Assembly: GCA_030430025.1 (NCBI GenBank)
Contig: JAUIGR010000016.1
Location: 1 to 56,434 of the forward strand
Source of the DNA: Gammaproteobacteria bacterium
GTDB lineage: Bacteria; Pseudomonadota; Gammaproteobacteria; Xanthomonadales; Marinicellaceae
Length of the DNA: 56,434 nt
Direction: 5' to 3'
Below the pieces are notes generated by a model that was not told the DNA's origin, did no database searches, and was given only the letters and a program-made list of their open reading frames with translations. Positions 1-56,434 of this stretch are shown here, piece by piece. Made by a program: the position numbers and the translations under genes. Position 1 is the stretch's first letter. Each line of letters opens with the position of its first letter.

Positions 1-669
1 TGCACCGATTTTGTCAGCCAGATCGTAAACGATTTTGAAGTTCTCTTCAGAGCCTACACCACGTCCACCAGAAATTACTTTGCTGGCAGTTTGTAAGTCA
101 GGTCGATCAGAATTGCCACTTGATAATGACACATATGTGGTGTGTGATGCTGCATTTTCAAGGTTTGACTCATTGATTGTGGCAGAACCGTCCATGGCTT
201 TTTCAGCGGCATAAGATGCGGTTCTTACTGTGGCCACGATTTGTGCTGTATCAGTTTTTACGGTGATGATGGCATTACCAGCATAAATTGGGCGTTTGAA
301 TGTGTTGGCATCAATCACTTCCATGATGTCGCTGACTTGGTTTACACCGAGTAGGGCAGCCACACGAGGCATCACATCTTTACCGAATGTGGTTGATGGT
401 CCCCAAACATGGGTATAGTCTTTACCGAGTTCAGCCACTGTAGGCGCAATTGAAGCGGCCAATTGGTCCTGGTTATCAGCACATTGAACAAATTTAACTT
501 CGTTAACACCGTTCAATGCAGCCACTTGTGAGCCCAAAGCTGAGTCAGTCGCAAATAACACCACATCAATGGCATCGGCATTCAATTGCTTGGCAGCTGT
601 CAATACTTTGGCAGTTGACTGGTTTATTTGTGAGCCGTTGTGCTCGGCCAGGATTAAAACTTTACTCAT
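1..669 (-). CDS. etfA: Electron transfer flavoprotein alpha subunit, 3' part cut off by the window edge
   Basis: The first 223 codons are present, beginning MSKVLILAEHNG; the rest lies outside the window. EtfA and EtfB form a soluble FAD heterodimer that passes electrons from acyl-CoA and other dehydrogenases to ETF-ubiquinone oxidoreductase. The visible part is the N-terminal alpha/beta domain and the start of the FAD domain, with the signature around SGGRGVGSEENF near residue 200. The start codon overlaps the etfB stop as ATGA, so the two are translationally coupled. The identification is firm from the sequence and the pairing with etfB. Confidence 0.95.
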   Translation of the reverse strand, partial: MSKVLILAEHNGSQINQSTAKVLTAAKQLNADAIDVVLFATDSALGSQVAALNGVNEVKFVQCADNQDQLAASIAPTVAELGKDYTHVWGPSTTFGKDVMPRVAALLGVNQVSDIMEVIDANTFKRPIYAGNAIITVKTDTAQIVATVRTASYAAEKAMDGSATINESNLENAASHTTYVSLSSGNSDRPDLQTASKVISGGRGVGSEENFKIVYDLADKIGA

Positions 670-1421
670 GATACCAACCCCTTGTCTTTCAAAATTTCAA
701 TCAACTCATCCACTGATTCAACCATCACGCCTTTTTGACGAGGTTGAGGTGATTCATGTTGGATGACTTCAATGGCTACGCCTTGCGCATCAGGCAATAC
801 ATCGCCCATGGCTTTTACATCCAAAGGCTTTTTCTTGGCTTTCATGATGTCAGGTAATTTGACAAATCGAGGCTCATTCAGACGCAAGTCAGTTGAAACC
901 ACTGCGGGTAATTCAACTTGAATGGTTTCCAAACCGGCATCAACTTCACGGGTGACTTGTAATTGATTGTCACCTACAAATTCAACTTTTGAAGCAAAAG
1001 TGGCTTGTGGACGGTTCCACAAGGTCGCCAACATTTGCGGTGTTTGGTTGTTGTCATCGTCGATGGCTTGTTTACCGGTGATAACCAAACCAGGCTGTTC
1101 TTCCTCGATGACTTTCAGTAATACTTGTGCAGCTTGCAAGGGTTGTACAGGACCCGCAGACTCAACTAAGATGGCGCGATCAGCACCCATGGCCATCGCT
1201 GTTCTTAATTGTTGCTGAGAGTCATTGCTGCCAATGGTGACAACCACCACTTCATCGGCTTTGCCTTGTTCCTTGATTTTCAAGGCTTCTTCAATGGCAA
1301 TTTCATCAAAAGGGTTGATGCTCATTTTGACGCCGTCGGTGGCGACACCAGAGCCGTCAGGCTTGACCTGAACCCGCACGTTGTAGTCGACAACGCGTTT
1401 GATAGCGACAAGAATTTTCAT
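666..1421 (-). CDS. etfB: Electron transfer flavoprotein beta subunit
   Basis: The 251-residue protein starts MKILVAIKRVVDYN, which is the conserved EtfB N-terminus. A longer reading from 1484 adds 21 residues with no family support, so the ATG at 1421 is preferred. The AMP-binding region is visible as GKQAIDDDNNQT near residue 120. EtfB is the partner of EtfA in fatty-acid and amino-acid oxidation. It is the first gene of the etfB-etfA operon, and its length is normal for the family. No good ribosome-binding site is seen upstream of the chosen start. Confidence 0.96.
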   Translation of the reverse strand: MKILVAIKRVVDYNVRVQVKPDGSGVATDGVKMSINPFDEIAIEEALKIKEQGKADEVVVVTIGSNDSQQQLRTAMAMGADRAILVESAGPVQPLQAAQVLLKVIEEEQPGLVITGKQAIDDDNNQTPQMLATLWNRPQATFASKVEFVGDNQLQVTREVDAGLETIQVELPAVVSTDLRLNEPRFVKLPDIMKAKKKPLDVKAMGDVLPDAQGVAIEVIQHESPQPRQKGVMVESVDELIEILKDKGLVS

Positions 1422-1451
1422 GGGAAATTGATTATGTTTAAAAAGCGAGCG

Positions 1452-1484
1452 ATTATAGCATAGAGTGGGGTGCTTTGTAGTCAA
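1452..1484 (-). promoter_or_regulatory. Candidate sigma70 promoter for etfBA
   Basis: On the minus strand there is TTGACT at 1484-1479. It is followed after 16 bp by TATGCT (1462-1457), which overlaps a perfect TATAAT at 1457-1452 that would have a 21-bp spacer. Transcription would start about 25-30 nt before etfB. The position is good, but which -10 is used is unclear. Confidence 0.4.
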
Positions 1485-1550
1485 TCATGAAGCGCAACTA
1501 TAGACTGTAGCATGGTGACATTTGTCATATCTTTAAGCATTCTATGAATT

Positions 1551-1638
1551 AATCAACACTGAAAAATTCCATTCGGGCCTTTTTCAAATTCGGTTAAAAA
1601 CACTTAACTACAAAAGTACGATTTTACTGGTTCGACTA
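1551..1638 (-). repeat. Family-1 interspersed repeat, degenerate 88-bp copy
   Basis: Read on the minus strand it begins TAGTCGAACC and ends TTTTTCAGTGTTGATT, matching the family ends AGTCnnnCCTGAAAAA. In between it retains the part that in the long copies (36.1 and 56.3 kb) forms the GGTCAAAAAAACA hairpin, here reduced. It lies between the divergent etfB and plsC promoters. It and the two promoters account for most of the 320-bp gap at 1422-1741. Confidence 0.65.
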
Positions 1639-1705
1639 ATTATCTAAAACATGTTTGTTTTTAAGAATCTTCCAGTATGCCCTGTGTCAGTTGGTCAAAC
1701 TCTGA

Positions 1706-1733
1706 TTGACCGACCAAGTGCATCGGTTATAAT
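1706..1733 (+). promoter_or_regulatory. Sigma70 promoter for the plsC-like gene
   Basis: TTGACC (1706-1711) and a perfect TATAAT (1728-1733) are separated by 16 bp. The expected start of transcription, about 1740, falls one or two bases before the ATG at 1742, so the transcript would be leaderless or nearly so. Confidence 0.7.
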
Positions 1734-1741
1734 CACCAGCC

Positions 1742-2467
1742 ATGCACAAGTTGATGTCTAATTTATTTCAAGTCTATGTCTGGGTTGTTATTTACCCAGT
1801 GGCGTGGATCTGGACAGGGTTGGTCAGCATTATTATTATAATTCTCTCATTTATTAATGCTGGACGTTGGGCAGGTATATACATCGCTCCTTTGTGGGGA
1901 AAGTTTATATTGTTCATTTCTGGTACCCGTGTCAATATCAAAGGTTTACCCCATATAAAACCTGATCAGTCTTATGTGGTAGTCGCAAATCATCAGAGCA
2001 CTTATGACATATTGGTGGTTTATGGTTATATGCCTCTGGACTTCAAATGGGTCATTAAAAAGGAGTTAAGAAAATTACCTTTCGTAGGTTATGCTTGCCA
2101 TAAGATGGGTCATATATTTGTCGATAGAAGTAATAGAGAGGCGTCCATTGCTGCTATGAAAGAAGCTAAAAAACGTTTGGTGCATGGCACTTCTGTATTT
2201 TTCTTTCCTGAAGGTACAAGAAGCAATGGTAAAGATTTGAAACCATTCAAAAAAGGGGCATTCAAAATGGCTAAGGATTTAGGTTTACCTATTTTGCCGT
2301 TATCGATCGCTAATGCAAATCAAGTGATGCCAAGTCAGAGTTTAAGGATAGTGCCAGGAGTGATTACGCTGACATTCCATGAACCGATAGGAACTGAAAT
2401 AGTTGAAAGGGAGTCGCTGACTGCATTGATGCTTGAAGCGCAAAAAATGGTTGGTTCGTCTGTTTGA
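1742..2467 (+). CDS. plsC: 1-acyl-sn-glycerol-3-phosphate acyltransferase (PlsC family)
   Basis: A 241-residue membrane protein predicted to transfer a fatty acyl chain to lysophosphatidic acid, giving phosphatidic acid for phospholipid synthesis. One or two hydrophobic segments lie in residues 8-38. The catalytic HX4D motif is H84 to D89 (NHQSTYD), and the substrate-binding FPEGTRS motif is at 155-161. The length is typical of PlsC. The start at 1742 sits directly behind a strong promoter; a second in-frame ATG at 1754 is possible. The gene stands alone, with lapA 168 bp downstream. It could be a side-branch PlsC paralogue rather than the essential enzyme. Confidence 0.88.
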   Translation: MHKLMSNLFQVYVWVVIYPVAWIWTGLVSIIIIILSFINAGRWAGIYIAPLWGKFILFISGTRVNIKGLPHIKPDQSYVVVANHQSTYDILVVYGYMPLDFKWVIKKELRKLPFVGYACHKMGHIFVDRSNREASIAAMKEAKKRLVHGTSVFFFPEGTRSNGKDLKPFKKGAFKMAKDLGLPILPLSIANANQVMPSQSLRIVPGVITLTFHEPIGTEIVERESLTALMLEAQKMVGSSV

Positions 2468-2495
2468 TTTGTTTTTATTAACTTAGAAATCTAAT

Positions 2496-2512
2496 AGTGA
2501 TCGGTGATCACT
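2496..2512. promoter_or_regulatory. Perfect palindrome in the plsC-lapA gap
   Basis: AGTGATC at 2496-2502 and GATCACT at 2506-2512 are perfect 7-base arms around GGT. No U-run follows, so it is not a standard terminator. It could be an operator or a 3' stabilising hairpin. Part of it (GATCGGTG) recurs at 2552-2559. Confidence 0.35.
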
Positions 2513-2603
2513 TACAAGACGATTGAACCAACACCATTGGCACGATTTAGGGATCGGTGTTAATAACTTCAAAGAAATTGATCTGTGCCATTAAACAATT
2601 CGT

Positions 2604-2609
2604 TATAAT
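2604..2609 (+). promoter_or_regulatory. Candidate -10 box before lapA
   Basis: A perfect TATAAT lies 26 bases before the lapA start. The best -35 (TTGATC, 2578-2583) is 20 bp away, which is wide, so promoter strength is uncertain. Confidence 0.4.
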
Positions 2610-2635
2610 GGCCTTTTGATTGCCATTTTTAGACA

Positions 2636-2941
2636 ATGAAAAAACTCATCAGTATACTATTGGCATTGTTTTTGCTGGTGGTCGCAGTGGCGTTGAGCAG
2701 CTTGAATGCTGAACCGGTGTTATTGAATCTTTATTGGTATCAAACAACACTGCCATTAGGTTTTTTATTATTAGTGTTTGCTGTGTTTGGTATGCTCTGT
2801 GGATTAGTGTTAAGCGTTATTTGGTGGTGGTTGCCAGTTAAGAAAGAAGCCACAAAATGGCGTCGTCAATTTAATCAACTCAATGATGCTCAGCTTAAGC
2901 AAGAGGAACGATCTTCTGAACATTCTGATTTGATGTTATGA
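2636..2941 (+). CDS. lapA: LapA family inner-membrane protein (DUF1049)
   Basis: A 101-residue protein with two membrane segments, at about residues 4-24 and 40-64, and a charged cytoplasmic tail. This is the layout of LapA (YciS), which works with LapB in controlling lipopolysaccharide assembly and the level of LpxC. Identification rests on size, topology and the immediately following lapB, which it overlaps by ATGA. It has its own candidate -10 box upstream. Confidence 0.85.
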   Translation: MKKLISILLALFLLVVAVALSSLNAEPVLLNLYWYQTTLPLGFLLLVFAVFGMLCGLVLSVIWWWLPVKKEATKWRRQFNQLNDAQLKQEERSSEHSDLML

Positions 2942-4110
2942 GCCAGTTTGTTTGGGTGGTGCTTGCTATGTTGTCGGGTATCCTAATGGGTGTTTATTTG
3001 GCTTACTTGTTACGGACTACAGGAAATCAAAAAAAATTTGAACGGCTCAATCATCGATACTTTAAGGGTTTGAATTATCTTTTAAATGATGAGTCAGACA
3101 AAGCCATTGATGTTTTTATACGTTTGGCTGAAACCTCACAAGAGACATTTGAGCCGCAATTGGCTTTGGGTAATTTATACCGACGCAAAGGAGAAGTGGA
3201 TCGTGCGATTAAATTACATCAATCTTTGATTGCACAAGCAAAGTTACCGGAAAATTACCGTACCCGAGCTCTTTTGGCCATTGGAAAAGATTATATGAGT
3301 GCAGGTTTATTAGATCGTGCAGAAGTACTTTTTTCAGAATTGGTTGAGATAGAGGCACACACACCTGAAGCACTTCTTGCATTAACCGATATTTATCAAC
3401 AAGAGCAAGATTGGCAGGAGGCTATTCGTTCTGCTAAGCGGTACCAAAGTGTTTCTGATCGACAGATGCATATACCCATTTCACATTATTATTGTGAACT
3501 GGCTGATTTGTCTTGCATTCAGGACGATGTTGAGGGTGCAGAACAGTACCTGGCATCAGCGTTACATAGCGATCCGCATTGTATTAGAGCTATTCTGACT
3601 CAGGCAGAAATTAAGTCTAAGCAAGGAGATGATAAAACCGCCCAGAGTTTATATCAGTCTGCTATCAAAGCTGATAAAGATTATTTGCCTTTGTTTATTG
3701 ATGACATGGCTCAAACATATGAAAGGTTAGATCAAGGTGCCGAACTCGAGTCCATGTTATTGAGCTTGATAGAGCAATATCATGGTGTTTCACCTGTTTT
3801 GACATTGGCTCGTTGGTATGAAAAAGAGTATGGTGTAGAAAAAGCAGCAGCATTTGTAGAAGGCCAATTGCAAAAAAGGGCATCAGTTCGTGGTTTAGAT
3901 ACATTACTCGAATTAAATCTAAGTAAACAAGTCGATGATGGGCAAACATATTTTCAAGTTTTGAAATCCATGGTTGACCAATTACTTGAGGGCAAACCCA
4001 AATTACGTTGTCGAAAATGTGGTTTTGGTGCGAAACAAAAACATTGGCAATGTCCGAGTTGCAAAAACTGGGGTGTGGTTAAACCTATCTATGGTTTGGA
4101 ATCTGAGTAA
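2938..4110 (+). CDS. lapB: Lipopolysaccharide assembly protein LapB (YciM), TPR protein with rubredoxin-like zinc site
   Basis: A 390-residue protein with an N-terminal membrane anchor (about residues 3-24), a long series of TPR helices from about 45 to 340, and a C-terminal rubredoxin-like metal site with C358, C361, C372 and C375 (CRKC and CPSC). LapB links LPS synthesis to FtsH-dependent degradation of LpxC and faces the cytoplasm. All expected parts are present and the length matches the E. coli protein. It overlaps lapA at the start and the next transferase gene by about 20 bp at the end, so all three are probably one transcript. Confidence 0.95.
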   Translation: MSQFVWVVLAMLSGILMGVYLAYLLRTTGNQKKFERLNHRYFKGLNYLLNDESDKAIDVFIRLAETSQETFEPQLALGNLYRRKGEVDRAIKLHQSLIAQAKLPENYRTRALLAIGKDYMSAGLLDRAEVLFSELVEIEAHTPEALLALTDIYQQEQDWQEAIRSAKRYQSVSDRQMHIPISHYYCELADLSCIQDDVEGAEQYLASALHSDPHCIRAILTQAEIKSKQGDDKTAQSLYQSAIKADKDYLPLFIDDMAQTYERLDQGAELESMLLSLIEQYHGVSPVLTLARWYEKEYGVEKAAAFVEGQLQKRASVRGLDTLLELNLSKQVDDGQTYFQVLKSMVDQLLEGKPKLRCRKCGFGAKQKHWQCPSCKNWGVVKPIYGLESE

Positions 4111-5050
4111 TGCGATTACCTCTTTGGTAATGGCCGGTATCACAGCATTAACTTGTTATCTATATGTGTATCGGTGGGGGCACTATGCGTTGTCTGATCA
4201 AGCCAATAGTCGTTCCCTTCATAAAGGCCGTGTGCTCACTTCCGGAGGATTATTCTTTGTTTTACCGATATGGCTTTGGGTGGTTTATATGGAACCTTCA
4301 TTTTGGCCATGGTGGGGAGTGTTATTGATGCTTTTGGTCGGTTTGGCTGATGATGTATGGCGTTGGTCGGCCAAACCTAAGTTATTCTGTCAAATATTGG
4401 TCAGTTTTTTGTTGGTCAGTGTGCTTGGTTTTTGGCAAGAACCACTATTGGCTGCTACTTTATTGCTGATGTTGTTGTGGTGGTTGAATCTTTTTAACTT
4501 TATGGATGGTGCTAATGGCATCGCTTCGTTACATGCTATGGTGGCATTGGTGTTATATGCTGTATTAATGCCACCAGAAATGGCATTTTGGGCTGATGTT
4601 GCGGTGGTCTTATTGTCATCTTTGACGGTTTTTCTGATTTTTAATTTACGACAGGGGTGCTTGTTTATGGGTGATGCTGGTAGCTTACCTTTGGCCTATA
4701 TACAAGCGATTATGGGGCTTTTGATGATGAATGTTGGTATATTGACATTACCTCTTTTAGGACTGGTTCATGCTGTTTTTATAGCTGATACCTCTTTTAC
4801 ATTAATCGTTCGTATAAAAGAAGGGGAAAAGCTCAGTCAGGGTCACAACAACCATTTATACCAAAGGTTGGTCAAATACGGCTGGTCTCATAATCAAGTA
4901 GCTTATGTTTATGCATCAGTTTCAGTGGTGTTGGCGTGTGTAGTTGGTTGGTTAATCGTTCTACCAGTTTGGCAACATTGGTTTGCATTGGTTGGTATAT
5001 ATCTTTTATTGTTGCTGATTTTTATCAAAACTTTTCGCTTGGGTAGGTAA
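4091..5050 (+). CDS. Polyprenyl-phosphate sugar-1-phosphate transferase (WecA/WbpL type)
   Basis: A 319-residue integral membrane protein of the MraY/WecA family. Such enzymes start O-antigen or related glycan synthesis by moving a UDP-activated HexNAc phosphate onto undecaprenyl phosphate. Seen: about ten hydrophobic segments, the conserved NFMDGANG motif, the aspartate-containing MGDAGS, and the cytoplasmic HNNHLYQRL typical of WbpL/WbcO. The ATG at 4091 overlaps the end of lapB; an upstream reading lies inside lapB and is ignored. The following WbpM-type gene supports an O-antigen or capsule role. The exact sugar substrate cannot be read from the sequence. Confidence 0.88.
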   Translation: MVWNLSNAITSLVMAGITALTCYLYVYRWGHYALSDQANSRSLHKGRVLTSGGLFFVLPIWLWVVYMEPSFWPWWGVLLMLLVGLADDVWRWSAKPKLFCQILVSFLLVSVLGFWQEPLLAATLLLMLLWWLNLFNFMDGANGIASLHAMVALVLYAVLMPPEMAFWADVAVVLLSSLTVFLIFNLRQGCLFMGDAGSLPLAYIQAIMGLLMMNVGILTLPLLGLVHAVFIADTSFTLIVRIKEGEKLSQGHNNHLYQRLVKYGWSHNQVAYVYASVSVVLACVVGWLIVLPVWQHWFALVGIYLLLLLIFIKTFRLGR

Positions 5051-5059
5051 AATAGCGGC

Positions 5060-6904
5060 ATGTTAAATCGATTATTCCACATACGCCTAGCAGTTATAGT
5101 CCATGATTTGTTCATGGTCTGGTTGGCTTGGACATTGGGTTTTTTGGTTCGATACAGCTTTTGGCCTGAGTCACCAATCATCGAGTTCTGGTCAATGGAT
5201 GTGGTCATATTGATTGCCATTCAAGGGTGTATCTGCTATTTCTTTAATATGTACCGAGGATTATGGAGATTTGCCAGTGTCCCGGATCTGATGAATTTAT
5301 TGAAGTCCGCTGTTGTTGGTGCTTTGGCGATCGCTGCCTTTTATTTTCTATGGAATCGGTTGGAGGGTATACCCAGAAGTGTTTTGGTACTTTATCCTGT
5401 TTTTCTCATCTTGCTATGGGGGGGGCCTAGAATTGCCTATCGTGTATGGAAAGACAGACATTTGCAGTTCAGTCATCAAGACAGACCGAGGGTTTTACTG
5501 ATTGGAGCAGGGCAGCTTGCTGATTTGTTTATACGAAATGCGGTCAGTCATGGTTCCTGTCATGTGATGGCTATTATTGATGATCAAACAAGATTAAAAG
5601 GCACTCAACTACGAGGAGTCAAAATTCATAATGATCTGTCTGTTATTAATCGGTGGGTAGAAGAGATGGCTTTGGATTTTGTGGTGATTGCGAAGTCTGC
5701 ACCCAGTGCTGTATTGATTAGGCAAGTGGTTGATCAAATCACTGGGACAAGCTGTCAGGTTCGTATTACACCCAGCCCTGAAGATTTTGATGCACAGTTA
5801 ATTAATGTCAATGAATTGCAGCCGATCACTGTTGAAGACTTGTTGGGTCGAGAAAAAGTAGAACTTGATTGGCAACCTGTGGCTTCTTTTGTTCAAAACA
5901 AATCTGTGTTGGTTACGGGAGGAGGCGGGTCGATAGGTGCGGAATTGTGCCGACAATTGGTACATTTTGGTGTCAGTCAGCTAACCATTGTCGATCATGC
6001 AGAATATAATTTATATACTATTGATAAAGAGTTGCAGAAAAGTGATATATTGGTGAAGTCAATGCTGGGCAATATCACAAATAAAGCACATCTATATCAT
6101 ATTTTTAAACTGTGTCAGCCGGATTTGGTCTTCCATGCTGCTGCATATAAACATGTGCCTTTGTTAGAGTCTCATGCATCTGAGGCCTTTTTGAATAATG
6201 TCATAGGTACCAAACATGTGGCTGATTGTTGCGATCAATTTGGTATTGATCAAATGGTACTTATTTCCACTGATAAAGCGGTTAATCCCTACAGTGTCAT
6301 GGGGGCCACTAAGCGGCTGGCCGAAAAATATTGTCAGTTTAAAAACAGTCAAAGTAACACTGATTATTTGATAGTAAGGTTTGGCAATGTGCTTGGTTCA
6401 GCTGGTTCGGTGGTTCCTCTTTTTGAACAACAAATAGCACAGGGTGGTCCGGTGACAGTAACACATAAAGATATGGAACGATACTTCATGACTATACCCG
6501 AGGCTTGTCAATTGATTCTCCAAGGAGTGGTATTGAAGAATGTCCAGGACTCTATACTGGTATTGGATATGGGACAGGCTGTAAAAATTCGCACTTTAGC
6601 AGAGAGAATGATTGCTTTGGCTGGTAAGTCAGGACAAATCGATATTCACTATACTGGTTTGAGACCAGGTGAAAAACTGAACGAAGAGTTGCATTATGAT
6701 GTTGAAGCTTTGCAACAAACGCCTGTTTCAAAAGTATATGCAGCACGTTATCAAATAAGCAATATACCAGGTTTCGATAAATACCTTGAAGCAGCGCATA
6801 AACAAGCGTTATCTTTTGAGCAGGATGGATTAAAAAAATCGATACAACAAATGATACCCGAATTCAAATCCGCAAATAGTCTGACATTGGTTAAGGAACA
6901 GTGA
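5060..6904 (+). CDS. WbpM/PglF/CapD-type UDP-sugar 4,6-dehydratase, membrane bound
   Basis: A 614-residue protein with about four N-terminal membrane helices (residues 1-115), a CoA-binding-like Rossmann domain with VLLIGAGQLAD near 147, and a C-terminal SDR dehydratase domain beginning VLVTGGGGSIGAEL near 282. The SDR active site reads STDKAVNPYSVMGATK near 403; as is usual in this family, the catalytic tyrosine of YxxxK is replaced by methionine. Members make UDP-4-keto-6-deoxy-GlcNAc, the precursor of QuiNAc, FucNAc or bacillosamine. It starts 9 bp after the transferase gene and is probably co-transcribed with it. Confidence 0.9.
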   Translation: MLNRLFHIRLAVIVHDLFMVWLAWTLGFLVRYSFWPESPIIEFWSMDVVILIAIQGCICYFFNMYRGLWRFASVPDLMNLLKSAVVGALAIAAFYFLWNRLEGIPRSVLVLYPVFLILLWGGPRIAYRVWKDRHLQFSHQDRPRVLLIGAGQLADLFIRNAVSHGSCHVMAIIDDQTRLKGTQLRGVKIHNDLSVINRWVEEMALDFVVIAKSAPSAVLIRQVVDQITGTSCQVRITPSPEDFDAQLINVNELQPITVEDLLGREKVELDWQPVASFVQNKSVLVTGGGGSIGAELCRQLVHFGVSQLTIVDHAEYNLYTIDKELQKSDILVKSMLGNITNKAHLYHIFKLCQPDLVFHAAAYKHVPLLESHASEAFLNNVIGTKHVADCCDQFGIDQMVLISTDKAVNPYSVMGATKRLAEKYCQFKNSQSNTDYLIVRFGNVLGSAGSVVPLFEQQIAQGGPVTVTHKDMERYFMTIPEACQLILQGVVLKNVQDSILVLDMGQAVKIRTLAERMIALAGKSGQIDIHYTGLRPGEKLNEELHYDVEALQQTPVSKVYAARYQISNIPGFDKYLEAAHKQALSFEQDGLKKSIQQMIPEFKSANSLTLVKEQ

Positions 6905-7761
6905 TGACTCAAATTACTAAAGCTGTATTTCCTGTTGGTGGCATGGGCTCTCGCTTTTTGCCAGCAACTAAAGCCATTCCCAAAGAGTTATTACCTATCA
7001 TTGATAAACCTTTGATTCAATACGCTGTTGAAGAGGCCATAGATGCGGGTATTGAAACATTAATTTTTATCACCTCTTCAAGTAAGCATGCCATCAGCGA
7101 TCATTTTGATCCCATGCCTGATTTACGAGAGAAATTTGCAAAAAACAAACCACATTTGGCAGAAAAATTAGACACATTGCCACTGAGTGTTAAGCGGGTT
7201 TTTGTACCGCAAGGCCAACCTTTGGGCCTTGGTCATGCGGTCTTACAAGCGGAAACATTGATTGATGAAGATGAAATGTTTGCAGTGATTTTGGCAGATG
7301 ATTTTATTCCAGGATCGAATAATCCTTTAAAACCTTTGATTGAGGCATCAAATAATGGTTTGGCTTCAGTCAGTGTTGAACGAGTAGCTAAAGACCGTTT
7401 ATCATCATATGGTGTCATTAAACCTTGTCGTTGGGATGGCGCGGTCACTTCAGTTGAAGAAATTATTGAAAAACCCACACAGGGAAAAGCCCCATCTGAT
7501 TACGGTGTGATTGGCCGCTATGTGTTACCACATAGCATTTTTAGCTATTTAAAACTGATTCAGCAAGATCAAAGTGGTGAAATTCAACTGACAGATGCAC
7601 TGAGGGCTTTAATGGGTGCAGATGGCTTACAAGCGGTTAAACTACAGGATCGTCGGTTTGATTGCGGTTCTCAGGAAGGTTTTGTATTGGCCAATTTGTT
7701 TGTTGCCATGCAGAACAGTGACTTGAAGCAATCAATTAAAAAAGAAGTAGGCGACAAGTGA
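6904..7761 (+). CDS. galU: UTP-glucose-1-phosphate uridylyltransferase
   Basis: A 285-residue enzyme making UDP-glucose from glucose-1-phosphate and UTP. The nucleotide-binding N-terminus is clear (AVFPVGGMGSRFLPATKA, then PKELLPIIDKPLIQYAVEEA). The ATG at 6904 overlaps the TGA of the preceding gene (TGATG). A GTG at 6901 would add one residue and is less likely. It supplies UDP-sugars for the polysaccharide genes just upstream and is the last recognisable metabolic gene of that run. Confidence 0.96.
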   Translation: MTQITKAVFPVGGMGSRFLPATKAIPKELLPIIDKPLIQYAVEEAIDAGIETLIFITSSSKHAISDHFDPMPDLREKFAKNKPHLAEKLDTLPLSVKRVFVPQGQPLGLGHAVLQAETLIDEDEMFAVILADDFIPGSNNPLKPLIEASNNGLASVSVERVAKDRLSSYGVIKPCRWDGAVTSVEEIIEKPTQGKAPSDYGVIGRYVLPHSIFSYLKLIQQDQSGEIQLTDALRALMGADGLQAVKLQDRRFDCGSQEGFVLANLFVAMQNSDLKQSIKKEVGDK

Positions 7762-8627
7762 AAAAGGTTAATCATTTCAACAGTCTGTTCTGTCGAAGAA
7801 CGCTTCGTTCTTTTAAAAGACATGGCGTTAACACGTTATTGATATTATCTATGTTAATGTTATCAGCCTGTGTTACCCAATATCAATACCTCCACCCAGA
7901 CAATAATGATCTGACCAATGAGCAGATTTATGTAGTGATGGATTATGTTGAGTTTATGGATGATGTCGGATTGTTGATGGACTATGACTTAGCTCTTAAT
8001 TTAAAGGCCTTGGTGAAGATGCGTAGTGATATAGCAGATGCCTTGAAAGTTAAGGGTTATAGTAATGTACTTTTTGTTTCTCTTAGCAGTGGTGTTACGG
8101 TTAATAGTGATGTTGATTTTGAATTATATGATAATCGGCAATTTTTGGATCAGATCATTCAAGCTCCTTTTTATAGAGCTGCTGAAGGTATTACGGTTGA
8201 AGAACAAGATATTTTGTTGGAAATTTTGAAACAATTTCACTTTCATGCCATGGTGCCGAGTAAGGAAAAAAACGATGGTTATCTGAGTCGTTTGAAGATG
8301 TTTTCTAGACCGATAAAATCAGTCGATCATGAGGTCGATAGCGCGGTGTTATTTGTTCAGGTGACTAAACCAAGAATTTCTTTTGCTAAAAGCTTGGGTG
8401 TGTCATTAATGGCATCAGTTGCTTCAAGTGGTGTTGCTGGCGGTGTAGTGGTGACTGCTCCTATGCCAGCAGATAGCACTTTCAGTCAAGCGCTGCTTTT
8501 TGATTATGAGACAGGTGGCTTGATATGGAAAAATCATACTCGAGGTGTTTTACCAACCATGAGCAGACAAAGTATCAATCGTTTTTTTAAACAGTTCCCT
8601 CATAATAGATATCTGGAGTTGAACTGA
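7758..8627 (+). CDS. Predicted lipoprotein of unknown function
   Basis: A 289-residue protein. The GTG start overlaps the galU stop as GTGA, implying translational coupling. A basic N-terminus is followed by a hydrophobic core and a lipobox ending LSAC, with the lipidated cysteine at about residue 38. The mature part begins with VTQYQYLHP and is rich in acidic and aromatic residues. A hydrophobic, glycine-rich stretch lies near residues 215-235. I do not recognise a family. Its place behind WbpM and galU suggests an envelope or polysaccharide role, but that is only context. The downstream neighbour is a decayed gene. Confidence 0.75.
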   Translation: MKKVNHFNSLFCRRTLRSFKRHGVNTLLILSMLMLSACVTQYQYLHPDNNDLTNEQIYVVMDYVEFMDDVGLLMDYDLALNLKALVKMRSDIADALKVKGYSNVLFVSLSSGVTVNSDVDFELYDNRQFLDQIIQAPFYRAAEGITVEEQDILLEILKQFHFHAMVPSKEKNDGYLSRLKMFSRPIKSVDHEVDSAVLFVQVTKPRISFAKSLGVSLMASVASSGVAGGVVVTAPMPADSTFSQALLFDYETGGLIWKNHTRGVLPTMSRQSINRFFKQFPHNRYLELN

Positions 8628-8744
8628 ATAGTCATGAGCTGTTCAGTTCTAATATCAGTTCTTTTATCAATTCAATTATGCGAGTTTGAGCTTTTTGGCT
8701 TAAAAAAAACGATGGTCTATCTAAACATAGAATTGGAGAGAGGT

Positions 8745-10504
8745 ATGTTTAGAAAGATTATTGCTTTTTTACTATTGTCATTTTTAGTGATTTTACAAGT
8801 TCAGGCGAATAAACACCCACAAAACGATCTATTACAGCTAAAAAAATCAACAACAGGCGTTCATTACTGTAGGTGCAGGAGTTACCTGTGATTATGATGG
8901 AATCCAGGCGGCTATTGATTCTGGTGACAGTGATATGATCAGGATAGCGAGTGATAAAGTTTATTATGAACAAATAGCAATATACAATAAGTCCATCGAT
9001 TTGATCGGTGGCTATGCCAACTGTATAGATGCCGAGAATAATATAACTGATTTATCACAAGCAATCATTTCTGGCTTTGGTAGTGGTGTGTCGCTTTACT
9101 ATAGAGGATTTTAATAATTATGCTCATGAAGTCTTAATACGCAATTTGTCGGTAGGCAAATAGTTACAGGGGCATCTGGATATTAACTCAACATCCATCC
9201 AATACAGTCAATGTAACACTCGATAATGTACGTAGTTACAATAATATTGAATATGGTGTTTATATCTCTGCTCAAAATGGCTCAAAGAATCATGTTGTTA
9301 TGAATGACAGTAAAGTCGATTTTAATGGTGGCAGTGGGATTTTTTGTGAAGCTTTTGCTTCTGAAGGATCGTTGATTTTGACAGGTGAGACCATAATTGC
9401 AGAGAATCAATCTTCTGAATATGGTGGAGGTGTGAGCGTCAATATTGGTTGTGATCTGACTATTTATTCACCAGTTGAAATTAGCAATAATCAGGCTGAA
9501 AGTGGCGGTGGTGTTGCTGTATCTGGTGGTTCCGTGACTTTATTTGGTGGTGCTTTTGGTTGTGATAATGGTATTTGCTATGGAGAATGGACAAGGCCAG
9601 TTTTGGTTTCAAAGAATATAGCTTCCAAAGGAGGCGGTATATTTATCCACGAAAATTCTTGGGCAATACTGGCTAATGTTTTAGTCGCTGATAATACGGG
9701 ATTTTTTGGTGGTGGACTGCATGTAAATGATTCGTCAGTGATAGCTATTGGTGCTAGTTCTTTAGAGGATGAGTGTATGAGTGTTGGTCACCTGGTGCTT
9801 GTTTACAATTCAAAAATAATAGCGCAAGCCTTACATCAGGTGCCATTTACTCTGATTCTGGTTCAAACGTTGATATTTCAGGTGCGTTGATCACTAAAAA
9901 TCGCTCTTCGGGCGCTATGATTGCCAAAGTACTAGCCCATGGGGAATTAAATATCGCTAACTCTGTAATTACTGATAATGGTCAAGTTAGTGATGGTGGT
10001 TCTAGTTTGTTCGCAATTAATGACAATGGCTTATTGACGTTAGAATATGCGACTATAGCAGCTAATTACCTTAATCTGGACTTTGGGGCAGTCATCGCTA
10101 ATGAAGGAAGTGGTGAAGTGAATGTGTTCTCTTCAATTGTTCTAGATGAACAATTAGTTTATAAAGCGAGTGGACTGGTTCAGCCTCATTTTGAATGTGT
10201 GATGGTGCGTGAGAGGGCCAGTTTTGGTGGAGATGATACAGTGACTGTGGTCACTAATGATTTGGCTCAGATATTTGTAGATTCAGCACAAGGAGATTAC
10301 CATTTGACAGCTGGTTCACCGGCTATTGATTATTGTTACGATATTGAAGGCAGCACTATCGATGAAGATTTGGACGGTGAACCTCGAGGCGCTGACCATT
10401 CAGGCACGATCGACTTCTTTGGTACTTATGATATTGGGGCTTATGAGTTTGATGAGGATGATGTTTTTGATGATGATCTGATATTTAAAGATGGTTTTGA
10501 ATAG
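8745..10504 (+). pseudogene. Decayed secreted beta-helix (choice-of-anchor Q) protein, paralogue of the gene at 48.35 kb
   Basis: The start region (GGAGAG, then ATG at 8745) and signal peptide (MFRKIIAFLLLSFLVILQVQA) resemble the intact paralogue. The frame breaks in a run of seven A at 8840-8846; six A would restore the homologous frame into QQQAFITVGAG. It breaks again near 9110 and near 9165. It breaks once more at 9769-9784, where ATGAGTGT is present twice in tandem. Homologous stretches continue in all three frames to the C-terminus, which keeps the SPAID...DLDGEPRG...DIGAYE motif and the tail LIFKDGFE. A functional protein is not expected. Two internal open fragments (9300-9890 and about 9773-10504) are remnants. 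Confidence 0.88.
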
Positions 10505-10558
10505 CCAGTTAGCTTGTTAGAAAGCAGTTCGAGTCATATTGAGGTCGATTTTACTTTG

Positions 10559-11113
10559 TTAGACGAGGTGCTCTTTAGTTGACGTAAGGTAATAAATTTC
10601 AGGCAGTTGCCTTAATTTGTTAGCTAAATCCATCCCGTAACCAAAAATGAAATGATCAGGAATGCTCAAAGCGATGTAATCTGCTGTGTAGTTGGCATAA
10701 CCTCGACTGTGTTTTTTATGGACTAGTACGACAGATTTTACAGAAATTGCTCCTTTTTGCACACACCAAGCATGTGCTGCAGCTAAGGTATGTCCTTCAT
10801 CATATATATCATCACAGAGAATCACATGGCGGTTCTGAAGATTCGCTTCCGGCTGGTATTTCCAAACTAGTTCACCACCAGATTGACTGTGACCATAACG
10901 GGTCAGTTGAAGGTAGTCCATTTCCATATCGAAGTCTAGTCTTTTAGCCAAATCAGCAGCAAAAATCATTCCCCCGTTCATAATGGTTAAAAACACAACA
11001 GGCTTGTTTTGATAAGCTTGGTTAATTTGCTTGGCTATTTTATTGATCGCTAGGTTAATAGATTCCGAGTTGATCAATACTTTTGCATTTTGGGGTAAAA
11101 TATTTTGATACAT
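10559..11113 (-). CDS. hpt: Hypoxanthine(-guanine) phosphoribosyltransferase
   Basis: A 184-residue type I phosphoribosyltransferase for purine salvage, converting hypoxanthine or guanine and PRPP to the nucleotide. The PRPP-binding motif VILCDDIYDEGHTL lies near residues 97-110. The flexible-loop region with YLQLTRYG and the IPDHFIFGYGMD region near the C-terminus are as expected. Length and motif match bacterial Hpt proteins. It is a single gene, convergent with the decayed beta-helix gene and divergent from the Bcp-DUF4920 gene, whose start is 55 bp away. Confidence 0.9.
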   Translation of the reverse strand: MYQNILPQNAKVLINSESINLAINKIAKQINQAYQNKPVVFLTIMNGGMIFAADLAKRLDFDMEMDYLQLTRYGHSQSGGELVWKYQPEANLQNRHVILCDDIYDEGHTLAAAHAWCVQKGAISVKSVVLVHKKHSRGYANYTADYIALSIPDHFIFGYGMDLANKLRQLPEIYYLTSTKEHLV

Positions 11114-11167
11114 CAGTCATATCACGATAACGGTTTGATAGAATAGTGATTTTTTTATTAAATTGCA

Positions 11168-12130
11168 ATGATGAACAAAATATTGACTCTTTTACTCCTG
11201 TTTTCTATGAATAATGTGCGTGCTGAAGCTGACATGACAGGTGCCTTAGCTCCAGATTTTAAGCGATCAGATCAATCTGGTAAAAGCCATCAATTGGCAG
11301 ATTATAAAGGCCAATGGTTGGTGATTTATTTTTATCCTAAAAATGACACACCTGGTTGTACCGTAGAAGCTAATGGCTTTAAAGAACAAATTGAATCATT
11401 TAAACGGTTAGGGGTTAACTTACTGGGTGTTTCTATGGATGATGCTGAGTCTCATCGTCAATTCAAAGAAAAGTATCAATTGCCTTTTGATTTATTGGTA
11501 GATGAAGACAGGGTTATGTCAGAAGATTATGGTGTTGTAGGAGGCGTGGGCTTATTGTCATATGCTAAGAGACAAACCTTTATTATTGATCCGGACGGCT
11601 CCATAGTTAAACATTTTGAGCAAGTGACACCAGCAACACATGCTGATGATGTTTTGGTAGCCATAAAAGAGGCGCAGGAGTTGTATCATGAAATTCATGG
11701 AGGACACACTCCAGAAACTCAAACTAAAAGCTCAGAACCTATAGTTACAGAGGTATTTGGAGGTGGTCAAGTGTATGGGACAACCTGGCCTAGGGTTAAG
11801 CAAGCTTATTTTTCGTTGGCAGCTGTGCTGCAAAATCCTCAGCGTCATTTAATGGGTAAAAGAGTGATCACGGGTCGGATCACACGTGTTTGTCAGAAAA
11901 AAGGATGTTGGATGATTTTGGCCGATGGTGATGTTTTTGCCCGAGTTGATTTTAATCATCATGCTTTTCTTATTCCAAAAGATTCAAATGGTGAAGCACA
12001 GGTTTATGGTCAATTAATTGAAAAAACGTTGACAGAGGAGCAAATCGCTCATTATGAGTCTGAAGGGGCTGAAAATTTGAAAAAAACGAGTTATGAAATC
12101 GTTGCAGATGCTGTTTTAATTAAGAATTAA
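11168..12130 (+). CDS. Secreted Bcp-type peroxiredoxin fused to a DUF4920 domain
   Basis: A 320-residue protein in three parts: a signal peptide ending near residue 19 (VRA), a BCP/AhpC-TSA thioredoxin-fold domain (about 25-170), and a C-terminal DUF4920 domain (about 190-318). The peroxidatic cysteine is C64 in DTPGCTVEA. The resolving cysteine that many Bcp proteins have five residues later is absent (ANGF instead of ACDF), so it is probably a 1-Cys enzyme or uses another partner. The DUF4920 part has C242 and C247 in CQKKGCW. Bcp enzymes reduce peroxides; a periplasmic form fused to DUF4920 is unusual to me. ATGs at 11168 and 11171 are both possible. Confidence 0.85.
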   Translation: MMNKILTLLLLFSMNNVRAEADMTGALAPDFKRSDQSGKSHQLADYKGQWLVIYFYPKNDTPGCTVEANGFKEQIESFKRLGVNLLGVSMDDAESHRQFKEKYQLPFDLLVDEDRVMSEDYGVVGGVGLLSYAKRQTFIIDPDGSIVKHFEQVTPATHADDVLVAIKEAQELYHEIHGGHTPETQTKSSEPIVTEVFGGGQVYGTTWPRVKQAYFSLAAVLQNPQRHLMGKRVITGRITRVCQKKGCWMILADGDVFARVDFNHHAFLIPKDSNGEAQVYGQLIEKTLTEEQIAHYESEGAENLKKTSYEIVADAVLIKN

Positions 12131-12247
12131 CATGGTGAGACAGTATCTCTTGGTGTTTTAACGATCCGATTGTGGTACTCTGTTATTTTTAATTTTAAAC
12201 AAATGTTTAAAAAAATTGATCAAATAACTAATTCGTGAGGTTTAACT

Positions 12248-13621
12248 ATGGGTGTATTTGCCATCTTGTTATCTTTATTATTGTTGATGTATCTAGCATA
12301 TAAGGGTATCAGTGTCATTATTCTCGCTCCGCTTCTGGCTATGTTGGCAGTGGCTCTTTCAGGAGAGGGTGGTGAAATGATGGGGATTTATACTCAAGTT
12401 TTCATGAATGGTATGGGTTCTTTTGCTATCAAATACTTCCCTATATTTTTGCTTGGTGCCATTTTTGGCAAACTGATGGAAGACTCAGGTTCTGCTAAAG
12501 CCATCGCACAAAAAATCATTCAAATATTAGGTACTCATCATGCTGCTTTGGCGATTGTGCTTGCTTGTGGTTTATTGGTTTATGGTGGTGTTTCCGTTTT
12601 TGTTGTGGCTTTTGCTGTTTATCCGCTGGCAGCAGCACTTTTTAGAGAGCTTGAATTACCGAAACGATTCATTCCAGCAACCATTGCACTGGGTGCTTTT
12701 ACATTCAGTATGACTTGTTTGCCAGGGACATCGCAGATACATAATATCATCCCAGTCAGTTATTTTGGTACGGATATGTATGCAGCGCCTGTAATTGGTA
12801 TCATCGCAGGGTTGGCCATGATGACAGGTGGTTTGCTGTGGATTAATAAAAGAATTAGAGCCAATAAAGGTGAGGGTTATGGTGATGGACATACCAATGA
12901 ACCAGAAGTTGGTGATCTTCAATTGCCCTCATTTATAGTGGCTTTATTTCCCATTATAGTGGTGGTAGCGGGTAATTGGTTACTACAAAAGGAGATTATC
13001 CCTGGGTGGGATGTGGGTTACTTGGCTGAGAGTAAGTTCGGAGGAACCGATATTGGTAAGTTAAAATCGATTTGGTCTATGATTATTGCACTATTTGTGG
13101 CTAATTTGGTGGTTATTGCAGTTCACTGGAAAAGGTTTATAGATATCAATCAAACGATGTCCAGAGGCGCATTGGGTTCGATGTTGCCCACCTTTAATAC
13201 AGGGTCGGAAGTTGGTTATGGAGCGACCATTGCTTCTTTGGCTGCTTTTGTTGTGGTGAAAGAAGCGGTGATTAATATATCGCCTGGTAACCCATTGATA
13301 TCACAAGTGGTTGCTGTTAATGTACTAGCCGGTATTACAGGATCAGCATCAGGTGGTTTGACTATTGCTTTAGAAGCTTTAGGTGATACGTATACACAGT
13401 TGGCTCAACAATACCATATCAATCCCGAATGGATGCATCGCTTAGCTTCTATGGCTTCAGGAGGTTTTGACTCATTGCCTCATAATGGTGCTGTGATCAC
13501 ATTACTAACCATTTGCGGGTTGAGCCATAAGCAGTCATACAAGGATATTGCTATGGTATCTTTGGTTATTCCGGTAACAGTTACGGCATTGGTTGTTTTA
13601 GTTCTCAGTTTGTCCTACTAA
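12248..13621 (+). CDS. GntP-family proton symporter
   Basis: A 457-residue, almost wholly hydrophobic protein with about 12 membrane helices. Its sequence and length fit the gluconate:H+ symporter (GntP) family. Conserved-looking stretches include YFPIFLLGAIFGKLMEDSGSA near residue 60 and ASGGFDSLPHNGAVITLL near 405. Family members import gluconate, other sugar acids or short hydroxy acids such as 3-hydroxybutyrate; the substrate cannot be fixed here. A GTGAGG ribosome-binding site lies 8 bases before the ATG. It is a single gene with no catabolic partner nearby, and is convergent with the next gene. Confidence 0.87.
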   Translation: MGVFAILLSLLLLMYLAYKGISVIILAPLLAMLAVALSGEGGEMMGIYTQVFMNGMGSFAIKYFPIFLLGAIFGKLMEDSGSAKAIAQKIIQILGTHHAALAIVLACGLLVYGGVSVFVVAFAVYPLAAALFRELELPKRFIPATIALGAFTFSMTCLPGTSQIHNIIPVSYFGTDMYAAPVIGIIAGLAMMTGGLLWINKRIRANKGEGYGDGHTNEPEVGDLQLPSFIVALFPIIVVVAGNWLLQKEIIPGWDVGYLAESKFGGTDIGKLKSIWSMIIALFVANLVVIAVHWKRFIDINQTMSRGALGSMLPTFNTGSEVGYGATIASLAAFVVVKEAVINISPGNPLISQVVAVNVLAGITGSASGGLTIALEALGDTYTQLAQQYHINPEWMHRLASMASGGFDSLPHNGAVITLLTICGLSHKQSYKDIAMVSLVIPVTVTALVVLVLSLSY

Positions 13622-13691
13622 CTCTTTGCCGAATAGTATCAATAAGTCTAGGGAAGATGAATATATTAGATTCTTCTAAATCAGATGTTGA

Positions 13692-14444
13692 TTAAATTTG
13701 TTTTGAGCTGATTCTTGGTTTAATCGGAATATTCATGAGTTCTCTAATGTGGTATATCATGATTCCTTTTTGATAAGTTAGGTAGTATCTTTTTTGAAAT
13801 GTATCTTCTGCTTCAAGGAGTTTCATGGCCTGATCTTTGACTACTTTTTCTCGTTTCAAGTGTGTCCAGTCAGAGGCGTCAATAGTGGCGTTTGGATCAG
13901 CAAAAATCATCACTTCAACTATTGTGTCATCTATCGGAATGTTGACATCTAATGGATATTTAAGCGCGTATTGGCCTGTGTCTGTGACCAAAATAGGCAT
14001 TTGGCAGAGCGGTTTAAAGCCAGTATATTCATCTATGTTTTGGGTGGTTTTTAAAAATGTCAGGTAACGCTGACCTTCAGTTGTTGTTTTTTCTGGAAAG
14101 TAGCAGACATGGTCTTCGAATCCCTTAGCGTTGACAATCAATAATTGGTTTTTTTTAACACCTTTGTAAGGAACCAATACTTTCAGGAAAGCTTGCCCTT
14201 TTGCATTCAGTTCTCGAGTTTTTTGATAATCAATATTTTCTAGTTGGACAATAGCCACAACATCTGCCCATTGTGCCGCTTTTTCAAAACTGCCAAATGA
14301 TTGAGGTTCGGTCTCCTGATAGTCGAATTTATGATCAGGGTTGGCTTCAGGTAAAAAATCGGATTGTTTCATGTCTTGTAATGCTGTTTGTGCATTGATT
14401 AAAGATGAAACAGTCAGTAAATAAATCATCAATGGTTTCTTCAT
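13692..14444 (-). CDS. Secreted protein of unknown function
   Basis: A 250-residue protein with a short signal peptide (MKKPLMIYLLTVSSLINAQ). The mature part starts with ALQDMKQSDFLPEAN and has two cysteines, in DHVCYFPE and KPLCQMP, that could form a disulphide. Stretches such as ADVVAIVQLENIDY, FLKVLVPYKGV and EGQRYLTFLK resemble small beta-rich proteins found in gammaproteobacteria, but I cannot assign a family. It is a single gene, convergent with the permease. A family-1 repeat lies 51 bp upstream of its start. Confidence 0.7.
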   Translation of the reverse strand: MKKPLMIYLLTVSSLINAQTALQDMKQSDFLPEANPDHKFDYQETEPQSFGSFEKAAQWADVVAIVQLENIDYQKTRELNAKGQAFLKVLVPYKGVKKNQLLIVNAKGFEDHVCYFPEKTTTEGQRYLTFLKTTQNIDEYTGFKPLCQMPILVTDTGQYALKYPLDVNIPIDDTIVEVMIFADPNATIDASDWTHLKREKVVKDQAMKLLEAEDTFQKRYYLTYQKGIMIYHIRELMNIPIKPRISSKQI

Positions 14445-14495
14445 GTGCTATCAGACCTTATATTTGTTGTTTTGTTCCGTTTTCGTTGAGTTATT

Positions 14496-14614
14496 TAGTC
14501 AGTCCTGAAAAAGTCCTTCCTGGTCTTTTCCAGCATTTCCTGGTGGAAAGGATGTGCAAAATTGAAGTCACTTTCATATTGAACAATACATTAAGTATTT
14601 TTCAGGTTCGACTA
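14496..14614 (-). repeat. Family-1 interspersed repeat, 119-bp copy with a shortened interior
   Basis: On the minus strand it starts TAGTCGAACCTGAAAAA and ends TTTTTCAGGACTGACTA, so it shows the family inverted ends and a TA at both borders. The first 80 bases match the start of the long copy at 35907 (GTATTGTT, GACTTCAA, ACCAGGAAA). It then jumps to the last hairpin (CTGGAAAAG...CTTTTTCAG), lacking the middle hairpins. The first three bases provide the TAG stop codon of psd. Confidence 0.82.
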
Positions 14615-15460
14615 TTTAAATGATAACATAGTGCCTATTCGTTCTCCCATTTTTAAAGAAGTTCCTGCTTGGATGTGCTCTTCAAAAGCCATATTATTTT
14701 CAGGAAATAGCAAAATTATAGTTGATCCCATGTTGAACCGTCCCATCTCTGCACCTTTTAGGTAATGGGATTGTCCTTGTGGTATGAGGTCTGTAATTGT
14801 TTTGGCATAGGGTGGTGTGATGACTCCGTTACTTATGGTTTCTATGCTGGACACCAAAATGGCACCTACATAGACATAGGCAACTTTACCAATTTCAGTA
14901 TGCAATATATTGACTAATCTTTCATTTCGGGCGAACAGCTTGGGTATTTTTTGTGTGGTCCAGTCAGCGACGCTGAACAATCGACCGGGTATGTGCCTCA
15001 TGTTTTTTAGATCGCATGTCATTGGCGCATGCAGGCGGTGATAGTCTTTGGGTGATAAATAGATAGTGATGAACTGGCCATTGATAAAATCATCATCAAA
15101 TTCAGTCGCTAAAAGCTCCTTACAGCTAAATTCGTGGCCTTTAGCCTGAAACATTTGTCCTTTTTTGATGGTGCCAACTTGTGATACTGCTCCATCTACT
15201 GGAGAGACAATACTGTCTCTCATATTGTCTATAGGACGACAGCCGTCTTTCAGTGCACGTGTAAAAAAAGCGTTGAAATGCGGATAGTCATCAAAGTTTG
15301 AACTGGCTGCCTCAGCCAGGTTGATGTCAAAGCTTTTGATCATGAATTTCAGGGTGTAATTCTTGACTGGTTTGAACTTGATTCTCATTAAGTAATACAT
15401 CAATCGGGACACCAGTCTATGAGGCAAAATGTATTGAAGTATTAAAGCCATAGATTTCAT
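14612..15460 (-). CDS. psd: Phosphatidylserine decarboxylase proenzyme
   Basis: A 282-residue proenzyme that makes phosphatidylethanolamine from phosphatidylserine at the inner membrane. The self-cleavage site that yields the pyruvoyl group is MGST, with cleavage expected between G245 and S246. Other family features visible are SPVDGAVSQVG near residue 87, a histidine-rich DYHRLHAPM near 139, and FARNERLVN. The length is right for the family. Its ATG overlaps the stop of the Sco gene (ATGA). Its stop codon TAG is the first triplet of an inserted family-1 repeat, so the last residues may have been altered by that insertion. Confidence 0.95.
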   Translation of the reverse strand: MKSMALILQYILPHRLVSRLMYYLMRIKFKPVKNYTLKFMIKSFDINLAEAASSNFDDYPHFNAFFTRALKDGCRPIDNMRDSIVSPVDGAVSQVGTIKKGQMFQAKGHEFSCKELLATEFDDDFINGQFITIYLSPKDYHRLHAPMTCDLKNMRHIPGRLFSVADWTTQKIPKLFARNERLVNILHTEIGKVAYVYVGAILVSSIETISNGVITPPYAKTITDLIPQGQSHYLKGAEMGRFNMGSTIILLFPENNMAFEEHIQAGTSLKMGERIGTMLSFK

Positions 15461-16053
15461 AGAGACTCCATATACAGGGTTAAGTCTTCAGCTAATGTTT
15501 TGGCGGTATGCGGTGCAGGAAAAATACCAACGCGCTCGGCGTGACGATTAATTAGAAATAAGGCAGATGAGTGGTCAACATCGTACACCAACTGATTTGT
15601 TTCATGATCTTCAACATGGTAAGCAACGCCTAATTGTGAGGCCAGAGAGAGGATATTGGCAGCATCACCAGTGGCAGCTGTGAAGGCCGGATTAAAGTAT
15701 TCGATGTAGTTCTTGAGCTGGTCAGTTTGGTCACGATCTGGATCAACTGATATGAATAGCACCTGAGGTTGTGGTTGATTATTCTGATTCAGCATTTTAG
15801 CTGTTTTTTTTAGTTCAGTCAGTGTCATTGGACATATGTCAGGACAATTGGTGAAACCAAAAAAAACCACCGTAATATGATCTTTGAAGAATGATGAATC
15901 GAGCAACTTGCCATTGTGGTCGGTGAGTTGAAAGCCATCGAAAGCTTTACCTTGAGGGAACATTTTTAAGTTTTTGTAGTTGATCTCAGATTGAGAATCA
16001 CAGCCAGCAACTGCCCATAGAAAAAGAAAAAAGAGGCCATTTTTTAGTGTCAT
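15457..16053 (-). CDS. SCO1/SenC-type copper chaperone lipoprotein
   Basis: A 198-residue thioredoxin-fold lipoprotein. The lipobox is AVAGC with the cysteine at residue 18. The copper ligands are C70 and C74 in TNCPDICP, and the expected histidine is in YDVDHSS near residue 160. Sco proteins deliver copper to the CuA site of cytochrome c oxidase or act as thiol-disulphide reductases in the periplasm. It is upstream of and coupled to psd; no oxidase genes are in view. Identification as SenC/Sco is firm; the precise partner is unknown. Confidence 0.92.
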   Translation of the reverse strand: MTLKNGLFFLFLWAVAGCDSQSEINYKNLKMFPQGKAFDGFQLTDHNGKLLDSSFFKDHITVVFFGFTNCPDICPMTLTELKKTAKMLNQNNQPQPQVLFISVDPDRDQTDQLKNYIEYFNPAFTAATGDAANILSLASQLGVAYHVEDHETNQLVYDVDHSSALFLINRHAERVGIFPAPHTAKTLAEDLTLYMESL

Positions 16054-16112
16054 TTTTTATTAGTCTCAATTAGGGATTGACCCAAGTGTAAAAAAAAGGC
16101 ATTGTAGCTTTT

Positions 16113-17051
16113 TTGCTTTCGGGTGTCACTTTGACGGTTAAAGAATTATATATTGAGTTGGTCAACCATTTGGCACAGGCCGAAGTGTATATAGGTCACG
16201 GTACGGTAGATGCTGAAGATGAGGTGCTGTTGTTATTGATGTACGTGCTTGAGATAGATTTTGATGTACTTAATCGACAAGTACTGTTGCCCGTATCGAA
16301 CCAACAGCAGGCTTTAGCTAAGCAGCTGTTAGAAAAGCGTATAAAAGATAACAAGCCGATGGCTTATGTGGTTGGTTTTTCAGTGTTTGCTGGTCTTGAA
16401 TTTGTGGTTGATGAGCGTGTTTTGGTGCCACGATCACCCTTTGTGCAATTGATCGATCAGGCTTTTCAACCATGGTTGGATATTGAGCAAACCACTCGAG
16501 TATTGGATTTGTGTACAGGATCAGGCTGTATCGGCTTAGCTGTGGCACATTATTTCGAGCATTTGAATGTGACGTTGAGTGACTTGAGTCAAGAGGCTTT
16601 GATAGTAGCTGCTATCAATAGAGACAAGTTGGGATTGCAATACAGAACTCAGCTTATGACTTCAGATTTGTTTGAGAACATCACAGGGCAGTTTGATTTA
16701 ATTATTACCAATCCCCCTTATGTCAGTGAAGAAGAGTATCAAAATCTGCCTGATGAATTTTCACATGAGCCTAAAATGGCATTGGTTTCTGATCGAAAAG
16801 GTTTGGAAATCCCAGTAAGAATATTATCCGAGGCTGCGAATTATTTGAGTGATCAAGGTGTATTGTTTTTAGAGGTTGGTTTTTATGATCAAAAATTGGA
16901 TGTTGTCTTTCCCGAAGTGCCTTTTATTTGGCTTGATTTTGACTTTAGTGAACATGAATTGGGTGATGGGCAAGGAATCTGTGTTTTCAGCCGGGCAGAT
17001 TTGTTAGAATTCAAGCCACATTTTGATGCGTTCTTAAATCATGTCTCATAA
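16113..17051 (+). CDS. prmB: Ribosomal protein L3 N5-glutamine methyltransferase
   Basis: A SAM-dependent methyltransferase of the HemK family that methylates a glutamine of ribosomal protein L3. The SAM-binding motif [13 protein letters not shown] is near residue 130 and the catalytic NPPY near residue 200. The conserved RVLVPRSPF, rather than the RxETE style of PrmC, points to PrmB. There is no ATG at the right place; TTG at 16113 (312 residues) or TTG at 16131 (306 residues) must serve as start. The end overlaps aroC by 11 bp. In many gammaproteobacteria prmB and aroC are likewise adjacent. Confidence 0.92.
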
Positions 17052-18099
17052 TAGTTTTGGTAAAAATCTGATATTTACTTCTTTTGGTGAGTCTCATGGC
17101 AGTGTCATTGGTTGTGTGCTGGATGGTTTTCCTCCCGGTATGATGATTACTGTTGATGAAATTAAGAAAGAGTTGATCAGAAGGGCTACGGGTAAATCCC
17201 GTCATACATCACAACGTAAAGAAAAAGATGATGTGCAAATTGTTTCCGGAGTTTTTGAAGGTAAGACTACGGGGCATCCAATTGCGTTGTTGATTGAGAA
17301 TACGGATGCCAGGAGCAAAGATTATTCAAACATTGCAGAGCAATTCAGACCGGGTCATGCTGATTATAGTTATTGGCACAAATATGGCATTCGTGATTAC
17401 CGAGGAGGAGGACGATCATCTGCAAGAGAGACTACTGTGCGTGTGGCAGCTGGCGCTTTGGCTAAAAAATGGTTAAAGTCTCATTGTGGTCTTGAAGTCA
17501 GCGCTTGGTTATCTCAATTAGGTTCTATCGAACTGAATAGGGGAGATGTGCATTTGCGAGATAGTAACCCTTTTTTCACAGGAGAGGTAAGTCGTACTAA
17601 GGAACTTGAGTTATATATGGATCAACTGCGTAAGTCAGGCGATTCCGTGGGTGCTCGGATTAATGCAGAAGCGATTAATGTTCCCAAGGGCTTGGGTGAG
17701 CCAGTTTATGGTAAACTGGATGCTGAGTTGGCACTAGCAATGATGAGTATCAATGCATCAAAAGGAGTTGAAATTGGCGCTGGTTTTGAATCAGTGAGCC
17801 AGGCGGGCAGTGAACATCGTGATGAAATTGTAGGTGGTGAATTTCTATCCAATCATGCTGGTGGTATATTAGCAGGCGTGTCAACAGGACAGCCTATTAC
17901 CCTGAGTGTGGCATTTAAACCTACTTCATCATTACGCATTCCTTGTCGCAGTGAAAATATCCATGGTCAAGCCGTCGAAGTGATCACCACAGGTCGACAT
18001 GATCCTTGTGTTGGAATTAGGGCTGTGCCTATTGTTGAAGCTATGATGGCCTTGGTTTTAATGGATCATGTGTTGAGGCATCGAGCCCAGAATAATTGA
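17041..18099 (+). CDS. aroC: Chorismate synthase
   Basis: A 352-residue enzyme that converts EPSP to chorismate with reduced FMN, the last step of the shikimate pathway. The family signatures are all present: [19 protein letters not shown] at the N-terminus, [13 protein letters not shown] near residue 121, and [14 protein letters not shown] near 320. It overlaps prmB by 11 bp and is followed by asd 17 bp later. Chorismate feeds the tryptophan genes a few kilobases downstream. Confidence 0.98.
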
Positions 18100-18116
18100 T
18101 AAGAGACATTATATTA

Positions 18117-19145
18117 ATGACAAAAAAGTTTAATGTGGCGGTGGTCGGAGCAACTGGAGCGGTGGGTAAGGTCATGCTAGAAATTTTAGAGCAAAGGCAG
18201 TTCCCAATAGACCAACTGTTTCTTTTAGCCAGTGAACGAAGTGTTGGTGATATCGTTAACTTTAATAACAAGCCGATCCGGATAAATGATTTGGCTGGAT
18301 TTGATTTTAATCAGGCCGACATTGCTTTATTTTCAGCAGGGGCTGGAGTTTCTGCTGACTATTCAGCCAAGTGCACAGATGCTGGTTGTGTGATGATTGA
18401 TAACACTTCATATTTTAGAAACGAAGAGGACGTGCCATTGGTGATCCCTGAGGTTAATCCCGAAGCAATCAAGAATTATAAGTACACAGGAATCATTGCT
18501 AATCCTAATTGTTCGACGATTCAGATGTTAGTTGCGTTGGTTCCAATACACAAAAAGGCTAGAATCAAAAGAATTAATGTAGCCACTTATCAGTCTGTTT
18601 CTGGTGCTGGTAATCAAGGTATTAATGAATTATCTGAACAAACCAAATCTTTATTGAATTTTAGACCACTAGAAAAAAAAGTTTTTTCAGAGCAAATTGC
18701 ATTCAATGTCATTCCTCATATTGATGATTTTCAAGACAATGGGTATACACGTGAAGAGATGAAAATGGTGTGGGAAACAAAAAAAATATTGAACGATAAT
18801 TCAATCAAAATTAATCCTACATGTGTTAGAGTGCCGACTTTTTATGGGCATGCTGAAGCTGTTCATATAGAGACCGAAGAGAAAATATCTGCTCAGGAAG
18901 TGACTGAACTGTTAAAATCAGCCGCCGGTGTAGAAGTCATAGATGATCCAAGTCAGTTGTTATATCCATCTCCAACAGTTACGGCAGCGGGTAATGATCC
19001 AGTTTATGTTGGTCGTATTCGAGAGGATATTTCCTGTTCTCATGGCATTGACTTATGGGTTGTTGCAGACAATATTCGAAAAGGAGCTGCTTTGAACAGT
19101 GTTCAAATAGCTGAAAATTTGATAAAAATACTGGATATAGAGTAA
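18117..19145 (+). CDS. asd: Aspartate-semialdehyde dehydrogenase
   Basis: A 342-residue NADPH enzyme for lysine, threonine, methionine and diaminopimelate synthesis. The NADP-binding motif VVGATGAVGKVM is at residues 8-19, and the catalytic cysteine is C132 in NPNCSTIQ. The ATG at 18117 has an AAGAGA ribosome-binding site and gives the normal N-terminus; a TTG at 18096 would overlap aroC and is rejected. The order asd-fimV-truA is conserved in Pseudomonas and relatives. Confidence 0.97.
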   Translation: MTKKFNVAVVGATGAVGKVMLEILEQRQFPIDQLFLLASERSVGDIVNFNNKPIRINDLAGFDFNQADIALFSAGAGVSADYSAKCTDAGCVMIDNTSYFRNEEDVPLVIPEVNPEAIKNYKYTGIIANPNCSTIQMLVALVPIHKKARIKRINVATYQSVSGAGNQGINELSEQTKSLLNFRPLEKKVFSEQIAFNVIPHIDDFQDNGYTREEMKMVWETKKILNDNSIKINPTCVRVPTFYGHAEAVHIETEEKISAQEVTELLKSAAGVEVIDDPSQLLYPSPTVTAAGNDPVYVGRIREDISCSHGIDLWVVADNIRKGAALNSVQIAENLIKILDIE

Positions 19146-19255
19146 GTTAGGCGTTTTTTTTTATTTTATTTCTTGGAATTTGTGTTCAGAATTGGTTAAT
19201 ATCTATTTGTTATTAGCGTTTACTGGTGCGAATCTCAGCGACTGAAAGGAAAATT

Positions 19256-21808
19256 ATGAAGCAAAAATTGATATTACTAGGTTTGGTGACTGGCTTAGTT
19301 ATGGTGTCTCACGACACCCAGTCCCTCGGAATGGGAAAAATTCAAGTCCATTCTGCTTTAGACCAGCCCTTACAGGCAAACATTGATTTGATGATCAGTG
19401 AAGGTGAAGACTTGTCGGATTTAAATGTCAAGATTGCCAGTGATGCGGATTACAAAAAAGTGGGACTGGATAGAACATTTGTGCCAAGTAGTATTGAGGT
19501 TCGTCGAGATGAAAATAACCCGACGTTAATTGAAGTGTTTTCTAGTGGACCTATCAGTGAACCGATTGTCAGCTTATTACTTGATGTCAACTGGAAAAAT
19601 GGTCGAATTTTACGTGAATTTACAATTCTTCTTGATCCGCCTGTATATCAGTCGGATCAATCAGTGGTTCAGGCGCAGCAGCCCGATTTACCCGATCAAG
19701 TGAATGAATCTGAAATTCAGCGACCACAAGAGTCTGTGGCCCAAACTCGTGCTGAGGCGTCACAACCAGAGATAATGACCACTGGGCAAAGAACAGGAGA
19801 TCAGGATGTTAGTAATGAGGATACAAATGGGGACAGTTATAGCCGCTTTACATCATCAATTAGTGTTGAATCAGGTGATACACTTTGGTCATTGGCCAAT
19901 GTCAGTAAACCCAGTCAAGTAAGCACTCAGCAAATGATGATGGCTTTGTTCAGTCATAATCCTCAAGCTTTTATCAATGGTAATATCAACCAGTTGAAAA
20001 AAGGCAGTGTTTTGGATATTCCTCAGAGGCATGAGGTCGAGTCATTATCTCAGTCTGAAGCTTTGTCAATGGTACAGAATCATATTGATAGGTGGACACC
20101 GTCTGCTGATAGTCAGTCAGGTGATTACACAAGTATACAAACTTCTGATGATGGTCAGTATGCCAGTGATGATGGAGCCTCCGAAATTGATTATGGTGTT
20201 GAATTAGCAGGTGGTAGTGATGTTAATAGTAGTGACGGGGTATCATCAGGATCTGACGTATCTGATCCTACTATTACAGAAGAATTGTATAACACAGAGT
20301 CAGAAAACCTAGAATTAAAAGATCGTGTATCTGAGTTAGAAGAGTTATTAGAGCAACAACAAGCTGTGATTGAACTCAAGAATAATGACATGGCTAATTT
20401 AGAGCAACAGATGGCTACAGTTAATGACTCGGATGAAGTGCTTGAAGTGACTGAAACGGATGATGTCTGGGGGGATGCTCAGGTTGAGAATGATGCTATT
20501 TATTCTGGGTCGGCTGATATATCAGCTGATTCTGATTCTACTAGTTCTTCGACTACTGTAGAGCAAGCAGATAAGGGGAATATTACCAGTGAGTCTGATG
20601 AGGATACGAAACAAGTATTATCGACATCAACAGAACCTGTTTCTCCTCCACAGTTTTCTGGTACTCAGCAACGGAACGAGCCAACTATGATTGAAAAAAT
20701 CATTGAGTGGGTGATGAGCAATCTAACTTTCGTTGTGATAGGTATTATCAGTTTGGTCGTTTTGGTATTTGGTTTGCGATTTTTTACTGGTCGTTCTAAA
20801 GATGTTTCTGAAGAAACCAGTTTTTTTGATGACATCAAAGCGCGTAATCAATCAAAAGAGGATCAAGAGGAAGATGTTTTGGTTTCCGATTTTGAGGAGA
20901 CTGAAGTCAATGAGCCACTTGCTGTTGAAGAATCAGAACAGAATCTTGATGCAGGAGAAGATGTTTTAGAAGATTTGAGAAAAGCGGGTTTTGATGTAGA
21001 CGAAGATGATGAAGGTGAAGATGAAGATATCTTTAAAGGTTTTGATGACGATGACACTTCGGACCAGATTGAAACTGATGTGGCAGAAAAACTAGACGAT
21101 GATAATCAAGGCGGTTTTGATTTTGATGGATTCTTGAATGATGAAGATCAAGGAGATGAATCACTGTTCGAGCAATCTACAGATGATGTTATTACCAAAG
21201 ATTTGACAGAAGATGCTAGGAAAGCAACGGAAGCCAGTCAGCCTGACAATGAACAAGAAGATATTGATTTTAGTGAACTGGATGAATTAGATTTTGAAAA
21301 ACCGGCTAATGCAAGTGATTTGGCTTCTAGATCAGATGATTTGGTCGAGGAAACCGAAATGTCTGTAGAAACATCAGAAGAAATTGTTGAAGATGATTTG
21401 GAATTAGATTTGGACAATGATGACTTTAATTTAGACTTAGAGGATATGGAAGAGTTCGATATTAGTGATTCTGATGCTGATTTATCAGAAGAAGCCATAG
21501 ATGTTGTTGATTCTGATGTTGATTCGATTGAAGAAAGTTTTGATGAAGTATTGGATCTTGATGGTGATACTATTGCAGATTTAGAGGTTGAAACAGAAGA
21601 AGTGGTTGATGATAGTGATTTGGATTTGGGTGAGGACATTGATAATATGCTAGATGAAGGTGATGTCATTGATACCAAACTTGATTTAGCCAAAGCCTAT
21701 ATGGAGATGGGTGATGTTGCTGGAGCCCGTAATTTACTTAAAGAAGTTGCAGCAGAAGGCAACGATGCGCAAGTTGAGGCAGCTAAGAAGCTGCTTGATG
21801 AGATGTAA
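19256..21808 (+). CDS. fimV: FimV-like polar hub protein with LysM domain
   Basis: An 850-residue protein. In order: a signal peptide; the FimV N-terminal domain (LGMGKIQVHSALDQPLQA); a LysM peptidoglycan-binding domain near 200-256 (GDTLWSLA); a coiled coil near 340-385; one membrane helix near 487-509; a very acidic Asp/Glu/Ser-rich cytoplasmic region (510-800); and the FimV C-terminal TPR-like domain (KLDLAKAYMEMGDVAGARNL). FimV organises the cell pole, type IV pili and cAMP signalling in Pseudomonas. The ATG at 19256 has an AAAGGA ribosome-binding site. Position between asd and truA confirms the assignment. Confidence 0.95.
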   Translation: MKQKLILLGLVTGLVMVSHDTQSLGMGKIQVHSALDQPLQANIDLMISEGEDLSDLNVKIASDADYKKVGLDRTFVPSSIEVRRDENNPTLIEVFSSGPISEPIVSLLLDVNWKNGRILREFTILLDPPVYQSDQSVVQAQQPDLPDQVNESEIQRPQESVAQTRAEASQPEIMTTGQRTGDQDVSNEDTNGDSYSRFTSSISVESGDTLWSLANVSKPSQVSTQQMMMALFSHNPQAFINGNINQLKKGSVLDIPQRHEVESLSQSEALSMVQNHIDRWTPSADSQSGDYTSIQTSDDGQYASDDGASEIDYGVELAGGSDVNSSDGVSSGSDVSDPTITEELYNTESENLELKDRVSELEELLEQQQAVIELKNNDMANLEQQMATVNDSDEVLEVTETDDVWGDAQVENDAIYSGSADISADSDSTSSSTTVEQADKGNITSESDEDTKQVLSTSTEPVSPPQFSGTQQRNEPTMIEKIIEWVMSNLTFVVIGIISLVVLVFGLRFFTGRSKDVSEETSFFDDIKARNQSKEDQEEDVLVSDFEETEVNEPLAVEESEQNLDAGEDVLEDLRKAGFDVDEDDEGEDEDIFKGFDDDDTSDQIETDVAEKLDDDNQGGFDFDGFLNDEDQGDESLFEQSTDDVITKDLTEDARKATEASQPDNEQEDIDFSELDELDFEKPANASDLASRSDDLVEETEMSVETSEEIVEDDLELDLDNDDFNLDLEDMEEFDISDSDADLSEEAIDVVDSDVDSIEESFDEVLDLDGDTIADLEVETEEVVDDSDLDLGEDIDNMLDEGDVIDTKLDLAKAYMEMGDVAGARNLLKEVAAEGNDAQVEAAKKLLDEM

Positions 21809-21833
21809 TATTATCTTAAATTAAATTATAATG

Positions 21834-21858
21834 GCCGGGTCTTGAACTCGGCTTTTTT
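21834..21858 (+). terminator. Rho-independent terminator of fimV ending at the truA start codon
   Basis: Arms at 21834-21840 and 21846-21852 form 7 pairs (one G-U) around a 5-base loop, followed by six T at 21853-21858. The truA ATG begins at the next base. A TATAAT at 21827-21832 just before the hairpin would start transcripts inside it, leaving truA mRNA without the 5' arm. Confidence 0.85.
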
Positions 21859-22617
21859 ATGAGAATTGCTTGTGGTATTGAATATGATGGTGAACCGTTT
21901 TTGGGGTTTCAAACTCAAAAGCAGGGCATTACTGTTCAGTCTTGTTTGGAGCAGGCCATCAGTCAAGTTGCCGATCAACCTGTTCAAGTCGTTTGTTGTG
22001 GGCGAACAGATACAGGTGTAAGCGCTAGACATCAGATTGTTCATTTTGATACCTCAGCTGAGCGTAGTGAGCGTCAGTGGAAACTAGGTGTTAATTCTTC
22101 GGGTCATCGAGCCATTGCTGTTTTATGGATAAAAAAGGTACCGGATGACTTTCATGCACGATTTTCTACGACCAGCCGATCTTATCAGTATACTATTATT
22201 AATAGAGATGTACGGCCAGCCATCAATCGGCATCATTTAACTTGGGAATTAACGCCTCTGAATGAGCAGGCCATGCATGAAGCAGCACAATCACTGTTAG
22301 GTACCCATGATTTTTCAGCTTTACGTTCCAGTCAGTGTCAGTCCAAAGAACCGGTCAAAACGATTACTCGAGCAGAAGTGATTAGAAGAGGTGAATTGAT
22401 TCACTTTTATATAACAGCCAGTGGTTTTTTACATCATATGATCAGAAATATTATGGGTGTGTTGATTCCAATTGGTAAAGGAGAGCAGCCTATTAACTGG
22501 TTAAAACAGGTTGTCGATAGTGGGGATCGTCGACAGGCTGGTATAACAGCACCACCAAATGGTTTAGTTTTTGTAGGAGCGACCTATCCACAGCAGTATG
22601 AGATTCCACAACTATGA
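21859..22617 (+). CDS. truA: tRNA pseudouridine(38-40) synthase
   Basis: A 252-residue enzyme that makes pseudouridine at positions 38-40 of tRNA anticodon arms. The catalytic aspartate is in CCGRTDTGVSARHQ near residue 50. FHARFSTTSRSYQYTI and the C-terminal FLHHMIRNIMG are family signatures. No ribosome-binding site is visible because the terminator U-run abuts the ATG. It overlaps trpF as ATGA, so truA, trpF, trpB and trpA look like one transcript. Confidence 0.97.
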   Translation: MRIACGIEYDGEPFLGFQTQKQGITVQSCLEQAISQVADQPVQVVCCGRTDTGVSARHQIVHFDTSAERSERQWKLGVNSSGHRAIAVLWIKKVPDDFHARFSTTSRSYQYTIINRDVRPAINRHHLTWELTPLNEQAMHEAAQSLLGTHDFSALRSSQCQSKEPVKTITRAEVIRRGELIHFYITASGFLHHMIRNIMGVLIPIGKGEQPINWLKQVVDSGDRRQAGITAPPNGLVFVGATYPQQYEIPQL

Positions 22618-23225
22618 AAGTCAAATTTTGTGGTCTCAAAACACAGCAGGATATTTTGATGGCACATCAATTACAGGTCGATGCCATAGGGTTGGTTTTT
22701 GTTGAGAACAGTCCCCGACATGTCACTATTAACCAGGCCATCAAATTGGCGAGAGTTAATCAGCACCAATCCGAACTGGTGGCATTGTTTGTCGATCCAT
22801 CTGTGGATACTGTTAGGCTTGTGATTGAAAAGGTAAAACCAGATGTGTTGCAATTTCACGGGTCTGAGAACGCTGATTTTTGTTGTCAGTTTGGTCTACC
22901 TTATTGGAAAGCCATTGCTATGTTAGATGATCAGTGGAACCGACAGATTGATGAGCATCCACAAGCAAATCGTTATGTCCTTGATGCATTTGGTGCTGGT
23001 CAGAGTGGAGGTTCGGGAGTAGGCTTTCATTGGTTTCATTTTTCTGACCAACTAAAATCACGTGCCATTCTTGCTGGGGGGTTGAGACCAGATAATGTTC
23101 GAAGCGCTATAACTCAAACAGGTGCTCAATATCTTGATGTCAGTAGTGGCATTGAATCTAAACGTGGCGTAAAATCATCTACTTTGATGCAACAATTCAT
23201 AACAGAAGTTAGATTAACCGAATAG
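22614..23225 (+). CDS. trpF: Phosphoribosylanthranilate isomerase
   Basis: A 203-residue TIM-barrel enzyme, third step of the tryptophan branch. It begins [13 protein letters not shown], with the catalytic cysteine in [15 protein letters not shown] and [10 protein letters not shown] are conserved phosphate-binding and active-site regions, and the general-acid aspartate is in VLDAFG near residue 125. ATGA overlap with truA. The order truA-trpF is common in gammaproteobacteria that split their trp genes. Confidence 0.96.
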
Positions 23226-23229
23226 AACG

Positions 23230-24432
23230 ATGAAAATTAAATACGCAGATTATCCCGATCATATGGGCCATTTTGGTGAATTTGGTGGTAAGTTTGCCTC
23301 AGAAACACTGATGCATTGTCTAGAAGAGTTGAAGACAGCTTATCAAAAAATTAAAACTGATAATGTTTTTCAGTCACAATTTAAAAAAGATTTAGCAGAA
23401 TATGTTGGTCGTCCTTCACCTTTGTATCATGCAGAGCGGTTGACAGCGGAAGTGGGTGGTGCCAATATTTGGTTAAAACGAGAAGATTTGAATCATACAG
23501 GTGCTCATAAAATTAATAACACCATTGGTCAAATATTATTGGCAAAAGCGATGGGTAAAACAAGAATCATTGCTGAAACTGGTGCCGGTCAACATGGTGT
23601 GGCTACAGCAACGGTCGCTGCTAGAATGGGACTAGAATGTGTTGTCTATATGGGTGAAGTTGACATTGCGCGTCAAGCCATCAATGTGTTCAGAATGAAA
23701 TTACTGGGAGCAGAAGTGCGTTCAGTTTCCTCAGGCTCAAAGACACTGAAAGATGCTCTGAATGAAGCTATGAGGGATTGGGTCACGAATGTTGATGAGA
23801 CCTTTTATATCATCGGAACAGTAGCTGGACCTGAACCCTATCCTGAGATGGTGAGAGATTTTAATTCAGTTATTGGCAAAGAGGTCAGAAAACAAGCACA
23901 AGAAAAAATGGGCGGTTTACCTGACGCTTTGGTTGCTTGTGTCGGTGGTGGTTCAAATGCCATAGGCTTGTTTCATGATTTTTTGGATGAAGATGTCAAA
24001 ATTTATGGAGTTGAGGCTGGAGGTCATGGCTTGGTTACCGGTGAACATGCTGCCTCAATCAATGCTGGCAAAGTGGGTGTGTTGCATGGCAATCGCACCT
24101 ACGTGATGTCAGATAAAGATGGGCAAATCATAGAAACCCATTCCATTTCGGCAGGGTTGGACTATCCTGGTGTTGGGCCAGAACATGCTTTTTTGCATCA
24201 GACTGGTCGTGCTCAGTATGTCACTGTTAATGACGATGAGGCTTTGGCTGCATTTCATAGGTTAACCCGGGTGGAGGGTATCCTACCCGCATTGGAAAGT
24301 GCTCATGCAGTTGCTTTTGGAGTGAAACTGGCTCAAGCAATGCCTAGAGAAAGCCATATTGTCATCAATTTGTCTGGAAGAGGTGATAAGGATGTACATA
24401 CCATTGCGAAAATTGAAGGGGTGTCAGTATGA
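23230..24432 (+). CDS. trpB: Tryptophan synthase beta chain
   Basis: A 400-residue PLP enzyme that condenses indole and serine. The PLP lysine is K94 in [10 protein letters not shown]; the phosphate-binding loop [10 protein letters not shown] is near residue 236; the C-terminal region ESAHAVAFG is intact. It lies 4 bp after trpF and overlaps trpA by ATGA, as expected for the two subunits of one complex. No leader peptide or trp attenuator is visible before this group. Confidence 0.98.
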
Positions 24433-25226
24433 GCCGGTTAGGTATTAGTTTACAAAGGGAAAAGGGGAATAAAGCATTGATTCCGTTCATTACAGCAGGC
24501 CATCCAAAACCTGAATGGACAGTTCCTCTGATGCATACATTGGTTAGTCACGGTGCCAATGTGATCGAGTTAGGTGTTCCATTTTCCGATCCTATGGCTG
24601 ATGGGGAGGTTATTCAATTGTCTTCTGAACTGGCCATAAAAAATGGTGTGGGATTGAAAGATGTATTGATCATGGTGAAAGAGTTTCGTCAGCATGATGA
24701 TCAAACTCCTGTCGTATTAATGGGTTATTTGAATCCTGTTGAATGTTTTGGTTATGAAGCGTTTGTTAAGCAGGCTCAGTTATCCGGTGTTGATGGTGTG
24801 TTGTTAGTTGATTCCCCGATTGAAGAATCAAAGCCTCTACTATCACTTCTTAGGGATGCGGACATGTCCCAAATATTTCTCATTGCGCCAACGACTACAG
24901 AAACTCGTATGCGAGCTATTATTAAGGAAGCACGCGAATTCATTTATTATGTCGCGTTGAAAGGGGTAACAGGAGCTGCTAATTTAGAGAGTGGGTCAGT
25001 CAATTCTGATGTCAAGCGTATAAAAAATGCTACTGATCTTCCGGTAGGTGTGGGATTTGGTATCAAGGATCCTAGTTCTGCAGTGGCTGTGGCGCAAGAA
25101 GCGGATGCAGTTGTTATCGGTAGTGCATTGGTGAAAATCATCGGTTCATGTTCTGATTTAGATGAAGCAAAACAGGCGATTTCTGAGTTCATCAAGCCTA
25201 TCCGAAATGCTTTAGATTCGTTATAA
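24429..25226 (+). CDS. trpA: Tryptophan synthase alpha chain
   Basis: A 265-residue TIM-barrel subunit that splits indole-3-glycerol phosphate. The catalytic glutamate is E47 in [15 protein letters not shown], and the catalytic aspartate lies in [24 protein letters not shown] is the phosphate-binding loop. Translation is coupled to trpB. The stop codon lies within a chance TATAAT (25222-25227) that has no convincing -35 box; accD follows 33 bp later. Confidence 0.97.
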
Positions 25227-25259
25227 TCAGTAGTTTTACCCTTAAAAAATAGTACAGCA

Positions 25260-26174
25260 ATGAGTTGGTTCCAAAAAATCATGTCGTCTAGGATTCGAAC
25301 AGAAGGTGGCGATAAGAAAAGAAATATACCTGAAGGGTTGTGGGATAAGTGTAAGGAGTGTGAATCTGTTTTATATCAACCCGATTTCATCAAAAATGGT
25401 AAAGTATGCCCTAAATGCGGTCATCATGAACGTTTAACTGGTAGAAAGCGATTGGCTCATTTTTTAGATGAGGGTGAACAAATAGAAATAGGGGCTAATG
25501 TTAGGCCTCAGGACCCTTTGAAGTTTAAGGACAGTAAAAAATACAAAGACAGAACTTCGGCTACGCAAAAGAAAACAGGTGAATCCGATGCATTGATAGC
25601 TCTGAAAGGTCAGCTTAATGGGCGTGATGTGGTGGTCACTGCTTTTGATTTTGATTATATGGGTGGTTCGATGGGGTCGGTGGTTGGTGAGCGGTTTGTG
25701 CGAGCAGTTCATTTCGCTTTGGAACATAAAATTCCACTGATTAACTTTTCATCTTCTGGTGGTGCCAGGATGCAAGAATCATTGTTTTCTTTGTTCCAAA
25801 TGTCGAAAACATCGGCTGCGCTTAATCGGATGAAGTTGGCTGGTCTGCCCTATATTTCTGTGTTAACTAACCCTACCACTGGTGGTGTTTCTGCTTCATT
25901 GGCAATGCTTGGTGATGTGAATATTGCTGAACCTGGTGCTTTGATTTGTTTTGCAGGACCTCGTGTTATTGAACAAACGGTGAGAGAAAAATTACCGGAC
26001 GGGTTCCAAAGATCTGAGTTTTTATTAGAACATGGTGCCATTGATATGATTGTGTCAAGACATGACTTACGGGGAAAAATATCACAGCTACTGGATTTAT
26101 TGTTACCCATTCATATAGAAGAAGCTGTTATTGAACCTGATGAAGTCATCGCTGCTGATGAAAAGAACACTTGA
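25260..26174 (+). CDS. accD: Acetyl-CoA carboxylase carboxyltransferase beta subunit
   Basis: A 304-residue subunit of the carboxyltransferase that makes malonyl-CoA for fatty acid synthesis. A four-cysteine zinc ribbon lies near the N-terminus (CKEC then CPKC), followed by the crotonase-fold core with SSGGARMQE near residue 163 and [16 protein letters not shown] near 204. Length and order match AccD. The trpA-accD-folC order is widespread in gammaproteobacteria. The end overlaps folC by 17 bp. Confidence 0.98.
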
Positions 26175-27393
26175 TGATTGGCTTGAATCACTGGATCAGG
26201 AAAAGATAGATCTTGGACTAAAACGTGTTCAATGTATCTTTGATCGGCTGGCATTAAAGCCTGTGAGAACCATTACAGTGGCAGGTACCAACGGCAAGGG
26301 TTCCACTGTAGCAATGACTTCTGCTTTACTAAGGGCTTGTGGTGAAGTGGTTGGTTCATTTACTTCGCCACACATTTTTAAGTTTAATGAGCGCATTGCT
26401 ATCAATTCTGAACCTGTCTCTGATGCTTTGATTGTCAATGCGTTTAAGCGAATTGAGTCTGTTCGTGGAAATATTCTTTTGTCTTATTTTGAATGGGCTT
26501 TTTTAGTGGCCTGTTGTGTTTTTGAAGTTTGTGATGTTACTGTCAGGGTAATGGAAGTAGGGCTTGGAGGGCGTTTAGATGCAGTGAATGTAATCGATGC
26601 TGATGCAGCCATTATCACGGGTATCGCAATTGATCACAGTGAGTGGTTAGGTAATGATATAGAAACGATAGGTTTGGAAAAAGCAGGGGTTTTAAGAAGT
26701 CAGCAGGTTTCGGTTTTTGGTTCATCAAACTGCCCACAATCCATAATTAATTATGCCCAGTCTATTGGTTGTAATTTACAGTGTCTTGATGATACTTATT
26801 GTTATTATCCAAAGAAAGAGGGTTTTGCATTTCGTAATCACTTAGCGGATTGGCCAAACTTAACTAAACCGTTACTTGAAGGTGATTGGCAAATGCAAAA
26901 TGCGGCTGCTGTCATTCACTGTATAATGTTAATGGGTTATCCATTAACTGAATTAACATCTAATGAAATGTTATCGAGAACGAAACTGGCAGGTCGATTG
27001 CAGCAAGTGAGTGATAAGCCACAAATTTGGGTCGATGTTGCGCATAATGCGCAGTCAGCAGAGGCATTGGCGAGTTGGCTTGAAGCATATCCAATAACAG
27101 GACAAACTCGAGCGGTTTTTTCAGTATTAAAAGATAAACAGGTGGAGACTTGGCTCGATTCGTTAGATGCTGTCATTGATCATTGGTTTATTTTTGAACT
27201 GGACGGATTACGTAAGATGAAAATAGATGCTTTGGTAGCTGCTATGGCTGATCATGTTAAGCTAATTTCCCGTTTTAAATCGGCCAGTGAAGCATTCAAT
27301 GCGGTTAAAAGTGTCAGTCAATCGGATGATCGCATTATTGTCTTTGGTTCTTTTCATGTGTTAGATGCAGTGTTGGACGAAAGCCAGTTATGA
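26158..27393 (+). CDS. folC: Bifunctional dihydrofolate/folylpolyglutamate synthase
   Basis: A 411-residue Mur-ligase-like enzyme that adds glutamate to dihydropteroate and folates. The P-loop AGTNGKGST is near residue 42, [14 protein letters not shown] near 62, and [13 protein letters not shown] near 137; the C-terminal ligase domain has [10 protein letters not shown]. The ATG at 26158 inside the end of accD gives the usual N-terminus ([12 protein letters not shown]). It is convergent with darP, overlapping it by 6 bp. Confidence 0.96.
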
Positions 27394-27930
27394 GCTTAAT
27401 GTAATGGGGTTGACCAATTTTTGATGTTGATCCAATTCTCTCAAGGCTTGAAATAATTTTTTCCTGGTTGCTGCGTGTGTTGGTTTTTTTATTAAATTTC
27501 TTAGTAGTTGTCTGATACTTGTCACTTGATCGTGTTGATAATGTGAATACAAATGGTTCATTAAATCATTGTTGTTCAGTAATAATTGGTCAATCCATAA
27601 ATTGATGATTTGATCTCGAACAGCAAAATTAGCGTGTTGATTCTCGAGTTGTTCGATATCGCTAATAATTTGCTCATAATTGCTTTTCAATAAGAGTTTA
27701 CCCATATATTGAAAGTGACGTTTACGTGCTATATGGCTGGTAATTCGCTTAGATTCTTCAATGGCTGCTTTTAAAGAGTTATCTAAATTGAGTTTGTTAC
27801 GTTTTCCTTCTGGCATTTTTGCCAAATCTTTGGCTAAATCTTGTAAACTATGAGCGAATTTTTTAAGTCGGGTTTTGCTGACGATTTCCATATTTTTATC
27901 GTCTTCGGAGCCTTTATTATCTTCTGCCAT
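27388..27930 (-). CDS. darP: Ribosome-associated protein DarP (YjgA, DUF615)
   Basis: A 180-residue, highly charged helical protein matching the YjgA/DarP family, which helps late maturation of the 50S subunit. It has the family's pattern VSKTRLKKFAHSLQDLAKDL, then IARKRHFQYMGKLL and a C-terminal LRNLIKK...FQALREL. The ATG at 27930 is preferred to a GTG at 27951 that would overlap pmbA. It is divergent from pmbA with 14 bp between starts; darP next to pmbA is a conserved gammaproteobacterial arrangement. Confidence 0.92.
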   Translation of the reverse strand: MAEDNKGSEDDKNMEIVSKTRLKKFAHSLQDLAKDLAKMPEGKRNKLNLDNSLKAAIEESKRITSHIARKRHFQYMGKLLLKSNYEQIISDIEQLENQHANFAVRDQIINLWIDQLLLNNNDLMNHLYSHYQHDQVTSIRQLLRNLIKKPTHAATRKKLFQALRELDQHQKLVNPITLSS

Positions 27931-27944
27931 GGTAGGTTTATCAA

Positions 27945-29258
27945 ATGTCACAAACAGGTATTGTCACAAAAGTTTTAGAAACAGTAAAGCGTCTCGGAGC
28001 TACCGCAGCTGAAGTGGTATATTCGGAGGGCGATGGTATTTCTGTTAGCTGTCGCGATCATGAGGTTGAAACGATAGAAAATAATCAAGACAAATCATTA
28101 GTTCTTACGGTTTATAAGGGGTATTCTAAAGGCTCTGCCTCAACGGCGATTATCGATGATGAGAGCTTGAATATTACCATAGAAAAAGCATTAGCAATTG
28201 CGGCATTGACGGAAGAGGATGAAGCGGCTGGGTTAGCTGATGCATCAATATTATGTAATGATTTTAAAGACTTGCAGATCTTTTTTGATACTGATGTCAA
28301 TGCTGATGCTTTGATTGAGTGGGCTTTAACCGCGAGTCAGGCAGCAGTTGATGTGGCCTCAAGTGAGAACCAACAATTAGTGGTTGATGAGTCAAATATT
28401 GAACTAGGTAGTGGTTACTCTATTTATGCCAACAGCAATGGCTTTATAGGTGAAAAAAGAGGTACTAATGTTTCAGCCTCTGTAGTTGCAATCGCTGAAC
28501 ATCAGGGAGTGATGGAACGAGAGTATTGGTGGGATGCTGTTCGTGATCTGAGTCGGCTAGCTAGCCCTCAAGAAGTTGGTCAGATAGCGGCTAAGCGTAC
28601 ATTGGCGCGTGCGGGCTGTCGCAAAATTAAATCATGTAAAGCGCCCGTATTATTTGATCCGTCTGTGGCTAAAGGATTATTGGGACATATGCTCAGTGCC
28701 ATTTCAGGCAGTGCTTTGTATCAAGAGGCCAGTTTTCTTAAAGACGATTTAGGTAGCCAGTTGTTTCCCGAATGGTTCGATTTAAAAGAGGATCCTTTTG
28801 TATTAAGTGGTTTTGCCAGCAGAAATTTTGATGCTGATGGTGTTCAAACTCATCAAAGAAATATTATTGATCAGGGCGTATTGACTGGATTTCTGTTATC
28901 AGTATATTCAGCCAGACGATTGGGATTAGCAACTACAGGTAATGCTGGTGGTGCCCATAATTTGTTTGTTGCCTCTAATACCCAAGATGATTTGATTCGA
29001 ACGATGAACAAAGGTTTATTGGTGACATCATTGATGGGACAGGGAGTTAACACAGTAACGGGTGATTATTCTCGAGGTGCTTCAGGATTTTGGGTGGAAA
29101 ATGGCGAAATTCAGTTTCCTGTTAATGAGTTGACTATTGCTGGTCATCTGAAAACGATGTTTCAGCGGTTAGTTGCTGTTGGTAATGATTTCGATAGACG
29201 CAGTAAAATTCAGACAGGCTCTTGGTTGATTGAAGAAATGACTATTGCCGGAGATTGA
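27945..29258 (+). CDS. pmbA: Metalloprotease PmbA (TldE), partner of TldD
   Basis: A 437-residue protein of the TldD/PmbA family. With TldD it forms a heterodimeric protease that processes peptides such as microcin B17 and CcdA. The N-terminal domain (GATAAEVVYSEGDGISV) and C-terminal beta domain (GNAGGAHNLFV, MGQGVNTVTGDYSRGASGFWVENG) are typical. The PmbA half lacks the HExxxH zinc motif of TldD, which is also true here. No tldD is in the window. It overlaps murL by one base (TGATG). Confidence 0.96.
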   Translation: MSQTGIVTKVLETVKRLGATAAEVVYSEGDGISVSCRDHEVETIENNQDKSLVLTVYKGYSKGSASTAIIDDESLNITIEKALAIAALTEEDEAAGLADASILCNDFKDLQIFFDTDVNADALIEWALTASQAAVDVASSENQQLVVDESNIELGSGYSIYANSNGFIGEKRGTNVSASVVAIAEHQGVMEREYWWDAVRDLSRLASPQEVGQIAAKRTLARAGCRKIKSCKAPVLFDPSVAKGLLGHMLSAISGSALYQEASFLKDDLGSQLFPEWFDLKEDPFVLSGFASRNFDADGVQTHQRNIIDQGVLTGFLLSVYSARRLGLATTGNAGGAHNLFVASNTQDDLIRTMNKGLLVTSLMGQGVNTVTGDYSRGASGFWVENGEIQFPVNELTIAGHLKTMFQRLVAVGNDFDRRSKIQTGSWLIEEMTIAGD

Positions 29259-30595
29259 TGGCCACTTCATCTCAATTTACTTTCAAGCAATGGCAGTTTA
29301 AAGTTTCAGATCGCTGTCTTAAGTTGAATTATCATGACTCTCGGTTCGGAGATTTTACCGAACAGTATGTGTTTTCTGAATTTAATGTTGAACATTATTT
29401 CAAGTATAAACAGTCGATAGAGCTGGCTTTTGACTTGTTACACTGGATGGCTGGTGTTAGTTATTACAAAACCCAGTTGGCTGACACATTGGTTTTTCAA
29501 GGTACAGAACCTAATGTGCAGGTGGCGAAGTGGTTACAGTCTACATGGCAATCAGGTTTAGCAGAATTAGCATATGAAAATGGTCTATCTTGGCTGGATA
29601 AAATTCAGTTTCCAGAAGCTGATAACAATCATTCTGTCCAACAAGTGTCTTTAGCACCTCGTTCACTTGTGGCTATTGGTGGAGGTAAAGATTCACTGGT
29701 GTCGATAGACTTTTTATTGCAAAACAATGAGCCCATGACTTTGTTCATGGTGGGTCAATCTCCTTTTATTCAGTCGGTTGCTATGCAGATTCCTAGGCCT
29801 TTGATACAGGTAAAAAGGCAAGTTGATCCCCGCTTGATGCAAGCTAATAAGAAGGGGGCATACAATGGTCATGTGCCTATCACTGCCATCAATGCAACTG
29901 TTGCTGTGATTACTGCATTGCTGTGTGACTATGATGCCATTGTATTTTCCAATGAACGTTCTGCTAATGTAGGAAATGTGAAAATGGATGGTGGCTATGA
30001 AGCCAATCACCAGTATTCAAAATCTTTGGTTTTTGAACAGGCTTTGCAGCAAGTTATTGCTCAAAATATAACTCCAAAGTTACATTGTTTTTCTTTACTC
30101 AGACCTTTTTCTGAGTTAGCGATTGTCAAACGTTTTGCTCAGTTACCTCAATATTTTTCTTATTTTTCCAGTTGTAATCGTAATTTTCATTTATCTGGCA
30201 GTCAAAATATCAGTGGTCACTGGTGTAGAAAATGCCCTAAATGTGCTTTTGTGTTTTTGTCTCTGGCCATGTTTTTGGATAAAGAACAAGTGATTAAAAT
30301 TTTTGGAGGTAATTTACTCACAGATCAATCTTTGGTTGCATTGATGTCTGAGTTGTTGGGACTAAAGGGTAATAAACCATTTGAGTGTGTGGGCGAAGTT
30401 AATGAGGCCAGAATGGCTTTTGAATTAATTGCATCAAAAAAAACATGGCAGGACGATCCACTGGTACGTCAGTTCAGTGGGGAATGGAAACCTTTGACAT
30501 CAGTAGAAAAAGACATCATTATGACACCTTCTAATGATCACTTGATTCCTGATATTCGTTCTTTCATGAGTATTTTCGATCATGAAACTCACTGA
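29258..30595 (+). CDS. murL: UDP-MurNAc-L-Ala-L-Glu epimerase
   Basis: A 445-residue protein matching the MurL family described in Xanthomonas oryzae. There MurL uses ATP to epimerise the terminal L-glutamate of UDP-MurNAc-L-Ala-L-Glu to D-glutamate. A PP-loop-like motif GGGKDS is at residues 141-146, and a cysteine-rich CRKCPKCAF segment (C323, C326, C329) lies in the C-terminal half. The ATG at 29258 shares a base with the pmbA stop. The next gene is a MurD-type ligase overlapping by 14 bp, the same pairing as murD2-murL in Xanthomonas, which is the strongest support for the call. Confidence 0.86.
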   Translation: MATSSQFTFKQWQFKVSDRCLKLNYHDSRFGDFTEQYVFSEFNVEHYFKYKQSIELAFDLLHWMAGVSYYKTQLADTLVFQGTEPNVQVAKWLQSTWQSGLAELAYENGLSWLDKIQFPEADNNHSVQQVSLAPRSLVAIGGGKDSLVSIDFLLQNNEPMTLFMVGQSPFIQSVAMQIPRPLIQVKRQVDPRLMQANKKGAYNGHVPITAINATVAVITALLCDYDAIVFSNERSANVGNVKMDGGYEANHQYSKSLVFEQALQQVIAQNITPKLHCFSLLRPFSELAIVKRFAQLPQYFSYFSSCNRNFHLSGSQNISGHWCRKCPKCAFVFLSLAMFLDKEQVIKIFGGNLLTDQSLVALMSELLGLKGNKPFECVGEVNEARMAFELIASKKTWQDDPLVRQFSGEWKPLTSVEKDIIMTPSNDHLIPDIRSFMSIFDHETH

Positions 30596-31892
30596 ATTAA
30601 GTGCTGCTAAAGTTGCCGTGTGGGGGTTTGGCGTTGAAGCCAGAGCTACCTTAGAGTATTTGCAACATCAATTACCCGAATTAAAAGTGACTGTTTTGTG
30701 TCCAGCGAATGAAGCACAAGGAGTTCATCATTTTGATCATGATGAAGTGAATGCAAAAAAGTTATCAATGTTTGATGTGGTCATTAAGTCACCTGGTATT
30801 TCACCCTATCAACAAGCAGTGAATGACGCTGAATGTCAGATCATTAGCCCTACTGCACTGTGGTTTGCTAATGAGGCCCAGCATATTGATGCACAAGTGA
30901 TAGCTGTTACAGGAACCAAGGGTAAAAGCACCACGAGTTCCATGATAGCACACGTACTCACTATTTTAGGTTTTGAAGTCGCTTTAGCTGGGAATATTGG
31001 TGTGCCATTGATCAGTATTACTCAATGTTGTGATTATATCGTATTGGAAACTTCCAGTTATCAAGCGCATGATGGGGCTATTGTAGCTGATCTGGCTGTG
31101 ATGCTGAATCTGTATGAAGAACATTTAGATTGGCATGGTCAAATTGAAACCTATCATTATGATAAATGGCGGTTGTTACAATTTGCTAAAAAAGTGATTG
31201 TTAATCATGCAGATGTCAATACCAGTAAGTTATTACAGAAACAACCATTATCTGGTTCAGTATCCTATTTTGGTGATGTTCAGGGTTTTTATGCGCTGGA
31301 TAACACTCTGATGTATCAAGATAAAACATTGCTCTCAAAAAATGAATGGAACTTGAAGGGTAGACATAATTTGTTGAATGCAGCGGCTGTTTTTACAGTT
31401 ATCAGTGAATTGAATTTATCGATCCAAATGAGTGCTGATGCGTTGAAGTCATTCCGACCTTTGCCACACCGTCTACAATTAATAGGTGAATTCAATGGAA
31501 TACAAGCAATCAATGACAGTATATCTTCAACTCCTCAGTCAACTTTGGCAGCTTTAGAAACTGTTGAAGTAGAACGGACAATTGTTCTATTAGGTGGTTA
31601 TGAAAGGGATTTGGATTGGCAGGATTTAGCTCAATGGTTGGTACATCATGTACCTAAGATGATTGTATGTAATGGTGCGAATGGCCGAAGAATTAAGCAG
31701 TCTTTAGCTATTCAAGGTGTTCAATCTTTGTATTATGATGACTTGGAACAGGCGGTGAAAATGGCTTGTCAACATGCGGTCTTTGGTGATGTGATATTAC
31801 TTTCACCTGGAGCGCCTAGTTTTGACCAGTTTGCTAATTACCAGCGAAGAGGAGTACAATTTGAAGCATGGATAAATACATACTTGGGTTAA
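30582..31892 (+). CDS. murD2: MurD2-type UDP-MurNAc-L-alanine-L-glutamate ligase
   Basis: A 436-residue Mur ligase. The ATP-binding loop VTGTKGKSTTS is near residue 108, AGNIGVPL near 138, and the Mur-type NLYEEHLDWHG with catalytic histidine near 178; the C-terminal domain has INDSISSTPQSTLAAL and LLSPGAPSFDQF. All residues expected for an active Mur ligase appear to be there. Ordinary MurD adds D-glutamate. Because this gene is fused into one unit with murL, I infer it is the MurD2 form that adds L-glutamate, which MurL then epimerises. The sequence alone does not settle the glutamate stereochemistry. Confidence 0.85.
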   Translation: MKLTELSAAKVAVWGFGVEARATLEYLQHQLPELKVTVLCPANEAQGVHHFDHDEVNAKKLSMFDVVIKSPGISPYQQAVNDAECQIISPTALWFANEAQHIDAQVIAVTGTKGKSTTSSMIAHVLTILGFEVALAGNIGVPLISITQCCDYIVLETSSYQAHDGAIVADLAVMLNLYEEHLDWHGQIETYHYDKWRLLQFAKKVIVNHADVNTSKLLQKQPLSGSVSYFGDVQGFYALDNTLMYQDKTLLSKNEWNLKGRHNLLNAAAVFTVISELNLSIQMSADALKSFRPLPHRLQLIGEFNGIQAINDSISSTPQSTLAALETVEVERTIVLLGGYERDLDWQDLAQWLVHHVPKMIVCNGANGRRIKQSLAIQGVQSLYYDDLEQAVKMACQHAVFGDVILLSPGAPSFDQFANYQRRGVQFEAWINTYLG

Positions 31893-32695
31893 TAATATTG
31901 ATGTTTAGTATCTCGCTGCTGAGTGCTGAAAAATCACTGTCTGAAGAACCTAAGATACCTGAAATTTTATTAAAAAAAGTAGCTGAAGGTGATGCTGAAA
32001 CAGCTTATATTATTGGCATGGCTTTTCTCAATGGTCATGGAGATTTCGAAGTGGATAAGGAGCAGGCTAAGATATGGATGACTAAAGCAGCTGAGATGAA
32101 TTATTCTCACGGTATGTTTGAGTTGGCTATGATGCTTTTTATCGATAGGCAATATGAAATGGCTTATAACTGGTTTGAAAACGCTGCAGCTCAAGGTCAT
32201 GGAGAGTCGTTCTACCGTTTGGCTAATTATCATGTATATGGCTTTGATAGTTATACAGCTGATTGCGATGCGGCTTACAATTTGTATGAGGAAGCTCAAA
32301 AACGTGCTGTTGATGTGGCGTTTAATGATCATGCATGGATGTTATCAACATGGCCAGAGAAACGATGTAGGAATGGTGAGAAAGCTTGGCGTATTTTTTC
32401 AGCTTTAGAGTCTCAGATAGGTTCTTTTGAACAATTACCTATCAATTATGTTGACACTAAAGCTGCTGTTTTAGCCGAAATTTCAGAATTTAATGAAGCC
32501 ATTTTGGTACAAGCTTATGCAGTTGAAAGTGCATGTGGAGTGGTGTATGCAGACTATGAGGATAAAGAAGAATGGATCAAAGAGACTGCAAAGCAGGGCC
32601 CCGATTTTTGTAAAGAAGGAGTGAGAAGGTTGCAAAACTACATGAACAGAAAACCTTGGCGTGAAAAGCCGTTGAGTGAGTTAGTATTTCAATGA
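31868..32695 (+). CDS. Exported Sel1-like repeat protein
   Basis: A 275-residue protein with a signal peptide (YILGLIILMFSISLLSA) and two to three Sel1-like repeats between residues 40 and 150, such as AETAYIIGMAFLNGHGDFEVDKEQAKIWMTKAA without its usual glycine spacing in later copies. Sel1 repeats form TPR-like solenoids that bind proteins. Three cysteines lie in the C-terminal half. The start overlaps murD2 by 25 bp and the stop overlaps the DUF2288 gene (ATGA), so it is translated as part of the murL-murD2 run. A link to peptidoglycan synthesis is suggested only by position. Confidence 0.8.
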   Translation: MDKYILGLIILMFSISLLSAEKSLSEEPKIPEILLKKVAEGDAETAYIIGMAFLNGHGDFEVDKEQAKIWMTKAAEMNYSHGMFELAMMLFIDRQYEMAYNWFENAAAQGHGESFYRLANYHVYGFDSYTADCDAAYNLYEEAQKRAVDVAFNDHAWMLSTWPEKRCRNGEKAWRIFSALESQIGSFEQLPINYVDTKAAVLAEISEFNEAILVQAYAVESACGVVYADYEDKEEWIKETAKQGPDFCKEGVRRLQNYMNRKPWREKPLSELVFQ

Positions 32696-33033
32696 GTAAG
32701 CTCTCAATAACAAAACAACATTACGAGCAGGAACTGGGTATCATTAGTTACCTCGAATTACAGAAGTTTTTTGCTAAAGGTGTCATTTTGCGTGCTGATG
32801 AAAAATTGAATATTATTGATGTGGCTATGACGCTTCACGTTGATGATGCTGAACTCATTCAAGATTGGATCAATAATAAATTGCTAGAACGAGCCAGTGA
32901 TCACCATGCCAAGGCATGGTTAGAGCAACATTCTGTTTTTAAGGCGGTCACTGTAGCTCCTTGGGTTTTAGTTCAAGAAGTCATGGTTTCAAAAGAAAAT
33001 TGTGCTCAATTTCAAAAGGAGAATCATCAATGA
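32692..33033 (+). CDS. DUF2288 protein
   Basis: A 113-residue soluble protein matching DUF2288: the N-terminal ISYLELQKFFAKGVILRA, a central DVAMTLHVDDAELIQDWI, and the family's most conserved block APWVLVQE near residue 90. The function of the family is unknown to me. It is tightly packed, with ATGA overlap with the Sel1 gene upstream and with zapG downstream. Confidence 0.85.
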   Translation: MSKLSITKQHYEQELGIISYLELQKFFAKGVILRADEKLNIIDVAMTLHVDDAELIQDWINNKLLERASDHHAKAWLEQHSVFKAVTVAPWVLVQEVMVSKENCAQFQKENHQ

Positions 33034-33371
33034 ATTGGTTGTTACCCGGATTAGTGGGTTTAGTTATTGGCGTTTTGCTGATGTTTTTTATTATGCACAG
33101 AAGACATGATGATAAAAATTCAGTAGCGATGAAAAAGCAATTGAATGATTACCAGGATCGTGTGGAAAACCATTTTGCAAAAACAGCTGACTTGATTGAT
33201 CATTTGACGGACAGCTATAAGCGTGTATTTGATCATTTGTCTGAATCAGCTGAACAATTGTTAGATGATGAACAAATCCAAAGACAAATTATCAATAGGA
33301 AAAAACGACAAGTCACTCTCAATTATTTATCTGATAGTAACAGTAAGTCAGAAGAGATGGAAGATCAGTAG
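33030..33371 (+). CDS. zapG: ZapG (YhcB, DUF1043) membrane protein of the divisome
   Basis: A 113-residue protein with one N-terminal membrane helix (WLLPGLVGLVIGVLLMFFIM) and a cytoplasmic coiled coil with HFAKTADLIDHLTDSYKRVFDHLSE, the hallmark of YhcB. In E. coli it is a non-essential factor tied to cell division and envelope growth. The ATG at 33030 overlaps the stop of the DUF2288 gene; an upstream start inside that gene is ignored. It is the last gene of the run beginning at pmbA, and a hairpin follows. Confidence 0.9.
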   Translation: MNWLLPGLVGLVIGVLLMFFIMHRRHDDKNSVAMKKQLNDYQDRVENHFAKTADLIDHLTDSYKRVFDHLSESAEQLLDDEQIQRQIINRKKRQVTLNYLSDSNSKSEEMEDQ

Positions 33372-33374
33372 GTA

Positions 33375-33428
33375 GAACCAAATAAAACTCAATTTTTAAG
33401 CTTTATTTGGATTCTTGGTTCGTTTTTT
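33375..33428 (+). terminator. Hairpin with U-run after zapG
   Basis: GAACCAA (33375-33381) can pair with TTGGTTC (33415-33421), followed by GTTTTTT. Alternatively CCAAATAAA (33378-33386) pairs with TTTATTTGG (33402-33410). It lies in the gap before the convergent ComEA-like gene, where a terminator is expected. Confidence 0.5.
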
Positions 33429-33578
33429 GTTTCCAAATTATCAATGATCTTTGCTTAATTTCCTTTAAAGGCAAAAAATTTTTAAAATCACCGATTTGTG
33501 ACAGTTTGTTACAGGCAGGAAATCACTCACGTTATGGTGATTAAGCCTTGTATTAAACTGTATTTTCTCCTTGATTGA

Positions 33579-33836
33579 TTATTTTAAAACGATCTCTTTG
33601 CGGTTTTTTTCTACCGTTTTGAGTCCGATGCCTTTAACTTCTGTCAGTGATTCAACTGTTTTGAAAGGACCTTTGCTTTCTCTATACGTTATGATGGCCT
33701 GTGCTTTTTTCATGCCAATACCTTTGAGCTCTTGTGCAATTTGCTCTGCAGTGGCAGTGTTAACATTAACTGCTGCCCACACAGATTGGGCCATTAATAA
33801 TCCGCCTAGTATCAGTGATCGAATGAATTTTTTCAT
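33579..33836 (-). CDS. Secreted ComEA-like helix-hairpin-helix protein
   Basis: An 85-residue protein: a signal peptide (MKKFIRSLILGGLLMAQSVWA) followed by a single helix-hairpin-helix domain with VNVNTATAEQIAQELKGIG and SLTEVKGIGLKTVEKNR. This is the small periplasmic ComEA form found in gammaproteobacteria, which binds incoming DNA during natural transformation; in some species its role is unproved. A GGAG ribosome-binding site precedes the ATG. It is a single gene; no other competence gene is near. Confidence 0.88.
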   Translation of the reverse strand: MKKFIRSLILGGLLMAQSVWAAVNVNTATAEQIAQELKGIGMKKAQAIITYRESKGPFKTVESLTEVKGIGLKTVEKNRKEIVLK

Positions 33837-34058
33837 GTTTTTCTCCTTTATTATCTATACGTTATATTTTAAGTAATCGATTTTTTAGGTCGATGGGCAG
33901 CATTTTAAAAAAACAAAATACCGTCTTGATATCGCTAAATACTGATAAAGTATGTAAAAAACATCCAATTTGTTGTCTATTTCTTGATAGGTTTGTCAGA
34001 AAATATCAAAAGTGTGTCTTATAATTGTTTATTCGACAGATATTCGAAAAGATCGTAT

Positions 34059-35909
34059 ATGCAACAGGAAAAAGGATTGTTATACATAGTAAGATTGTTG
34101 TTGGTAGTGTACCCATTATGTGGGTTGTCAGAAACTGATTTTACACCACATGGCAGCCAGCCTGGTTTGGAGTTCGCATTGGAGGGTAGCTCTAATTGTT
34201 ACTCCTGCCATGCAGGCTACCCTAATACTCCTGGCTATGAAGATGATAAAAAATACATGCCTTACTTGACCTGGGCTGGTTCCATGAAAGCAAATGCTTC
34301 ACGTGATCCATTGTTTTGGGCGGCATTGGATGTGGCCAATAATGACATCCCAGGAATAGGAGATTTTTGTATCCGATGTCATACGCCTCAAGGCTGGTTG
34401 GCTGGTCGATCAGTAAAACCAGCTGAGGGAGATCCTGCGCCGGTTAATGGTGCACTTGGTTGTGGTCTATCGGGTAATCATACAAATGAGGATAATGCGC
34501 TTAATGATTATTCTGGTATTTCATGTCATTATTGTCATAGGGTTGATGAGAAAGGACCTGGTCAAGAGGCTAATAATATAGGTAATGCCAATGCTTGGGT
34601 TGATGATCAAGTTTGTGATTCTCTTTTTGCTGTAGGTCCTTGCAGAAAAGGCCCTTATAACTATTCGGATAATGATGAGCATCCTTCTCCACCTCATGAG
34701 TGGAAATATGAACCATTTTTAAAGACAAGCGAGTTTTGTGGATCTTGTCATAATGTATCATCACCTGAAATTATAGAAAATGGACAGCTCACTATTGCAA
34801 AAAAATTGGTAAATAATGGTCTTCAAACAGATTTAGCGATGCCATTAGAAAGGACGTATAGCGAATGGAAAAATTCATTGTTTGCTGATTTGGTTTATCG
34901 TGATGGTTTAGAAATCGTTAATGGTGATGTTGAGCCTTATCTGACACATGGTGAAACTTGTCAGGCTTGTCATATGCCACAATCTCATGATCCCAATACC
35001 AAAGCATGTCAGTTTAATTTGCCAGGTGATCGACAGGGTGATTTAGCCACACATCAATTCGCTGGCGGGAATGTTTGGATGCCTATGGTGATTAAGAGTG
35101 CTTACGGGGATGCACTTGAAGGAAATATCGAGGGTATCAAAGAACTGTATGATGAGACAATGGATTATGCTTTGGAGATGTTACAAAATCGAAGTGCTCT
35201 GATCGATATTAAACAGGTTGCTAATGATGGTAATTCCGCAACGGTAGAGGTCAAAGTTACTAACTTGACAGGTCATAAACTACCTACTGGTTATCCAGAA
35301 GGTCGTAGAATGTGGTTATCTTTATTAGTAGAGGATAATAACGAAAATACAGTGTTTGAGAGCGGGGTTTATGATAATGCTTCTGCGCTGCTTACTGAAG
35401 ATTCACAAATTAAAGTATATGAAGCAATACAAGGGGTTTGGAATGTAAATAATCAGACATGTGAAGTGACTGATGATAAATCTCGAAAAATATTTCATTT
35501 TGTAAAAAATAATTGCATATACAAAGATAATCGAATTCCGCCGATGGGTTTTCGTGGCATTGATAACATTGAAATTCAACCCGTTGGTGCTAACTACCCT
35601 GTAGTGGATGGTGTGATGGCTAATTATGATGTGACTAGTTATACTTTTTCAGTCATTGGTTTTGAAATGCCTTTAAACGTAACCGCCCAACTTAAGTATC
35701 AGACTGCCAGTAAGGAATACATCGATTTCTTGGAAAATCAAGCATTAGAAAATAATTTTCAGAGTGAAAATGCAACATGTGATCGTGATTGGGAAGTAGG
35801 ACCTGCTGATATGACTCGGGGTTCATATATGAAGCAGTTGTGGGAAAATAATGGTAAATCAGCACCAGTAATTATGACTTCCAAAAACATCGTCATTCAG
35901 CCTAAATAG
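34059..35909 (+). CDS. Exported pentaheme cytochrome c
   Basis: A 616-residue protein with a signal peptide (LLYIVRLLLVVYPLCGLS) and five CxxCH haem sites: CYSCH (C47), CIRCH (C104), CHYCH (C156), CGSCH (C227) and CQACH (C301). The haem part occupies the N-terminal half. The C-terminal half is a beta-rich domain starting around the TGHKLPTGYPEGRR motif, which recurs in multihaem cytochromes. The ATG at 34059 gives a proper signal peptide; a TTG at 33984 does not. The reaction is unknown; no porin, NapC-like quinol oxidase or maturation gene is adjacent. The TAG stop codon is the first triplet of a family-1 repeat. Confidence 0.88.
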   Translation: MQQEKGLLYIVRLLLVVYPLCGLSETDFTPHGSQPGLEFALEGSSNCYSCHAGYPNTPGYEDDKKYMPYLTWAGSMKANASRDPLFWAALDVANNDIPGIGDFCIRCHTPQGWLAGRSVKPAEGDPAPVNGALGCGLSGNHTNEDNALNDYSGISCHYCHRVDEKGPGQEANNIGNANAWVDDQVCDSLFAVGPCRKGPYNYSDNDEHPSPPHEWKYEPFLKTSEFCGSCHNVSSPEIIENGQLTIAKKLVNNGLQTDLAMPLERTYSEWKNSLFADLVYRDGLEIVNGDVEPYLTHGETCQACHMPQSHDPNTKACQFNLPGDRQGDLATHQFAGGNVWMPMVIKSAYGDALEGNIEGIKELYDETMDYALEMLQNRSALIDIKQVANDGNSATVEVKVTNLTGHKLPTGYPEGRRMWLSLLVEDNNENTVFESGVYDNASALLTEDSQIKVYEAIQGVWNVNNQTCEVTDDKSRKIFHFVKNNCIYKDNRIPPMGFRGIDNIEIQPVGANYPVVDGVMANYDVTSYTFSVIGFEMPLNVTAQLKYQTASKEYIDFLENQALENNFQSENATCDRDWEVGPADMTRGSYMKQLWENNGKSAPVIMTSKNIVIQPK

Positions 35910-36218
35910 TCGAACTTGAAAAATGCATAACGTATTGTTAAATATAAAGAGTTACTTCAAATTTGCCCATTTTTTCGACCAGGAAACAGGTGTCACGATG
36001 CATTTTTATTCGCCGCTTCCATGAGGCTCTCAGGCTAACGTGGAAAAGTTTTCCAGAAACTTTTTTATGGTCGATGGTGTGGCACAGGGAGGTGCCACCT
36101 TGAGCCATCAGGCTCAAGTTAAGGTCAAAAAAACATCAGCAAAATCACACTTTTGCGCTTAAGTGTTTTTTTGACCAATGCTGGAAAAGGCCAGGAAGGA
36201 CTTTTTCAGGACTGACTA
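35907..36218 (+). repeat. Family-1 interspersed repeat, long 312-bp copy built of hairpins
   Basis: It begins TAGTCGAACTTGAAAAA and ends TTTTTCAGGACTGACTA. The right 200 bp hold five hairpins in a row: GGAAAAG/TTTTCC-type at about 36040-36066; GTGGCAC/GTGCCAC at 36079-36098; CTTGAGCC/GGCTCAAG at 36099-36118; GGTCAAAAAAACA/TGTTTTTTTGACC at 36123-36176; and CTGGAAAAG/CTTTTTCAG at 36181-36209. About 204 bp are nearly identical to an inverted copy at 56.23-56.43 kb. It fills most of the 383-bp gap between the cytochrome and ygfZ; I see nothing else in that gap. Confidence 0.85.
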
Positions 36219-36292
36219 AATAAAATAGATAAGTCAGAGACTGTTGATAAATGAAACGCTAAAAATAGTTTCCAGTGACTCTGTCGAAAGGG

Positions 36293-36967
36293 TTAATTTT
36301 GTTTACAAACACCTTGCCGTAACCATTTTCCTTTGATTTGGTATGCATCTGAACACCATTCGATTTCGGACGATGGGTCACTCGAAGGTTCGTTATGATC
36401 GTTTTCCAAAACGGTAAAGAGTTGCATGCGTTTTTTAATTTTGCCCAAATAATGAAGGCGGGCAATGATTTCTTGACCTGGGTAGCAACCTTTTTTTAAG
36501 TCAATAACACCTTTTTGGTCTAAATTCAGATGTTGTGGTATGTGCTGTTCTTGATAAGCTTCGGTAATCCATGGCAGCCCCCATTTGAATAATGTTGGTA
36601 TGATTGAATCGCTAGGTTCATTGAGGTCTTTGATAGACATCGGATATTGGTTTGGTGAAATGATAGATTCATCAGTTAAATGCAATGTTTTTTCTGGTCG
36701 TACAACAATGTCAACATTCATGCGGAATCGACGCATGTTAAGGTACTGCGTTAAAACTTTTGTTAAGGGCTGATGTATGGCAACATATGAACTGTTAGCG
36801 TTATTGATAATAAAAAAACTAAATAGGATGCGACCTTTGGCATTACATATAACACTGTACTGACAACCAGAGTAGGGTTCAATACGGTTAATGCATTGGT
36901 TATTTAAAAAGTCGAAACAGTGATCGCCGGATAATTGAACGATACCAATGTTATTGAAACTTGTCAT
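36293..36967 (-). CDS. ygfZ: tRNA-modifying folate-binding protein YgfZ
   Basis: A 224-residue protein of the YgfZ/GcvT-like family, a folate-dependent factor that helps repair or assemble Fe-S clusters in enzymes such as MiaB. The diagnostic motif KKGCYPGQEIIARLHYLGK is near residue 158. The N-terminus FNNIGIVQLSGDHCFDFLNNQ and CNAKGRILFSFF also fit. It is shorter than E. coli YgfZ (about 325), mainly after the motif. In several gammaproteobacteria ygfZ lies beside sdhE, and here it is divergent from the sdh operon, which contains Fe-S protein SdhB. Confidence 0.92.
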   Translation of the reverse strand: MTSFNNIGIVQLSGDHCFDFLNNQCINRIEPYSGCQYSVICNAKGRILFSFFIINNANSSYVAIHQPLTKVLTQYLNMRRFRMNVDIVVRPEKTLHLTDESIISPNQYPMSIKDLNEPSDSIIPTLFKWGLPWITEAYQEQHIPQHLNLDQKGVIDLKKGCYPGQEIIARLHYLGKIKKRMQLFTVLENDHNEPSSDPSSEIEWCSDAYQIKGKWLRQGVCKQN

Positions 36968-36998
36968 GGTCCACCTTTTAAAAACACGGGGTATGGAT

Positions 36999-37004
36999 TA
37001 TAAT
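36999..37004 (+). promoter_or_regulatory. -10 box of the succinate dehydrogenase operon
   Basis: A perfect TATAAT about 29 bases before the sdhAF4 start. The -35 region (around 36976-36981) is weak. An ATG at 37003 falls inside the box, which is why the start at 37033 is chosen. Confidence 0.5.
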
Positions 37005-37032
37005 GCTGTTCGAATTTTATTGCGTCATTCTT

Positions 37033-37194
37033 ATGCCCGAAAAAGAAGAAAAGCCGATAGATGTTGGTAAAGAAGAAAACGAAGTATTAACTCAGACAGA
37101 AACGCAATCACAAGAAATTGGTGGGCGAAGAAATGGATTGGATCCTACACGTTATGGGGATTGGGAAAAAAATGGTCGTTGTATCGACTTTTAA
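37033..37194 (+). CDS. Succinate dehydrogenase assembly factor 4 homologue (DUF1674)
   Basis: A 53-residue protein whose C-terminus, GLDPTRYGDWEKNGRCIDF, is the conserved DUF1674/SDHAF4 signature; the N-terminal half is acidic and low in complexity. In eukaryotes and alphaproteobacteria SDHAF4 binds flavinylated SdhA before it joins SdhB. It lies 67 bp before sdhC, in the right operon for that job. The upstream reading (MLFEFYCVIL) overlaps the -10 box and is rejected. Confidence 0.88.
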   Translation: MPEKEEKPIDVGKEENEVLTQTETQSQEIGGRRNGLDPTRYGDWEKNGRCIDF

Positions 37195-37261
37195 CTCTGT
37201 AAATAGCCCTTTAACTGATTGATGATGTGGAGTTAGGTAAAAGTTTTATGAAGGATTTCTC

Positions 37262-37639
37262 ATGAGTAAAGTACAGAGACCGTTGTCACCTCATTTGCAG
37301 GTGTACAAGCCGCAACTGACATCTGCGATGTCCATTATGCACCGTATGACAGGGTTGTTTCTATCATTAGGGTTATTAATCTTCGTTTATTGGTTATTTG
37401 CTGTTGCCAAGTCACTTCATGTTGCTGATGAAATAATTGGATTTGTTGACACTCCATTGGGTTGTACTTTCTTGTATCTTTGGGTGTTTGCTTTTTGTTA
37501 TCATTTATGTAACGGTATTCGTCATTTATTTTGGGATGTTGGTAAAGGTTTTTCTATTGACTCAGTCTATCGTTCCGGTTATGTAGTACTGATAGTAGCA
37601 TCTTTATTGACTGTTATGCTGTATTTGTTAAGCCAATAA
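37262..37639 (+). CDS. sdhC: Succinate dehydrogenase cytochrome b556 subunit
   Basis: A 125-residue membrane anchor with three helices. The signature RPLSPHLQVYKPQLTSAMSIMHRMTG at the N-terminus and the haem-ligand region FCYHLCNGIRHLFWD (histidine near residue 83) are typical of SdhC. SdhC and SdhD hold haem b and the ubiquinone site of complex II in the inner membrane. GAAGGA ribosome-binding site before the ATG; sdhD follows after 9 bp. Confidence 0.97.
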   Translation: MSKVQRPLSPHLQVYKPQLTSAMSIMHRMTGLFLSLGLLIFVYWLFAVAKSLHVADEIIGFVDTPLGCTFLYLWVFAFCYHLCNGIRHLFWDVGKGFSIDSVYRSGYVVLIVASLLTVMLYLLSQ

Positions 37640-37648
37640 GGAGTCATT

Positions 37649-38026
37649 GTGAGTTATCAATCTGATTTAGGTAAGGTCAAAGGACTTGGTTCTGTTAAAC
37701 ATGGCTTTGGACATTGGTGGATGCAACGAACTTCTGCGGTGTTGTTGATTCCTTGTGGCCTTTTTGTTTTATTTAGTTTAACTGGCTTGGATGTGACTAC
37801 AGCAGCTACTGTGGCTGCCTGGTTATCAAAGCCATTGAATGCTGGGATAACTTTATTGTTTATATTGGCTGCCAGCTATCACAGTGCATTGGGCATTCAG
37901 GTGGTTATTGAAGATTATGTTCACCATCATGTGCTCAATTTGACCCTTCGGTTTTTGGTTAAAGTGTTGATGATTGTAACTATGATGGTCGGTATTTATT
38001 CTGTTGCTACAGTGTTATTTGGATAG
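37649..38026 (+). CDS. sdhD: Succinate dehydrogenase membrane anchor subunit
   Basis: A 125-residue protein with three membrane helices. The N-terminal GLGSVKHGFGHWWMQRTSAVLLIP and the haem-ligand region AASYHSALGIQVVIEDYVHHH are family features. GTG start with an AAGGAG ribosome-binding site 6 bases upstream. It precedes sdhA by 3 bp. It completes the membrane part of complex II with SdhC. Confidence 0.95.
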   Translation: MSYQSDLGKVKGLGSVKHGFGHWWMQRTSAVLLIPCGLFVLFSLTGLDVTTAATVAAWLSKPLNAGITLLFILAASYHSALGIQVVIEDYVHHHVLNLTLRFLVKVLMIVTMMVGIYSVATVLFG

Positions 38027-38029
38027 GGT

Positions 38030-39817
38030 ATGAGTCAAGCATATAAAATTACAGAACATAAATTTGATGCCATTGTTGTTGGTGCAGGTGGTGCTGGATT
38101 GAGAGCCACGATGGGTTTAGCAACTAAAGGGTTATCTACAGCGTGTATAACAAAAGTGTTTCCGACTCGGTCCCATACTGTAGCAGCTCAGGGTGGCATG
38201 TCAGCTTCTTTAGGAAATATGGGAGAAGATAATTGGCGTTGGCACATGTATGATACTGTCAAAGGTTCTGATTGGCTGGGTGATCAGGATGCCATTGAGT
38301 ATATGTGTCGTGAGGCAGTTCCTTCTGTGGTTGAACTAGAACACTATGGTGTTCCATTTTCTAGAACAGAAGAAGGAAAAATATACCAACGTCCGTTTGG
38401 TGGTATGACGACTAATTTTGGAGAGGGTACAGCACAGCGAACTTGTGCTGCTGCTGACCGAACTGGTCATGCCATTTTGCATACCTTGTATCAGCAGTCG
38501 TTACAATACGATGCTTCTTTTTTCATCGAATATTTTGCCATCGACTTGGTTATGGAAAATGGTGTATGCAAAGGTGTTCTTGCTTGGAATTTGGCTGATG
38601 GTACATTGCATTTATTCCGAGGACAGGCGGTCATTTTAGCCACGGGCGGTTATGGTCGTGCCTATTTTTCTTGTACTTCAGCACATACCTGTACTGGTGA
38701 TGGTAATGCCATGGTATTGCGTGCTGGCTTGCCTTTGCAGGATATGGAGTTTGTTCAATTCCACCCTACTGGTATTTATGGAGCGGGTTGTTTGATTACT
38801 GAAGGTGTGCGCGGAGAAGGTGGTATTTTGCGTAACTCCAAAGGTGAACGTTTTATGGAACGCTATGCACCCAATGCCAAAGATTTGGCTTCTCGTGATG
38901 TGGTCTCACGTTCTATGACAATTGAGGTTAGAGAAGGACGCGGTGTCGGACCAGAGGCCGATCATATTTATTTACATCTAGAGCATTTAGGCTCTGATGT
39001 TATCAATAAGCGGTTACCTGGTATTGCTGAATCAGCAGAGATTTTTGCAGGCGTTGATGTCAGTAAGGAACCTATTCCTGTTATTCCAACAGTGCATTAT
39101 AATATGGGAGGTATCCCGACTAACTATCATGGTGAGGTGGTTCATAAGGATGGTGATAATCCAGATCAAGTGGTTCCTGGTTTGTTTGCTATCGGTGAGG
39201 CTGCTTGTGTATCTGTACATGGTGCCAATCGTTTAGGTTCTAACTCATTGCTTGACTTGATTGTATTTGGTCGAGCCGTGGCTGATCGCTGTGGTGAAAT
39301 CATCAAGCCAAATACCAAGCACACTGAATTACAGCAAGGTGCGCTGGATGCTGCTCTTGATCGATTTGACAAAGCTCGTTATGCCCAAGGAGCTATCAAA
39401 ACAGCCGAATTGCGCTTAGAGATGCAAAAAATCATGCAGAGTAATGCTGCAGTGTTCCGGACAGGTGAAGTGCTACAGGAGGGGTGTGCAAAAATAACGG
39501 CAACTGCAGCAAAAATGGTTGATGTTCATGTGTCCGATAGTTCCATGGTGTGGAATACTGATTTGGTTGAAACATTAGAGTTACAGAACCTTATGAGCCA
39601 AGCAAAAGTGACTATGTTCTCCGCTGAAAATAGAAAGGAGTCTCGTGGTGCTCATGCTCGTGAGGATTTTCCTGATCGTGATGATGATAACTGGATGAAG
39701 CATACTTTGGCTTATCTTGATGAACAAGGTCAGGTTAATTTTGATTATCGTCCTGTTCATATGTATACATTAACTGATGAATGTGAGGTGATTCCTCCCA
39801 AGCCACGAGTGTATTAA
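38030..39817 (+). CDS. sdhA: Succinate dehydrogenase flavoprotein subunit
   Basis: A 595-residue FAD subunit that oxidises succinate to fumarate. The FAD-binding motif [11 protein letters not shown] is near residue 16, the covalent flavin histidine is in [11 protein letters not shown] near 48, and catalytic residues lie in [13 protein letters not shown] and the arginine-rich segment RDVVSR. The C-terminus [23 protein letters not shown] is standard. Flavin attachment needs SdhE, encoded two genes downstream. Length normal. Confidence 0.98.
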
Positions 39818-39830
39818 AGAGGAGACAATT

Positions 39831-40616
39831 ATGGCGGAGTTTAGGTTACCCAAAAATTCGAAAATATTAAAAGGTAAGCACCATCAGGCCAAAGATGCTT
39901 CCAATTCGATGACATTCAAAGTCTATCGCTGGTCTCCAGACGATGATAACAATCCACGCACCGATACCTATGAAGTTGATATGGATACTTGTGGTCCTAT
40001 GGTTTTAGATGCGTTGATTAAAATTAAGGACGAAATGGATTCAACTTTGACCTTTAGGCGTTCTTGCCGTGAGGGAATTTGTGGCTCTTGCGCTATGAAT
40101 ATCAATGGTACCAATACATTGGCATGTACTGCATCTATCAAAAAAATGAAAGGCAAGGAGATAGCTATTTATCCATTGCCTCATATGGATGTGGTTAAAG
40201 ACCTGGTGCCTGACTTAAGTCATTTTTATGCACAATATGCATCCATTAAACCATGGATGCAAACTGACTCGGTGCCACTGCCAGATAAGGAGCGTTTACA
40301 ATCTATTGAGGATCGAGAAAAGCTAGATGGGTTGTATGAGTGTATTCTATGTGCTTGTTGCCAGACTTCTTGTCCTAGCTACTGGTGGAATGGTGATCGT
40401 TATTTAGGTCCAGCTGTTTTACTACAAGCCTATCGGTGGTTAGCCGATTCTCGTGATGAATATACAGGAGAGCGTTTAGAAGATCTGGAAGACCCATTTA
40501 AGGTTTATCGTTGTCATACCATCATGAATTGTACTAATACGTGTCCCAAGGGTTTGAATCCGGGTAAGGCCATTGGTGAAATTAAAAAAATGATTGCTGA
40601 ACGTCACTTATTATAA
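39831..40616 (+). CDS. sdhB: Succinate dehydrogenase iron-sulfur subunit
   Basis: A 261-residue subunit carrying three Fe-S clusters that pass electrons from SdhA to ubiquinone. The [2Fe-2S] ligands lie in [12 protein letters not shown] and LACTASI. The [4Fe-4S] site is in [13 protein letters not shown], and the [3Fe-4S] site in [19 protein letters not shown] strong AAGAGGAG ribosome-binding site lies before the ATG. The N-terminus is about 20 residues longer than in E. coli, with a basic extension. Confidence 0.98.
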
Positions 40617-40626
40617 AGGTCTAGCA

Positions 40627-40896
40627 ATGGGTGATGAGTCGGTTGCTTTATTTTCAGAAGGTTATTTTAGGTGGCGAAGCCGTCGTGGTATGAAAGAGCT
40701 GGACTTTGTACTCAATCGATATCTGGACAGCCATTATCATTTGATGAATGAAGAAACAAAGAAACAATATGATGCTTTGCTTGGAACAGAGGACATGACG
40801 CTTTGGTATTGGTTCAGCGGTAAGCAAGTGCCTAAAGACAGTGGTACTGCACAACTGGTTAAAACAATTTGTGAAGCCGGTTACCTTAAAAAGTAG
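40627..40896 (+). CDS. sdhE: FAD assembly factor SdhE
   Basis: An 89-residue helical protein of the SdhE (YgfY/Sdh5) family that promotes covalent FAD attachment to SdhA. The family motif RGMKELDFVL near residue 20 follows the conserved RWRSR. AAAGG ribosome-binding site before the ATG at 40627; an upstream start would lie inside sdhB and is rejected. Having sdhE as the gene right after sdhB makes the operon self-sufficient for SdhA maturation. Confidence 0.95.
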   Translation: MGDESVALFSEGYFRWRSRRGMKELDFVLNRYLDSHYHLMNEETKKQYDALLGTEDMTLWYWFSGKQVPKDSGTAQLVKTICEAGYLKK

Positions 40897-41290
40897 TCAG
40901 TTTGTTCCTACATTGTACTGGGTACAGTATATTGTGATACTCAATATTTTTGTGTTCATATTTTTCGCTTTTCATACGTCTTTGTTATTTTTGTTTTTTG
41001 TGCCTTTTTTCTTTTATTTACTGATAAATAATAATAAGAAAATTCAATATTTGGTTTCTATTGAACTGATGATGAATACTGATTGCTTGTGGCGAATAAT
41101 TGATCAAAAAAAAGTGACTGATTGTGAGTTAATTGATTACTGGTCAGGTACTTCTTGGGTGTTCATTGCCTTAAAAAATCAGTCCGTGGTACATCACTTT
41201 ATATTGTTACGCAGTAAAATAGGTGCCGAAGAGTTTACGCGGTTGAAATTGGGCGTTCTAAAGAATGAGCAGCAATTGACAGATATATAG
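40871..41290 (+). CDS. YgfX-like membrane protein downstream of sdhE
   Basis: About 139 residues with two membrane helices close together (near 15-55) and a soluble C-terminal domain ([18 protein letters not shown] ... [10 protein letters not shown] ... [10 protein letters not shown]). The layout and pattern match YgfX (CptA), the partner encoded beside sdhE in E. coli, whose role in cell division and as a toxin has been debated. The start is uncertain: GTG at 40871 overlaps sdhE and gives a family-like length; GTG at 40841 and TTG at 40913 are alternatives. The assignment rests on layout and position. Confidence 0.7.
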
Positions 41291-41292
41291 AA

Positions 41293-42501
41293 ATGACAAA
41301 TGATAAACATGTTGTAGATATTGCAGGTATTCTAGTAGGTGCTGGAGACGTGGTGGTACAGTCAATGACTAACACAGACACGGCTGATGCCAAAGCCACT
41401 GCCCAACAAATTTATGAATTATATCAAGCAGGTTCTCAATTGGTTCGTATTACGGTCAATAATGAAGAGTCTGCAGCAGCTGTTCCTGAGATTATTGATA
41501 GACTAAGGGCATCCCATTGTGAAGTGCCAGTGATTGGTGATTTCCATTACAACGGACATCGCTTGTTACAAGACTATCCTGAATGTGCTGAGAAATTGGC
41601 TAAATACCGGATTAATCCAGGGAATGTCGGTTTTGGGCGAAAACGTGACAGTCAGTTCGAGCAAATTATTGAAATTGCTAAGGACTTAAATAAGCCTGTG
41701 AGAATAGGGGGCAACTGGGGTAGTCTCGATCAAAAGTTGATGGCTAAAATGATGGATGAAAATGCCCAGAGTATTCAGCCCTTATCTTCAGGTGAGCTGA
41801 TAGAAAAAGCTCTGATTGAATCAGTGCTTCAAAGTGCTGCTCAGGCGAAAGCCTTTGGCTTGCCTGCTGATCGTATCATTGTTTCATGTAAGGTCAGTGG
41901 TGTTCAGTCATTGATTAGAATCTATCAGCAGTTAGACCAGTTATGTCGATATCCATTGCATTTAGGTTTGACTGAGGCCGGTATGGGAAACAAAGGGGTG
42001 ATCGCATCGACAGCCGCGCTTTCTGTTCTATTACAGCAAGGTATTGGTGATACCATTCGTGTTTCTCTGACTCCTCAACCGAACCAGTCGCGAACTGAAG
42101 AAGTTAAAGTGGCACAACAAATTCTTCAAAGTTTAGAACGCCAATCATTCAAACCTGAAGTCACTGCTTGTCCAGGTTGTGGACGAACGACCAGTATCTT
42201 TTTCCAAGAATTGGCTCAACAAATTACTGAACACATGGAGAGAAAAATGCCTGAGTGGCGAGTCACTCACCCAGGTGTCAAAGACATGAATGTTGCAGTG
42301 ATGGGGTGTATCGTTAATGGTCCGGGGGAATCTAAGTTTGCTGACATCGGTATCTCTTTACCTGGTACTGGAGAGGAACCATCAGCCCCCGTTTTTATCA
42401 AAGGTAAAAAAACATACACTTTAAAAGGTGAAGGAATCTCCCATCAATTTATACAAATTTTAAATGAGTTTGTTGATGGTGAATATGGTGCTGATGCTTA
42501 A
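41293..42501 (+). CDS. ispG: 4-hydroxy-3-methylbut-2-enyl diphosphate synthase (flavodoxin/ferredoxin)
   Basis: A 402-residue [4Fe-4S] enzyme of the MEP isoprenoid pathway. The N-terminal TIM barrel starts [14 protein letters not shown]; Fe-S ligands are in [11 protein letters not shown] near residue 293 and the [12 protein letters not shown] motif near 337, with the conserved glutamate in GPGES. It starts 2 bp after the YgfX-like gene. Its stop is only 32 bp from the left end of the IS1595-type element, which therefore separates it from any former downstream neighbour. Confidence 0.97.
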
Positions 42502-42525
42502 TAAACTTTTTAAAATGGCAGATAA

Positions 42526-42533
42526 TTTTTTTA
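42526..42533. repeat. Target-site duplication, left copy
   Basis: TTTTTTTA directly before the left end of the IS1595-type element; the same eight bases follow its right end at 45027-45034. An 8-bp duplication is the size known for the IS1595 family. Confidence 0.88.
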
Positions 42534-42555
42534 CGGAATGTCCCATTAATTGGTT
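42534..42555 (+). repeat. Left terminal inverted repeat of the IS1595-type element
   Basis: CGGAATGTCCCAT, then TAATTGGTT; paired with the right end at 45005-45026 with one mismatch. Confidence 0.92.
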
Positions 42556-42658
42556 ATGCGTGTATTCTTAATTTATTCTCGTTATTTACTTCGTCTGCTA
42601 TTTCAATTACTATATTCATGATGTCTTGGTCCTTGAATAGACCATTACATTAGATATC

Positions 42659-42791
42659 AATACAGGAAACCTACTATGTCGGGTGTCCTACGAATACAAC
42701 ACCCATCGTGGAAATAAGTAGGGTGTGCTTTCCTGTATTGACACATATTCAAACACCTGACACCCTTTGGGTGGAAGGATCTAATACAGGA
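42659..42791 (+). promoter_or_regulatory. Structured leader with alternative pairing around a ribosome-binding site
   Basis: AATACAGGAAA (42659-42669) pairs perfectly with TTTCCTGTATT (42729-42739). Inside that stem CCTACT (42670-42675) pairs with AGTAGG (42717-42722), and GGGTGT (42681-42686) with ACACCC (42699-42704), giving a long branched hairpin. A second small hairpin, CACCC-TTT-GGGTG, is at 42761-42773. A third copy of the motif, AATACAGGA (42783-42791), contains the ribosome-binding site AGGA of the 84-residue gene. It is complementary over 9 bases to the same TCCTGTATT. The strand could thus pair upstream (site free) or downstream (site hidden). Protein-binding repeats in DNA are the other explanation. 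Confidence 0.55.
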
Positions 42792-42798
42792 TATAATT

Positions 42799-43053
42799 AT
42801 GGAAACTAATACTAATAAGTCCAATGTATACCATTATATTGGATACTTCGTTCTTGGCTACATTCAATACAATTTCGTACGAAGAGGTCTCAATATCAAT
42901 ATTGCTGAATCTATAGGTGGTGCATTATGGCCTTTAATATTGGGTGTAATAGCTACTAACCTCAACTCTAAAAAGAATCCATTAGTTGGTTGGATAGTTT
43001 GTTTGAGTGTTTCTGCATTGGCTATCATTGGATATTACGAGCCATATTCTTAA
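42799..43053 (+). CDS. Small membrane protein, IS passenger
   Basis: An 84-residue protein with a hydrophilic N-terminus and hydrophobic segments near residues 12-25, 36-51 and 61-79, the last two being likely membrane helices. I do not recognise a family. AGGA ribosome-binding site 7 bases before the ATG, buried in the repeat-rich leader. A strong terminator follows 46 bp after the stop, so it is an independent unit with its own regulation inside the IS1595-type element. Possibilities such as immunity, toxin or defence are unsupported guesses. Confidence 0.75.
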   Translation: METNTNKSNVYHYIGYFVLGYIQYNFVRRGLNINIAESIGGALWPLILGVIATNLNSKKNPLVGWIVCLSVSALAIIGYYEPYS

Positions 43054-43098
43054 ATATTGACCACACTTTCTAAGAATCATGGTTTAAGTTTGTAGTTA

Positions 43099-43130
43099 GA
43101 GGCAGTCTCCAATAAGACAGCCTCATTTTT
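43099..43130 (+). terminator. Terminator of the 84-residue passenger gene
   Basis: GAGGC (43099-43103) plus GTCT (43105-43108) pair with AGAC (43115-43118) plus GCCTC (43120-43124), with one A-A mismatch and a 6-base loop, followed by ATTTTT. Confidence 0.85.
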
Positions 43131-43132
43131 AT

Positions 43133-43249
43133 TTACCCTTTTGGATAAGCTCGACAGTGAGATCGCACAAACTCGAAACGCCCAAAGCGATAACGAATGT
43201 AAGCAATCACACTAACGGGCTTGGGGTAGGAACAACTGCGTTTAAGCAT
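43133..43249 (-). CDS. 38-residue basic protein, IS passenger
   Basis: A short gene with a strong ribosome-binding site (AAGGAG, 9 bases before the ATG) and a good promoter (43302-43329). The product starts MLKRSCSYPKPVSVIAYIR and continues with arginine- and aromatic-rich residues and two cysteines (C6 and C32) to the end at PKG. I recall similar short PKPVSV-AYIRYRFGR proteins in other gammaproteobacteria but cannot name a family or function. It is convergent with the 84-residue gene, their ends being 79 bp apart with a terminator between. Its reality is supported by the expression signals. Confidence 0.65.
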   Translation of the reverse strand: MLKRSCSYPKPVSVIAYIRYRFGRFEFVRSHCRAYPKG

Positions 43250-43301
43250 ATTGCTATTCTCCTTGCACGTAATGCAAAAGAGGCACTTGTAATCAATCTG
43301 T

Positions 43302-43329
43302 GTTATACTTAGGCTGAGTTCACAGTCAA
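43302..43329 (-). promoter_or_regulatory. Sigma70 promoter for the 38-residue gene
   Basis: On the minus strand TTGACT (43329-43324), a 16-bp spacer and TATAAC (43307-43302). It would give a leader of about 45 nt before the ATG at 43249. Confidence 0.6.
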
Positions 43330-43376
43330 AGCAAGCAGATATGGCAGTATCGTACCTGTTTATTTGGCTACTACTT

Positions 43377-43406
43377 AAAGGCGGTTGTCACATCAACCGC
43401 CTTTTT
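43377..43406. terminator. Strong hairpin terminator, probably bidirectional
   Basis: Perfect 11-bp arms at 43377-43387 and 43394-43404 around a 6-base loop. Five T follow on the plus strand; three T on the minus strand, where it sits 16 bp after the end of the 173-residue gene. It isolates that gene from the 38-residue gene. Confidence 0.85.
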
Positions 43407-43422
43407 AATTACGCCTCATTCT

Positions 43423-43944
43423 TTAATTTTCCTTAACTATTGCATACCTCCTGTGACGTGTCTGTTGGGGATTGATACACATAATATAATTTGAACCAAT
43501 TAAGTCTTTAATGATATGACCAATAGTATTTGGTGACACCCTTATGTCAGGGTCTGAGTTAATTAAATAGTCTCGAATTTCACCCACCATAAATCCTTTG
43601 TTGCCGTATACGTCATTTTTTGAGAGTGCGACAAGTGCTTCTTTAACTTGTTCAGTTAATTGCTCTCTTTGCTGCTGGCGTTTATTTTTTTTAGGTGTGT
43701 AAGGTACGTTATTTGAAGTATCTGTATGATTTACTTCTTTGAGTTCAACGCTTGACAATTGTGATTGATAAAATTCCTTGGTTTTTAGTGCCAAACTTAG
43801 TTTTGCGCTTTCCCTTGCTATGATTGACTCACAGTCATCAATAATTTCTTGTTGCTCTGCAAGATGCTCTTGAATAATTTCTTGTTGATATTTATCGCTT
43901 TTTTTGTTATCCTTTGACAAGGATTTGATGTCTTCAGTGTTCAC
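43423..43944 (-). CDS. Coiled-coil plus winged-helix-like protein, IS passenger
   Basis: A 173-residue protein. Residues 15-70 are a charged coiled coil (DKYQQEIIQEHLAEQQEIIDD). A basic linker follows (KKNKRQQQREQ), then a C-terminal region (about 115-170) with GFMVGEIRDYLI ... RVSPNTIGHIIKDLI ... RRYAIV, which resembles a winged helix-turn-helix. GTG start with AGGAG 10 bases upstream. It is likely a DNA-binding protein, perhaps regulating the element or helping transposition; this is inferred from fold-like patterns only. It is divergent neither from the transposase nor overlapping it; both are on the minus strand, 131 bp apart. Confidence 0.75.
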   Translation of the reverse strand: MNTEDIKSLSKDNKKSDKYQQEIIQEHLAEQQEIIDDCESIIARESAKLSLALKTKEFYQSQLSSVELKEVNHTDTSNNVPYTPKKNKRQQQREQLTEQVKEALVALSKNDVYGNKGFMVGEIRDYLINSDPDIRVSPNTIGHIIKDLIGSNYIMCINPQQTRHRRYAIVKEN

Positions 43945-44075
43945 TGTTTTCCATCTCCTATATGTAAATTATTAGGTTAGCGCATATGTCTTGCTAGGAG
44001 GTATGCGCTAATTCACTACAGATTTTACAACATCATAAAAGACATTGCAATATCTGATCTTACAAAATCTCCAAT

Positions 44076-44951
44076 TTATATCATATTTATTAGCATTTCA
44101 TTAAACACACACTCCGAGCATTCTTTCCTCCTGTTGTATCTATAACAAAATTCATCCATATACCTGTCAAGGTAACGAACGCTAACTTTGTGAAATTGAC
44201 CCACGATACCCCTTTTAACTAATGACCAGAATGATTCAATTGTATTGGTGTGAATTTCGCCGTTAGCATACTCATAAGAATGATTAATGGTGTAATGTTT
44301 CAAAATCGATGATACTTTCCTATAACCGCGGTACTCATCAGTGACTAAAACAGAGCCATTAGGATCGACATTCTTTCTGATTAATTCATTTAGATCTTTT
44401 GATTTTAGTGATTGTTTATCAACCTTCTGTGCTTTCACGTTTCCTTTTCGTTCTACCATACCCACAACTGGAGTTTTTTTAGTTCCACGACCTCGTGGGT
44501 TGCCTTTATCATCATCATTGTTCTTCTTGACTTTACGAGGCTTGCCACCAACATAAGTTTCATCCATTTCAACAATTCCCTGTAGTAATTCACCATCATC
44601 TTTCATGGCTTCACGTATTTTCATAGCCATACGCCATGCAGTATCTTTGTTTACTTCAAGGTCACGACCTAATTGACGTGCAGAGATACCTTTTTTAGCA
44701 TTGATGATTAATGACATGGCAAGAAACCACTTCTGAATAGGGATACGTGTATCGTGAAAGATGGTACCAATGGTAACAGAGAAAGACTTTTTACAAGAAT
44801 TACAGTGATGCCGTTTCTCTTTGGGCATTGGATATGTATTATCACTACCACAATAAGCACATTTGACACCATCAGACCAGCGGACAGACTCAAGATGATC
44901 AATACATGATTCTTGAGTTGGGAATTTTTGAAAGATTTTGATGATGTTCAT
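44076..44951 (-). CDS. IS1595-family (ISXO2-like) transposase
   Basis: A 291-residue transposase. An N-terminal zinc ribbon (CAYCGSD and HHCNSCKKSF) is followed by a helix-turn-helix region (GISARQLGRDLEVNKDTAWRMA). The ISXO2-like catalytic domain comes next, with acidic residues in VEMDETYVGGK, LVTDEYRGY and NTIESFWSLVK. The length and motifs are complete, with no frameshift, so it is probably active. It starts 54 bp from the right inverted repeat. Confidence 0.95.
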   Translation of the reverse strand: MNIIKIFQKFPTQESCIDHLESVRWSDGVKCAYCGSDNTYPMPKEKRHHCNSCKKSFSVTIGTIFHDTRIPIQKWFLAMSLIINAKKGISARQLGRDLEVNKDTAWRMAMKIREAMKDDGELLQGIVEMDETYVGGKPRKVKKNNDDDKGNPRGRGTKKTPVVGMVERKGNVKAQKVDKQSLKSKDLNELIRKNVDPNGSVLVTDEYRGYRKVSSILKHYTINHSYEYANGEIHTNTIESFWSLVKRGIVGQFHKVSVRYLDRYMDEFCYRYNRRKECSECVFNEMLINMI

Positions 44952-45004
44952 AACGGTTTCTCACTATTTATATGAACATTATAATGGATTAGATTACATG
45001 ATGC

Positions 45005-45026
45005 AACCAATTACTGGGACATTCCG
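45005..45026 (-). repeat. Right terminal inverted repeat of the IS1595-type element
   Basis: Minus-strand CGGAATGTCCCAG, then TAATTGGTT; partner of 42534-42555. Confidence 0.92.
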
Positions 45027-45034
45027 TTTTTTTA
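45027..45034. repeat. Target-site duplication, right copy
   Basis: TTTTTTTA, identical to 42526-42533. Confidence 0.88.
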
Positions 45035-45051
45035 TACTGGGGTGGATTAGT

Positions 45052-45097
45052 TAGTAGAACCTGAAAAATGGCAGGATGGACTTTTTCAGGGTTGACT
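45052..45097 (+). repeat. Family-1 interspersed repeat, minimal 46-bp copy
   Basis: TAGTAGAACCTGAAAAA is followed by a 12-base loop (TGGCAGGATGGA) and CTTTTTCAGGGTTGACT. It is just the two family ends joined, forming one hairpin of about 9 pairs. It lies between the IS1595-type element and the 3' end of the HD hydrolase gene. Confidence 0.75.
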
Positions 45098-45193
45098 GAT
45101 TAAGGGTTAAAATATCCTCAAAGCATATACGCTAAATGTGCAGTGAACAGTCAATATTCAAACCTGATTTTCCAGAATAATTCATCGATATTT

Positions 45194-45808
45194 TTAGTAA
45201 GAAAGAGTAAAGATAGCATCATTGATATTTTTTCTGGCTTGAGATTCAAATTGATTAAAAAAGACCTCATGATGATAGATCCTGTCTTTATTTAAAAAAT
45301 TTGTAAGTACTTCTTTTCTTTTTTTACGATATATGAAGCTAGGTATCCACTTGTATTCTTTTCTTATGTCTTTTTCGAATTGTCGATAGGTGGCTTCGTT
45401 ACTGCCTAAAATTGTAAGATCTATATCAATAATTAAATACTGATCTTGGTTAGATGGTTTGGTTGTGTGTAATGTTGCTAAAATCAGTTCCGTTATATTG
45501 TTGATGGTTTTTGAATCAGCGTCATTTTTTGTTAAAAAATCAGCGGCCCATTGTGCACTGTTAGTTTCATTTGATGACGAGTATGGATTGTATATGGCAT
45601 CATGGAACCATAAGGCAACTTCAACATTGGTAGGGTTTTGTGAAATCGACAGGCATGAATCTAAATGCATAAGAACAGCATTTAGATGTTTCAGGTTGTG
45701 ATAATGTCTATGTTTTTCTGAGTAAGCTTTGATCAATGCGTTATATGTTGTTTCATTTGAATGAAAACCCATACGATTCATGAGGATGTGCCATCTGTCT
45801 TTATTCAT
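45194..45808 (-). CDS. HD-superfamily metal-dependent phosphohydrolase (COG4339 type)
   Basis: A 204-residue protein with the HD pattern HYHNLKHL near residue 36, VALWFHDAIYNP near 64, and a later ILATLHTTK and DIDLTILG, which together give the metal ligands of this group. The family is predicted to hydrolyse phosphate esters; its substrate is unknown. It is upstream of nothing on its strand but follows the M28 peptidase gene by 45 bp, so both may share a transcript. That 45-bp gap contains a relic of a family-2 MITE end. Confidence 0.85.
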   Translation of the reverse strand: MNKDRWHILMNRMGFHSNETTYNALIKAYSEKHRHYHNLKHLNAVLMHLDSCLSISQNPTNVEVALWFHDAIYNPYSSSNETNSAQWAADFLTKNDADSKTINNITELILATLHTTKPSNQDQYLIIDIDLTILGSNEATYRQFEKDIRKEYKWIPSFIYRKKRKEVLTNFLNKDRIYHHEVFFNQFESQARKNINDAIFTLSY

Positions 45809-45810
45809 TT

Positions 45811-45840
45811 TTATCCTGAGTTACGGTTTATGCAATCTCT
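45811..45840 (+). repeat. Relic of one end of the family-2 MITE
   Basis: TTATCCTGAGTTACGGTTTA followed by TGCAATCTCT closely matches the right end of the MITE at 50.58-50.61 kb (TATCTTGAATCACGGTTTAT followed by GCAATGGTCTC). Confidence 0.6.
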
Positions 45841-45853
45841 ATTTTATTGTTGA

Positions 45854-48127
45854 TCAGTCAGCTACAAATCTTTGTACTGTGGTGATGCTATCTGTTAAAA
45901 CAGAAGGTTTTGGCATCTGTTCTATAGGTCTAGGGGGGATATCTAACTCAGGCTGGTGCAATAAATTAAAACCGATGCTTTGAATTTGCCAGTCGAAGAT
46001 ATTGCCTTCATCCAATTCAATTTGCATATCGAGTGTTTTCTTGCCATCTAAGTGATAAAGCAGAAAACGCGCTCCTGATTGAATCTTAACAGGAGTTTCG
46101 TTAATTAGGTAACGTCCATTGATGCTTAGCTTGTTAATGGTAATATCAGTATTGCTGTAAAAATGAACTTGATTGGTGTATTGATTTCCTTCATAAGAGA
46201 TGTGCTTTTTGACTGGATCATGGTTCAAGAGATCAACCACTTCGCTGATTTTTGCTGCGTTTAGTGGTACTTCCAGATCTTGCTTATTGATATGTCGAAC
46301 AGCTTGTCGGTAATTTTCATAAAATGTTTGTTGATCCATTTGATCATTGGTATTTGTAAAAAAAACTTTGTTCCATTCGGTTAATTGTTTATCCATACTG
46401 AGGAACCAACCGTGTTGTTCATCGATATCATACAAGTATGACAAACTGGTAGGGCGTTTAGAATCTATTGAGAACTGATCCTTATTGATGGTCAATGAAA
46501 ATAAGCCTAAAGGGAGTGATAATAGTATCAGTGTTTTCCACTTGGTTTGTTGTGTGGCCATTGGTGCAAATAAAGTAACCAGCCAAGTCAATAATAGTGC
46601 GGGAGCCCATATCATTTTTAACCCCATTGCTACTGGTAGTAAGGTCAATAATATAGCGATAGGTAGCAAGGCTAATGTGGCAAAAATCGAAACATAACTG
46701 TGAATTTTTGGAATATGGTTTGATAGCATTAAATAGAGCCAAGAAAAAACAGCGGGTAATAAGAGGTAGCTGCTGCCTGGTATTTTAATTGCTACAAAAG
46801 TAAAAACCAAAGACCATGTCAGTGCTGGTACCCATGCGATTGAGCCATTAACTCGTTTGATGAGGTTGCCCATCAAACCCATAGTCAGTGACAAGATCAA
46901 TAGCCAACAAACTAACATATATTCATGTCCCCAGTATGGAAACCCTTGGAGAATGTCGTTTAACTCAGGTTTAAACATGTTATATATAAGCCACAAAAAA
47001 CCTTTGGTTGCTATCCAGGCAACTAACATAATAAAGATAAAGACACCGCCACTTTTCAATAATAAGAGTCCCTTTTTTGGTTCTGTATTGGTACTGAATG
47101 TTAAAAGAGCCAAAAGCCAAGTTAATGCCATCAATAATGAACCAGACCAATCAGGCCATACCAGTAACCCAAACCCTGGGACTGTAAAATAAATCGAATC
47201 ATGGTTGCTGGATAGCTGTTCCAGATCCGTATTGGCTAAAGTAGGTAGCAAGGCTTTCAGTTGTAATGCTTGATGCATTAATGAATTATAGGATAAATGT
47301 TTGAGATCATCCTGTTCAGTATGGTAGTTAAAATGGTCATCAATAAAGGCAAAATTTAAACCTTGGATGTCTTTTTTTTGCTTGAATACAGTCATATCTG
47401 TGTCATTAGGAAGCAATTGATAAAGGTCGTAAATGAGTGACGAACTGACTGGAAAAGGTGGATTGGTAGATTGATATGTGTTAACTAAAGCTGCTGTGCC
47501 TGAAGTGGACTCGGGCCACATGATGACCGGACCGGATGAGCCTCGGGCTTCAAAATTTAATATCAGACCAATAGTGTCTGCCAAATGATGTTGGTCTACA
47601 AAAGCATGTGCTCCTAAAAGACCGAGCTCTTCACCGTCAGTAAAAAGTACCACGATGTCATTCTTTCGTTGTGCTTCTTGTTTCAAATAGCCACGAAGAA
47701 CCTCCAAAACTACAGCTATACCGGAGCCGGCATCGCCAGCACCTTTGGCAAACGGTTTGGCAGAGTCATAGTGAGACATCAGCATCAGTTTTTTTCTGGT
47801 GTTATTTTCTTTGGCGGGAAATTCAGCCACGATGTTAACAATTGGAGCAGTAATGCGGTGATTCGGGTTGTATCCTGTGGTTCTTTGTAATGTGACTTTA
47901 GCGCCCATCGCATTCAGTGTGTTAACTAAATAGCGTCTGACATCACGGTTAGAAATGCTTCCTGTTGGGTGGGCTTTCTTGGCTATTTTTTCTACATGTT
48001 TTATCACGTTTTCTAACCAGATGCCATCGTACATGATGTCTGAAGGGGTTCGTGATGGATAGCTGATCTGATAGCTGCCAAAAATAATGAGAATGAATAG
48101 TACGATATGAAGCAGATTTCTGATCAT
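45854..48127 (-). CDS. Membrane-bound M28-family metallopeptidase
   Basis: A 757-residue protein: an N-terminal signal anchor, an M28 (aminopeptidase/FXNA-like) domain of about residues 35-300, then seven to nine membrane helices (about 330-560) and a C-terminal soluble domain. The zinc ligands of the family are visible: H119 in SHYD, D132 in GAGDAGSG, the E166-E167 pair in DGEELGLLGA, E193 in NFEARG, and a histidine in FNYHTEQDD near 267. It resembles endoplasmic reticulum metallopeptidase 1-like proteins of bacteria, predicted to cut N-terminal residues from peptides outside the cytoplasm. The start at 48127 gives a proper anchor. Confidence 0.88.
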   Translation of the reverse strand: MIRNLLHIVLFILIIFGSYQISYPSRTPSDIMYDGIWLENVIKHVEKIAKKAHPTGSISNRDVRRYLVNTLNAMGAKVTLQRTTGYNPNHRITAPIVNIVAEFPAKENNTRKKLMLMSHYDSAKPFAKGAGDAGSGIAVVLEVLRGYLKQEAQRKNDIVVLFTDGEELGLLGAHAFVDQHHLADTIGLILNFEARGSSGPVIMWPESTSGTAALVNTYQSTNPPFPVSSSLIYDLYQLLPNDTDMTVFKQKKDIQGLNFAFIDDHFNYHTEQDDLKHLSYNSLMHQALQLKALLPTLANTDLEQLSSNHDSIYFTVPGFGLLVWPDWSGSLLMALTWLLALLTFSTNTEPKKGLLLLKSGGVFIFIMLVAWIATKGFLWLIYNMFKPELNDILQGFPYWGHEYMLVCWLLILSLTMGLMGNLIKRVNGSIAWVPALTWSLVFTFVAIKIPGSSYLLLPAVFSWLYLMLSNHIPKIHSYVSIFATLALLPIAILLTLLPVAMGLKMIWAPALLLTWLVTLFAPMATQQTKWKTLILLSLPLGLFSLTINKDQFSIDSKRPTSLSYLYDIDEQHGWFLSMDKQLTEWNKVFFTNTNDQMDQQTFYENYRQAVRHINKQDLEVPLNAAKISEVVDLLNHDPVKKHISYEGNQYTNQVHFYSNTDITINKLSINGRYLINETPVKIQSGARFLLYHLDGKKTLDMQIELDEGNIFDWQIQSIGFNLLHQPELDIPPRPIEQMPKPSVLTDSITTVQRFVAD

Positions 48128-48146
48128 CTGTAGCTTTGTAATGAAA

Positions 48147-48168
48147 AACAGTACTTTAACATACTGTT
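48147..48168. promoter_or_regulatory. Operator-like inverted repeat upstream of the M28 gene
   Basis: AACAGTA (48147-48153) and TACTGTT (48162-48168) are perfect 7-base arms 8 bp apart, 20 bp before the M28 start codon. The orientation is the reverse of a LexA box. Confidence 0.35.
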
Positions 48169-48349
48169 CTTATGATGGTTGCGAAGAAACGATTGTTGGC
48201 TGATTACCTGGTGCTAACGGTTTCAAATATGTACAAAAAACGTGAAAGATCTCTCAATTTGATTCAAAAAGTTATTTTTTTTTTGATTTGAATGAACTGA
48301 TTTATTTAAAAAATACGATGGTTTGTTTATAAAAATTGGAGATGCAAGT

Positions 48350-50095
48350 ATGTTTGTAAAGATCGTTGTTATATGGTCACTGTTAGTGACTGCTCAAGTC
48401 CAGGGGGGTGATAAGGTATTGGGCAATGGAGTACAGTTAAAAAATCAACAACAAGCATTCATCACTGTGGGTGCTGGTGGTAACTGTAATTATAATGAAG
48501 TCCAGACAGCTATTGACTCTGGTGACAGTGATGTGATCAGAATAGCGCGTGATAAAACCTATTTTGAAAATGTAATCATAGATAATAAGTCTATAGAGTT
48601 GTTGGGTGGTTATGCCAATTGTACAGACGCATCAAATGATATCAGCGATTCGCAACAAACCATTATTTCGGGTTTTGGAGATGGGTTTATAGTAAAGATA
48701 GAAACATCGTCTAATGAAAACCATGATGTCATTTTACGTCATTTATTTATGGGTAATGGCAATAAGGGGGTTCGTATATTGGCGCATGATTCAAGTATTA
48801 TGAATGTGACACTTGATCATGTTCGTAGTTACAACAATACTAATAATGGCGTTCACATTGAGTCAGCCACAGGAACACAAGCCCATGTCATCATCAATGA
48901 CAGTCAAATGGACTTTAATAAAGGTAGTGGAGTTCGCTGTGAGGGCTCGGGTGGCTCATTGATTTTGACAGGTCAAACCGTTATAGATAACAATCAGTTT
49001 TCAGGGGGAACAGGAGGTGGTGCTTGGGTTGTTGCTTGTGATTTAACTATTTATTCACCAACTTTGATTAGAGATAATGAGGCAAAATATGGTGGTGCTA
49101 TTGCAGCGAGTCAAGGATCGATAGTGACTTTATTTGGTGGTAGCGAGGGATGCGAAAATGGTATCTGTTTTGGTGACTGGTCAAGTCCTGTTGAGATATC
49201 CGGTAATGACGCTGAAAAATTTGGTGGTGGTTTTTATATTGGAAGTAATGCTGGGGTTCTTATGGCTAATGTTTTGATTAAAAATAATCAAGCGATTGAT
49301 AATGGTCTTGGAGGAGCATTGTACGTGGTAGACAGTGGTGTTGTTTTAGCAGCTGGTGGAGGTTCTCAAAGTGAAGAGGATTGTTGGTCGCCTGGTGCAT
49401 GTTTGCAATTTGTGGGCAATAAAGCAAGTCAAAGAGGAGGGGTTGTCTATTCATCAACCAATGCTACAGTTGATATTACTGGTGCATTGATAACGAGTAA
49501 TCGAGCTGATGAAGGAATAATTTCATATTCATCCGAAGGTGGGGAGGTGAATATTACCAATTCAGTTATTGCGAACAACGGTCAAAATGGTGATGGTTAC
49601 AGTGATACTTATTTGTTTAGTAATAAAAATGGTGGTCAATTAGTTTTGCATTATGTTACTGTCGCAGAAAATCACAGTACTTCATCGTTGATTAGCAATC
49701 TAAGTGATGGTGAAGTTAATGTCCATTCGTCTATTATTTTGGATCAGTTTCAACCAGTTTTTAGTGGTGAAGTACTTCAATCATATTTTGGGTGCGTGAT
49801 AGCTCATGAAAATCTAAGCTTTAATGCTGATGAGTCAGTGTCTACAGTCAATTATAATTTAGACCAAATATTTGTTAATCCGATACAAGGTGATTACCAT
49901 TTGGTGGGAGGATCTCCCGCTATTGACTATTGTTATGATATTCCTAATTATTCGATTAATGAAGACCTCGATGGTGACTTAAGAGGTATCGATAATCCCA
50001 GCATGATTGATTTACACGGTGTTTATGATATTGGTGCAGATGAGTCTGATGCTTTTTGGGAGGATGATTTGATTTTCGAGGATGGGTTCGAATAG
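48350..50095 (+). CDS. Secreted right-handed beta-helix protein, choice-of-anchor Q type
   Basis: A 581-residue exported protein: a signal peptide (MFVKIVVIWSLLVTAQVQG), a long beta-helix of short repeats with GGG and SNN turns (residues 40-480), and a C-terminal choice-of-anchor Q motif (SPAIDYCYD ... DLDGDLRG ... DIGADE). The tail DDLIFEDGFE closes it. Such proteins are cell-surface or secreted, often polysaccharide- or adhesion-related. The ATG at 48350 has GGAG upstream and matches the decayed paralogue; an upstream TTG is rejected. The upstream ACGATGGT(T/C)T motif is also shared with that paralogue, so the two come from duplication including the promoter. Confidence 0.85.
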   Translation: MFVKIVVIWSLLVTAQVQGGDKVLGNGVQLKNQQQAFITVGAGGNCNYNEVQTAIDSGDSDVIRIARDKTYFENVIIDNKSIELLGGYANCTDASNDISDSQQTIISGFGDGFIVKIETSSNENHDVILRHLFMGNGNKGVRILAHDSSIMNVTLDHVRSYNNTNNGVHIESATGTQAHVIINDSQMDFNKGSGVRCEGSGGSLILTGQTVIDNNQFSGGTGGGAWVVACDLTIYSPTLIRDNEAKYGGAIAASQGSIVTLFGGSEGCENGICFGDWSSPVEISGNDAEKFGGGFYIGSNAGVLMANVLIKNNQAIDNGLGGALYVVDSGVVLAAGGGSQSEEDCWSPGACLQFVGNKASQRGGVVYSSTNATVDITGALITSNRADEGIISYSSEGGEVNITNSVIANNGQNGDGYSDTYLFSNKNGGQLVLHYVTVAENHSTSSLISNLSDGEVNVHSSIILDQFQPVFSGEVLQSYFGCVIAHENLSFNADESVSTVNYNLDQIFVNPIQGDYHLVGGSPAIDYCYDIPNYSINEDLDGDLRGIDNPSMIDLHGVYDIGADESDAFWEDDLIFEDGFE

Positions 50096-50114
50096 TTGTG
50101 ACACGTTTATAAAT

Positions 50115-50141
50115 AAAATGGATCCACGGATGGATTCTTTT
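50115..50141 (+). terminator. Possible terminator of the beta-helix gene
   Basis: GGATCC (50120-50125) pairs with GGATTC (50132-50137, one G-U), flanked by AAAA and TTTT that could extend the stem; a weak U-run follows. Confidence 0.45.
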
Positions 50142-50386
50142 AATGTCTTGTCTATATTAGTTGCCAGTATGAGTCGTTCATACACATATATAAAATATTG
50201 TGTTGTTAGTTTGATCTAATCTACATTGATGAAATGGTAAAATGTCGCGATGCTCTACGAGTAGACAGATAACCATAAAGTTATTCTGTTGTGATATTTT
50301 TTGTATCAATTTTCGGATTAGGTTAGTAGTTAGTAGGTTCACTGCCCAACAGTTATTATATTAACCATTTGACTTCAATTTTTATA
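50142..50386. other. Intergenic stretch without recognised features
   Basis: AT-rich sequence between the beta-helix gene and the family-2 MITE. I see no open frame with a ribosome-binding site, no strong hairpin and no promoter. The last five bases (TTATA) are the left target duplication of the MITE. Confidence 0.6.
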
Positions 50387-50611
50387 GAGACCTTTGCATA
50401 ATTCTGAATCATTGAAAAAAAGAGATAAAATCTTAAAGTTCAAGGAAGCAAATGAATGTAATAGGCCAAGTTTGTTTCTTTGGCGGTTTGCTACAGGCAA
50501 GAAGCCAAAGAATAAAAACTGTATAGGCCGTCTGCTATTGCAAAGTTTGCTGACGCAGAAATTTAAGATTTTAGACTTTTTATCTTGAATCACGGTTTAT
50601 GCAATGGTCTC
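50387..50611. mobile_element. Family-2 MITE (225 bp)
   Basis: Inverted ends of 15 bp: GAGACCTTTGCATAA at 50387-50401 and, on the other strand, GAGACCATTGCATAA at 50611-50597 (one mismatch). They are flanked by TTATA on both sides (50382-50386 and 50612-50616). Inner inverted sequence continues with ATCTTAAA near 50428 and TTTAAGAT near 50562. Short open frames on both strands have no ribosome-binding sites and come from this symmetry. No transposase is inside, so it would need one from a related element elsewhere. The remaining 200 bp to 50812 hold nothing clear. Confidence 0.75.
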
Positions 50612-50812
50612 TTATAGCTTGTAGGTGAGCCATTCGATCCATCAGAGAAGCTAAGCAAGTCGTTGATTTTAGTCTTTCACTTAGGATTTTATTGATATAG
50701 TGATTGAATTTTTGGTTTGACTATCACTTTTGAGGTTTATAAAACAATGGTTTGCTTGACTATTTGTGATAGGATTGTACTTAGATACAGAACTCACACA
50801 TACTAAGTATAT

Positions 50813-52657
50813 ATGGAAGGACAGTTACTGGCCAATGCGGCCCAACCACATACCATTGGCGTCATGGTTTTGACTCTGGTTGCGTTGTTTTTATTTGCTC
50901 GAGACAATATTCCACTGCAAACCTCTAGTTTGTTTATACTTTGTGTGCTTATTCTAGGTTTTCATGTTTTTCCTTATACCCTGCCGGATGGTTCGATATT
51001 TCCTATAAAAACTTTTTTTCTGGGTTTTGGTAATGAGGCTTTGATTGCTGTTTGTGCTTTGATGGTTGCTGGGCAAGCTTTAGTGAGAACGGGGGCGATG
51101 GAACCAATAGGTCGATTTCTTGCGAAGATTTGGAAAATCAATCCATCGGCATCACTGTTAATGACGCTGCTCACTGGAGCCGTGTTGAGCGCCTTTGTTA
51201 ATAATACCCCTATTGTGGTACTGTTGTTACCTGTTTTGATCAGTGTTTCGTTACGTACTGGACAACCTACAGCGGGTTTGTTGTTGCCTATGGGGCTAGC
51301 CACATTGCTCGGTGGTATGGCGACCACTATCGGTACATCGACTAATTTATTGGTAGTCAAAGTAGCTGAAGAATTAGGTGTTCCTGAAATAGGTATGTTT
51401 GATTTTGTAGTGCCCGTGAGTATTACAGCTTTTGTTGCTATTCTGTATTTGTGGTTGGTTGTTCCACGTATTTTGCCAGACAGGAAGCCGCCATTAGCTG
51501 ATACTTCACCAAGAATTTTTTCTGCAGAGATCCAGATCAATGCTGGTGGTTTTGCTGATAAGAAAACGTTGGCAAAAATCAGAGAAAAAACCGGTGGCAA
51601 AATCAATATACAGCGCATTGTAAGAGGGGAAGGTTTGTCTATCGCGACATTACCAGATGTAGTCCTGAAAGCAGGTGATCGGTTAGTTATTATGGATACA
51701 GCAGATAATCTGCGTGATTTTGAAGTTGAATTGGGTGGTTCGTTGTATTCTGGTGGTGATGAGGTTAACGATAATCATCCTTTATCTGCAGGGGGTCAGG
51801 CCATTGCTGAATTAGTGGTCACTTCTGGTTCATTATTAGATCGAGTACGCGCTGGTGATGCCAGGTTGAGCAGCAAATATGGTTTGACGCTATTAGCTGT
51901 TCATTCACATGGAAAAGAAACTACCGCTAATACTAAAGGTATTGATGACTTGATTTTTAGACCGGGTGATGTATTGCTGGTGCAAGGATCAGTGAAGGCT
52001 ATTCAGGAAGTCAAAAATGCAGGTTCTTTGTTGGTATTGGATGGAGGAGAGGAGTTGCCACACACAAGTAAGGCGCCTTTGGCTTTAGCAGTCATGGCTG
52101 CGGTTGTGGGTTTGGCTGCTTTTCGGGTGATGCCGATTTCGATCAGTGCTGTTTTAGGTTGTTTTGTTTTGATTGCAACGGGTTGTTTACGCTGGCGTGA
52201 TGCAACACATGCGTTAAGTGCTCAAGTCATATTTATCATTGTGGCTTCTCTGGCACTAGGTTCAGCACTGATGGCTACAGGTGGTGCTGATTTTCTAGCC
52301 AATGTGTTTGTCGTTGCGACTAGGGGTTTGTCTCCAGGTGTGGTTTTAGGCATTTTGATCTTTTCTATTGGTATCATGACTAATGTGGTTTCTAATAATG
52401 CGGCAGCAGTAATCGGTACACCAATTGCTGTGAGTATAGCTCAACGACTTGGGATGCCGGTCGAACCTTTTGTTTTGGGTGTACTGTTTGGCGCTAATTT
52501 GAGTTTTGCTACGCCAATGGCGTATCAAACCAATTTGTTAGTCATGAATGCTGGTGGTTATAAATTTATTGATTTTGTTAAAGTTGGTGTACCATTGATG
52601 CTAATTACATGGGCTATGCTGACCGGTATGTTAACTTGGGTGTATCATTTGTATTAA
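50813..52657 (+). CDS. SLC13/DASS-type permease with two TrkA-C domains
   Basis: A 614-residue protein: membrane helices at about 15-215, a cytoplasmic insert of two TrkA-C (RCK_C) domains at about 225-410 (for example RVRAGDARLSSKYGLTLLAV and IFRPGDVLLVQG), then more helices to the end. Conserved transport motifs include FVNNTPIVVLLLPV near 125, IGTSTNLLVV near 178 and SNNAAAVIGTPIAVSIA near 525. Family members move sulfate, dicarboxylates or other anions, with RCK_C domains as likely ligand sensors. The substrate is not evident. It lies 29 bp before the GCS2-CBS gene and is probably co-transcribed. Confidence 0.88.
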   Translation: MEGQLLANAAQPHTIGVMVLTLVALFLFARDNIPLQTSSLFILCVLILGFHVFPYTLPDGSIFPIKTFFLGFGNEALIAVCALMVAGQALVRTGAMEPIGRFLAKIWKINPSASLLMTLLTGAVLSAFVNNTPIVVLLLPVLISVSLRTGQPTAGLLLPMGLATLLGGMATTIGTSTNLLVVKVAEELGVPEIGMFDFVVPVSITAFVAILYLWLVVPRILPDRKPPLADTSPRIFSAEIQINAGGFADKKTLAKIREKTGGKINIQRIVRGEGLSIATLPDVVLKAGDRLVIMDTADNLRDFEVELGGSLYSGGDEVNDNHPLSAGGQAIAELVVTSGSLLDRVRAGDARLSSKYGLTLLAVHSHGKETTANTKGIDDLIFRPGDVLLVQGSVKAIQEVKNAGSLLVLDGGEELPHTSKAPLALAVMAAVVGLAAFRVMPISISAVLGCFVLIATGCLRWRDATHALSAQVIFIIVASLALGSALMATGGADFLANVFVVATRGLSPGVVLGILIFSIGIMTNVVSNNAAAVIGTPIAVSIAQRLGMPVEPFVLGVLFGANLSFATPMAYQTNLLVMNAGGYKFIDFVKVGVPLMLITWAMLTGMLTWVYHLY

Positions 52658-52686
52658 TGAGCATCGGTATTGATTAGGTTTGAATT

Positions 52687-54603
52687 ATGGGCGAACAAAA
52701 TATTTCTCGTGGTGGGGATGATGCGGTAAAAAGAGTTTTTACTCGTGCGGTCCTGAATGACTTGAAAGCATTGGAGTTAATGGTTTCTGGTGGGATGATA
52801 GAGCGTAATGCCAGACGGATTGGTGCTGAACAGGAAATGTTCATTACTGATAATAATTATGGTCCCAAGTGTACCGCTTTGAAAATTCTCAGTGACATTG
52901 ATGATGAGCGTTTCACCAATGAGATTGCACTTTTTAATATTGAAGCTAACTTGACCCCTAGGCGTTTTGAGAAAAAATGTTTAAGACAGATGGAAGAGGA
53001 AATTAAGGAAGTGCTTTCCATTGCTAAAAAGCATGCAGCTGATCACCATTCGAAAATTATTTTAGCGGGCATTTTGCCGACGTTGAGGCAAATGGATTTA
53101 ACGATGGACAACATCACGCCTGTTGATCGTTATTATGAGTTGAATGACCGTTTAAAACAGATCAGGGGGGATGATTTTAGACTTGATATTAGGGGCATAG
53201 ATGAACTCTCGGTGACTCACGATAATTTTATGTTAGAGGCGATGAATACCAGTTTTCAGGTACATTTTCAGGTCAGTGGCGAAGAGTTTGTTGATATGTA
53301 TAACTTATCTCAAGCCATTACTGCTCCAGTGATGGCTGTCGCTGTTAATTCTGGTTTGATCCATCATTATCGGCTGTGGCATGAGTCAAGAATAGCAGTG
53401 TTTCAGAATTCCATTGATACACGATCGGCGACTCACCAGAAAAGAGGTAACAGACCTCGAGTTCATTTTGGTGATGATTGGATCGATAGCATTGTAGATG
53501 TATTTAGGGATGATATATCTCGTTTTTCTGTTGTCTTAACTTCTGAGTTTGAGGAAGATCCTGTTGATATGGTGAAGTCTGGTGTGATTCCAAAGCTTAA
53601 AGCATTGATGTTGCATAATGGCACAGTCTATCGTTGGAATCGCCCTTGTTATGGTGTTAATAACAATGTACCCCATTTGAGGATAGAAAATCGGGTATTG
53701 CCTTCAGGACCTTCAGTAACTGACGAGGTGGCCAATGCTGCTTTTTATTTTGGACTGATGTCGGGTTTGAGTAAACAGCCGATTGATGTCAGGGAGCATA
53801 TGAGGTTTTCTTCGGCAAGAAGTAATTTCTTACAAGCTTGTAGAACAGGTCTTGACAGTCATTTTCAATGGTTTGATGAAGAATCAATACCTGTATCAAA
53901 ACTAATTAATAATGAGTTACTTCCGCTTGCCGCAGAAGGCTTGAGAGTTTCTCAAATTGCTGAAGATGATATCGAACACTATTTGGGTGTTATAGAGCGG
54001 CGAGTAGCGCGTAATCAAACAGGTGCAAGTTGGGCTATTCGTTCAATTACAGAAATGGATTGTGCCATCCATGTCGATGAGCAAGTGCGTTCTATTGTTG
54101 CTGAGATGGACAGGCAGCAACGGGATGACGTGCCGATTTCAGAATGGCCACTGGCTAAAACTACTAGACAACTCGATTGGCGAGCGTCATTTGCTCGCCT
54201 TGGGCAATTCATGACCACTAAGTTGTTGACTGTTCGTCCAGAAGATTCAATGGATCTGGCAGCAAGTATTATGGAATGGAAACATGTGCGTCATGTACCT
54301 GTTGAGAATGACAAAGGTGAATTGGTTGGCTTAGTTTCTCATCGTTCTATTTTAAAAAAAGTGGTCGAAGGGAAAATGGAAGAGTCTCCTGCTGTTCATG
54401 AAATCATGAACTCTGAACCTATGTTTGCGGCTCCAAGAACATCAACAGTAGAAGCGATTCGTTTAATGAGGGAAAAGAAGGTCAGTTGTCTGCCTGTGGT
54501 GGATGAGGGGAAATTAGTGGGAGTGGTGACAGAATATGATTTTATTAAAATGGCTAGTCATTTATTGGAAGACTTATTGACTGATTATGATAAGCGTTCA
54601 TGA
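52687..54603 (+). CDS. Glutamate-cysteine-ligase-like (GCS2) protein fused to two CBS domains
   Basis: A 638-residue cytoplasmic protein. The first 480 residues match the GCS2 carboxylate-amine ligase family, with RRIGAEQEMFI near 45, MNTSFQVHFQVS near 195 and PHLRIENRVLPSGPS near 345 as ATP- and substrate-binding parts. Residues about 505-632 are two CBS domains (FMTTKLLTVRPEDSMDLAA and IMNSEPMFAAPRTSTVEA), which usually bind adenine nucleotides. GCS2 enzymes join a carboxylate and an amine using ATP; the substrate here is unknown and it need not be glutathione synthesis. The CBS pair suggests control by energy state. Follows the permease in the same direction. Confidence 0.85.
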   Translation: MGEQNISRGGDDAVKRVFTRAVLNDLKALELMVSGGMIERNARRIGAEQEMFITDNNYGPKCTALKILSDIDDERFTNEIALFNIEANLTPRRFEKKCLRQMEEEIKEVLSIAKKHAADHHSKIILAGILPTLRQMDLTMDNITPVDRYYELNDRLKQIRGDDFRLDIRGIDELSVTHDNFMLEAMNTSFQVHFQVSGEEFVDMYNLSQAITAPVMAVAVNSGLIHHYRLWHESRIAVFQNSIDTRSATHQKRGNRPRVHFGDDWIDSIVDVFRDDISRFSVVLTSEFEEDPVDMVKSGVIPKLKALMLHNGTVYRWNRPCYGVNNNVPHLRIENRVLPSGPSVTDEVANAAFYFGLMSGLSKQPIDVREHMRFSSARSNFLQACRTGLDSHFQWFDEESIPVSKLINNELLPLAAEGLRVSQIAEDDIEHYLGVIERRVARNQTGASWAIRSITEMDCAIHVDEQVRSIVAEMDRQQRDDVPISEWPLAKTTRQLDWRASFARLGQFMTTKLLTVRPEDSMDLAASIMEWKHVRHVPVENDKGELVGLVSHRSILKKVVEGKMEESPAVHEIMNSEPMFAAPRTSTVEAIRLMREKKVSCLPVVDEGKLVGVVTEYDFIKMASHLLEDLLTDYDKRS

Positions 54604-54614
54604 TGTACTATTTT

Positions 54615-54658
54615 GTCGAACCTGAAAAATGCCAGGACTGACTTTTTAGAGGTGACTA
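54615..54658 (+). repeat. Family-1 interspersed repeat, minimal 44-bp copy
   Basis: GTCGAACCTGAAAAA, a loop TGCCAGGACTGA, then CTTTTTAGAGGTGACTA. The right arm is partly decayed. It starts 11 bp after the GCS2-CBS stop codon and ends just before the convergent Nudix gene. Confidence 0.7.
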
Positions 54659-54659
54659 T

Positions 54660-55223
54660 TTATTTGATTTTCTTAAGCATGTTGTAATCAATCACAATGT
54701 CTTCTTCTTTTATAGTGAATTGACGGCTGGTCATTTCTTTAATATAGCGTTTCAAGGCGGTAATACCAACAGGAAAGGCTAATTGCTCCCATGGAATATC
54801 TTCAGGTGCAAAGAGTTTTGCATCTGAAGTTTCCGCTCCGGGACCAAAATGAGGTGAGGCTAACTCACCTCGAAAATAGACGTGAACTTGATTTCTTTGA
54901 ATGATGTTATAAACTCCGAAAAGGGTCACATTTTTTAATTCTGCCAACACTTCTTCTTTGACTTCTCGGATGGCGCCTGAACGTGTTGCTTCCCCGTTTT
55001 CCATGAATCCGGCGGGCACATTCCAGCAGCCTTTTCGGGGTTCGATGGTACGTTTACCTAATAAAATTAGACCTTTATGTTCAATAATACATGCATTGAC
55101 AACTTTGGGATTCTGGTACTGAATATGCCCGCATTTCTTACATACGTCTCTCATTTTGTCGTCACCCTTTGGGACTTTTTTTATTGTTTCAGTCGCACAA
55201 AGATTACAGAATTTTATTTGCAT
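54660..55223 (-). CDS. Nudix hydrolase with N-terminal zinc ribbon
   Basis: A 187-residue protein. A four-cysteine ribbon (CNLC at the start, CKKCGH near residue 33) precedes a Nudix domain. The Nudix box is GFMENGEATRSGAIREVKEE near residue 72. The CWNVPAGFMENGE segment resembles ADP-ribose or NADH pyrophosphatase relatives, but it lacks the larger NudC N-terminal domain. It hydrolyses some nucleoside diphosphate derivative. It ends convergent with the GCS2-CBS gene and begins 1 bp after rsgA ends, so it is probably co-transcribed with rsgA. Confidence 0.87.
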   Translation of the reverse strand: MQIKFCNLCATETIKKVPKGDDKMRDVCKKCGHIQYQNPKVVNACIIEHKGLILLGKRTIEPRKGCWNVPAGFMENGEATRSGAIREVKEEVLAELKNVTLFGVYNIIQRNQVHVYFRGELASPHFGPGAETSDAKLFAPEDIPWEQLAFPVGITALKRYIKEMTSRQFTIKEEDIVIDYNMLKKIK

Positions 55224-55224
55224 C

Positions 55225-56103
55225 TCAGTTCCAGTATTTCATTGAGTCAACAATGCGTAAGTAAGATTGATACCTATCTTCTTTCAATTGTTTGGTTTTA
55301 ACAGCCTGTTGTATAGCACACCCTGGTTCATGAATATGAGTACAGTTATTGAATTTACAAAGACCTAGATAATGATTAAAATCAACAAAACCTGTAGCAA
55401 TTTCTGCAGTATCCATTTTCCATAAACCATACTCCCATACACCAGGCGAATCTATGATATTAGCATTCAGTTCTGTATCATGATACATTTGGGTGACACT
55501 GGTGGTATGTGAACCTTTACCTGTTTTGATAGATAGTTTGCCTGTTCTTAAGTCCAGTCCAGGCGTCATTAACTGTGTTAAAGAAGACTTACCTACACCT
55601 GACTGGCCAACAAGGACAGTGGTTTGATTGCATAGTTGTTCCTTTAAGTTAACTACAGAATTAGGCTCTTTCTTGGAGGTTTTAAAGCACTGATAACCTA
55701 ATTGTTCATAATAGTTGATGATGTGAGTAAAAAATAGCGGTTGTAAATCCTTTTTGTTAAAAACTAATAAAGGTTTGATAGACTCGCTTTTTGCTGCGAC
55801 CAAATATCTATTCAATATATCACGAGTTGGCGCTGGTTCAACAGCCATGACGATCATAATTTGGTCTATATTGGCAGCAAGGTGTTGCTTTCTACCTTTG
55901 CTATCTGCTCGGCAGAAACTATTGAGTCGGGGGTTAATAGACTGAATTCTATACTCATTCTTGAGTTGTTCTACTGATACTATATCACCGCATATTGGCT
56001 TGATCTTACGAGAAAAAAAAGCCGTGAGTGTTTGATGAGTTTCTGAGTTGATTAATTTGGCTGTGTTCTTTTGTGTGGATGTTATGCGATAAGCTGTTGT
56101 CAT
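55225..56103 (-). CDS. rsgA: Ribosome small subunit-dependent GTPase A
   Basis: A 292-residue circularly permuted GTPase that matures the 30S subunit. An OB fold is at the N-terminus, then the G4 motif VFNKKDL near residue 118, G1 GQSGVGKSSL near 167 and G3 DSPGV near 212, i.e. the permuted order G4-G1-G3. The C-terminal zinc site reads CKFNNCTHIHEPGC near 244-257. The length is slightly shorter than E. coli RsgA. It is upstream of the Nudix gene on the minus strand. Confidence 0.96.
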   Translation of the reverse strand: MTTAYRITSTQKNTAKLINSETHQTLTAFFSRKIKPICGDIVSVEQLKNEYRIQSINPRLNSFCRADSKGRKQHLAANIDQIMIVMAVEPAPTRDILNRYLVAAKSESIKPLLVFNKKDLQPLFFTHIINYYEQLGYQCFKTSKKEPNSVVNLKEQLCNQTTVLVGQSGVGKSSLTQLMTPGLDLRTGKLSIKTGKGSHTTSVTQMYHDTELNANIIDSPGVWEYGLWKMDTAEIATGFVDFNHYLGLCKFNNCTHIHEPGCAIQQAVKTKQLKEDRYQSYLRIVDSMKYWN

Positions 56104-56233
56104 CTCTTGATTTTAGTTGAATATTTTGTGATTACAAGAGAATCAAAGGTTTACATTTTATGTTGAGAGTTTTTTATTCAAAAACCAGTTATTTTTTTAT
56201 TGCTATATGGCTTCAACGTGTCGCTAGTTAATG

Positions 56234-56434
56234 AGTCAGTCTTGAAAAAGTCCTTCCTGGACTTTTCCAGCGTCGGTCAAAAAAACACTTAAGCGCAAAA
56301 GTGTGATTTTGCTGATGTTTTTTGACCTTACTTGAGCCTGATGGCTCAAGGTGGCACCTCCCTGTGCCACACCATCGACCATAAAAAAGTTTCTGGAAAA
56401 CTTTTTCACGTTAGCCTGAGAGCCGCATGGAAGC
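56234..56434 (-). repeat. Family-1 interspersed repeat, long copy cut by the window end
   Basis: Nearly identical over its whole visible 201 bp to the right part of the copy at 36.0-36.2 kb, but in the opposite orientation. Differences are single-base changes and small indels in A or T runs. It carries the same five hairpins. It lies upstream of rsgA in the 331-bp stretch to the window end; the 130 bp between rsgA and the repeat show nothing else. Confidence 0.88.

Follow-up and report, generated by a model that had tools for sequence, protein, structure and literature searches.

The closest described systems are the C4 antisense RNAs of phages P1 and P7 and of prophages (Rfam RF01695, with the models c4-a1b1, RF03163, and isrK, RF01394), the CI RNA of satellite phage P4, sRNA-Xcc1 (RF02221), and the IS1595 insertion sequences. 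The sites of the P4 CI RNA are named and ordered seqA, seqB, and seqC. IS1595 members with passenger genes exist, and an 8-bp target duplication is a trait of that family. sRNA-Xcc1 is described as a virulence-linked small RNA of Xanthomonas and Xylella whose targets have been sought by genome-wide prediction (PMC2996969, PMC12189769); it was cloned from Xanthomonas campestris, where it gave a band of ~100 nt and its ends were mapped to 88 nt (PMC2996969). Together with symE, it is reported to constitute the most widespread Xanthomonas integron cassette, in a description that left its placement before symE open (PMC12444791). Here, we examined a relative of this RNA within an IS1595 element. 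We consider it probable that the element carries a C4-type antisense switch, which computed pairing with a ribosome-binding site predicts to silence the adjacent 84-amino-acid (aa) gene.

The window is a 56,434-nt stretch of a Marinicellaceae draft genome, and the element occupies 2,493 bp of it (42534 to 45026). An inverted-repeat search returned the pair 42533 to 42555 and 45005 to 45027, with 22 of 23 positions matching; since the outermost matching pair belongs to the flank, the terminal repeats (42534 to 42555 and 45005 to 45026) are 22 nt long with one mismatch, as a prior sequence-only reading of this DNA had proposed. The perfect 8-bp target duplication given in that reading was also found (TTTTTTTA at 42526 to 42533 and at 45027 to 45034), but its low complexity makes it less convincing than a mixed 8-mer would be. 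The 291-aa transposase (44076 to 44951, minus strand) was intact, as had been claimed, and scored well above the curated cutoffs of Pfam PF12762 (138.7 bits, cutoff of 27) and of the NCBIfam IS1595 model (NF033547, 225.8 bits, cutoff of 75); it also matched PF12760 (39.3 bits). By its transposase domain, terminal inverted repeats, and 8-bp duplication, the element thus belongs to IS1595. The transposase accounts for 35% of it and other DNA for 65%, in agreement with the earlier description of an IS1595-type element that carries unrelated genes and is two-thirds nontransposase DNA.

Searches with the whole-element DNA and with the transposase found one copy in the draft genome (114 contigs). 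Among 200 related genomes, the best long match to the transposase was 44% identical, with a few matches of ~32 residues at 47 to 52%, and all 456 plasmid records with a match were below 60% identity. In a genome-contig collection, the exact element ends had no match, and the 32 stretches that fit the search pattern included no relative of the element; allowing up to 3 mismatches in the ends, we found 7 matches in 61 genomes besides the element's own two, versus 17 for a reversed control pattern. The sequence-only reading had named the absence of any further copy sharing both ends and cargo as a refutation, and this applies in part: none was found in the genomes searched, so dissemination of precisely this set of cargo genes is without support in them. 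Of the 18 genomes of the genus, 17 (this one included) were found to carry ispG, the gene next to the element. In the 16 congeners, the stretch of up to 1.5 kb behind ispG contained neither of the two genes that lie past the element here, so that no empty site could be demonstrated and the element could not be dated; its recent arrival, as proposed in the sequence-only reading, is putative.

The three protein genes named in the sequence-only reading are present as open reading frames (ORFs) of 84, 38, and 173 codons, but that reading overlooked a structured RNA together with the sites it pairs with, and it is these that, in our view, explain the cargo. The RNA (42678 to 42766, plus strand) lies in the left arm of the element, directly upstream of the 84-aa gene, and is predicted to fold into helices P1 (9 bp), P2 (5 bp), and P3 (5 bp). 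The Rfam model RF02221 matched positions 42678 to 42769 with 42.2 bits (E = 2e-5), covering model positions 1 to 87. Since this score lies below the curated cutoff of 53 bits, we call the RNA a divergent relative of sRNA-Xcc1 rather than a member. It nevertheless has the P1, P2, and P3 helices of the family and the conserved internal loop (GAAUACAA/GGAAAUAA here), all helix pairs are standard with G-T counted (9/9, 5/5, and 5/5; 19/19 in all), and its own fold has an energy of −25.3 kcal/mol (z = −2.44). The low score would also suit a functionless, decayed stretch of integron-cassette type that had been caught by the IS1595 element, and a cassette origin is plausible given that sRNA-Xcc1-symE is a Xanthomonas integron cassette in the published description (PMC12444791). 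We regard such passive cargo as improbable: all 19 helix pairs are standard, the word shared by the two flanks of the RNA is longer here than at any other of 98 loci (see below), and visual inspection, which is no substitute for an attC model, revealed nothing resembling an attC site.

The proposed antisense switch involves five short sites around and within this RNA, all on the plus strand. The loop of hairpin 2, TTTCCTGTATTGA (42729 to 42741; a′-like), is perfectly complementary to all 13 nt of an a1-like site farther upstream, TCAATACAGGAAA (42657 to 42669), and over 9 nt to an a2-like site, AATACAGGA (42783 to 42791), in which the 84-aa gene has its ribosome-binding site. In addition, the linker TATTCAA (42746 to 42752; b′-like) is complementary over 7 nt to a b1-like site, TTGAATA (42633 to 42639), displayed in the loop of a small hairpin, GGTC-CTTGAATA-GACC (42628 to 42643). 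The predicted duplex energies were −22.9 kcal/mol for a1:a′, −13.9 kcal/mol for a2:a′, and −9.0 kcal/mol for b1:b′. By length, pairing at the locus was equaled by none of 99 other loops placed between these flanks and by none of 99 other flanks combined with this loop, and a 9-nt word common to both flanks did not arise in 20,000 shuffles. By duplex energy, the upstream pairing was matched by 1/99 other loops and 0/99 other flanks; the downstream pairing was not outstanding by this measure (11/99 loops and 5/99 flanks were as strong).

When folded in full, the leader was predicted to form a1:a′, and a transcript without a1 was predicted to form a2:a′. We therefore picture a switch with two states. 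In a transcript still holding the upstream site, a1 would pair with the loop and the ribosome-binding site would stay free; an RNA freed from that site, whether processed or separately started, would cover the ribosome-binding site and turn translation off. The RNA would thus be a brake on the 84-aa product, whose gene would be silent in settled cells and would undergo a burst of expression once the element entered a cell without the RNA. The two predicted folds are mutually exclusive within one transcript, which would also suit an RNA whose action is confined to its own mRNA leader, where it would switch folds in cis with no free antisense RNA. We think this unlikely. sRNA-Xcc1 itself gives a discrete band of ~100 nt, 88 nt by end mapping, in X. 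campestris, according to the report describing it (PMC2996969), and many relatives have, by eye, a terminator-like hairpin between the upstream site and the RNA, although this hairpin is absent at the present locus.

We then asked how the pairing is distributed across the sRNA-Xcc1 family, using 118 loci from 49 genomes, from which one with a short flank and 17 with loops already seen were dropped to give 100 distinct loops. The upstream match of these loops was 7.95 nt with their own flank versus 5.89 nt with those of other loci, and the downstream match was 5.99 nt versus 5.24 nt; none of 10,000 permutations reached the observed value in either case. When partners were swapped only within one genome, 0/10,000 (upstream) and 18/10,000 (downstream) permutations did so. 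For the ribosome-binding region, 98 loci were used after removal of four that lacked a start codon and a further 16 whose loops had already been seen. Matches of at least 6 nt to the locus's own region were found in 35/98, compared to 9.1% of other pairs (0/10,000 permutations, within genomes too). The same word of at least 6 nt occurred in both flanks at 29/98 loci (3.3 expected), and a word of at least 7 nt did so at 22/98 (0.4 expected). A first test with 59 loci (55 distinct loops) had given the same result. As a yardstick, we used 15 C4 loci; all 15 had an upstream match of at least 7 nt, and 9 shared a word of at least 6 nt with the downstream 75 nt. Roughly one-third of the sRNA-Xcc1 members tested thus show the double match, upstream and at the ribosome-binding site. 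The remaining loci include 58/98 with no word of at least 5 nt common to the upstream and ribosome-binding flanks, and some members may therefore act in a second way.

These comparisons bear on whether the complementary sites arose merely because AT-rich DNA tends to accumulate short inverted duplications. Such repeats do occur in the neighborhood, with seven of at least 12 nt between 42400 and 45200, the element ends included. Matches as long as those observed are, however, rare or absent among shuffled sequences and swapped partners, and other loci pair at the same positions; we strongly disfavor this explanation and give it very little weight.

The genes behind the RNA vary. Two core patterns fitted 24 viral contigs, of which 21 were scanned (L209 to L211, look-alikes of scanned contigs, were left out); RF02221 matched 13 of the 21 at an E value of ≤0.01 and did not match 8. 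An antirepressor-type gene (ORF6N, Bro-N, pRha, or P22_AR) follows the RNA in 9 of these 13 phage contigs, in 10 of which pairing was checked (all but L191, L194, and L199). We also tallied 86 downstream proteins, 82 from the 108 listed bacterial proteins (including the one studied here) and 4 from phages, leaving out near-copies and partial or doubtful proteins. SymE (23/86) was the commonest named neighbor, and XAC0095 proteins made up 20/86. We found no support for the idea that sRNA-Xcc1 is usually carried by IS1595 elements: transposase relatives (E ≤ 0.01, within 1.5 kb) were found at 0/58 other loci, a check that left out 59 loci with flanks of 400 bases. With somewhat less assurance than for the switch at this locus, we favor the view that sRNA-Xcc1 represents the core of a widespread, retargetable antisense switch of the C4 kind, in which the loop, the upstream decoy, and the neighbor's ribosome-binding site change together. 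One RNA core would then have been adapted to antirepressors in phages, to SymE toxins, to XAC0095 proteins, and, at this locus, to IS1595 cargo.

The predicted target (42799 to 43053, plus strand) had only itself as a homologue among 3 candidates; its sole Pfam match was to VIT1 (E = 0.21, under the cutoff for that family), and NCBIfam and PHROGs gave nothing at an E value of ≤0.1. A single-sequence model showed three helices at low confidence (pLDDT of 65.6), and hydrophobic stretches were seen by eye. From these features, the product is likely a small membrane protein, and it is perhaps toxic or active during establishment of the element. It could be asked whether the RNA and the 84-aa gene form a type I toxin-antitoxin pair, with the RNA as antitoxin and cells that lose the element being killed. 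The layout fits, the product is small and, in the low-confidence model, likely membrane spanning, and Pfam classes SymE, so common behind related RNAs, among the type I toxins. Toxicity of the 84-aa protein is putative, however, and the XAC0095 and phage antirepressor-type genes of other loci are not known as such toxins; we give this reading a substantial minority share. Its molecular mechanism would be the same as that of the switch we prefer, and its purpose would be different.

The other cargo genes lie on the minus strand. The 38-aa microprotein (43133 to 43249) belongs to an unnamed PHROGs family (phrog_21154, E = 1.6e-7) and matched 109 plasmid records at an E value of ≤1; the sequence-only reading, which had placed the cargo in no family, held for the 84- and 173-aa proteins but not for this one. 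The 173-aa protein (43423 to 43944) had only itself as a homologue among 98 candidates and was modeled (pLDDT of 73.4, single sequence) with a long N-terminal helix and a winged-helix-like C-terminal part; neither this model nor that of the 84-aa protein was strong enough for a fold search. Similarity of the 173-aa protein to phage Lpa-type activators is a hint only (Pfam E = 0.0082, below cutoff; PHROGs E = 0.094). It also weakly matched PADLOC NsnC (E = 0.0094) and an NCBIfam model (E = 0.012). A 31-aa hydrophobic ORF (43341 to 43436) was considered as a type I toxin and found unsupported; PHROGs, NCBIfam, and PADLOC returned nothing at an E value of ≤0.1, and a related block in genome G016 had no similar ORF at that position and orientation, the one similarity being a weak match on the opposite strand (E = 0.004).

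That the cargo genes have their own promoters and terminators, as had been claimed, was borne out in part. By eye, TTGACT-16-TATAAC precedes the 38-aa gene, and two hairpins with T runs fold well, one after the 84-aa gene (43099 to 43124, plus strand) and one of 11 bp between the 38- and 173-aa genes (43377 to 43404). Neither hairpin was listed by the terminator scan, and the promoter scan gave 10 sites versus a shuffle mean of 13.7. Within the element, it listed no plus-strand site ahead of the RNA; the closest promoter-like site is just outside the element (42498 to 42526).

If the target is the next gene, to be read from the loop, the question of sRNA-Xcc1 targets becomes a reporter test on one plasmid. 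The antisense-switch reading, if true, would also mean that integrons and a transposon have acquired a phage immunity device and would provide a rule predicting the targets of many family members from sequence alone.

As an insertion sequence, the element has the transposase, inverted ends, and 8-bp duplication of IS1595 members with passengers and differs in a cargo set not seen elsewhere. Its RNA resembles sRNA-Xcc1 in core fold, motif, and position before a small gene and differs in the 14-nt loop of hairpin 2, the new kind of target gene, and the IS1595 carrier. Like the P4 CI RNA, described as an antisense RNA processed from a leader with one upstream and one downstream complementary site (PMC4825925), it has a site on either side; by that description, CI RNA acts through premature transcription termination (PMC4825925), whereas the downstream site here covers a ribosome-binding site, and the likeness is one of description. 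From C4, it differs in its distinct core with an AAUACAA internal loop, in having no terminator after a1, in the absence of a visible b2, and in a predicted target that is not an antirepressor; the C4 model gave no match at an E value of ≤5 between 42400 and 45200, and the C4, c4-a1b1, and isrK models gave none at an E value of ≤1 when seven sRNA-Xcc1 loci, this one among them, were scanned. With C4, it nonetheless shares the closing helix, loop a′, and linker b′, and the same layout, in which a hairpin loop presenting b1 is followed by a1, both upstream, and a′ has a further match at the downstream ribosome-binding site. Moreover, its phage relatives precede antirepressor-type genes, and the predicted silencing of the 84-aa gene likely resembles that exerted by phage immunity RNAs on such genes.

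The IS1595-family element at 42534-45026, beside ispG, is complete within the window: its ends are 22-nt inverted repeats with one mismatch, TTTTTTTA flanks it on the left and on the right as a target duplication, and its 291-aa transposase is intact (PF12762, 138.7 bits; NCBIfam IS1595, 225.8 bits). These features bear out the sequence-only reading that the element is complete, as does the 35% share of the transposase its estimate that two thirds of the element is something else. Further copies with the same ends or cargo, for which that reading advised a search, did not turn up: none was found in searches of other genomes, and the draft genome holds one copy. In the stretch available behind ispG, none of 16 congeners showed either of the two genes that lie beyond the element, and no empty site was shown. 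The element itself is of an ordinary kind; its RNA module is not.

The cargo had been described as three protein genes, and the open reading frames are indeed present, but a structured RNA before the 84-aa gene (42799-43053, plus strand) had been overlooked. The 265 bp from the left end to this gene contain no open reading frame longer than 55 aa, and a promoter scan listed no promoter-like site in the part that precedes the RNA. At 42678-42769, the Rfam model of sRNA-Xcc1 (RF02221) is matched over its whole length (42.2 bits, E = 2e-5). Folded alone, this RNA adopts the family shape with an energy of -25.3 kcal/mol (z = -2.44), a value attained by 1 of 200 shuffles. Its three helices contain 19 pairs, every one of them standard when G-T is counted. 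Since the score lies below the curated cut-off of 53 bits, yet the family fold and standard helix pairs are kept, we classify the RNA from its sequence as a divergent relative of sRNA-Xcc1, not a member.

An upstream site at 42657-42669 is perfectly complementary to the loop of hairpin 2, TTTCCTGTATTGA (42729-42741). Part of that upstream match, AATACAGGA, is repeated at 42783-42791, where it includes the ribosome-binding site for the 84-aa gene, whose ATG is at 42799. The linker (42746-42752), TATTCAA, is the complement of TTGAATA at 42633-42639, which in the predicted fold is displayed in the loop of a small hairpin upstream of the RNA. The corresponding sites of C4 are named a', b', a1, b1, a2, and b2, the names a1 and b1 being backed by the Rfam c4-a1b1 entry; in these terms, the computed duplexes are a1:a' at -22.9, a2:a' at -13.9, and b1:b' at -9.0 kcal/mol. 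In the predicted fold of the full leader the upstream site pairs with the loop, and in that of a transcript starting at the RNA the loop pairs with the ribosome-binding site. Among 20,000 first-order flank shuffles, the upstream length was reached in 3, the downstream length in 54, and a shared 9-nt word in both flanks in none. By duplex energy, 1 of 99 other loops and 0 of 99 other flanks were equally strong upstream. Downstream, 5 of 99 other flanks bound the window's loop and 11 of 99 other loops bound its flank equally strongly; by energy, as opposed to length, the downstream match is not outstanding. We consider it quite probable that this locus encodes a C4-type antisense RNA that would silence the adjacent 84-aa gene.

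A search with RF02221 found matches in 24 of 200 related genomes and in 26 of 369 genomes of the class, each set including our genome. All 118 listed places were fetched, giving 100 distinct loops from 49 genomes for the length test. Over the 150 nt upstream of the same locus, the longest complement of a loop averaged 7.95 nt, versus 5.89 nt at other loci; over the 75 nt downstream, the averages were 5.99 versus 5.24 nt (0 of 10,000 permutations each). When partners were swapped only inside genomes (72 loci), these differences were reached in 0 and 18 of 10,000 permutations, respectively. Within 24 nt upstream of the start codon, a match of at least 6 nt occurred in 35 of 98 loci versus 9.1% of other pairs, a count reached in none of 10,000 permutations, within-genome swaps likewise. 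In 29 of the 98, one word of at least 6 nt was common to the upstream flank and the ribosome-binding site (3.3 expected; maximum of 10,000 permutations, 11), and in 22 the common word reached at least 7 nt (0.4 expected); the longest, 9 nt, is the window's. Counting against a family-wide rule, 58 of the 98 have no word of at least 5 nt common to the two flanks. We favor, with some reserve, a C4-type antisense role across the family.

By eye, many of the 58 word-less loci are of the XAC0095 type. Such loci (L006-L016 and similar) retain a terminator-like hairpin as well as the upstream pairing but have no variable match at the ribosome-binding site. Up to 11 sRNA-Xcc1 copies with differing loops occur per genome, nearly every one followed by a small gene (L004-L033, L063-L091, L130-L188). 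GTTAGGC-like sequences, seen by eye upstream of the RNA in L004, L005, L020, L028, L063, and L088, point to possible integron attC sites; in L005, a recombinase-like open reading frame was also seen by eye behind the SymE gene.

Among 86 downstream proteins (82 bacterial, 4 phage), SymE (23) and XAC0095 (20) make up half, followed by Bro-N (2), KilA-N (1), and ORF6N (1). The 84-aa protein matches none of these and has no relative among 5.8 billion proteins at the search tool's sensitivity. RF02221 was matched at E up to 0.01 in 13 of 21 viral contigs scanned. The gene behind the RNA has an antirepressor-type domain in 9 of these 13, L191 and L194 (near-identical to L190) being outside the Pfam check: ORF6N (L189), Bro-N (L195, L196, L212), Bro-N with P22_AR_C (L200, its start ~140 nt off, and L201, its scanned frame lacking the first part of the domain), P22_AR_N (L208), and pRha (L197, L206). 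That of L190 had no Pfam match. Ten viral loci were checked for pairing; a match of at least 7 nt precedes the start codon in 8 of the 9 where this codon was testable (that of L201 by eye). Two close copies occur in phage contigs L195 (1881-2215), L197 (9896-10100), L199 (1861-2189), and L191 (8931-9350); in L199, there is a further core-pattern site ~0.5 kb past the two called copies, uncalled by the model and followed by a KilA-N gene.

The claim that the cargo belongs to no nameable family stands for the 84-aa protein and fails for the 38-aa gene (43133-43249, minus strand), which belongs to phrog_21154 (E = 1.6e-7). This microprotein family occurs on plasmids, chiefly of Xanthomonas, Enterobacter, and Klebsiella, with further sites in L127, L058 (455-541), L107, and L108. 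At E up to 1, the 38-aa protein matched in 109 plasmid records; among 20 matches listed, 19 had no annotated gene at the site and one was a hypothetical protein, in a collection whose gene table is incomplete. In the congener L127, the gene lies inside a 263-bp block (76% DNA identity) that adjoins an apparent tRNA gene, judged by eye. The 173-aa protein (43423-43944, minus strand), found on two contigs in the protein database, is predicted to have a long helix and a winged-helix-like end; it weakly resembles Lpa, a late activator of phages.

sRNA-Xcc1 appears in PMC2996969, PMC12444791, and PMC12189769. The last, the sole paper with both terms in a library search for sRNA-Xcc1 and "C4 antisense RNA," tabulates the two together and places C4, isrK, and sRNA-Xcc1 within 400 bp in one Xylella genome. 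No title or abstract start among the literature matches listed (Shine-Dalgarno, RF02221, prophage, antisense) names loop/ribosome-binding-site pairing of sRNA-Xcc1; within the literature searched, this pairing is not in print.

C4 shares with sRNA-Xcc1 loci an upstream and a downstream site complementary to the RNA. C4 loci from the same order had an upstream complement of at least 7 nt in 15 of 15 cases and a word of at least 6 nt common to the upstream flank and the 75 nt downstream in 9 of 15, and c4-a1b1 and isrK matched upstream in all three C4 loci scanned. The C4, c4-a1b1, and isrK models had no match at E up to 1 in seven sRNA-Xcc1 loci scanned, so common descent with C4 is not shown. 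According to PMC4825925, complementary sites flank the P4 CI RNA on either side, and a stable RNA is likely processed from a read-through transcript downstream of IsrK; PMC8201110 describes regulation of the P1 antirepressor by C4 RNA. The likeness of sRNA-Xcc1 to C4 is one of working, seen as layout, and the layout at the window's locus is that of the C4 antisense RNA.
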